Source of the DNA: Deltaproteobacteria bacterium
GTDB lineage: Bacteria > Desulfobacterota > Desulfobaccia > Desulfobaccales > 0-14-0-80-60-11
Reading direction: 5' to 3'
Length of the DNA stretch: 39,044 nucleotides
Assembly (NCBI GenBank): GCA_016874975.1
Contig: VGSQ01000017.1
Span: 1-39,044, forward strand
Shown here: positions 1 to 39,044 of the stretch, piece after piece
Position numbering within the stretch: the stretch's first letter is position 1
Layout: every line of letters begins with the position of its first letter
Notes under the pieces: model-generated
Databases searched by the model: none
Told to the model about the DNA's origin: nothing
The model's input: only the letters and a program-made list of their open reading frames with translations
Translations under genes and position numbers: made by a program

Positions 1-1892
1 TCCCGGCTGCCGGGGCCCACCGCCATCCTCAGGCCGATTTCCCGGGTGCGCTCCGTCACCGACACTAGCATGATGTTCATGATGCCTACGCCGCCCACCA
101 CCAGGGAGATAAGGGCCACGGCCAGGAGCAGCCTGGTCATCATGTCCGCGGTGGAGGCCAGGGCCTTGGTCATTTCGGTCATGTCCCGGATGTTGAAGTC
201 CTCGGCTTCGTTCGGTCGGATGCGGTGCCGCTCCCGCAGCAGTTGGGTAATCTGCCGGATGGCGATGGGGATCTCCGCAGTGGACCGGGCCGCGGCCAGG
301 ATCTGGTCCACGTTGGCGAAGCGCACCGGCAGCGGCGTATTGGCCTGCTGGGCCGCCGACTGCTCCGGATACAGTTGCAGTTTGGTGCTGGGATAAAGCT
401 GATTGAGGGTGTTGACCTTCTGGGAGGTGTCGCTGCCGGACGCGGTCTGCTGGCTCTGGTTGCCGCTTGCCAGGGTGGTGCCGGCCACCCGGTACTTGAT
501 GGCGGTCCAGGGGGCCAGCAGCAGGTCGTCCTGGTCGACGCCCATCATGTTGGCGCCTTTGGGGCTGAGGACGCCGATGACCTTGAAGGCCACGTTGTTG
601 ACGCGCACTTCCTTGCCCAGGGGCGATTCTCCCTGGAAGAGCTCCCGCACCAGGCGCTGGCCCAGCAGGCAGACCTTGCTGCCGTTGCGCACGTCCTGCT
701 CGGTGAACACCTCCCCCTCGGCCAGGGGCCATTCCCGCACCTCCAGGTAGGCCGGGGTGCTGCCGTAGATGAAGATGGGCACCCAGTTCCTGTTGCCGTA
801 GATGACCTGGGTGCGGGCCCGCACCACCGGGGCCGCGGCCCGGACGGCCGGACATTCCTGGAGAATGGCGTCCGCGTCCTGGGGGGTGAGGGTCATGACG
901 CTGCCGGCCCCGAAGGTGACGCCGCCGCTGGCGGCCGTGCCCGGGAGGATGAGCAGGTTGTTGGCCCCCATGCTGGTGATGGTGTTCTGGATGGCCGAGG
1001 AGGAGCCCCGGCCGATCTCCATCATGGCGATGACCGCAGCCACGCCGATGATGATGCCCAGGGTGGTGAGGGCCGCCCGCAGGATGTTGCGGCGCAAGCC
1101 CTGGAGGGCGGTGCGCAGCGTCCAGCGGAGGCGGGCCCAGGACCAGAGCCGGCGGGGGCGGGGGGACGTCTCCGCCTCGTCGTCGGCCGCCGCAGCGGGG
1201 GCGCGCTCGGTAGTCTCGTCGGCCACCACCATGCCGTCGTGGATGCGCACGATGCGACGGGCATGCCGGGCCACCTCCTCGTCGTGGGTCACCAGAATGA
1301 TGGTGACGCCCTCCTCGTTGAGGCGGCGGAACAGGGCCAGCATCTCCTCGGTGGTCTTGGAGTCCAGATTGCCGGTGGGTTCGTCCGCGAAGAGGATGGA
1401 GGGCTGGTTCACCAGGGCCCGGGCGATGGCCACCCGCTGCTGCTGGCCGCCGGAAAGCTGGGAGGGCTCATGGTCCAGGCGGTCTCCCAGGCCCACCCGG
1501 CTCAGCAGGTCGGAAGCCTTTCGGCGCACGTCCTCATCCGACAGACTCGCCCCGTTATACGACATTGGAACGATGACATTCTCCAGCGCGCTGGTGCGGG
1601 GCAGCAGGTTGAAAATCTGGAAGACGAAGCCGAGCTTTTGATTGCGCAGTTGGGCCCGCTCTTCGGCGGACAGCTCGGTGACGTCCTGTCCCTCCAGGTG
1701 ATATTCGCCGGAACTGGGGCGGTCCAGGCAGCCGAGAATGTTCATCAGGGTGGTCTTGCCCGAACCCGAGGTGCCCATGAGGGCCACGAATTCCCCCCGG
1801 GAGATGCTCAGGGAGACGCCCCGGAGCACCGGCACGTCGATCTCACCCAGATGATAGGTCTTATGCATCTCCTTGAGTTCGATGAGCTTCAT
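1..1892 (-). CDS. macB: MacB-type ABC transporter, fused ATPase-permease (partial, runs off window start)
   Basis: Reverse-strand translation from ATG at 1892: MKLIELKEMHKTYHLGEIDVPVLRGVSL..GTSGSGKTTLMNILG..LSGGQQQRVAIARAL..DEPTGNLD, then a permease with ..LRAALTTLGIIIGVAAVIAMMEIG. Open at the window edge, so absent from the ORF track. Confidence 0.93.
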   Translation of the reverse strand, partial: MKLIELKEMHKTYHLGEIDVPVLRGVSLSISRGEFVALMGTSGSGKTTLMNILGCLDRPSSGEYHLEGQDVTELSAEERAQLRNQKLGFVFQIFNLLPRTSALENVIVPMSYNGASLSDEDVRRKASDLLSRVGLGDRLDHEPSQLSGGQQQRVAIARALVNQPSILFADEPTGNLDSKTTEEMLALFRRLNEEGVTIILVTHDEEVARHARRIVRIHDGMVVADETTERAPAAAADDEAETSPRPRRLWSWARLRWTLRTALQGLRRNILRAALTTLGIIIGVAAVIAMMEIGRGSSSAIQNTITSMGANNLLILPGTAASGGVTFGAGSVMTLTPQDADAILQECPAVRAAAPVVRARTQVIYGNRNWVPIFIYGSTPAYLEVREWPLAEGEVFTEQDVRNGSKVCLLGQRLVRELFQGESPLGKEVRVNNVAFKVIGVLSPKGANMMGVDQDDLLLAPWTAIKYRVAGTTLASGNQSQQTASGSDTSQKVNTLNQLYPSTKLQLYPEQSAAQQANTPLPVRFANVDQILAAARSTAEIPIAIRQITQLLRERHRIRPNEAEDFNIRDMTEMTKALASTADMMTRLLLAVALISLVVGGVGIMNIMLVSVTERTREIGLRMAVGPGSR

Positions 1893-1934
1893 GATATCGA
1901 CCCGGCAACCTCGGAGCCCTGGGCTTCGGCGGGG

Positions 1935-3296
1935 TTAATGGCGGGCGGGGGCGCTGCTCCCCCCCCGGAAAAATTGCGGCGTGAAGGGGCTGGCGGAGGA
2001 AGGGCCGCCCGTTGTCCTGACCTCATCGGAGACCACCACCGGCAGGCCTTCCTTTAGTCCCTCCCCCTGGACCTCTGTTTGGGCGCCATCGGTCAGGCCG
2101 GTGCGCACCGCCACGGGCTGGACGAAGGCCCCCCGGGGCGTCCAGAGGGTCCCCCGTCCGGTCTGCTCACCGGCGCCGGAACCGGAAGAAGCCGTCTCTC
2201 CGGCCGGAGGGCTGCCTTCCCGCGCTTTGGGCCGGCCCCGTAATTCGGGCGCCATCTGCTCGGGCCGAGCGATCCAACGCAGGGCGGCATTGGGGACCAG
2301 CAGGACATTTTTGCGCTCCGCCACCAGGAACTTGAGATTGGCGGTAAGGTAGGGGATGAGCCGACCGTCGGTATTATCCGTGTGAATCTCCACCACGTAG
2401 GTCACCACGTTCTGGGTCATGGTGGCGTTGAGGCGGATCTTGCCCACCTCCCCCTGAAAGACGGTCCCGCCGTGGGCGTCCACGGTGAAGGTCACGGGCT
2501 GGCCGGGGCGGATGACGCCGATGTCCGCTTCGTTCACCGAAGCCCAGACCTGCAGGCGTTTCAAGTCCTTGGCGATGAGAAAGAGGCTGGGGGCGTTGAG
2601 GCTGGCCACCACCGTCTGGCCGATGTTGACCCGGCGGTCGATGATGACGCCTTTGACCGGCGACTTGATGGTGCAGTAGTCCAGGTTCTGCTGGGCCCGC
2701 CGCAGCGCGGCCTGGGCCTGGGCCACCGCTTCTTTGGCCTGCAGGAGGGCCGCCTGGCCCACGTTCAGGTTGGCCCGAGCCACGTCGAAGGCGGAGCGGG
2801 CCGCGTCGAAGTCGCTCTGGGAGAGGGCGTCCGACGGCCCCAGCTTCTGGGCGCGGCGCCAATCCTGCTCCGCCTGGTAGAGCCTGGCCCGGAGCTGCCC
2901 CAGGTCCGCTTCGGCCCGCTTGACATTGGCCCGGCTTTGGGCCAGTTGGGCCTTGGCCGTGGCCACGTCCGCGGCGTAGAGGCTGTCGTCGATCTGGGCC
3001 AGGACGGTGCCGGCCTCCACTTCCGAGCCGTAGTCCACCGTCCTGCCGTGCTTGTCCTTGCCGAAGGCGACGATTTTCCCGGCCACCTGGGCGCCCACGT
3101 CCACCACTTCCTCGGGCTGCACCGTGCCCGTGGCGCTGATGCTGGCCACCAGGTCCCCCCGCTTCACCGGGACCGTATGGAAAGTGGCCACGCCGCCCTG
3201 GGCCCGCGTCCAATACCACCAGCCCCCCAGCGTCAACAGAACCAGGGGCAGGACGATGAACAACAGGCGTTTCCACATAAATTCCCTGAGATTCAT
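1935..3296 (-). CDS. macA: HlyD/MacA family periplasmic adaptor subunit
   Basis: 453-aa ORF with N-terminal TM segment, GTVQPEEVVDVGAQVAGKI lipoyl-like motif and coiled coil; directly upstream of macB on the same strand. Confidence 0.9.
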   Translation of the reverse strand: MNLREFMWKRLLFIVLPLVLLTLGGWWYWTRAQGGVATFHTVPVKRGDLVASISATGTVQPEEVVDVGAQVAGKIVAFGKDKHGRTVDYGSEVEAGTVLAQIDDSLYAADVATAKAQLAQSRANVKRAEADLGQLRARLYQAEQDWRRAQKLGPSDALSQSDFDAARSAFDVARANLNVGQAALLQAKEAVAQAQAALRRAQQNLDYCTIKSPVKGVIIDRRVNIGQTVVASLNAPSLFLIAKDLKRLQVWASVNEADIGVIRPGQPVTFTVDAHGGTVFQGEVGKIRLNATMTQNVVTYVVEIHTDNTDGRLIPYLTANLKFLVAERKNVLLVPNAALRWIARPEQMAPELRGRPKAREGSPPAGETASSGSGAGEQTGRGTLWTPRGAFVQPVAVRTGLTDGAQTEVQGEGLKEGLPVVVSDEVRTTGGPSSASPFTPQFFRGGSSAPARH

Positions 3297-3917
3297 GAGC
3301 GATTTTATCCCGGCAGGCGCATCCCCCGTCCCTTCGCCGACGGCGCCGTCGTCCCTGCCGCCGGGGCCCCCCAGGGCTTACCCCGGGACCGGCCGGGGGG
3401 ACGGCTGAGCCCGCTTCTTACCACTCCTCTTAACGTATAACCAGGAACAACCCGCCATCCGGCGAAAAAATTTTCTCTGCCGCGTTTTCGGGCGGCCGCC
3501 GCGCCTCCAGACGCCGGGAACCCTCTTCTATTCAGTATAACCGATTATGAAAGTCCTTGCCTCTTTGTGAGGAGGGAGCGGCCAGCGCCGGAACGGCCCC
3601 CGGCTCACCATGGCGGGCTGCCGAAGCTCCGGCGCCGGTCCCTTCCGGCCGGGATAACGGCGGCACGGACAGCCGAGCACCGCCAGGCCCCGGTGGTTTC
3701 CAGTCAAGAAGATATGATCCAAGGGTGGAGCATCCGGAAAGGTCGCTTCGCAGGGGAAAACAGGGGACCATCCTCACCGGTCGCCGCAGACCCGTTCAAC
3801 AAGGCGGCAAAGAAAACCGGCGGCGGTGTACATCAGGGTGGCGGTGAACCGGGGACGGACCGCTCTGAGCGCCTCCTTTTCATGGTGGTCCCGGAATGCC
3901 GGGGGTAAGCAATCATG

Positions 3918-5159
3918 TCAAGGAAGGCTCTCTTTCAGAAGAGCCGCGAATTTTCGGGCATATTTATGCGGTATGGAAATGTCGGCCGCAGCCAAGCCGG
4001 ATTTGATTAAATAACTATTCACAAAAATTTTATTTTTTGTGTAGACATAAGCGGACAGCCTATCGTGTTCATCAAGATTGTCCGGGTGTTTTATTATCAC
4101 CGACTTTCCCAGCAGGGACGATGTCAGATAGTCCATCGCCTCTTCCTTCTTTTGCACGATCACTCCCAGAAATTTCACCAGTCGGCCGCTCTCCAGACGG
4201 ATGGTGCTCTCATCCACGATCTGCACCACTTTTTGGAGATTTTTCGGCTTGAAATCCCGGTCTTTCGTTTCCGGCTGCGGCTTGGCGTCCTGGAGGCGGG
4301 GGGTGTAGTCCAGGGGGGGCAGCGCCAGCCTGCCGGCCTTTCGTGTGCTAATGTCTATGTCCCTGGCAAAGAGCAAGCCTTCCTGCAAGCCCAGCTTTTC
4401 CCTGATGGCCCCCAGAAAGGCTTCGTTGACTTCATAGCCCACTCCGTGCCGCCCCAGGTCCAGGGCCGCCTTCACCGTGGTGCCGCTCCCGAGAAAAGGG
4501 TCCAGCACCGTGTCGCCGGGGAAGGTGAACATGCGGATCAGACGCCGGGGCAGCTCTTCGGGGAACATGGCTTCGTGGCCCAACTGGCGGGCGCCGCCGA
4601 AGCGCCAGTGTCCGGCGAAATATTCCTTCCATTCCTCCTTGGTGAGGCGGGCGGCCTCCTTGAGCTCCCGGGCCACCTTTTTGGACTCTCCGGGCTTCTT
4701 GAAGATGAGGATGTGCTCGTAGTCGATCTCCACCAGGCCGTTGGGGGGAAAGGGATAGGAGCCCATGATGACGGCGCCGCCGGTGGTGTGCATGGTGGTC
4801 TTCTTCTGCCAGATGATGCTCCCCAGGAAATCCAGGCCCAGCTCCTCGCCCTGGCAGATGATCTCCGCGTGCAGCGGGATGATCTTGTAGCGCCCGTACA
4901 CCGCGGCCCGGGCGAATTGGTCGCCGATGTTGACGCACAGGCGCCCCCCGGGCCGGAGCACCCGGCGGCACTCCCGCCAGACCCGGTAGAGGTCGCAGAG
5001 ATAGTCATGCAGGCTCTGGCCGTAGCCGATCTGGCCGGGGACGCCATAGTCCTTGAGATGCCAGTAGGGCGGGGAGGTGACCACCAGGTCCACGGCGTCC
5101 GCCGCCACTTCGGGCATGAGGCGGCTGTCGCCGATGATGAGGCGGGCTGTAGCGCTCAT
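3918..5159 (-). CDS. Site-specific DNA methyltransferase (beta-class, TSPPY) with C-terminal SNase-like (TNase) domain
   Basis: VVTSPPYWHLKDYG (motif IV) precedes DPFLGSGTTVKAALDLGR (motif I). C-terminus VVQIVDESTIRLESGRLVKFLGV...DEHDRLSAYVYTKNKIFVNSYLIKSGLA resembles an SNase/OB fold. Confidence 0.88.
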   Translation of the reverse strand: MSATARLIIGDSRLMPEVAADAVDLVVTSPPYWHLKDYGVPGQIGYGQSLHDYLCDLYRVWRECRRVLRPGGRLCVNIGDQFARAAVYGRYKIIPLHAEIICQGEELGLDFLGSIIWQKKTTMHTTGGAVIMGSYPFPPNGLVEIDYEHILIFKKPGESKKVARELKEAARLTKEEWKEYFAGHWRFGGARQLGHEAMFPEELPRRLIRMFTFPGDTVLDPFLGSGTTVKAALDLGRHGVGYEVNEAFLGAIREKLGLQEGLLFARDIDISTRKAGRLALPPLDYTPRLQDAKPQPETKDRDFKPKNLQKVVQIVDESTIRLESGRLVKFLGVIVQKKEEAMDYLTSSLLGKSVIIKHPDNLDEHDRLSAYVYTKNKIFVNSYLIKSGLAAADISIPHKYARKFAALLKESLP

Positions 5160-5243
5160 GGGATATCCAATGATTGAAAGATTACGCGGGGGGAAGGCCG
5201 GGTGCTAGAGGCCCGACTACCCTGCCCCCTCCCCCCTCCCCCC

Positions 5244-5825
5244 TCATTTCGCCAACACTTGCAAACTCTGTCGCAATAACTCTTCCAACGTCCCGGCCCC
5301 CTGGGAGCGGGCCGCGTCCAGGGCCTTTTCTGCGGTGTTGCGGGGGTAGCCCAGGTTGAGCAGGGCGGACAGGGCGTCCTGCACCTGCTTCTGCGCCGGG
5401 GCCGGCAGGGCCCGTTTGGCGCCCGGGGCCAGCTTGTCCTTAAGCTCCACGATGATGCGCTCCGCGGATTTGCGCCCCACCCCGGGGATGGCGGACAGAC
5501 GCCTGAGGTCGCTCGCGAGGATGGCCTGCTGGAACTCCTCGGGGTCGATGCCGCTTAAAATGTTCAGGGCGGTCCTCGCCCCCACCCGGGGGATATTGAT
5601 GAGCTGCAGGAAGAGGTCTTTTTCCTCCTGGGTGACAAAGCCGTACAGGTTCAGGGCCTCTTCCTGGATGCGGGTGTGGATGCGCAGGGTCACCGGAGCC
5701 GGCGGCTCGGGCAGGGCATAGAAGGTGGTGAGCGAAATGAAGACCTGATAGCCCACGCCGCCCACCTGGACCAGCAGGAGGCCCGGGGCTTTTTCCAGCA
5801 GGAGGCCTTCCAGGGCGGCGATCAT
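5244..5825 (-). CDS. ruvA: Holliday junction branch migration protein RuvA
   Basis: MIAALEGLLLEKAPGLLLVQVGGVGYQVFISLTTF... with HhH motifs (IPRVGARTALNILSG, IPGVGRKSAERI); internal ATG start chosen. Confidence 0.95.
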   Translation of the reverse strand: MIAALEGLLLEKAPGLLLVQVGGVGYQVFISLTTFYALPEPPAPVTLRIHTRIQEEALNLYGFVTQEEKDLFLQLINIPRVGARTALNILSGIDPEEFQQAILASDLRRLSAIPGVGRKSAERIIVELKDKLAPGAKRALPAPAQKQVQDALSALLNLGYPRNTAEKALDAARSQGAGTLEELLRQSLQVLAK

Positions 5826-6310
5826 ACGACCTTCAGGTGCGCCGGGGAGTTGAACAGGTGGCACAGCCCCACGGCCAGGGCGTCCGCGGCGTGCTGGTTG
5901 GTCACCGTCAGGCCCAGGAGGCGCTCCACCATGAGCCGCACCTGCTCCTTGCTGGCCTGGCCGTAGCCCACCACCGCCTTCTTCACCACCAGGGCGGGAT
6001 AGAGATGGATGGGGAGCTCCGCCTGGGCCGCGGCCAGCAGCACCACGCCCCGCACCTGTCCCAGGGTGAGGGCGCTCTGCACGCTGGCGGCCAGGAAGAT
6101 GTCCTCCAGGGCCAGGCTGTGGGGCCGGTGCCGCCGGATGAGGTCGGCCAGGGCGTCATAAATCTGACGCAGGCGGTCCGGCAGGGAGGCGCGGCCGTTC
6201 GTGGCGATGCGGCCGTGGGCCAGATGCACCAGCCGGTCCCGCTCCCCCTGGACCACCCCGAAACCGGTGTTGCGGGAGCCCGGGTCCACCCCCAGGACCA
6301 CCTGCCTCAC
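5822..6310 (-). CDS. ruvC: Crossover junction endodeoxyribonuclease RuvC
   Basis: VVLGVDPGSRNTGFGVV...LALEDIFLAASVQSALTLGQVRGV...QHAADALAVGLCH; GTG start at 6310 overlaps the yebC stop. Confidence 0.93.
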   Translation of the reverse strand: MRQVVLGVDPGSRNTGFGVVQGERDRLVHLAHGRIATNGRASLPDRLRQIYDALADLIRRHRPHSLALEDIFLAASVQSALTLGQVRGVVLLAAAQAELPIHLYPALVVKKAVVGYGQASKEQVRLMVERLLGLTVTNQHAADALAVGLCHLFNSPAHLKVV

Positions 6311-7056
6311 ATCAAGGCCTCCAGCAGTTGGTCGGGAATGTCGAAATTGGCGAACACGCTGCTCACGTCGTCGTGGTCCTCCAGGCTCGTCACCAGTCTC
6401 AGCACCTGCTGGGCCGGGTGCTCCTCCGTGATTCTGACCGTGTTTTTCGGCCGCAGTTGCAGCTCCGCCAAGACCGGCGTAAAGCCCCGGTCCTCCAGGG
6501 CTTCCTTGACTTCCACAAAATCGGCCGGGTCTGTGAGGACCTCGAACTGGCTCTCCGAGCCCTGCAAATCCTCGGCGCCGCACTCCAGGGCGGCCTCCAT
6601 CAGGTCGTCCTCGCTGATGCCCTCCCGGTCGAAAACAATGACCCCTTTTTTCTCAAACATCCAGGCCACGCAGCCCGGTTCGCCCAGACTGCCGCCGTTC
6701 TTGGTGAAGATGTGGCGCACGTCCGCAATGGTGCGGTTTTTGTTGTCCGTCAGGATCTCCACCATCAGGGCCACCCCCGCCGGGCCGTAGCCCTCGTAAA
6801 CCGCCTCCTCCAGGTTGGTGCCGCCCCCATCCCCGGCGCCTTTGCGGATGGCCCGGGAGATGTTGTCCTTGGGCATATTCTCGGCCTTGGCGGCCAGGAT
6901 GGCGGCCCTGAGGCGGCTGTTGCCCGAGGGGTCGGGTCCTCCCAAACGGGCCGCGACTATGATTTCCTTGGCCAATTTCCCGAAGAGATTCCCCCGCTTG
7001 GCGTCCTGGGCCCCCTTCTTCCGTTTGATGGTGCTCCATTTGGAATGACCTGACAT
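6307..7056 (-). CDS. yebC: YebC/PmpR family protein
   Basis: MSGHSKWSTIKRKKGAQDAKRGNLFGKLAKEI... is characteristic of the YebC family. Confidence 0.95.
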   Translation of the reverse strand: MSGHSKWSTIKRKKGAQDAKRGNLFGKLAKEIIVAARLGGPDPSGNSRLRAAILAAKAENMPKDNISRAIRKGAGDGGGTNLEEAVYEGYGPAGVALMVEILTDNKNRTIADVRHIFTKNGGSLGEPGCVAWMFEKKGVIVFDREGISEDDLMEAALECGAEDLQGSESQFEVLTDPADFVEVKEALEDRGFTPVLAELQLRPKNTVRITEEHPAQQVLRLVTSLEDHDDVSSVFANFDIPDQLLEALM

Positions 7057-7062
7057 GTGTCC

Positions 7063-7731
7063 TCAACCTCCTTCTCCGCTGCCGCGGCTGCCGCTCCCAT
7101 CTGCTCCTTCCGCCCCCGGGCCTCCGGCGGCGGCCCCGGCCGGCGGGCGCCTCCCCAGGCCCAACAGATAAAGCTCCCAGCTCTCCCGGCGGGAACCGGG
7201 AGGCTTCACCCGGTGGAACGTTCCAAAAGCCTTTTTCAGCGGAATTTCCAGAGCCGCCACATCAGGTCCGGCAAACACCTTGACCAGAAAATGCCCCCCG
7301 ACCACGAGCACCGCCTGGGCGATCTCCCAGGCCCGGCGGGCCAGGTCCAGGGAGCGCTGCTGGTCCACCACCCGCACCCCTGTGGTCTTGGGCGCCAGGT
7401 CGCTCACCACCGCGTCGAAGGTGGAAGTATGGGTGCAGATTTCCGCCAAGTCTATACTTTGCACGTCGCCGGGCACAAAGTATAGGGGTGGAGCCAGGGC
7501 AAGCTTGGGTGTTGCCAGATCCACCCCCACCACCATGCCGTCTGAACCCACCCGGGAAGCCAGGTACTGCATCCAGGAGCCGGGATGGCAGCCCAGGTCC
7601 AGAACCCGTTGGCCCGGTCCAAAAAGACGGAATCGGGCGTCCATGGCCTGGAGCTTGAAGACCGCGCGGGAGACAAAACCTTCGGCCTGGGCCCGCCGGC
7701 GATATGCATCGGGAACCCCGGGACGGGGCAT
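7063..7731 (-). CDS. rlmE: RlmE/FtsJ 23S rRNA 2'-O-methyltransferase
   Basis: YRRRAQAEGFVSRAVFKLQAMDARFRLFGPGQRVLDLGCHPGSWMQYLA; FtsJ family motifs. Confidence 0.9.
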   Translation of the reverse strand: MPRPGVPDAYRRRAQAEGFVSRAVFKLQAMDARFRLFGPGQRVLDLGCHPGSWMQYLASRVGSDGMVVGVDLATPKLALAPPLYFVPGDVQSIDLAEICTHTSTFDAVVSDLAPKTTGVRVVDQQRSLDLARRAWEIAQAVLVVGGHFLVKVFAGPDVAALEIPLKKAFGTFHRVKPPGSRRESWELYLLGLGRRPPAGAAAGGPGAEGADGSGSRGSGEGG

Positions 7732-7922
7732 GACAAGACACCTATCCTGCGAAATTAATTGATTTTATTTATCATACCCGCAACGGCTTGGCAATGGAAA
7801 TCCCGCCCTCCCGCAGTCAAATATTTGACGCCCACCACCAACTTTGACGGAGCCGCTGAGCCAACGCGGATAAATTGCCAGTATCCCAGATACCATAGCC
7901 ATTCCGTCCCCTGCCGGCGGCC

Positions 7923-7939
7923 TGGCACAATGATTGCTT
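7923..7939 (+). promoter_or_regulatory. Sigma-54 promoter upstream of fliL
   Basis: TGGCAC-AATGA-TTGCTT matches the -24/-12 consensus TGGCACN5TTGCW; 32 nt upstream of the fliL ATG. Confidence 0.85.
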
Positions 7940-7970
7940 CAGGGAAGGGAAAGCCTGCTCAGGAGTTCCC

Positions 7971-8459
7971 ATGGCTGCTGAAACTCAAGCCGTCACGGCG
8001 GAGGCGCCGGTCCAGAAAAAAAGAAAATGGGGCAAGATCATCCTGCTCTTTCTGGGAGTCTTCATCCTGGCCGGAGGCGGGGGCCTGGCCTATATCATCC
8101 TGTTTGACGACCCGCCGCCGCCGGGCAAGGGCAACCGGCCCCCCAAAGCCCAGGCCCCCCAGGCCCTGATGCCCCTGGACCCCTTCCTGGTCAACCTGGC
8201 CGACAAAGACGCCCGGCGTTATCTGAAGCTCAAGCTGGAGTTGGAGGTGGACAGCGAAAAGTCCATCAAAGAATTGGAAAAATCCCTGCCCCGGATACGG
8301 GATGCCCTGATCCTGCTGCTCAGCACCAAGACCTATGCGGAACTGGCCACCGCGGAAGGCAAGCTCCAGTTGAAGGGGGAGATTTTGCAGCGCCTGACCA
8401 AAATGCCCGGCGGCCAAAAGATCATCGGCGCCTATTTCACCGAATTCATCGCCCAATAG
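7971..8459 (+). CDS. fliL: Flagellar basal body-associated protein FliL
   Basis: Single TM then LMPLDPFLVNLADKDARRYLKLKLELEV; directly upstream of fliM. Confidence 0.9.
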   Translation: MAAETQAVTAEAPVQKKRKWGKIILLFLGVFILAGGGGLAYIILFDDPPPPGKGNRPPKAQAPQALMPLDPFLVNLADKDARRYLKLKLELEVDSEKSIKELEKSLPRIRDALILLLSTKTYAELATAEGKLQLKGEILQRLTKMPGGQKIIGAYFTEFIAQ

Positions 8460-8469
8460 GAGCCCCGTC

Positions 8470-9450
8470 GTGACCAAAGTCCTGTCCCAGGAAGAGGTGG
8501 ACGCCCTCCTCAAAGGGCTCATCGACGGTGAGATCGAGACCGAGAAGGACCAGGGTCCCGTCGGCGATGGGGTCACCAATTACGACTTCACCTCCCAGGA
8601 GCGCATCATCCGGGGCCGCATGCCCACCATGGAGGTGGTCAACGAACACTTCGCCCGGGCCTTCCGCATCTCGCTGTCCATGATCCTGCGCCGCACCGTG
8701 GACATCCAGACCAGCTTCGTGCAGATGCTCAAGTTCGGGGAATTTTTGCGCGGCCTGCCGCTGCCCGCCAGCTTCCATATCTACAAGATGGAACCCCTGC
8801 GGGGCCAGTGTCTGCTGGTGGTGGACAGCAAACTGGTATTCACCCTGGTGGAATGCTTCCTGGGGGGCAACGCCCGGGTGCGCTTCAAGATCGAAGGACG
8901 GGACTTCACCAGCATCGAGCGGCGCCTCATTCAGAAGGTCGTGCTCATGGCCTTCCAGGACCTGGAAAAGGCCTGGGCGCCGGTCCAACCCGTGAAGATG
9001 CACATGGTGCGGGTGGAGATCAATCCCATGTTCGTGGGCATCGCCACCCCCAATGACATCATGGTGATCAGCAAATTTCAGGTGGAGATGGAACAGGCCG
9101 ACGGCTTCATCACCGTCGTTCTCCCCTACGCCACCATTGAGCCCATCAAGGGCAAGCTCTACTCGGGGTTCCAGAGCGAACAATTGGAGACCGACGGCCG
9201 TTGGGCCGCCCGCATCCAGGACCAGATCCGGGACATTGCCGTGAGCGTGGAGGTGGAGCTGGCCTCCACCACCATGACGGCCCGGCAGCTCATGCACCTG
9301 GGCCGGGGGGACCTCATCGTCTTTGCCAAAAAGGTGACGGAACCCCTGGTGGGCAAGGTGGAGGGCGTCCCCAAATTCACGGCCTTTGCCGGGCAACTCA
9401 ACCAGGCCAAGGCCGTGCAGATTGAGAGACTGTTCCATCCCCAGCCATGA
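8470..9450 (+). CDS. fliM: Flagellar motor switch protein FliM
   Basis: [17 protein letters not shown]...; GTG start; FliM EIDALL-type N-terminal motif. Confidence 0.96.
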
Positions 9451-9479
9451 ACGGCCCCGTCTCAAAGGAGAGGCAAGGC

Positions 9480-9887
9480 ATGGAAACCGGCCCCCAAGTT
9501 CAAAATGACCCGGATTTCGATTGGGAAGAGTCCACCCATCCACCGGCGTCCCCCTCTGTCGCCGACAAAGGCGCGGGGGATATCGCCGCCCCGGTGGCGC
9601 CCCCTCCTGAGGAAACGGCCGGGGCCTTCCAGAAGCTGGAACTGCTCCTGGACATCCCCCTGGAGATCACCGCGGAACTGGGACGCACCCGCATGATCAT
9701 CAATGACCTGCTCCAACTGGGCCAGGGCTCCGTCATCGAACTCAACAAGCTGGCGGGAGAGCCCCTGGAAATCCTGGTGAACCAGAAGCTCATCGCCCGG
9801 GGGGAAGTGGTTGTGGTCAATGAAAAATTCGGCATCCGCCTCACCGACATCATCAGTCCCATGGAGCGCATCAAACATCTGGGTTGA
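9480..9887 (+). CDS. fliN: Flagellar motor switch protein FliN
   Basis: [72 protein letters not shown]; typical FliN C-terminus. Confidence 0.95.
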
Positions 9888-9895
9888 GGGAACCT

Positions 9896-10312
9896 ATGCT
9901 CACCATCTGGATGGGAGTGCAGCAGGCCTGGGCCGGGGTGGGGGGCGCCGCCGCCGCACCCTCCGGGGCCCCCGACCTGCCGTTCTGGCCGCACCTGCTC
10001 AAGGTGCTGGCCGTGCTCACCGGCCTGGTGGGGGTCCTCCTCCTGGTCCAGTATTTCTGGAGACGGATCGCCCTCCCCATGAAAGGCGGGCAGCCCCTCA
10101 TCCAGGTGCTGGACACCCATTACCTGGCCCCCAAGCGTTCGCTGGTCCTGGTGCAGGTCTGGAAGCAGCGCTTCCTTCTGGCCCACACCGGGGAGGGATT
10201 GACGTTGCTGGCCTCCCTGCAGCCGCGGCCCGGAGATGACCCCGAGGCGGCGCCGCCCCCCTCTCCTGGAGCCCCCGGCCCGTCGGCGGAGAAAGGGGAG
10301 GAGGGCTCATGA
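9896..10312 (+). CDS. fliO: Flagellar biosynthesis protein FliO
   Basis: Small TM protein between fliN and fliP; IQVLDTHYLAPKRSLVLVQVWKQRFLLAHTGEGLTLLASL. Confidence 0.85.
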   Translation: MLTIWMGVQQAWAGVGGAAAAPSGAPDLPFWPHLLKVLAVLTGLVGVLLLVQYFWRRIALPMKGGQPLIQVLDTHYLAPKRSLVLVQVWKQRFLLAHTGEGLTLLASLQPRPGDDPEAAPPPSPGAPGPSAEKGEEGS

Positions 10313-11043
10313 AACGCCGTCTGGCCCCGGCCCTCCTGATTGCCTTGCTGTTGGGCGGCCACCTGCCGGCCTGGGGGGCTTCCTCCTGGGGGCTGGAAAA
10401 CTTCTGGGCTCCGGAGCGTCTCAGTCTGTCGCTGCAGCTCGTCCTGGTCCTCACCGCCCTCTCCCTGGCGCCGGCCCTCATCATCATGGTCACCTCCTTC
10501 ACCCGGCTGGTGGTGGTGTTCTCCTTCCTGCGGCACGCCCTGGGCACCCAGCAGATGCCCCCCAACCAGATCCTCATCGCCCTCTCCCTCTTCCTCACCC
10601 TGTTTATCATGGCCCCCGTCTGGCAGGAGATCCAGGAGAAGGCGGTGACACCCTATGTGAACCGGCAAATCTCCGGGGAAGAGGCCGCCCAACGGGGCCT
10701 CAAGCCCCTGAAGGACTTCATGCTGCGGCAGACCCGGGAAAACGATCTGGCCCTGTTTGTCTCCATCAGCAAGACCCCCCGGCCCCGCACCGCCCAGGAC
10801 CTGCCCATCGCCACGGTGGTGCCCGCCTTCATGATCAGCGAGCTCCGCACCGCCTTTGAGATCGGCTTCCTGTTGTATCTGCCTTTCCTCATCATCGACA
10901 TGGTGGTGGCCTCGGTGCTCCTTTCCATGGGCATGATGATGCTGCCCCCGGTGATGATCTCCCTGGTGTTCAAGGTCTTGCTCTTTGTCCTGGTGGACGG
11001 CTGGAACCTGCTGGTTGGTTCGCTGGTCCGCGGTTTTCACTGA
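10309..11043 (+). CDS. fliP: Flagellar biosynthesis protein FliP
   Basis: LAPALIIMVTSFTRLVVVFSFLRHALGTQQMPPNQILIALSLFLTLFIM. Confidence 0.97.
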   Translation: MKRRLAPALLIALLLGGHLPAWGASSWGLENFWAPERLSLSLQLVLVLTALSLAPALIIMVTSFTRLVVVFSFLRHALGTQQMPPNQILIALSLFLTLFIMAPVWQEIQEKAVTPYVNRQISGEEAAQRGLKPLKDFMLRQTRENDLALFVSISKTPRPRTAQDLPIATVVPAFMISELRTAFEIGFLLYLPFLIIDMVVASVLLSMGMMMLPPVMISLVFKVLLFVLVDGWNLLVGSLVRGFH

Positions 11044-11062
11044 ATCAACGGAGGTTGACGGC

Positions 11063-11332
11063 ATGACCCCGGAAATGGTGCTCGGCGTGGCCCGGCAAGC
11101 CTTTCAGGTGACGCTTCTCATCTCTCTGCCCATCCTGGGCATCGGCCTGTTGGTGGGGGTGGTGATCAGTCTGCTCCAGGCCGCCACCCAGATCCAGGAG
11201 ATGACCCTCACCTTTGTGCCCAAGATCATCAGCGTCTTCGTGGGACTGTTGCTGCTGCTGCCCTGGATCATGAACCAACTGATGAACTTCTCCATAGAGA
11301 TGATGAACACTATCAGCACCTTAACCAGGTGA
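11063..11332 (+). CDS. fliQ: Flagellar biosynthesis protein FliQ
   Basis: MTPEMVLGVARQAFQVTLLISLPILGIGLLVGVVISLLQAATQIQEMTLTFVPKI. Confidence 0.96.
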   Translation: MTPEMVLGVARQAFQVTLLISLPILGIGLLVGVVISLLQAATQIQEMTLTFVPKIISVFVGLLLLLPWIMNQLMNFSIEMMNTISTLTR

Positions 11333-11337
11333 AGCCC

Positions 11338-12120
11338 ATGCCGCTGGACCGGCTTGTGGAGCTCCTCCATCACTTTCTGCTGACGCTCATGAGAACCTCG
11401 AGCCTCATGATCTTCTGGCCGCTCTGGGACCACCGCGCCACGCCCCGTCCGGTCAAGGTCTTCTCCATGCTGGTGGTGGCCCTGGTCCTCACCCCGGTGG
11501 CGGCCCCCCATCTGCCCGCCTTTCCCGCCGACTGGCCCGCCCTGCTGAGCCTGGCTCTGCGGGAATTCCTCCTGGGTCTGGGAATCGGGCTCATCCTCCG
11601 GGTCATCTTCGCCGGGGTGCACATGGCCGGCAACCTGGCCGCCGTCTACATGGGGTTCGGCATGGTGACCCTGTATGACCCCCAGACCCAGGGGCAGGGG
11701 ACGGTGGTGGCCGACCTCATGGTGCTGGTGGCTCTCATGCTCTTCCTGTCGCTGGAGATCCACCACGCCCTTTTCCGTTTGCTGGCTCAGAGCTTTGTGG
11801 ACCTGCCCATGGGAGGCCTCCCCCGCCTGCCCCTCCAGGCGCTGCAATTCCTGGTCGGCCTGGGCGCCCTGGCCTTTAAGCTGGCCGTCCAATGTCTGGC
11901 CCCGGTCATTGCCGTGCTCTTCGTGACCCAGGTCACATTGGGGTACATGGCCCGGGCTGTGCCCCAGATTCAGGTGATGATCCTCTCCTTTCCCCTGACC
12001 ATCGCCCTGGGCCTGCTCTTTATCTCCTTCACCCTGATATTCACCGGCGGGCTCCTGCAGGAGCAGTTCGGCGCGCTGAAAAGACCGCTCACCACCTTCA
12101 TGCGGGCATGGCAGGGTTGA
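11338..12120 (+). CDS. fliR: Flagellar biosynthesis protein FliR
   Basis: Multi-TM FliR-like protein between fliQ and flhB; ...VHMAGNLAAVYMGFGMVTLYDPQTQGQGTVVADL. Confidence 0.94.
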   Translation: MPLDRLVELLHHFLLTLMRTSSLMIFWPLWDHRATPRPVKVFSMLVVALVLTPVAAPHLPAFPADWPALLSLALREFLLGLGIGLILRVIFAGVHMAGNLAAVYMGFGMVTLYDPQTQGQGTVVADLMVLVALMLFLSLEIHHALFRLLAQSFVDLPMGGLPRLPLQALQFLVGLGALAFKLAVQCLAPVIAVLFVTQVTLGYMARAVPQIQVMILSFPLTIALGLLFISFTLIFTGGLLQEQFGALKRPLTTFMRAWQG

Positions 12121-12123
12121 GAC

Positions 12124-13200
12124 ATGGCGGACGAGGCCTATCAGGACCGCACCGAACAACCCACCCCGAAACGGCGGGCCGAGGCCCGAAAGAAGGGGCA
12201 GGTGGCGCGCAGCCGCGATCTCAGCGGCGCCCTGGTCCTGCTGGCCGGCCTGGGGATTCTGGCCCTCTGGACGCCCTACCTGGGGGTCCGCCTGCTGCAC
12301 TTCTTCCAGGTCTGGCTGGGGGATTTGCAGCCCGGTCTGCTCAACGCAGCTTACCTGCCCCTGTTTTTTGCCAACATCACCCTGTTCGTGGCGGGCCTGC
12401 TGGCCCCGGTCCTGCTGGTCCTGGTCCTGGTCTCCCTGTTGGCCAACTATCTCCAGGGCGGGTGGATTCTCGCCCCTTCCCGCCTGGCGCCGGACTTTAC
12501 CCGTATCCAGTTATTTAAAGGTTTTCAGCGTCTCTTCTCCGGGCGCTCCCTGGTGGAGCTGGCCAAATCGCTGCTGAAGGTCGCCATCATCGGCCTGGTG
12601 GCCTGCTTTTTCCTCCAAGGGAAATTGGCCTCTTTCTTAAGCCTGGTGCGTCTGGAACCCATCCAGACGGTGCACCACCTGCAATCCGCAGCGTTCCAGG
12701 TTTCCAGCCGTATCCTCATGGTGCTGTTGGTCCTGGGCGCCCTGGATTACGCCTACCAGCGCTACCAGTTCGAAAAAAACCTGCGCATGACCAAACAGGA
12801 GGTCAAGGATGAAATGCGTCAGGTGGAGGGCGACCCCAAGGTCAAGGCCCGGATTCGCAGCCTGATGCGCCAGTTGACCAGTAAGCGGATGATGGCCGCG
12901 GTCCCCCGGGCGGACGTGATCGTCACCAACCCCAGCCATCTGGCCGTGGCCCTGAAATATGAGGCCGCCCATATGCTTGCCCCCCAGGTGGTGGCCAAGG
13001 GACAGGGGTTTGTCGCCCTCAAAATCATCGCCCTGGCCCAGGAGGCCGGCGTGCCTCGGGTGGAAAACCAACCCCTGGCTCAGGCCCTTTACCGCCAGGT
13101 GGAGGTGGGAGAGGCCATTCCCACCTCCCTCTATCGGGCCGTGGCCGAAGTCCTGGCCTACGTCTATAATCTGCGGGCCGCCGCCGGAGGACGCTCATGA
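12124..13200 (+). CDS. flhB: Flagellar biosynthesis protein FlhB
   Basis: DRTEQPTPKRRAEARKKGQVARSRDL start and VIVTNPSHLAVALKYE autocleavage region. Confidence 0.96.
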   Translation: MADEAYQDRTEQPTPKRRAEARKKGQVARSRDLSGALVLLAGLGILALWTPYLGVRLLHFFQVWLGDLQPGLLNAAYLPLFFANITLFVAGLLAPVLLVLVLVSLLANYLQGGWILAPSRLAPDFTRIQLFKGFQRLFSGRSLVELAKSLLKVAIIGLVACFFLQGKLASFLSLVRLEPIQTVHHLQSAAFQVSSRILMVLLVLGALDYAYQRYQFEKNLRMTKQEVKDEMRQVEGDPKVKARIRSLMRQLTSKRMMAAVPRADVIVTNPSHLAVALKYEAAHMLAPQVVAKGQGFVALKIIALAQEAGVPRVENQPLAQALYRQVEVGEAIPTSLYRAVAEVLAYVYNLRAAAGGRS

Positions 13201-15302
13201 GCTCCACCCTGCCCCTTGCGGACCGCTCCCCGGCCCGGGGATTCGCTCTCCACAAAGGCGAGCTCATCGTCGCCTGCGGGGTGATCCTCACCCTGCTGGT
13301 GATGATCTTTCCCCTGCCCCGGTTGTTGCTGGATCTGCTCTTAAGCTTCAACCTCACCTTTTCCCTGATGGTCCTCCTCCTCTCCCTTTACACCATCAAG
13401 CCCATTGAATTTTTCATTTTCCCCTCGCTCTTGCTGGTCACCACTCTGTTCCGCCTTTCCCTCAACGTCGCCTCCACCCGCCTCATCCTGCTGCACGGCT
13501 TTGAGGGTCTGGAAGCGGCCGGCCGGGTCATCCGCTCCTTCGGCAGCTTTGTGGTGGGCGGCAACTACGTGGTGGGCGGCATCATCTTCCTCATCCTCAT
13601 CATCATCAACTTCGTCGTCATCGTCAAAGGCTCGACGCGCATCGCCGAAGTGGCCGCCCGCTTCACCCTGGACGCCATGCCGGGCCGGCAGATGAGCATC
13701 GATGCCGACCTCAACGCCGGCTATATCGATGAGACGGAAGCCCGCCGCCGGCGCGCCACCCTGGCCCGGGAGGGGGAGTTTTACGGGGCCATGGACGGCG
13801 CCTCCAAGTTCGTCCGGGGGGAAGCCGTGGCCTGCCTGCTCATCGTGGCCATCAATATCGTGGGAGGGCTGGCCATCGGGGTCCTGCAGCATGACATGAA
13901 CCTGGCCGATGCGGCCCGGAACTTCACCCTGCTCACCATCGGCGAGGGTCTGGTAAACCAGATCCCCGCCCTCTTCGTCTCCACCGCCGCCGGTCTCATC
14001 GTCAGCAAAGCGGCCTCCGAAGCCAGCCTGGGGGAGGAATACGCCTCCCAATTCATCATGAAGCCCCAGGCCATGAGCGTGGCCGCCGGCATCATCTTCC
14101 TGGTGGGCCTGGTGCCCGGACTGCCCCATCTCCCCTTCCTCATCCTTTCGGTCCTGACCGGCGGCCTCTCCTTCTTCGCCTGGCGCGCCCGGGAGCGGAC
14201 CCTGGAGGAACAGGCCCAGGCCCGTAAAACCCCGGCCCGGCCCAAAGAGGCCGACCCCATCGACAGCCTCCCCCCCATGGACCTCCTGGAGATCGAGGTC
14301 GGCTACGGCCTCATTTCGCTGGTGGATGAAGCGCAGGACGGCGAACTCCTGGAACGCATTCGCGCCCTGCGCCGGCAGTTCGCCCAGGACCTAGGGGTGG
14401 TGATCCCCCCCATCCACATCCGGGATAACCTGCAGCTCAAACCGGGCGGCTACGTCCTCAAAATCAAGGGGGTGGAGGTGGCCCGGGGAGAGTTGCTGGC
14501 GGGATATTACCTGGCCCTCCATCCCGGCGAGCCCCTGCGGCCCCTGGACGGCATCCCCACCCGTGAGCCCACCTTCAACCTGCCGGCCCTCTGGATTCCC
14601 GCCTCCCGTAAAGAGGAAGCCCAGCATCTGGGTTATACCGTCGTCAATCTGGCCAGTGTGGTGGCCACCCACCTGGCGGAGCTTATCCGTTCCCATTGCC
14701 ATGAACTCCTGGGACGCCAGGACGTGCAGCGGCTCATCGACCGCCTGGCCAAGACCCATCCCAAGGTGGTGGAGGAACTGGTCCCCGCCACCCTCTCTCT
14801 GGGGGTGGTCCAAAAAGTCTTGCAGAATTTGCTGCAAGAGCGGGTTTCCATCAGGGACTTCCTCACCATCCTGGAATCCCTGGCCGATTACGGGGTCTAC
14901 ACCAAGGATCCGGACATCCTCACCGAATATGTGCGCCAGCGGCTGGGCCGGGCCCTGACCAGGCCGCTGGAGACGCCGGACCAGCGCCTCCTGGTCTTCA
15001 CCCTGGATCCCTTCATCGAAGACCTTCTCAAGGACGCCTTGCAGAAAACGGAATTCGGCGTCTATCTGGCCCTGGCCCCGGAAACGGCCGAAGAACTGAT
15101 CAAAGCCGTGCAGGCCGCGGGTGAACAGGCTTTGGCCCAAAACCTGCAACCCATCGTGGTGTGTTCCCCCGCGGTAAGGCGTCATCTGCGCCGCCTGGTG
15201 GAGCGCACCCTGCCCTCCTGTGTGGTGTTGTCTCACAATGAGCTGCTCACGGAGGCCAGAATCCAATCCCTGGGCATGGTGAGATTGGGCCATGAAACTT
15301 AA
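13197..15302 (+). CDS. flhA: Flagellar biosynthesis protein FlhA
   Basis: 701 aa; ARFTLDAMPGRQMSIDADLNAGYIDETEARRRR FHIPEP-type motif. Confidence 0.97.
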   Translation: MSSTLPLADRSPARGFALHKGELIVACGVILTLLVMIFPLPRLLLDLLLSFNLTFSLMVLLLSLYTIKPIEFFIFPSLLLVTTLFRLSLNVASTRLILLHGFEGLEAAGRVIRSFGSFVVGGNYVVGGIIFLILIIINFVVIVKGSTRIAEVAARFTLDAMPGRQMSIDADLNAGYIDETEARRRRATLAREGEFYGAMDGASKFVRGEAVACLLIVAINIVGGLAIGVLQHDMNLADAARNFTLLTIGEGLVNQIPALFVSTAAGLIVSKAASEASLGEEYASQFIMKPQAMSVAAGIIFLVGLVPGLPHLPFLILSVLTGGLSFFAWRARERTLEEQAQARKTPARPKEADPIDSLPPMDLLEIEVGYGLISLVDEAQDGELLERIRALRRQFAQDLGVVIPPIHIRDNLQLKPGGYVLKIKGVEVARGELLAGYYLALHPGEPLRPLDGIPTREPTFNLPALWIPASRKEEAQHLGYTVVNLASVVATHLAELIRSHCHELLGRQDVQRLIDRLAKTHPKVVEELVPATLSLGVVQKVLQNLLQERVSIRDFLTILESLADYGVYTKDPDILTEYVRQRLGRALTRPLETPDQRLLVFTLDPFIEDLLKDALQKTEFGVYLALAPETAEELIKAVQAAGEQALAQNLQPIVVCSPAVRRHLRRLVERTLPSCVVLSHNELLTEARIQSLGMVRLGHET

Positions 15303-16428
15303 GACCTACGTGGCTCGGGACCTGAAAGAGGCTCTGGCTCAGGTCAAACGGGAGTTGGGCCCGGAGGCGGTGATTCTCTCCACCCAATCCTGTCGCCTGC
15401 CCGAGGCCAAAGGCGGCTGGGGGCGACGCGCCGGCGTGGAAGTAACCGCCGCCGTCGACGCCCCGCCCTTGGCAGCATCTACCGACAACGGGGAGGCCTC
15501 CGGGAACTATTTTCCCTTGCCGGGCGCTTCTCTCCGCCACATCCAGGAGGAACTGGAGGAGCTGAAAGGCATTTTCCGACAATGGCTCCGGCAGCACGGC
15601 CCCCCCGCCTGGCTCTATCAGCATCAGGAACTGGTGGCCCTTTTCCGGGCCTTGAGCAAGGCAGGGATCGCCGAGCCGGTCTTGCGGCGCTGGTTGGAAA
15701 AAGTGCAAACCCTCCTTGATCGGGTGGGATCGGAAGACTTTTCTCTGAAAGAGGAAGCCTTGCGCTGCCTGATGCATGCCTTTGCCGTAGTGGACCCCTG
15801 GAAGGTCCAAAAAGGGGGCCGGCGACTCTGGACCTTTGTGGGCCCCACCGGCGTGGGCAAGACCACCACCATTGCCAAACTGGCGGTCCGCTTCGCCCTC
15901 ATGAAAAAGCGCCGCGTGGGCCTCATTTCCCTGGACAGCCAGCGCCTGGGAGCCCCGGATCAACTGGCCGCCTACGGTCGCATCGCCGGCTTGCCCCTGC
16001 AGGTCGTGCATCGCCGGGAGGACCTGACGGCAGCCCTCGACAATATGGCCAACCTGGAACTGGTTCTCATCGATACTCCGGGGCGCAGTCCTCATTACCC
16101 GGCGTTGCAGATGGAACTCCACCAACTACTGGGGGACCTTCCCCATCTGGAGCACCATCTGGTGCTCAGCGCCGCCGCCCAGGAAGGCCACCTGGCGGAC
16201 GCCATCCGGAGTTTCGGCGTCCTGCCCCTGTCCTCCTGCATCATTACCAAGATCGATGAAAGCCGCGATTTTTCCCAGGTGTTCAACCAGTTCTGCCAGC
16301 ATGGGCTGCCCTTGTCCTATCTCAGCATGGGGCAAAGGGTGCCCGAGGATCTGGACCTGGCCACCCGGCGCCTGGTGACCGAATTGTTTCTGCGGCCCTA
16401 CCATCAGCGGCTTTATCCAAAGAAATAA
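15292..16428 (+). CDS. flhF: Flagellar SRP-like GTPase FlhF
   Basis: MKLKTYVARDLKEALAQVKRELGPEAVILST...FVGPTGVGKTTTIAKLA. Confidence 0.95.
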   Translation: MKLKTYVARDLKEALAQVKRELGPEAVILSTQSCRLPEAKGGWGRRAGVEVTAAVDAPPLAASTDNGEASGNYFPLPGASLRHIQEELEELKGIFRQWLRQHGPPAWLYQHQELVALFRALSKAGIAEPVLRRWLEKVQTLLDRVGSEDFSLKEEALRCLMHAFAVVDPWKVQKGGRRLWTFVGPTGVGKTTTIAKLAVRFALMKKRRVGLISLDSQRLGAPDQLAAYGRIAGLPLQVVHRREDLTAALDNMANLELVLIDTPGRSPHYPALQMELHQLLGDLPHLEHHLVLSAAAQEGHLADAIRSFGVLPLSSCIITKIDESRDFSQVFNQFCQHGLPLSYLSMGQRVPEDLDLATRRLVTELFLRPYHQRLYPKK

Positions 16429-16438
16429 TGGATCTGCC

Positions 16439-17326
16439 ATGAAACCTTCTCTTACCAGAAACACGGGAAAAGACCTCCCCCTGGGATTGGAAAACCACGG
16501 CCCCGACGTCCGCCACACCCTCCGGGTCATTGCCGTAACCTCGGGAAAGGGCGGAGTGGGCAAGTCGAATATCGTGGTGAATCTGGGGTTGGCCATGGCT
16601 CGCCAGGGGAAAAAGGTATTGCTGATTGACGCTGACCTGGGGCTGGCCAATCTCGACATTTTATTGGGGCTGACCCCCCAATTTACCATCTACGATTTGC
16701 TCTCTCTAAGAAAAACGCTGGCCGAAGTTTTGGTTGAAGGTCCGGATGGTTTAAAAATTCTCCCCGCTTCTTCAGGCATTCAGGAAATGACCGATCTGGA
16801 TGAACACCAAAAAATGTTTTTACTCAATGAAATGGACAACTATTTTGAAAATATGGACATTGTCTTCATCGATACGGGAGCAGGGATTTCCCGTAACGTA
16901 TTATTTTTTAATATGGCTGCCCAAGAGCGAATAGTGGTAGTAAATAACGAACCGACTTCCATCACTGATGCCTACGCACTCATAAAAGTTATGGCTACCA
17001 GATATGGCGAACGGCGATTCAGGCTTCTGGTGAACGGACTGTCCAGGCCAGAGGAAGGCGAAATGGTGTATCGCTCCATGATTAAGGTGACGGAACGTTT
17101 CCTGGGAAAGGATGTCTCCCTGGATTATCTGGGGGCCATTCCCTTCGATGAGGCGGTCCCCCGGGCGGTGCTGAAACAACAGGCGGCCGTTTCGTTGTAT
17201 CCCAGAGCAAGAGTGGCCAAAAGTTTTCAGGGGTTGGCCCAAAAATTGTGGGAATCGCCCCCGCCTGCCGAATTCGGCAGCAATGTCCGGTTCTTTTGGC
17301 GCCGGTTACTGCATTGTCAGGTCTGA
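16439..17326 (+). CDS. flhG: MinD-like ATPase FlhG/FleN
   Basis: AVTSGKGGVGKSNIVVNLGLAMARQGKKVLLIDADLGLANLDILLGL. Confidence 0.94.
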   Translation: MKPSLTRNTGKDLPLGLENHGPDVRHTLRVIAVTSGKGGVGKSNIVVNLGLAMARQGKKVLLIDADLGLANLDILLGLTPQFTIYDLLSLRKTLAEVLVEGPDGLKILPASSGIQEMTDLDEHQKMFLLNEMDNYFENMDIVFIDTGAGISRNVLFFNMAAQERIVVVNNEPTSITDAYALIKVMATRYGERRFRLLVNGLSRPEEGEMVYRSMIKVTERFLGKDVSLDYLGAIPFDEAVPRAVLKQQAAVSLYPRARVAKSFQGLAQKLWESPPPAEFGSNVRFFWRRLLHCQV

Positions 17327-17340
17327 AAGGGCAAGAGAAC

Positions 17341-18141
17341 ATGAAAAAACACATGGCGGCCCAAGTTCAAGCCAATCTCACCACTGAGCAATGGCCGGCC
17401 CAGGTGGACGCCTCCTGGCAGGAGTATATGGTCGTCCGATATGCGCCGCTGATCAAATATATCGCCAGCCGCTTGGCTCTCCGGCTGCCGTCCCATATCT
17501 CTCTCGATGACCTCATCAGTTCCGGTATTCTGGGACTCATCGATGCCATTCAAAAATTTGACCCCGGCAAAAACATCAGTTTTAAGACCTACGCCGAATT
17601 CCGGATTAAGGGGGCCATCCTGGACGAATTGCGCAGTCTGGACTGGATTCCCCGGTCGGTGCGCAAAAAATCCCACCAGATTGAAAAAGCCTATGCCGAA
17701 TTGGAGCGCCACCTGGGACGCCCGGCCGAAGCCGAAGAGGTGTCGGAGGCTCTGGGGCTGGACCTGGAGGAATTCTACCAACTCCTGGATGAAACCAAGT
17801 CGGTGTCGCTGGTGGACCTGGAGGGAGTGTGGAAGTCTTTGCGCAGTGGCCCGGAATTGTCCGATTCCGATTTGCCGGAAATCCTCCTGGACGAGAATCA
17901 ACGGGACCCCTTTCTGGCCCTGCACTTCTCCGAACTCCAGGACCTCCTGGTCAGAGCCATCGAAACGCTGCCCGATAAAGAAAAGCTCTTGATATCGCTT
18001 TATTATTATGAGGAACTCACCATGAAGGAAGTCGGCCAGATCATGGGATACACGGAATCCCGCATCTCTCAGCTCCATACCCAGGCCATGCTGCGTCTCC
18101 GGGGTAGGCTCAGGGAGCATGTTAGGCTTGAAGCCCGCTGA
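17341..18141 (+). CDS. fliA: RNA polymerase sigma factor for flagellar operon (sigma-28, FliA)
   Basis: YAPLIKYIASRLALRLPSHISLDDLISSGILGLIDAIQKFDPGKNISFKTYAEFRIKGAILDELRSLDWIPRSVR. Confidence 0.95.
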   Translation: MKKHMAAQVQANLTTEQWPAQVDASWQEYMVVRYAPLIKYIASRLALRLPSHISLDDLISSGILGLIDAIQKFDPGKNISFKTYAEFRIKGAILDELRSLDWIPRSVRKKSHQIEKAYAELERHLGRPAEAEEVSEALGLDLEEFYQLLDETKSVSLVDLEGVWKSLRSGPELSDSDLPEILLDENQRDPFLALHFSELQDLLVRAIETLPDKEKLLISLYYYEELTMKEVGQIMGYTESRISQLHTQAMLRLRGRLREHVRLEAR

Positions 18142-18601
18142 TCGCCGGAACCGCTCAACCCTTGCGAGGCTGGTCCTCTGCCTGGCGGTGGCTGGGATCT
18201 TCGGGCCCGTTTGGGCGGAAGGGCGCCGGGCTTCTGCCCGGGGAGAAACTTCCCAGGAGGCCGGCGGGGTCTTCCCGGCCGAAATGACCGGAACAGGCAA
18301 AGCCCGGCCTCATCCTCAAGGGCAGCGGATTTACCTCGAACCTTTTTACCTCATTCGAAAATATCAGCAACGGGTGCAGGTGGAACGGGTCATTGTGACC
18401 CTGGACTGGGAAAATCCCGGCAACAGAAAAAACTTGGATGTGCGGGCAGAGGATGTGCGGGCTGGTCTCTATCAAATCTTTCAGCAGGAGATGAACGATG
18501 GAGAAACGGAAGCACAGGTCCTGGAATTGCTGCGCGCCAAAACCGGCCCCGGAAAGCTTCCGGCCGTGACCGTCAGACGCAGCCTCATGGTCCTGCATTG
18601 A
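18119..18601 (+). CDS. Hypothetical exported protein in flagellar operon
   Basis: 160-aa ORF with N-terminal hydrophobic segment, co-oriented and overlapping fliA; family not recognised. Confidence 0.6.
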   Translation: MLGLKPADRRNRSTLARLVLCLAVAGIFGPVWAEGRRASARGETSQEAGGVFPAEMTGTGKARPHPQGQRIYLEPFYLIRKYQQRVQVERVIVTLDWENPGNRKNLDVRAEDVRAGLYQIFQQEMNDGETEAQVLELLRAKTGPGKLPAVTVRRSLMVLH

Positions 18602-18613
18602 GAGGAGAAACCC

Positions 18614-18817
18614 ATGGATATTATCGACGGACTTAAGAACATTGCCCCGGGCGCCCTGCCGGAGAAAACCCTGGTCAGCGAGAAGATTGAAACCAAACGG
18701 AATGGCTCCGGAGGCTTCAAGTACCTGCCACGACCGAAGCCTCCTGCCCCACCGGACACCGCCGCAGCGGACGAAGAGCAGACTGAGGAAAAGCACCACG
18801 TGGACATCGTCGTCTGA
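18614..18817 (+). CDS. Small hypothetical protein in flagellar operon
   Basis: 67-aa ORF between co-directional genes with good spacing; no recognised domain. Confidence 0.5.
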   Translation: MDIIDGLKNIAPGALPEKTLVSEKIETKRNGSGGFKYLPRPKPPAPPDTAAADEEQTEEKHHVDIVV

Positions 18818-18830
18818 GCCGGAGGAAGCC

Positions 18831-19283
18831 ATGCCCCTAAAACATTTGGAATATTGGATCCTGGCCCAAATCGTCCTGGAAGTCCTGATGATGGCGCTCA
18901 TTTTGGTGTTTCTTACCAAAATGAAGAGGCTGCGCCGGATGCTGGCTGCCTGCTCGACGGCCAGCGGACAGGGGAGCCGGGCCTCTATCTCTCCTGCGGC
19001 CGGAAGCAGGTCCACGGAGTCGGAAACGGCCTCCATGGATAACGTGCTGGCCCAACTGGCACAACGTTCAGCCAACTTGCAGCAGCACCTCCAACAATTG
19101 GAGTCCAAGGTGGCGGAAGTCGATGCAGTGCCAAGCCAGGAGCCGGAGGAGCCCTCCCTGCGTTATCGGGTGGAGCAGTTGTACCGGCGTGGCCTGCCGA
19201 TGGAGGAGATTGCTCGTCGACTTGATATGAACATGGCGGAGGTAAAAGTGGCCCTGGAGCTCTCCAGGGTGGCGGCCAGGTGA
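18831..19283 (+). CDS. DUF2802-like membrane-anchored protein
   Basis: N-terminal TM, coiled coil, C-terminal LYRRGLPMEEIARRLDMNMAEVKVALELS HTH-like; last gene after fliA. Confidence 0.65.
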   Translation: MPLKHLEYWILAQIVLEVLMMALILVFLTKMKRLRRMLAACSTASGQGSRASISPAAGSRSTESETASMDNVLAQLAQRSANLQQHLQQLESKVAEVDAVPSQEPEEPSLRYRVEQLYRRGLPMEEIARRLDMNMAEVKVALELSRVAAR

Positions 19284-19480
19284 CCAAGCCGGTGGTTGGT
19301 CCCCCCGCGGATCCCCGGAAGTCAGGGGACATCCGCCCGTTGTTGGCCATTCCCCTCCGGTCCTGTCTGTGGCGCCCCGTTAGGAGCCCGTCAAAGATTG
19401 CCGAAAATTGCGGACGGCGCGAAACTGGGCCTGCCGCAACTTGCAAAGGCTTCTAGACTGCGAAGAGGCGGGAGAGGGGC

Positions 19481-21199
19481 GTGGACTGGAAAAAAATTGC
19501 AGCATATCTGGAGGTTGCCCGGGGTGATCGGCCCGCCGACCTGGTCCTCAGCGGCGGCCGCGTGGCCAACCTTTACACAAAAGAGTGGCTGGCCCAGGAT
19601 GTGGCTATTGTAGACGGCGTCATTGCCGGCCTGGGCGATTACCCCGGTCCCCGGCTGGACCTGAACGGCGCCTACCTGCTGCCCGGCTTCATCGACGGCC
19701 ACCTCCACCTGGAAAGCAGCCTGTTGACCCCCGGGGAGCTGGCCCGGGCGCTCCTGGTGCGGGGCGCCACCACCGTGGTGGCCGATCCGCACGAAATCTG
19801 CAGCGTCTGGGGCGTCCAGGGGCTGGAATACATGTTCGCGGCCACGACAGGTCTGCCCGTGGACTTCTTTTTCCTCCTGCCATCGTGCGTGCCGGCCTCT
19901 CCCCTGGGCACCGCCGGGGCCACCCTGACCGCCGCCGACCTGGCGCCCTACCGCGACCATCCCCGGGTCCTGGGTCTGGCCGAGGTCATGAATTTCCCCG
20001 GGGTGGTGGCCGGGCAGGCCGACCTCCTGGAAAAAATCGGCATGTTCCGCCGGCGGGTGGTGGACGGCCATGCCCCGCTGTTGTCCGGGAAAGGTCTGAA
20101 CGCCTACCGCCTCACGGGCATCGGTTCCGACCACGAATGTACCCAAGCCTTGGAGGCGTTGGAAAAATTGCGCCTGGGCTTCTACCTCATGGTCCGGGAG
20201 GGCAGCCTGGCCAAAAACCTGGCCGAACTCCTGCCCGCCGTTCCCCCGGCCGGCCTGCGCCGCACCCTGCTGGTCTCCGATGACTGTCAGCCCCAGGACC
20301 TGCTGCAGCGGGGCCACCTGGACCATCTCCTGCGGCAGGCCGTGGGTCTGGGTCTCGATCCTTTGGAGGCCGTCGGCCTGGTCACCCTGAATCCGGCCGA
20401 ATATTTCCGTTTGCGGGACCGGGGTGCGCTGGCCCCGGGGATGCTCGCCGATCTGGTGGCGGTGCACGATCTGCGGGAAATGGTGGTGGACAGGGTGTGG
20501 AAGCGCGGCAGGCTCATGGTTCAGGAGGGGCGGCTGCTGGATGACCTGCACGCGCCCTCGCCCCCTCTCCCGGTTACATCCTGGGAGATTAGGGATCTGA
20601 CCCCTGAGGACCTTTCTCCACCGGCCGAGAGCGAAGTGGTGAAAGTCATCGGCCTGGTGCCCGGACAGCTGCTGACGGAAAAGCTGCTCCTGCCCACCCC
20701 TGTGCGCCACGGCCGGCTGGCCGCCGCTCCGGAGCGGGATCTGCTCAAAGCCATGGTGCTGGAGCGGCACCGGGGCACGGGCAATCTGGGCCTGGGGCTG
20801 GTCCGGGGTTTCGGCCTGCAAAAAGGCGCCATTGCCTCCACAGTGGCCCACGACTGTCACAATCTGGTGGTGGTGGGAGCCTCCGAGGCCGACATGCTGA
20901 CGGCTGCCTCCCACCTGGCAAACCTGGGTGGCGGACTGGCGGTGGTGGCCGAAGGCGAGGTCCTGGCGGATCTGCCTCTCCCCATCGCCGGCCTGCTCAG
21001 CCCTGCCCCCCTGGCTGAGGTGGCCGACGCCTGCCACAACCTCAATGCCGCCTACCAGAGTCTGGGGGGCGCCCTGACGGAGCCTTTCATGGCCCTTTCA
21101 TTCCTCCCCCTGGAGGTGATCCCGGCGCTCAAACTCACAGACCTGGGACTGGTGGATGTGGAGCGTTTCCAATCGGTCTCTCTCTTCGGTCCTTTTTGA
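19481..21199 (+). CDS. ade: Adenine deaminase
   Basis: GTG start; LPGFIDGHLHLESSLLTPGELARALLVRGATTVVADPHEICSVWG...LVSDDCQ. Confidence 0.95.
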   Translation: MDWKKIAAYLEVARGDRPADLVLSGGRVANLYTKEWLAQDVAIVDGVIAGLGDYPGPRLDLNGAYLLPGFIDGHLHLESSLLTPGELARALLVRGATTVVADPHEICSVWGVQGLEYMFAATTGLPVDFFFLLPSCVPASPLGTAGATLTAADLAPYRDHPRVLGLAEVMNFPGVVAGQADLLEKIGMFRRRVVDGHAPLLSGKGLNAYRLTGIGSDHECTQALEALEKLRLGFYLMVREGSLAKNLAELLPAVPPAGLRRTLLVSDDCQPQDLLQRGHLDHLLRQAVGLGLDPLEAVGLVTLNPAEYFRLRDRGALAPGMLADLVAVHDLREMVVDRVWKRGRLMVQEGRLLDDLHAPSPPLPVTSWEIRDLTPEDLSPPAESEVVKVIGLVPGQLLTEKLLLPTPVRHGRLAAAPERDLLKAMVLERHRGTGNLGLGLVRGFGLQKGAIASTVAHDCHNLVVVGASEADMLTAASHLANLGGGLAVVAEGEVLADLPLPIAGLLSPAPLAEVADACHNLNAAYQSLGGALTEPFMALSFLPLEVIPALKLTDLGLVDVERFQSVSLFGPF

Positions 21200-21276
21200 C
21201 CCTCGGACCGCCCTTTGCGACGGAAGGCAAAAATCCCCTTGACAAGGCGGCAGAATTAACCAAAAATTAAAGGCGA

Positions 21277-21351
<75 letters not shown>

Positions 21352-21353
21352 GA

Positions 21354-21428
21354 GGCGGCATAGCCAAGAGGTAAGGCAGCGGTCTGCAAAACCGTTATTC
21401 ACCGGTTCGAATCCGGTTGCCGCCTCCA
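21354..21428 (+). tRNA. tRNA-Cys (GCA); its 3' half is the attachment site of the adjacent element
   Basis: GGCGGCA/TGCCGCC acceptor stem, CTGCAAA anticodon loop, CCGGTTCGAATCCGG T-arm, CCA. Confidence 0.97.
21384..21428 (+). repeat. att direct repeat (left), 3' end of intact tRNA-Cys
   Basis: ctgcaaaaccgttattcaccggttcgaatccggttgccgcctcca; identical copy at 28682. Confidence 0.95.
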
Positions 21429-21448
21429 TTTCCGGGCCTCCCTTCCTT

Positions 21449-21468
21449 TTGGTGTCCATATAGGTGTC
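21449..21468 (+). promoter_or_regulatory. Putative integrase arm-type site (left)
   Basis: ttggtgtccatataggtgtc, a tandem GGTGTC pair; identical 20-mer at 28541-28560 at the other end of the element. Confidence 0.7.
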
Positions 21469-21474
21469 CATGCG

Positions 21475-22590
21475 TCAGATTTTCTCCCCCACCAGGGCCT
21501 TCAGTTCATCCTTGCTCACCGTGTTGTAGCGCCTGAAAATGTTCATGGTCTTGTGGCCGGACGCCGCCATGATTCTAAAGAAGTCATGGCCTTGGAGCCG
21601 CCAGTTGTTGATAGCAGTATGCCGCAGGTCATGAAAGGTGAAGTTCTCAATTCCCGCCCGCTTCCTGGCCGTCTCAAATGCCCTCTGAAACGTGCTCCCA
21701 AAGGCTTTCCCCTTGTAAGGGAATACCCGCAACGCCGGCAGCCCCCTGGGCATGGCCTTGAACATCTCCACCATCTCCCCGTTCAAGGGCACTAACCGCC
21801 CTTCGTTCGTCTTGGTATGCTCCGGGTTCAGGCGGATGAAGCCTTCCTTCAGGTCCACTTGCCCCCACGTCAGGTTCAGTATTTCCCCTTGCCTCATGGC
21901 GGTATGGTAGGCCAGCTTGATTATGGGTCTCAAATGCTCCGGGCAGGCGGCCAGCAGCCGGGCATACTCTTCAGGGCTCAACACCCGGTCCCGCTCATTG
22001 TTCTCCTTTAGCAGCTTCACTCCCTGGGCCGGGTTGCGCTCCGCCTTGCCGTTCCTCACGGCTTTGCTGAAGATGGTCTTGAGACAAGCCACTTCCCGGT
22101 TAACCGTGGCCGGGGCCGTCAAGGTTGAGGGGGTGCGCCCGGACGGTTCGGCAAGCCGCTTCTGCCGGTAGGCTTCCACCAGGGCCGGGGTTATGTCCTT
22201 CAAAAGCTTATCCCCAAAATGGGACAGCAGGTTAGCTATCAGTTCCTTGTCCCGTCCATAGCTCCGCTTGGCCTTCACTTCGGGCAGGGCCAGATACCAG
22301 GCGGCCAGGTCCTTGAAGAGGGTGCGGGCGTCAGGGCTCTTCTTGATATGCCGTCCCTCCGTCCGGGCGCTCAGCACCTCCCGCAGCCGTTGCTCCGCCG
22401 CGGCCTTATTGGGGCCGATGCGCTCCCGGAGACGCTGGCCATCCTGGTAATACTCAATCCACCATACCCGCCCTGAAAACTTCGCCAGGGAAAAGCCGCA
22501 GGGTGATCCGTCCGCCATCTTCCCCGTGCACATCTTGGCCTTGACGCTGTTCCGCTTCCTGCACTCCGGGCATTCAATCAGCAGTCCCAT
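21475..22590 (-). CDS. int: Tyrosine recombinase/phage integrase with N-terminal zinc-ribbon-like motif
   Basis: AYHTAMRQGEILNLTW...FHDLRHTAINNW...SGHKTMNIFRRYNTV catalytic residues; N-terminal CPECRKRNSVKAKMC. Confidence 0.95.
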   Translation of the reverse strand: MGLLIECPECRKRNSVKAKMCTGKMADGSPCGFSLAKFSGRVWWIEYYQDGQRLRERIGPNKAAAEQRLREVLSARTEGRHIKKSPDARTLFKDLAAWYLALPEVKAKRSYGRDKELIANLLSHFGDKLLKDITPALVEAYRQKRLAEPSGRTPSTLTAPATVNREVACLKTIFSKAVRNGKAERNPAQGVKLLKENNERDRVLSPEEYARLLAACPEHLRPIIKLAYHTAMRQGEILNLTWGQVDLKEGFIRLNPEHTKTNEGRLVPLNGEMVEMFKAMPRGLPALRVFPYKGKAFGSTFQRAFETARKRAGIENFTFHDLRHTAINNWRLQGHDFFRIMAASGHKTMNIFRRYNTVSKDELKALVGEKI

Positions 22591-22591
22591 G

Positions 22592-22777
22592 TTAATTACC
22601 TCCCGCCTTCAGCCGGTTTTCCAGGGCTTCCAGGGCCAGGGGCAATAGAAAGGGTATGCCTCTCGTGCCCCGTTCCCATCGGTTAACCGTCACCGCATGG
22701 GTTCCCAACATCCGGGCCAGTTCCCTTTGCCGGACACCCCACTTCAAACGCCAATTTCTCAAGTCCGTCCCGGTCAT
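22592..22777 (-). CDS. Small Xre/Cro-type HTH protein
   Basis: 61 aa: LRNWRLKWGVRQRELARMLGTHAVTVNRWERGTRGIP. Confidence 0.8.
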   Translation of the reverse strand: MTGTDLRNWRLKWGVRQRELARMLGTHAVTVNRWERGTRGIPFLLPLALEALENRLKAGGN

Positions 22778-22886
22778 GTTCTAATAATAAGCCAATGGTT
22801 AACTTTGTCAAGAAAAAAAATGTGCGTCTATCAAAAAACCCGTCCGGCCAGGGCCTCAAGGCGCCTCAGCCTGTGCTCTATGCTCT

Positions 22887-23135
22887 TCACCGCCGCCCCC
22901 CTTCCCCTGTCTCACCCCATAGGGCCTCCCCCCAGTTAACCTTAATCCCGGTGTCCTCTGGGGGATCGCCCCAGATGACGATATATATCAGCTTCCCCTG
23001 GGCGTCCTGGGGGCGCTCCGCCATGTGCCGGGCTATGGCCTCATCTTTACTTTCTCCCGGCTTCAGAAATACAATCGCCACACCGCACACCCGGGCCGAC
23101 TCCAATTTCCTCAGCCTGCGCTCAAAGCTCTTCAT
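22887..23135 (-). CDS. Hypothetical protein (element)
   Basis: 82 aa, 4-bp overlap with the upstream DUF5681-like gene. Confidence 0.6.
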   Translation of the reverse strand: MKSFERRLRKLESARVCGVAIVFLKPGESKDEAIARHMAERPQDAQGKLIYIVIWGDPPEDTGIKVNWGEALWGETGEGGRR

Positions 23136-23542
23136 GGCTTCCCCTGGGCCTCTTCCAGGGCCGTCAACCGGGCCTCAATGTCGGCCAGCTCAAGCCCCTT
23201 CCGCAGCGCCTCCACCAGGCCGGCCAGGTCCCGCCCCTCAGCCGGTGTCAGCTCCCCACAGGCCACAGCCTCAAGGACAGCTCCCAGGGCCGCGGGCAAG
23301 TCCCCCGCCCCTTCCACCTTGGGCAGGGCCAGGGTTACGGGCCTGTCCTTCCGGGGTGGGATCAGCCGCTCAAGACACAGCCTCAAGGCGATAGGGTGGC
23401 CGTCCAGGGCCAGCTCCACCGCCTTCCGGGTTAGGGCCTCCCCCTCCCCGTCAAGGATCGCCTGGGCCGCCAGGGTTGCCTTGTGGCGGGTCCCCGGTTT
23501 TTTTCCCGCCGGGTTGCCGGATTGTCCAGGTTTGAAGGGCAT
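23132..23542 (-). CDS. DUF5681-like protein
   Basis: MPFKPGQSGNPAGKKPGTRHKATLAAQAIL N-terminal signature. Confidence 0.75.
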   Translation of the reverse strand: MPFKPGQSGNPAGKKPGTRHKATLAAQAILDGEGEALTRKAVELALDGHPIALRLCLERLIPPRKDRPVTLALPKVEGAGDLPAALGAVLEAVACGELTPAEGRDLAGLVEALRKGLELADIEARLTALEEAQGKP

Positions 23543-23890
23543 TGCATCACCTCTGCATTTTCAACGCACCTTCCCCACCAGTTCGCCGGTTTCCCAATGA
23601 AACCAGTAACCATCCTGCACCAAGTAGGCCGGAAAAGGGTATCTGCCCTCAATGTTATGTGGCCGGTTCCGGTCAATGAATTGAGGAAATTAAGCCTTCT
23701 ACTGGTGGGGTTTAACAGGCCCTTGGGGTGAGGCTCTAACACCAGCTCTCCTCTGCCTCATGGCTTAATATCCCTCATGCCTCCCTGCCAGGATGGGAGG
23801 TCTGTCCCCCATGCCCCCCAAGTCTGACTATGCGCCCACAGCCTGCTTGAGTTTATGGAGAGCTTCTTCTATTTGAGATTACGCACATAC

Positions 23891-24367
23891 TTAAAGGATT
23901 GTTGCTGCGGTGTATAGTAACCAATTTATAAGTCTTAAAACCATAAAAAGATATAATGCAATGGTTATCTGAACCAATACCCCATCATCTCTATTTATCT
24001 TTCTGGCTGTTGGCATAAATAGTAATGATAAGAAAAAAGTGAATAATAACCTAACTAACCCTACAGTTTCATTATACCAAATATTATTGTCATGCACCAA
24101 CAAAGAATCAAAATAATGATGACATAAAATCATAGAGGCTAAAAGAGGCCAACCTTTTATTTTTCCTTTAATATAATGCTGGTCAATATCTAATGTCCTA
24201 TAAATCACCCCAGTAATTTTATCAGATAAAGGTTTAGAAAGTATTGCCTCACCCTCTTCGACTAATTTATAAGGAACTTGAGCATTTTTCTCCAACCATT
24301 CACTACAATGCTTACATTTAATCGCCTCATCCTGAATCTCCTCAGCACAATAAGGACATTTTTTCAT
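23891..24367 (-). CDS. Zinc-ribbon plus transmembrane protein (AT-rich cargo gene)
   Basis: MKKCPYCAEEIQDEAIKCKHCSEWL ribbon followed by hydrophobic segments; markedly lower GC than neighbours. Confidence 0.75.
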   Translation of the reverse strand: MKKCPYCAEEIQDEAIKCKHCSEWLEKNAQVPYKLVEEGEAILSKPLSDKITGVIYRTLDIDQHYIKGKIKGWPLLASMILCHHYFDSLLVHDNNIWYNETVGLVRLLFTFFLSLLFMPTARKINRDDGVLVQITIALYLFMVLRLINWLLYTAATIL

Positions 24368-24503
24368 TATGCCCCCTTTAAAACAGGATAAACCTACCAG
24401 CGCCAGCCTGACGTACAATTATCTCACAATACAACAAGTTATTTTAGAAAATCAAGTGGTTTCCCCCACTATCAAATCCTCTCGCATATGGCCTCCCTAC
24501 CCC

Positions 24504-24890
24504 CTACCCATGAGCCAAACGGGCCGTGGTGGGCGTCTCCTGCATCCTGAAGCGGTCACAGGGCAGGGCGCAGCCGTAGCGGCCCTTCTTCCTGTCCAGG
24601 CACCGCCCCCAGGCTTGGGTGGGGTTAGGTGAGACAGCCGGGCGGAAGTGGCCGCAGTCATGGCAGGTCAACAGCCGCTCCGGGGGAGGGGCCGGGGCCG
24701 CCTCTCCCCCCGTCTGGCAGAGATAATGTCTCACCTCATCCCGATGCTCGCGCAGCAGGGCCAGCAGGGGAGCCACTTGGGCCGGGTCCGGGTCGCCGGG
24801 GCCGGTGTAGTGGTACCTCACCCGGTCGCCGGAGACTTCGAAGCGGTAGCCGATGCGCCGGAGTTCCTGCAAAACCTGTATGGCCTTCAT
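24504..24890 (-). CDS. Hypothetical protein with Cys-rich C-terminus
   Basis: 128 aa; LLTCHDCGHFRPA..GRCLDRKKGRYGCALPCDRF; 4-bp overlap with the upstream gene. Confidence 0.65.
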   Translation of the reverse strand: MKAIQVLQELRRIGYRFEVSGDRVRYHYTGPGDPDPAQVAPLLALLREHRDEVRHYLCQTGGEAAPAPPPERLLTCHDCGHFRPAVSPNPTQAWGRCLDRKKGRYGCALPCDRFRMQETPTTARLAHG

Positions 24891-26518
24891 AGGTCGCCGG
24901 TCCTCGTGTCAAAAAGTGAGTGATTTTTTTTGCCCCCGCCCGCGGAAAAAACGTCCGTAATGTCCGTAATGTCCGTAACGTCCGGGGCCGGGGCCGTGGT
25001 TTCTTCGGACGTTTCGGACGTTTCGGACGTTTCGGACGTTTTTTCCAAACCGTACGAGCTAAAAATTTTCATAATTTTTTCTTCGTTCCAGATGAGCGCA
25101 GAAGCGCTATCGCCTGTCTGCCCTCTATCAAGCCCCAGGCCCCACAGTTTCCGCCCCATGCGCTGATAGCTTAGGTGGGCCTTTTCGGTCCTGTTCTCAT
25201 TGAAGGCTTCGGTGATTCGCTTAACGGGCAGGATGCCCCGCTCCACCTCACCGCGCAGGGAGTTCAGGGTTAGGAGGATTTGGGCTTCCAGGGAATCCAG
25301 CTTGTCAATCCCGCGTTGCCTTTCAAATTCCCGCACCAAGGTCCAGAAGGCTGCTTCCCGGTCGGGCTTCACCAGTCGGATGATTTGAAGTATTGGCTTA
25401 AGAATGTCCCCCAGGCGTCCCGCCGCAGGCTTCAGCATCTCCGGCAAGGCCGTCCCCAAGTGGTGCGCCCGCCAAGCAGTCAGGCGCTCCTTGAGGGGTC
25501 GGGCCGCTTCCGGGGTTACGTCGTCTTCAAACCGCCGGGAGGTCTGGGGCATATTCACCTGCAAGGCGCGGGTGTCAAGGATGTTGTGCACTTGAATGTT
25601 GGTAGCAATGATGGTGGGGCCGAAGACGTGATAGAAAACCGTGTCCTTGTGCGCTCCCTTTTCGGGGTAGAGCACTCGCGGCACGGCGATCCCCCTCTCA
25701 TATCGGCAAAGGACGATATCTTCACATCCCGCCCGCACAGCTTTTTCCCAAAAGTTCATGGTATCGAAAAAGATGGTAGCCTGATAGTGGTGGGCCAGCC
25801 GCACCAGGTATGCATCCCGCAGGGATTCCACATGGACGCCGCGCCGGGCCACGGTCACCATGCCCTTTCCGGTTCGAGTTTTTCCCCGTTCCGGCACGGC
25901 AAAGAGGCAAATTTCCGGGGAATACTGGCATGGCTCAAGCAGATAGGTGTGGAAATCCCAGGCGGCCAGAAGGTCATAATGGGCTTCCTGGGGGAGTTCG
26001 GAAATCCCTGCATGGTAGGCCACCAGGGCAGCATAGAGGGCGCTTGGGGCCTCAGCCCGTTCGTAATGGCGCAGCACCTCCCCTGCCCTGGGCAGGAGCC
26101 ACGGGATTTTATCGGGCGGAGGGGGTGCGTATGTCTCCACGTCCGTTTCCCAGGACGTGCACACCAGGAGTTCACCATCCGGTTGTTTCATAAGGAAGGC
26201 CGGCTCGCCTTCATGCTCCACCAGGTCCACCAGGCCGGGGAGCATGGCGCTGAGGGTGGGCTCGCCGTTGCCGCTCCTTCCCCCGGTGCGCGCCGCCTTC
26301 TTGCGGGCCTCCCTCACCTCATCCCGCAGAGCCTTGAACCATCCCTTCCCCAAAGAAGTTTGGGCCTGAAGGCCCTCGAACGCGTCTTCAATTTCCGTCG
26401 GGCTCAGGTCCACCAGCAGGGGGAGGGCATGGCGCAGCAAAGCCTTGGCCTGGTCCGGCGGGGTGTCCTTGGTGATCCCAGCCGTCGCCGCCTGCACCGC
26501 GTTCAGCTTATCCGACAT
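24887..26518 (-). CDS. Phage/satellite replication helicase-like protein
   Basis: Follows PrimPol with overlap; VPERGKTRTGKGMVTV P-loop-like motif, mid-protein ATPase-like region, C-terminal SET/TDI repeats. Confidence 0.65.
   Translation of the reverse strand: MSDKLNAVQAATAGITKDTPPDQAKALLRHALPLLVDLSPTEIEDAFEGLQAQTSLGKGWFKALRDEVREARKKAARTGGRSGNGEPTLSAMLPGLVDLVEHEGEPAFLMKQPDGELLVCTSWETDVETYAPPPPDKIPWLLPRAGEVLRHYERAEAPSALYAALVAYHAGISELPQEAHYDLLAAWDFHTYLLEPCQYSPEICLFAVPERGKTRTGKGMVTVARRGVHVESLRDAYLVRLAHHYQATIFFDTMNFWEKAVRAGCEDIVLCRYERGIAVPRVLYPEKGAHKDTVFYHVFGPTIIATNIQVHNILDTRALQVNMPQTSRRFEDDVTPEAARPLKERLTAWRAHHLGTALPEMLKPAAGRLGDILKPILQIIRLVKPDREAAFWTLVREFERQRGIDKLDSLEAQILLTLNSLRGEVERGILPVKRITEAFNENRTEKAHLSYQRMGRKLWGLGLDRGQTGDSASALIWNEEKIMKIFSSYGLEKTSETSETSETSEETTAPAPDVTDITDITDVFSAGGGKKNHSLFDTRTGDL
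24953..25039. repeat. Iteron-like 9-bp repeat arrays in inverted orientation
   Basis: GTCCGTAAT-type x3 plus partial (24953-24984) and TTCGGACGT x4 (25004-25039), with adjacent AT-rich tract 25040-25088. Confidence 0.7.
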
Positions 26519-27377
26519 GGGCCACCTCCTTTCCGGCGCGCAGGCCGGAAGCAATGGTGCGCTCCACCTCCCGCTCCCCTAGCCCGGTGTTGGCCGCCAC
26601 GATCGTCAGGAGTCCGAGCACGGTGCCTTCGGGCAGGTGTCCCGCCGCCGCCAGTTTGCCCAGGGCGAAGGCCGCACGGTTCAAGACGTTGTTCCGGTCG
26701 CCTTCCGGGGCCTGGGCCAGGCGGGCCAGTTCGTTCCGCAGGGCCGCCCGCCCGTACGGTGTCCCCAGGCTCCCGCCGTGCACCGCCGGGGGAGGGGCCG
26801 TGGGCCTCGGTTCGGGCCGTCGGGCCGCCTCAAAGAGCCAATCAGGACATGGGGCCAGGGGTTGAGTCAGGGGAGTCTGCCAGACGTACCGCCGCCCGGA
26901 GACGTGCAGGGAGGGCGGGGCCAAGACGTAGCCGCCGGCGGCCTTCAGGTCCGCACCAGGGCAGCCGGGAACCTTGGCCGGGAATCTCAGCCCGTCCCCT
27001 GGGTGGGCCAGGTAGTAGTGCCACCCCCCCCCGCCGGTCCGCACCGTGGGGGTTGTGGGCAGGGATCCGGGCAGCCGGTCCGGGTGGCCGCCGTTCCGCG
27101 GGTCCAGGTCTAGCACCACCAGGCCGGAGACGGGGCCGGTCGCAACCCCGATGTTTGCCAGGGGAGCCCGTCGCCACCAGTCCCGGATGACTTTCGGGTC
27201 GTTTGTGGCGCTGTTGACGCCATGCGGGGCCAGGCTCCCCAGGGGATGCTTGGCGGGATGCTGGCAATCCGCCTTGCCGCAGGCGCAGCGCCCGCCCACG
27301 GGCCACCACACGGGGAAGACAGCCCACCCACGGGCCGCGTAGCTCAGGGCCGCGTCCATGCGGGGGTTGCCGCTCAC
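26508..27377 (-). CDS. Bifunctional primase-polymerase (PrimPol) domain protein
   Basis: ALSYAARGWAVFPV...CQHPAKHP...ANIGVATGPVSGLVVLDLDPRNGG...TVRTGGGGWHYYLAHPG. Confidence 0.88.
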   Translation of the reverse strand: MSGNPRMDAALSYAARGWAVFPVWWPVGGRCACGKADCQHPAKHPLGSLAPHGVNSATNDPKVIRDWWRRAPLANIGVATGPVSGLVVLDLDPRNGGHPDRLPGSLPTTPTVRTGGGGWHYYLAHPGDGLRFPAKVPGCPGADLKAAGGYVLAPPSLHVSGRRYVWQTPLTQPLAPCPDWLFEAARRPEPRPTAPPPAVHGGSLGTPYGRAALRNELARLAQAPEGDRNNVLNRAAFALGKLAAAGHLPEGTVLGLLTIVAANTGLGEREVERTIASGLRAGKEVAHVG

Positions 27378-27580
27378 CGGGAGCCCCCACGGCGGCGGTC
27401 GCCGTTTCGGGGCGGGATTGCGCTTCGGGCGATAAAAGCCTCAAGGTCGGAAAGTCGGAAGCGCACCGCCCTCCCCAGCTTGACAAAGGGGATTCTCTTG
27501 GCCCCGGTCCAGGTGCGGAGAGTTAAAGGCGAAAGGTTGAGGAATGCTGCGGCCTGCTTGATGTTGAGAAGTGTTTCCAA
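27374..27580 (-). CDS. AlpA/excisionase-like HTH protein
   Basis: METLLNIKQAAAFLNLSPLTLRTWTGAKRIPFVKLGRAVRFRLSDLEAFI (MerR/excisionase HTH_17 type). Confidence 0.88.
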   Translation of the reverse strand: METLLNIKQAAAFLNLSPLTLRTWTGAKRIPFVKLGRAVRFRLSDLEAFIARSAIPPRNGDRRRGGSR

Positions 27581-27699
27581 GGGCTCACCTCCGTTTTTCT
27601 TATGAGGTTACGCCTTGATTTAGGTGGGTGATATTGACGAAAAGGGGGTGCCCCCAAAACGTCTTATTTTATTTCGGACGGGAATCTTGAAATTTTACT

Positions 27700-28362
27700 T
27701 CACAAGTCGCCGATGAGGGCCTTAACCCTTTCATGCCAGCGTTTGACTTGCTTTAGGCAGGCTTGGGTATCGAAGTCATAGGTGGGTTGTTTGCCCTCGG
27801 TTTCAGGGAATAGTCGCCAGGTTGCCTTTGTGAAGTTAAGGCCTTCATTCTCAATCAGGTCATAGGCTTCAAACATGCGGTCCATCTCGTCTTTATTCAG
27901 AATCCCCCCACCCCTGGGCGGAGTTTCGGGACGCTCCACCTTCAATCTCATGGTTTTTATAGCCTCTTCAAACTCAGCCATGAGGCGTTTTATGGGGAAA
28001 GTCAGGTCAACCGTCAGGTCCAGATACTTCCCGGCAAACAATTCGCTTCCATAGCTCACCGGGCCTTTCTGAAGCTCACCCAACCCCAGGGCTCCCATAA
28101 CTTGTTCACCCTCGTATGAGCCCACAAAGGCGGTTCGAAAGGCTTGCTCCAAGGCATGTTCAGGCGGCATATCAAGCCAGGCTTGCTCGTATATCTCCCT
28201 TTCGGGTTTCTCCGCATACTCTTGCAGCCGGGCTTCAAGCTCAGCCTGCACCTCTTCCCGGTTCGCCTCACAAAAATCTCGGAAAGCACGGGTGCGCCAC
28301 ATGGCTAACCACTTCTCGCGGTTCCTGATAGCGGTGATGGTGTGGGGGGGCCGGTCCGTCAT
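27700..28362 (-). CDS. Hypothetical protein (element, distal end)
   Basis: 220 aa from MTDRPPHTITAIRNREKW; upstream AAGAGGAGGTGG ribosome-binding site. Confidence 0.7.
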   Translation of the reverse strand: MTDRPPHTITAIRNREKWLAMWRTRAFRDFCEANREEVQAELEARLQEYAEKPEREIYEQAWLDMPPEHALEQAFRTAFVGSYEGEQVMGALGLGELQKGPVSYGSELFAGKYLDLTVDLTFPIKRLMAEFEEAIKTMRLKVERPETPPRGGGILNKDEMDRMFEAYDLIENEGLNFTKATWRLFPETEGKQPTYDFDTQACLKQVKRWHERVKALIGDL

Positions 28363-28540
28363 AAGCCACCTCCTCTTGTGGCCTCTCAAGGTAGGAACCC
28401 CCCAAGGCGGGGAGGATGCCGCCCTGTCCCTGGGGTAGCTAATCCCAGGTGAGGGGGGAAAGGGGTTGTCAGCTTGCGGCCCTACGCACAAAAGTCCGAA
28501 ATACGCGATTGAGTAATTTCAATGACTTACAGACAAGCCC

Positions 28541-28560
28541 TTGGTGTCCATATAGGTGTC
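28541..28560 (+). promoter_or_regulatory. Putative integrase arm-type site (right)
   Basis: Identical 20-mer to 21449-21468. Confidence 0.7.
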
Positions 28561-28681
28561 TAGACATCCCATTTTTAGGGCTATCTTGAGCATTCTTAAA
28601 CACAATAGCACATGACGTAAGTGCTTACAAGAGCTAAGATAAACTTACTTGGCATAACTCCCGCTGACGGCTTTGGTAGCA

Positions 28682-28726
28682 CTGCAAAACCGTTATTCAC
28701 CGGTTCGAATCCGGTTGCCGCCTCCA
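28682..28726 (+). repeat. att direct repeat (right), tRNA-Cys 3' fragment
   Basis: Identical 45 bp to 21384-21428; no 5' half of tRNA present. Confidence 0.95.
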
Positions 28727-28822
28727 GTGACTATAGTAAGTTGCCCTCCTCTTTCTCCCTTTCAAAATCCCTTGGTGAATATCTAGGTGAAAATCGCGCC
28801 TTTTGCAAAACCCGCTTATCCT

Positions 28823-28893
28823 GTCACCCTGAGCGCAAGTGAAAGTTTTCATAAGTTTGAAAATACGAGAAATTTCGGTGCGCTCAGAATGAC
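28823..28893. repeat. Inverted repeat (GTCAYYCTGAGCGCA ... TGCGCTCAGAATGAC)
   Basis: 15-bp arms with 13/15 match at 28823-28837 and 28879-28893. Confidence 0.7.
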
Positions 28894-28984
28894 GAAACCG
28901 GGCTATGCAATAATTTTGGTAGAGTAGAGCACTGATGAGAGAGAGCGTGACCACGAGCGCCTCGTGGCACGCCACTACTGCGGT

Positions 28985-29545
28985 CCAGGTCAGGCCAGGC
29001 CCTCATCCGCGCCCCCTCGTCAAACCGGACGTGCGGGTTTCCCGCATCCGGCTTACCGATGATCTCTCAGCCCCAGGCATTCGCAGGGAGTTGACGGCTG
29101 TGCCATTACAGGTAGATCAGCCCCTGGGACCTCAGGGCCTGATACCGCGAAGGCCCCTCCAGTTGCCGACCACGTCGTCGGCTCCGCGTCCTCATAAAGC
29201 AACGCAGCCGGGTCTGCACGTACCAGTTCACCTTTTTGCAGGCCAGGCGGGGATATCCAAAGCTGAAGTAGTTCCTCCAGCCCCGCAGATACCGATTCAA
29301 CTTGCCGATTACTTCGGCAAGGGGCTGTTGCACCCGCCTCTGGGTCATCTCCCGCAGTCGGCGCCGCACTCGGTTCATGGCCTGGGTCGAGGGCACGATG
29401 TTGAGATACCTGCCGCCGCCCCGCCGATGGCGGTCAAACCGAAAGGTAAAGCCCAGAAAATCCAGGCTTGCACCCGCCTTATGCAGGTTAACGACGAAGA
29501 TCGGCTCAATCACCAACAGCAAGGCCATCCGGACCACTCGGTCCT
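28985..29545 (-). pseudogene. Truncated group II intron: maturase C-terminus plus domain V-like RNA
   Basis: Minus ORF 29106-29537 FLGFTFRF..GRYLNIVPSTQAMNRVRRRLREMTQRRVQQPLAEVIGKLNRYLRGWRNYFSFGYPR; domain V-like AGCCGGATGCGGGAAACCCGCACGTCCGGTTT at about 29020-29054. Confidence 0.85.
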
Positions 29546-29548
29546 TAA

Positions 29549-29668
29549 TCCTACTACGTGGAATTATTGATTAACCCTTAACAAATGCTGACAAATCCCC
29601 CCTGACCCCCCTTTAGCAAAGGGGGGAAAATGAAAGGACTTTTGGACTACTGAACGCAGTAGCATTAG
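29549..29668 (+). repeat. 120-bp direct repeat, copy 1
   Basis: tcctactacgtggaattattgattaacccttaacaaat...gactactgaacgcagtagcattag; near-identical copy at 30620. Confidence 0.95.
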
Positions 29669-29689
29669 TTTACATAATATCCTAAACAT

Positions 29690-29980
29690 CTTTTCATGTG
29701 TTATGGGTGGGCCGGCGGCCCATGAGGGACTGCTATGAAAAGTTCCTTATCCCCCTCTCCCCGCGGGGGAGAGGGCTGGGGTGAGGGGGAAAACTTTTCA
29801 TGCTTTGTGAGTGGGCCTCAGGCCCATGAGCAACTGTCTTGAAAAGTCTTGGTGGCGCCGGCATCTTGCCGGTGCGGCGCACAGGCTGAAAGCCTGTGCC
29901 CAAAGGCGGCGGGCAGAGACGCCCGCCCCACCGGCCTTTTCATGTGCTATGGGTGGGCCGGCGGCCCATGAGGGGCTGCT
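29690..29980. repeat. Three copies of a palindromic ~50-bp repeat, with other palindromes between
   Basis: CTTTTCATGtgttatgGGTGGGCCggcGGCCCATGAG at 29690, related copies at 29793 and 29936. Interspersed CCCTCTCCCCGCGGGGGAGAGGG and GCACAGGCTgaaAGCCTGTGC. Confidence 0.85.
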
Positions 29981-30411
29981 CAGAAGGGTGCTGGAACAGA
30001 CCGAGCGCCGGGTGTTCCGCGGCGAGAAGGCGCCTGCGGGCGACGAGGTGGTCTCCTTCTTTGCTCACCCGGCAGGAGGCGATCTACGGCCGCCCGCCCC
30101 TGAAGACCGCGGCGGACGGCGGCTTTGCCTCCCGGGATAATCTGCGGCTGGCCAAGACCCGTGGCGTCAAGGACGTGATGTTCGCCAAGAAGCGGGGCCT
30201 GGGGGTGCTGGACATGGTCCGGAGCCTGTGGGTTTACCAAAAGCTGCGGAACTTTCGGGCCGGCATCGAGGCCAATATTTCCCGGCTGAAACGGGCCTTT
30301 GGTCTGGATCGCTGCACCTGGCAGGGCTGGCCCGGCTTCCGGCAATATGTCTGGAGCGCGGTGGTGTCCTACAATGTCCTGGTTCTGGGGATGTTGCTGC
30401 CGGCTCACTGA
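29976..30411 (+). pseudogene. Transposase remnant (ISNCY-like), 5'-truncated and frameshifted
   Basis: LLRRVLEQTERRVFRGEKAPAGDEVVSFF in one frame, then TAADGGFASRDNLRLAKTRGVKDVMFAKKRGLGVLDMV..VYQKLRNFRAGIEANISRLKRAFGLDRCTWQGWPGFRQYVWSAVVSYNVLVL in another. Confidence 0.85.
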
Positions 30412-30619
30412 GGTGGCCCCACCCCGGGCGTCCTGACCAGGGGAGAAGTCTGCCCGGAATAAGGGAAAATCAGGCCTAAAGCCCCGGCTAACCGGCAAAT
30501 TCGCTTTCATAGACTTCGATTAACCAGAGCGCAGGCCAGAAATGGCCTGCCGACGCTAACACACCCACATGAAAGCACGACTTTCTGGATGAGAACTATC
30601 TAAAACCGCCAGAACTTAG

Positions 30620-30738
30620 TCCTACTACGTGGAATTATTGATTAACCCTTAACAAATACTGACAAATCCGCCCTGACCTCCCTTTAGCAAAGGGGGAAAA
30701 TGAAAGGACTTTTGGACTACTGAACGCAGTAGCATTAG
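30620..30738 (+). repeat. 120-bp direct repeat, copy 2
   Basis: Near-identical to 29549-29668 (a few substitutions, 1-bp length difference). Confidence 0.95.
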
Positions 30739-30814
30739 CCTGGCGCACCAAGAGCCTCATATAATAAAGTTTGCCGTGGGAAGGGAGCCCGGGACCGGAG
30801 GCCCCAGCCACCCC

Positions 30815-31507
30815 TCAGGGCTTCGGCGGCCGGGGGCCGAAGATGAGGGCGCCCAGGCGCACCAGGGTGGCCCCTTCCTCCACGGCCACTTCGAAGTCCC
30901 CGCTCATGCCCATGGAAAGCTCGGGCAGAGGGTCGGCGGTCAGGCCCTGTTCCGCCAGACGGTCCCGCAGCTCCCGCAAGGCCCGGAAGTAAGGGCGGAC
31001 CTCCTCGGCCTCCGGGAGCCAGGGGGGGATGGCCATCAGGCCGGACACCTTCAGGTGGGGCATGCCCACCAAGGCGGCCAACAGGTCGGGGACGTCCTTT
31101 GGGGCGGCCCCGGATTTGCTTTCCTCCCCGGCCAGGTTCACCTGGAGGAGAACCTCCTGCACCTTTCCCAGCCGGCCGGCGGCATCGTTGAGGGCCTGGG
31201 CCAGCCGGAGGCGGTCCACGCTGTGGATCATATGGAAGAGATCCACCGCGGCGCGGGCCTTGTTGGTCTGCAGGTGGCCGATAAAATGCCAGCAGACCTG
31301 GGGCCCCAGGGCGCGGATTTTCTCCCGGGCCTCCTGCAAATAATTTTCCCCCAGGAGAAGCTGTCCGGCGGCCACCGCCTGCCGCAGCCGGTCCTGGTCC
31401 ACGCCTTTGGTCACCGCCAGCAGCCGCACCCGGGCGGGGTCCCGGCCGGTGCGCCGGGCGGCGGCGGCGATGCGCTCCTGCACGGCACGCAGATTTTCGG
31501 CGATCAT
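30815..31507 (-). CDS. yggS: YggS family PLP homeostasis protein
   Basis: RVRLLAVTKGVDQDRLRQAVAAGQLLLGENYLQEAREK...WHFIGHLQTNKAR; start M12 of the listed ORF preferred. Confidence 0.93.
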   Translation of the reverse strand: MIAENLRAVQERIAAAARRTGRDPARVRLLAVTKGVDQDRLRQAVAAGQLLLGENYLQEAREKIRALGPQVCWHFIGHLQTNKARAAVDLFHMIHSVDRLRLAQALNDAAGRLGKVQEVLLQVNLAGEESKSGAAPKDVPDLLAALVGMPHLKVSGLMAIPPWLPEAEEVRPYFRALRELRDRLAEQGLTADPLPELSMGMSGDFEVAVEEGATLVRLGALIFGPRPPKP

Positions 31508-31595
31508 GGTAGTGCCTGACTGTTCGGTTGGGAGCGTCACCGGCGGGAGGTTGGCGGCGCCGTATCGCCCCCTCTGGTTTTTCCCCGGGCCGCCT

Positions 31596-32399
31596 TTATT
31601 TCTCCGACTCCGGCGGCAGTCTGCCGTTCAGTCCGAAAAGCGTGACCGTGTTGTTCCAGGTTCGCTCGGCCAACCGCGAGAGGGGCAGGTCGTGGAGCCG
31701 GGCCAGGGTTGCCGCAGTGGCGGGGAGATAGGCCGGTTCATTGCGTTTGCCCCGCCAGGGCTGGGGGGCCAGATACGGGCAGTCCGTTTCCACCAGCAGC
31801 CGGTCCAGGGGAAGCCGGGCGGCCACCCGGCGCAAGGGTTCGGCCGGCGGGTAGGTGAGCACGCCGGAGAAAGAGAGATACAGGCCCAGGTCCAGGAAGT
31901 CCCGGGCTTCCTCATAGCTTCCGGCGAAGCAATGCATGACGCCGCCCGGCAGCCGGCCGCGGAATTCCCGGAGAATTTTGAGCGTGGCCGCGGTGGCCTC
32001 ACGGGTATGCACCACCACGACCCGATTGAGGCCGCAGGCCCATTCCAGGAGCTCCCGGAACCAGAATTCCTGGACTGCTTCCGGCGAGCGGCGGCGGTAG
32101 AAATCCAGGCCGATTTCGCCCACCGCCACCACCTTGGGGTGGCGGACCAGGGGGGTCAGGGCGTCGATGGTCTCCGGCCGCAGGGCTTGGGCGCCGTGGG
32201 GATGAACCCCCACGGTGGCGAAGACCTGGGGAAAGCGCTGGGCGCTGTCCACCACCTGCCGGGAATTGGCCAGGCCGATGCCCACGTTGATGACCAGGTG
32301 CACCCCGGCCTGCCGGGCGCGATTAAGCACCTCATCTTTCATGGAGGCCATCTGGGGCTCATCCAGATGGGCATGGGAGTCTGCAAGCTTCACGTTCAT
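31596..32399 (-). CDS. tatD: TatD family deoxyribonuclease
   Basis: LADSHAHLDEPQM...VGEIGLDFYRR...GVMHCFAGS...LLVETDCPYLAP. Confidence 0.94.
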   Translation of the reverse strand: MNVKLADSHAHLDEPQMASMKDEVLNRARQAGVHLVINVGIGLANSRQVVDSAQRFPQVFATVGVHPHGAQALRPETIDALTPLVRHPKVVAVGEIGLDFYRRRSPEAVQEFWFRELLEWACGLNRVVVVHTREATAATLKILREFRGRLPGGVMHCFAGSYEEARDFLDLGLYLSFSGVLTYPPAEPLRRVAARLPLDRLLVETDCPYLAPQPWRGKRNEPAYLPATAATLARLHDLPLSRLAERTWNNTVTLFGLNGRLPPESEK

Positions 32400-32474
32400 A
32401 GGCAGATGCAGGTAGACGAGTTCAGGCTACCATGGTAAAATATCTCAAATTTTCGCAACCTGCAAGGAGCGGCC

Positions 32475-33308
32475 GTGATCTTACGAATTTTGGCCGTGAT
32501 GATGTGCTGGTGGATCTGCCTGGGCGCCCTCCCTGCAGCCGGAGAAGGCTGGCGCCACACGCCGCCCGCATGGAGGGAGTTGGGCCGGGGTTTAAGTTTT
32601 GCCGAAGTGAAGGTGCTCCTGGACGAGCGTGAGGTGGAAAGGCTGGCGGTGGTGAAGATCGACCCCGCCGCCAACGCCTTCCGGGTTTTTCACGGGAAGC
32701 CCCAAAGCCTCATCGATTGGCAGCAAGAAAGCCAGGCGCCGGTAGTCTTCAACGCGGGCTATTATGCGCCGGGGGGCAAACCGGTGGGACTCATTCTCAT
32801 GGACGGAAAGACGCTGGGGCCCCTCAGGAATCCCCGGATGCGGGGGATGTTCGTGGCCGAACCCAAAGGCATGTCGCCGGACCTGCCCCGGGCCACCATT
32901 CTGGATCTGGTGAACAGCCCCCTCACCCCCCAGAAATTGCCCTGGACCCAGGGGGTCCAATCCTTTCCCCTGCTGTTGGATTATAAAGGGCGCATCCGCG
33001 TGAGCCCGTCCGAAAAGGTCTCCCACCGCACCGTGGTGGCCACGGACCGCCAAGGCAATATCCTGGTTTTCAACACCGCCGACGCCTATTTCACGCTCTA
33101 TAACCTGGCGCAATTTCTCAAGGCCAGCGCTTTTGAAATCGACAGCGCCCTCAATCTGGACGGCGGCAGGGAGTCCCAGCTCTTCATCAAGACCAAGGAC
33201 TTCTCCTTCTTTTCCCCTTCGGACTGGGAAAGCCGCCTGGGCAGTCTCCTGGACCGGAAGCAATTCCTGTTGCCCACGGTGATCGGCGTTTTCCCGCGAC
33301 AGGAATAA
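32475..33308 (+). CDS. Phosphodiester glycosidase/DUF2233 family protein, exported
   Basis: Signal peptide; APVVFNAGYYAPGGKPVGLILMDGK...SALNLDGGRESQLFIK. Confidence 0.82.
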   Translation: MILRILAVMMCWWICLGALPAAGEGWRHTPPAWRELGRGLSFAEVKVLLDEREVERLAVVKIDPAANAFRVFHGKPQSLIDWQQESQAPVVFNAGYYAPGGKPVGLILMDGKTLGPLRNPRMRGMFVAEPKGMSPDLPRATILDLVNSPLTPQKLPWTQGVQSFPLLLDYKGRIRVSPSEKVSHRTVVATDRQGNILVFNTADAYFTLYNLAQFLKASAFEIDSALNLDGGRESQLFIKTKDFSFFSPSDWESRLGSLLDRKQFLLPTVIGVFPRQE

Positions 33309-33313
33309 GCGCC

Positions 33314-33976
33314 GTGGCAGCTTATCTGGTTCTGGGAGCCGGCAAATTCGGCCGCCTGGCCCTGGAGCGCCTGAGCCGGATGGACCCGGAGGGGGTTTTC
33401 ACCCTGGTGGACCGCCGCCCTGCGGCCTTGGCGGCGGCGGCGGGCCTCCTCCGGGTGGAGCCGGTGGAGGGGGAGGCCTGCCGTTACCTGGCGGCCCACC
33501 TGCCCGGCCCGGCCCGCTGGGATTGGATTGTGCCCATGGTGCCGGAACACGTGGCCTGTTGCTGGCTTCGCCTGGGACCGCTGCGGGAGACGGCGTGGCA
33601 GACGACCCCGGTTCCGCCTGCCCTGGCCGCCTTGGCAGACGTGGCGCAGCGGGGGCGCGAGGGGGAGCTTTTTCTCAGCCGGGCGGCGCACCTCTGTCCC
33701 GACGACTGCCCGGAACCGCCGGAGGGATGTCCGGTCACCGGGGAGCCCCGAACACCGGCCCTGTTTGAGGTCCTGGCGGAACTGCAACTCCCGGGGTGGG
33801 ACCTGGTCGTGCTGCCCACCCAGCAGTTGGCCCCCGGAGTGGGGGGATACCGGCCGGCCGAACTCCTGGCGACGGCCTCCCGAATCCAGGCTGCCCGCCT
33901 GCCGGTGCTGCTGGCCACCGCCTGCCGGTGCCACGGAGTGGTGCACGGGCTGCGACGAAAGGGTGAGGCATGGTGA
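33314..33976 (+). CDS. NAD(P)-binding Rossmann-like protein
   Basis: [21 protein letters not shown]-terminal GxGxx[15 protein letters not shown] cysteine cluster. Confidence 0.65.
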
Positions 33977-34914
33977 ATTTCGTTTTTCCCGGGGTCATGG
34001 GAGTCTCGCCCCGCATGCAGGAGGTGCAGAGGCTCCTGGAGTTGGTGGCCCCGGCTGAGGCCACCGTGCTCTTGCTGGGCGAAACGGGCACCGGCAAGGA
34101 ACTGGCGGCCCAGGCCATTCACCTGAACAGCCCCCGGGGACAGGGGCCCTTCGTGCTGGTGAACTGCGCCGCCCTGCCGGAGACGCTCCTGGAGAGCGAA
34201 CTGTTCGGTCATGAAAAGGGGGCCTTCACCGGGGCCACCGCCCGCAAGCAGGGGCGTTTCCTGCTGGCTCACCAGGGCTCCCTCTTTCTGGATGAAATCG
34301 GGGAGCTGAAACCGGTCACCCAGGCCAAGATTTTGCGGGTGCTCCAATCCCGGGAATTCGAACCCCTGGGCTCCAACCGCACCGTCAAGGTGGACGTGCG
34401 CATCATCGCCGCCACCAACCGGGACCTGCAGGCCATGGTGCACGCGGGTAGCTTCCGGGACGACCTCTACTTCCGCCTCAACGTCTTTCCGGTGCACCTG
34501 CCCCCCCTGCGGGAGCGTCAGGAGGACCTGCCCCTCCTGGCGGACCATTTCCTGAGGCATTTTGCCGAGAAATACCGGCGGGAGGTGACGGCGATGGCCC
34601 CGGAGGCGCTTCTGGCCTTCCAGAACTACCCCTGGCCCGGCAATATCCGGGAACTGGCCAATGTCCTGGAGTGGAGCGTCATCGTCTGCCAGGGCCGCAC
34701 CCTCCATCTGCAGGACCTGCCCGGGCACCTGCAACGCTACGCCTGGGCGCCGGCGGCGGCCGAGGGCGAGCCCACCCTGGCCGAACTGGAGCGCCAGCTC
34801 ATCATCCGCACCCTGGAGAAGATGGGCCACGACCGGGGACAGGCGGCCGCCGTCCTGGGCATCCCCCTGGAAGAGCTCAACCTGAAAATGCGCACCTATG
34901 GGTTGGAAGGCTGA
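33970..34914 (+). CDS. Sigma-54-dependent transcriptional activator without N-terminal sensory domain
   Basis: [23 protein letters not shown] loop, [19 protein letters not shown]; short Fis-like C-terminus; overlaps the upstream gene by 7 bp. Confidence 0.93.
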
Positions 34915-35007
34915 ATATTCCCCCTCACCACCACCCTCTTTCCCCCCATTGTCATGCACCGCCTCCTGCGGTTTGGGAGAAGCGGATTTGAACATGGCAG
35001 GCATCGC

Positions 35008-35045
35008 TTGACAAACCTCGCATTAATATATAAATAGATATTTAT
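35008..35045 (+). promoter_or_regulatory. Promoter with overlapping ArsR-type operator
   Basis: TTGACA (35008-35013), -10-like TAAATA 17 bp downstream, overlapped by perfect inverted repeat ATAAATA-GA-TATTTAT (35030-35045). Confidence 0.65.
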
Positions 35046-35092
35046 GAATATTTCCAGCAGGGGTCCCCTTGGCCTTGACGCCTTGCCCCTGA

Positions 35093-35479
35093 GTGAAAGT
35101 GAGGCGCATCAACCGTCCTTCCTGCCCGGTTGCCTTTGCGGCGACCACGGAGTCAAAGAACACCGGACCTGACGTGGCTGAGTTAAACCTGGAATCACTC
35201 GCTTTTCTCTGCAAAAGCCTGGGGGACGGCAACCGGCTGCGCATCCTTCTGGCCTTGCGGAACGGCCGGAAATCCGTGTCCCGGATTGTGGAGGAGCTGA
35301 ACCTGTCGCAACCGCTGGTATCACACCATCTCAAGGAGTTGCGGCGGGCCTTGCTGGTGACGGTGGAGCGACGGGGGCCTTTCGTCTATTACGGCATGAG
35401 CGACGGGCGGATCCTGGATTTCATCAGAGACCTGGAGGGGCTGGCCCGGGATTTGCTGGCGGGGAGAAACACCTTTTGA
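35093..35479 (+). CDS. ArsR family transcriptional regulator
   Basis: LCKSLGDGNRLRILLALRNGRKSVSRIVEELNLSQPLVSHHLKELRRALLVTVERRGPFVYY; exact start uncertain (GTG at 35093 or later). Confidence 0.9.
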   Translation: MKVRRINRPSCPVAFAATTESKNTGPDVAELNLESLAFLCKSLGDGNRLRILLALRNGRKSVSRIVEELNLSQPLVSHHLKELRRALLVTVERRGPFVYYGMSDGRILDFIRDLEGLARDLLAGRNTF

Positions 35480-35496
35480 GATGCGGGAATGAGCCG

Positions 35497-35952
35497 ATGC
35501 AGGAAAACGAGCTTCTGCGCCTGATCAACGCCATGGAGCCGGAAGAGGCCCTCCGGACCCTGGCCGGGTTGGTGAAACGCCTGCTGGCGTTGCTGGGCGA
35601 GGCGGGGTGGTTTGACTTCGTGCAGCAACTGGCCGGGGATGCGGCTACGGACAAGGTGGCCAGCATGGTGCACCTCTGACTGGCGGAATGTCTGGGCGAA
35701 GGTGTCGACCCTACGCAGATGTGCCGCTCTCTGGTGGACAAGGTGGCCCGCCGACGGGAGCTTCCGGGCGCGGTGGAGCCCGGCCTGCTGGTCCTCTTTG
35801 AAGACTGGCTGGAGGAACTGGAGGCGGAGGCGGCCTCCCTGGTGGCCCGGGGCGAAGCGAACGACGCCGGGGACCTGGCCCGAACCTTGGGGATATCTCC
35901 GGCCGGAGCGGATTTTCTGCTCGCCCGCCTGCGGCAGGAGGGCGGAGGGTGA
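35497..35952 (+). CDS. Putative selenoprotein of unknown function (151 aa, Sec61 at in-frame TGA 35677-35679)
   Basis: Same-frame continuation ...DKVASMVHL-U-LAECLGEGVDPTQMCRSLVDKVARR...LARLRQEGGG. The ORF track splits it into 35476-35679 and 35719-35952, both in the same frame. Confidence 0.72.
35694..35711 (+). promoter_or_regulatory. Candidate bacterial SECIS hairpin for the 35497 gene
   Basis: GGGCGA-AGGTG-TCG(A)CCC; apical loop AGGUG 21-25 nt after the UGA. Confidence 0.5.
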
Positions 35953-35983
35953 CCGGCGGCATTGAGGAAGGAGGGCGTGAGTG

Positions 35984-37723
35984 ATGCCCCTGAAGCGATC
36001 CATCCTGCTTGCCCTGGCGGCGTTGCTGCTGGCGGGAGGCGCCCTGTGGGTGGCGCACCGTCCGGCGCCGCCCCCCCGACAAGCCACCCTGGAGGACGTG
36101 CGCCGGGAGGCGGAGGCGGGAGGCTACCGGCTCATCACCACCGCGGAGCTGGGCCAACGGTACCAACAGGAACCGGCCGGCCTGCTCCTGGTGGACACGC
36201 GCCAGGACTGGGAATACCGGGCCGGCCATATCAAGGGCGCGGTGTCCTTCCCCCTGGAGCCCTCCGCCTGGGGCCGCTGGCGGGCCAAGAAGCCGCTGGC
36301 GGCGCTGCTGGGGCCCGATAAAAACAGGCTGGTGGTCTTCTACTGAGCGGGTCTGGCCTGAGCCCGCAGCGACTCGGCGGCCCGGGTGGCCGTTCAACTG
36401 GGATATGAGAATGTGTACCGGGACCCGGTGGGATTCCCGGCCTGGAAAGAGCAGGGTCTGCCCGTGGCCGCCACCCCCTGGTGCCCCCCCGAGGGGGACG
36501 GGTCCGAGTCCTGCCCCGGCCCCACCTCCGGTCTGGCCCTGGTGTGGACCCTCCTGGGGGTCTTTGCGGGCGGGCTGGCGCTCAACCTGACCCCCTGCGT
36601 CTATCCCCTCATTCCCATCACCGTCTCCTATTTCGGCGGTCAGAGCCCGGGCAGCAAGGCCCGCCTGGCGGTGCACGGCCTGCTCTATCTGGTGGGGCTG
36701 GCCGTGACCAACTCCCTGCTGGGGGTGGCGGCGGCCCTCACCGGCGGCCTCATGGGCGCGGCGCTGCAACACCCCGTGGTGGTGGTGGGGGTGGCCCTGG
36801 TGCTGGTCATCTTTGCCTCCAGCCTCTTCGGTTTCTGGGAGCTGCGCCTTCCCGCAGGGCTGACCCGGGCGGCCTCCCGCTCCTACATGGGCTATTTCGG
36901 CGCCTTCTTCATGGGCCTCACCCTGGGGGTGGTGGCCGCGCCCTGCATCGGCCCCTTTGTCCTGGGTCTGCTCACCTGGGTGGCCGGCCAGGGCTCCGCG
37001 TGGCTGGGGTTCATCGTCTTTTTCACCCTGAGCCTGGGGTTGGGGACGCCCCTCTTTGTCCTGGCCCTGTTTTCCGGCAGCCTGGACAGACTGCCCCGTT
37101 CCGGCGAATGGCTCCTCTGGGTGCGCCGCCTCATGGGCTGGGTGCTCCTGGCCATGGCCGCGTATTTCCTGCGCCCGCTGCTGCCCCAGGCCTGGGGCGT
37201 GTTCCTCCTGGGGGCGGTGGCCTTGCTGGCGGGGCTCCACCTGGGGGTCCTGGACCGCACCGCGGCGGTGGGCCGCGCCCTGGCCGGGCTCAAAGGCGCG
37301 GCCTGGATGGCGGGGATTATCATCGCCACCCTGATGATCGGCTCCTGGGCCCTGCGCGGCCCCGGCGTGGCCTGGCAGCCCTATTCGGACTCCCTCCTGG
37401 CCCAGGCCCAGAAGCTGGGCAAGCCGGTGATCATCGATTTCGCCGCGGACTGGTGCGCCCCCTGCCGGGAGCTGGAGGACATCACCTTCCATCATCCCCA
37501 GGTGGTGGAGAAGGCGGCCAAGGCCTTTGTCATGATCAAGGTGGACCTCACCCGCAAAGGCAACCCGCAGAGCCAGGCGTTGTTGGTCCGCTACCAGGTC
37601 AAGGGGGTGCCCACGGTGTTGTTTCTGGATAAGAACGGCCAGGAGTGCAAAGACCTGCGCCTGGTGGACTTCCTGCCGCCGGAGCCCTTCCTGGCCCGCA
37701 TGGACGCGGCGGCCGGCAAATAA
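35984..37723 (+). CDS. Putative selenoprotein: periplasmic rhodanese - CcdA/DsbD-like membrane domain - thioredoxin fusion, Sec121 and Sec126
   Basis: One frame with TGA at 36344-36346 and 36359-36361: DKNRLVVFY-U-AGLA-U-ARSDSAARVAVQLGYENVYRDPVGFPAWKEQGLPV, aligning with the rhodanese motif FYCxxxxCxxS. Then LNLTPCVYPLIPITV, VAAPCIGPFVLGLL and Trx DWCAPCREL. Strong SD AGGAAGGAGG. Confidence 0.82.
36378..36392 (+). promoter_or_regulatory. Candidate bacterial SECIS hairpin in the rhodanese-DsbD fusion gene
   Basis: CGGCC-CGGGT-GGCCG; loop CGGGU 22-26 nt after the second UGA. Confidence 0.5.
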
Positions 37724-37742
37724 CTTCAGATGGGAGAAAACC

Positions 37743-38060
37743 ATGCTGAAAGTCAGATTCTTCCTCAACGAGCCCAACGGCAAGCCGTGAAAGCATTTCC
37801 TGAAGATGATGCCCAGGTTGGGCCAAAAGTACGACATTGAGATCGAGACCTTCTCCCAGCCCATCGCCGCCTACCAGACGGACGAATATTTTGAGATGGA
37901 CCTGCCCACCGCGCCCGCGGTGATGGTGGGGGAGGAGATCGTGGTGGAAGGCGCCGACGTGGACGAGACGCAGTTGGAGGGGGTGATCTGCCGGCGCCTG
38001 GGCCTGCCTCCGCCAGAACCCCGCAAGACCGGGTTCTGGGCGAGGCTGTTCGGCCGGTAG
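37743..38060 (+). CDS. Putative thioredoxin-fold selenoprotein (105 aa, Sec16 at TGA 37788-37790)
   Basis: MLKVRFFLNEPNGKP-U-KHFLKMMPRLGQKYDIEIETFSQ...LPTAPAVMVGEEIVVEG; same frame across TGA; cis-Pro-like TAPAVMV. Confidence 0.75.
37811..37823 (+). promoter_or_regulatory. Candidate bacterial SECIS hairpin for the 37743 gene
   Basis: GCCC-AGGTT-GGGC; loop AGGUU 25-29 nt after the UGA. Confidence 0.45.
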
Positions 38061-38116
38061 CCGGCGCGCCCGGGTCTGGAGACACCATTAAATGATGAGA
38101 AGTTACTCATAGTTAT

Positions 38117-38316
38117 GGTGCGCGGTGCGCACCCTACACAAGGCTGGGGGGGGAGAGCGTTCAGGGGTTGGGGGAGGGGGCAGGGGTCTGTGGCACAGGC
38201 TTTCCAGCCTGTGGAAGCCCCTGGCCCCCTCCCCCGCCACAACCTTGCACGTCAGTTTTTTTCTGGTTCCCAAGCTCCTGCTTGGGAACCGGCTTGCCCG
38301 CCAAGCTCTGCTTGGC
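38117..38316. repeat. Cluster of four palindromic intergenic repeats
   Basis: GGTGCGC-ggt-GCGCACC; CACAGGCT-ttcc-AGCCTGTG; GGTTCCCAAGC-tcct-GCTTGGGAACC; GCCAAGC-tct-GCTTGGC. Confidence 0.88.
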
Positions 38317-38330
38317 AGGAGGTGCGCCGC

Positions 38331-39029
38331 ATGCAGCCGGGCAGGTTCCGAGGTGGGGCGGTGGTCAAGGCCGCCGTCCTTATCGTCTTCATTGTCGCCG
38401 CGGTGATCACGGTGCGCACGCCCGCGGTGCGGGAACTGCTCACCGCGGACAAAATGGGCGCCTGGCTGGACGCCGCGGGCTTCTGGGCGCCCCTGGCCTT
38501 CATCCTCATTTATGCCGCGGGGGTCTGCCTCTTCATCCCCGGAACGGTGCTCACCACCCTGGGGGCCGCCATTTTCGGGGCCTACTGGGGGTTTGTGTAC
38601 GTCTGGCTCGGCGCCATGCTGGGGGCGGCGGGGGGATTTCTCATCGGCCGCCACCTGGGCCGGGAATTCGCCGCCTCCCTCATCGGGGACCGACTGCGGA
38701 AATACGACGACGCCATCGAACGGAACGGCTTCGCCACCGTGCTCTACCTGCGCCTGGTCTATTTCCCTTTCACCCCCATGAACTTCGGCATGGGGCTGAC
38801 CAAGGTGACCTTCCGGGATTACCTCCGGGGCACCGCCCTGGGCATCCTGGCCGGCACCTTCATTTTCACCTTTTTCGTGGGCGCCTTGAAAGAGGTCTGG
38901 GTCAGCGGCGACTGGGGCGGGCTGCTCTCCTGGAAGATTTTTGTGGCGCTGGCGCTCTTCGTCTTTTCCCTGTTCATCCCTAAAATCATCAACCGGTTGA
39001 AAGTCTGGAAAAGGCTCAAGGTCTCGTGA
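38331..39029 (+). CDS. TVP38/TMEM64 (VTT/DedA-like) membrane protein
   Basis: GVCLFIPGTVLTTLGAAIFGAYWGFVYVWLGAMLGAAGGFLIGRHLGREFA...LRLVYFPFTPMNFGMGLTKVTFRDYLRGTALGILAGTF; SD AGGAGG upstream of the 38331 ATG. Confidence 0.88.
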   Translation: MQPGRFRGGAVVKAAVLIVFIVAAVITVRTPAVRELLTADKMGAWLDAAGFWAPLAFILIYAAGVCLFIPGTVLTTLGAAIFGAYWGFVYVWLGAMLGAAGGFLIGRHLGREFAASLIGDRLRKYDDAIERNGFATVLYLRLVYFPFTPMNFGMGLTKVTFRDYLRGTALGILAGTFIFTFFVGALKEVWVSGDWGGLLSWKIFVALALFVFSLFIPKIINRLKVWKRLKVS

Positions 39030-39044
39030 GGCAACGGCGGGATG

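Follow-up and report, generated by a model that had tools for sequence, protein, structure and literature searches.

In SaPI origins, opposed iterons flank A+T-rich DNA, and initiator-binding repeats are found inside the replication gene itself in lambda O and in the repA genes of N15 and PY54. In lambda O, which is not a helicase, the iterons are longer than those described here and located in mid-gene; N15 RepA is a primase-helicase of the P4-alpha type. According to PMC7581432, the self-loading helicases of SaPI and SCC elements have their origin located directly 3' of the helicase gene, and SaPI Rep binds the iterons 3' of its own gene via its C-terminal domain. The C-terminal domain of SCC Cch2 likewise binds AAGTG iterons, which are short direct repeats located downstream of the Cch2 gene (PMC7581432).

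The DNA analysed here, a stretch of 39,044 nt (the window), contains two opposed arrays of short iterons at the 3' end of a gene encoding a helicase-like protein, P0001. We consider it very likely that these arrays form a replication origin to which the initiator binds, with the C-terminal domain of the helicase itself as the reader. This would resemble the SaPI and SCC systems, but with the origin placed within the gene.

The integrative element and its iteron arrays

The arrays reside in an element that encodes an integrase, an AlpA-like protein, a Prim-Pol and the helicase-like protein (Table 1). The 3' part of tRNA-Cys recurs as a perfect 45-bp direct repeat at the other element end, so that the element is delimited to ~7.3 kb and is integrated in this tRNA gene. 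The genes of the AlpA-like HTH_17 protein, Prim-Pol and P0001 follow one another in this order on the minus strand. PICIs and phage satellites combine an integrase, an AlpA- or Stl-type regulator and a primase-helicase with packaging or helper-interference genes; no packaging gene was recognised among the ten element ORFs scanned. No usable switch was seen in the GC skew of the element.

Just inside both att copies there is an imperfect 35-bp direct repeat (TTGGTGTCCATATAGGTGTC..., 21449-21483 and 28541-28575), possibly comprising integrase arm-type sites. An A+T-rich ORF with a zinc-ribbon match (23891-24418; 68% A+T in this element block vs 42% overall) is probably a passenger gene that was gained recently. 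Beside the element, we observed a fragment of a group II intron maturase domain (PF08388, 29106-29537, minus strand) and the remnant of a DDE transposase (PF01609, 29896-30411, plus strand). The transposase remnant is flanked by direct repeats that are 94-98% identical and ~1.07 kb apart (29544-29668 and 30615-30738), and a 50-nt palindrome-bearing repeat occurs in three copies at 29690-29985.

Table 1. Coordinates of the iteron region and of the surrounding element in the window
Feature	Position	Strand	Remarks
att repeat, 3' part of tRNA-Cys (21354-21428)	21384..21428	+	45-bp direct repeat
Tyrosine integrase	21475..22590	-	far end of element from primase/helicase genes
HTH_3 regulator	22592..22777	-	
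P0003, small conserved backbone protein	24504..24890	-	comes after helicase gene
Helicase-like replication protein P0001	24887..26554	-	555 aa ORF
Disordered C-terminal tail of P0001, residues 505-555	24890..25042	-	predicted; pLDDT about 25; encoded by iteron region
Whole inverted-repeat unit	24944..25046		41-nt arms, GC-rich ~20-bp spacer (about 24985-25003)
Iteron array A	24953..24984	+	GTCCG cores at 24953, 24962, 24971, 24980; 9-bp period
Iteron array B	25004..25041	-	four opposed cores, CGGAC on + strand; TTCGGACGT x4.2
A+T-rich tract	25040..25088		71% A+T, flanks array B; possible unwinding element
C-terminal winged-helix domain of P0001, residues 422-500	25055..25291	-	proposed iteron reader (AlphaFold)
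Prim-Pol primase	26508..27377	-	PF09250, E=3.4e-38
AlpA-like HTH_17 protein	27374..27580	-	
Single GTCCGAAA octamer, possible extra site	27672..27679	-	upstream of AlpA/Prim-Pol/helicase operon
Single GTCCGAAA octamer, possible extra site	28494..28501	+	adjoins start of ORF 27700-28491
att repeat, other element end	28682..28726	+	45-bp copy, 100% identical

TRF resolves array A as 3.6 copies of GTCCGTAAT with a 95% match and array B as 4.2 copies of TTCGGACGT with a 100% match, and the arms that contain them (24944-24984 and 25006-25046, 41 nt each) are 88% complementary with 21 nt between. The octamer GTCCG(A/T)AA is present in 10 copies in the window against 1.27 expected, a number reached in 0 of 100 shuffles. 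Similarly, the opposed-core detector yields 8 units at the array, and at least 6 were obtained in none of 40 dinucleotide shuffles of the whole window (39 kb). The opposed rows of 9-bp repeats are confirmed at the position given by the original prediction. Their composition needs to be amended to four cores in array A, giving a 4+4 layout in which the fourth core (24980-24984) is without a full tail.

The spacer between the arms, described as GC-rich by the original prediction, is 79% GC. The A+T-rich stretch that it placed beside the arrays is also present, ranking in the top 0.3% of the 49-nt windows of the gene and the top 2.5% of those of the element; its position is not conserved in homologues, and it partly encodes winged-helix residues. 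The whole unit falls within the last 160 nt of the helicase ORF. The 9-bp period keeps the frame, as had been claimed, and the arrays encode SET/TDI-type peptide repeats, with TSETSETSETSE and DVTDITDITDV as the minus-strand peptides.

Comparison of the arrays across homologous loci

A strict detector found arrays in 9 of the 20 loci matching P0001, compared with 2 of 400 shuffles, although these loci (the window included, all from one phylum, 59% identity to remote) are relatives and hence not statistically independent. All nine arrays are located where the helicase gene ends, either within its 3' end or shortly after the stop codon. When one mismatch was allowed, a score of at least 5 was reached at 10 of the 20 helicase 3' ends and in 2 of 400 shuffles, but in 0 of 60 control windows taken from these genes. 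Five of the 20 3' ends scored 0 in this test, four of which show irregularly spaced repeats by eye; no clear array was seen in L137.

Homologues retain opposed arrays with an 8-10-bp period at this location, but the core letters differ and have been altered jointly in both arms. The core is GTCCG in the window and L200, TCAGA in L191 and L127, ACTTCAG in L128, CTCCCT in L132, CACTT in L196 and GTAAC in L198, and GGTAGAG-type cores at ~10 bp were recognised by eye in L129, L130 and L192-L195. The spacers of the relatives L272-L274, L277 and L282 are A+T-rich, unlike the GC-rich spacer of the window.

Between the window (codons ACG TCC GAA / GTT ACG GAC) and L191 (ACA TCA GAA / GTT TCT GAC), whose protein is 59% identical to P0001, the core differs by a coupled C>A / G>T change, which is synonymous (serine) in arm one and converts Thr to Ser in arm two. 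These codon changes are exactly those that keep both arms as one DNA word. The original prediction had named peptide repeats that persist with other codons as evidence against an origin, and this pattern is indeed seen in L191 and L127, which keep a TSE-type peptide with different third bases. However, the second arm has changed together with the first, and because protein constraint does not explain this matching change, the conserved peptide does not refute the origin.

The repeats could still be regarded as low complexity of the protein (TSE, TDI), with the DNA period as a by-product of tandem codon duplication; the period of three codons, the kept frame and the TSE-like peptides of L191 and L127 are consistent with this. 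Nevertheless, the two opposed arms are complementary to each other and change together, the tail is predicted to be disordered, and the L132 arms (TCC CTA / AGG GAG) encode unrelated peptides. The peptide is likewise lost and the array kept in L196, and the arrays lie past the stop codon, and are thus non-coding, in L128 and L198, as they are non-coding in L258 and several phages. A protein-only origin of the repeats is hardly credible to us and was rejected in view of the co-changing arms, the L132 peptides and the non-coding arrays. Taken together, arrays without the peptide, non-coding arrays and joint core changes imply conservation as DNA, so that the comparison of DNA with protein across homologues, proposed along with the original prediction, comes out on the DNA side (L132, L196, L128 and L198) and favours a DNA-level signal as far as sequence comparison can tell. 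Peptide-pattern searches for P0001 relatives in genome and viral contigs gave none, and those with VapE or AAA_25 returned the query only, the patterns being too specific in both cases; tblastn of P0001 against named phages gave nothing.

The arms might instead act as RNA, forming a hairpin that serves as a transcription terminator or an mRNA stabiliser at the operon end. The minus-strand RNA of the window folds with -57.8 kcal/mol (z -4.6), and z is -6.4 in L191 and -5.8 in L127; tracts of A and of U are located at the stem base. However, opposed arrays of any kind fold, the stem is inside the ORF and ahead of the stop codon, and at other loci (L128, L258 with 2+5 units, L277 and L311) the arms are 95-100 bp apart or have unequal units, a layout that does not suit a hairpin. 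We therefore rejected the hairpin, which appears very improbable given the in-ORF stem and the distant or unequal arms elsewhere. As a candidate origin within the helicase gene, the arrays are supported by their apparent conservation as DNA and by the joint core changes across homologues, and tandem repeats inside a replication gene that seem to be conserved in this manner are what an in-gene iteron origin would present.

The helicase-like protein and its winged-helix domain

P0001 itself has no match in Pfam, NCBIfam, PHROG or PDB, its homologues give weak matches only, and its family profile finds no relative in PDB. Profile searches did not place it among the DUF927 or the D5/Primase_Cterm helicases. 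The family alignment reveals conserved acidic positions and, as a Walker A-like motif, GKTRTGK. Homologue L128 appears to be fused to Prim-Pol in a single open frame, and L127 is apparently fused to a DnaG-type primase, based on one member of the family alignment that matches the dnaG and Toprim models; the L127 reading frame extends upstream. Because of these motifs and the primase fusions, we infer that P0001 is a replicative helicase of an unclassified family. Its true start is probably the ATG at 26518, as in homologue L321.

AlphaFold predicts a winged helix right before the array-coded tail. Foldseek matches of this domain are winged-helix proteins, with weak scores, and single-sequence folding of the C-terminal part gives a pLDDT of 47. 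A PDB fold search with the full model also gave weak winged-helix matches (best probability 0.98, F93 of STIV) and no match with E below 0.03. As these fold matches are weak, we claim no link to SaPI Rep.

Winged-helix identity divides eleven homologues into two groups, each with its own iteron type, TC(C/A)G or GTAGAG. This agreement supports, without proving, the winged helix as a putative iteron reader, because shared descent could also yield it. Stronger evidence for the coupling of reader and site comes from L321 (G008:C168), which belongs to the same bacterial family as the window and matches it in Prim-Pol (68%) and in the first 73 aa of the helicase (58%). L321 also carries the small gene that follows the helicase in the window element. 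Its helicase core is unrelated to that of the window and its tail repeats differ too, with TCGGCA present 8 times in 270 nt, whereas none of 500 shuffles gave more than 2. It thus seems that a single block comprising the helicase core, the winged helix and the iterons was exchanged in L321. L321 and L191 have 187 bp of the helicase tail in common (92% DNA identity) next to unrelated cores, an apparent recent cassette exchange.

Arrays beyond the family, proposed mechanism and known systems

When viral contigs were scanned, irrespective of gene content, for a pair of GTCCG copies facing a pair of CGGAC copies, 39 stretches were returned; in several of these the repeats are coding, or no neighbouring gene could be recognised. 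Among the stretches whose neighbour belongs to a Pfam family, the array is at or after the helicase 3' end in L152 (Prim-Pol and AAA_25), L161 (DnaB-N and AAA_25), L163 (VapE) and L175 (AAA_25), and in L008 (AAA_25) and L063 (DUF5906) from an earlier scan; L173 is an exception, where the array neighbours an FtsK-like gene. Many matches of a single-orientation pattern scan were discarded as simple coding repeats, and a stricter GTCCG pattern gave 11 loci in genome contigs. In the window's phylum, where VapE (PF05272) is rare, 3'-end arrays accompany 7 of 21 high-scoring AAA_25 loci versus 0 of 9 low-scoring, housekeeping-like ones. Of 40 Prim-Pol regions of this phylum, 6 have such arrays, but the array of L310, counted among them, may be noise due to high GC; as a control for both counts, shuffles give arrays anywhere in 5 of 305.

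The host genome itself holds a second element with such an array, which has a GTTTC core and comes after an AAA_25 helicase (L258 / L323, host genome C5). In L323 (4005-4156), opposed 9-bp GTTTC iterons in a 2+5 layout directly follow the stop of a helicase with AAA_25 and an NrS-1-like HBD. Opposed 9-bp arrays are also located ~90 bp past the helicase stop in Paenibacillus phage LunBun (VapE) and Roseobacter phage CRP-811 (RepA).

This association bears on a further alternative, namely that the arrays are control iterons for copy number, incompatibility, partition or repression, with either the helicase, the AlpA-like protein or HTH_3 as the binder and the origin elsewhere. Two isolated GTCCGAAA octamers inside the element are near gene starts, so that the binder of the array may also act at promoters, for which these octamers are possible sites; the operon does encode an AlpA-like protein. 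However, in unrelated elements and phages alike the arrays accompany the helicase gene, and they are exchanged jointly with the helicase core. Hence we consider a control site unlikely.

For the origin, we propose that the iterons would be its initiator-binding core, inside the codons for the disordered tail of the helicase. Once the element is induced, the winged helix encoded directly before the arrays would bring the helicase onto the iterons, and because the arrays are head-to-head, two oligomers would be loaded facing opposite ways. Melting of the A+T-rich DNA nearby would then allow priming by the adjacent Prim-Pol. All steps from binding through double-oligomer loading and melting to replication itself are inferred by analogy with SaPI Rep and SCC Cch2, and the helicase activity is inferred as well.

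The logic of such an origin is ordinary because its layout follows the SaPI/SCC rule; the new parts are the unclassified helicase family, the in-gene origin and the cassette swap tying reader to site. With slightly more belief than doubt, we suggest that these unclassified helicases have the origin in their own last codons, that core, reader and iterons form one exchangeable cassette, so that one recombination event in a conserved element backbone would reset the replicon specificity, and that unrelated phage and island helicases may commonly have their origin laid out as opposed short-period arrays at the gene 3' end. As a sequence rule, opposed 8-10-bp arrays of any core at the 3' end of an initiator helicase gene would indicate candidate origins, which is useful for uncharacterised islands and phages, whose origins are seldom known. 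Homologous helicases whose iteron cores differ, in some cases by a single base, form a natural test set for the co-evolution of winged helix and origin and for changes in replicon incompatibility.

Among known systems, lambda O and the repA of N15 and PY54 share the in-gene repeats. The lambda O parallel drawn by the original prediction holds in this respect, but the SaPI and SCC helicases are the apter comparison. The LunBun VapE and CRP-811 RepA arrays are alike in their opposed 9-bp units and unlike in being non-coding and belonging to unrelated helicase families with unrelated cores. SCCmec Cch2, with CCPol-MP and a putative origin, resembles the window in the C-terminal binding to downstream repeats (PMC7581432), which is proposed here. 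It differs in having three iterons only, which are non-coding, in binding for which inverted repeats are unnecessary, and in an A-family polymerase as the primase. In comparison with SaPI Rep and its origin, the window array is inside the coding sequence with a GC-rich spacer, the helicase is not of the DUF927 or D5 type by profile search, and the host presumably belongs to a different bacterial phylum. The iterons are opposed as in SaPI origins, whereas the A+T tract is outside the arms instead of being flanked by them. The likeness consists in a small integrative element with iterons at the helicase gene 3' end, a separate primase, and an initiator helicase with a C-terminal DNA-binding domain, which is predicted in the window and described for SaPI Rep in PMC7581432 with reference to Ubeda et al.
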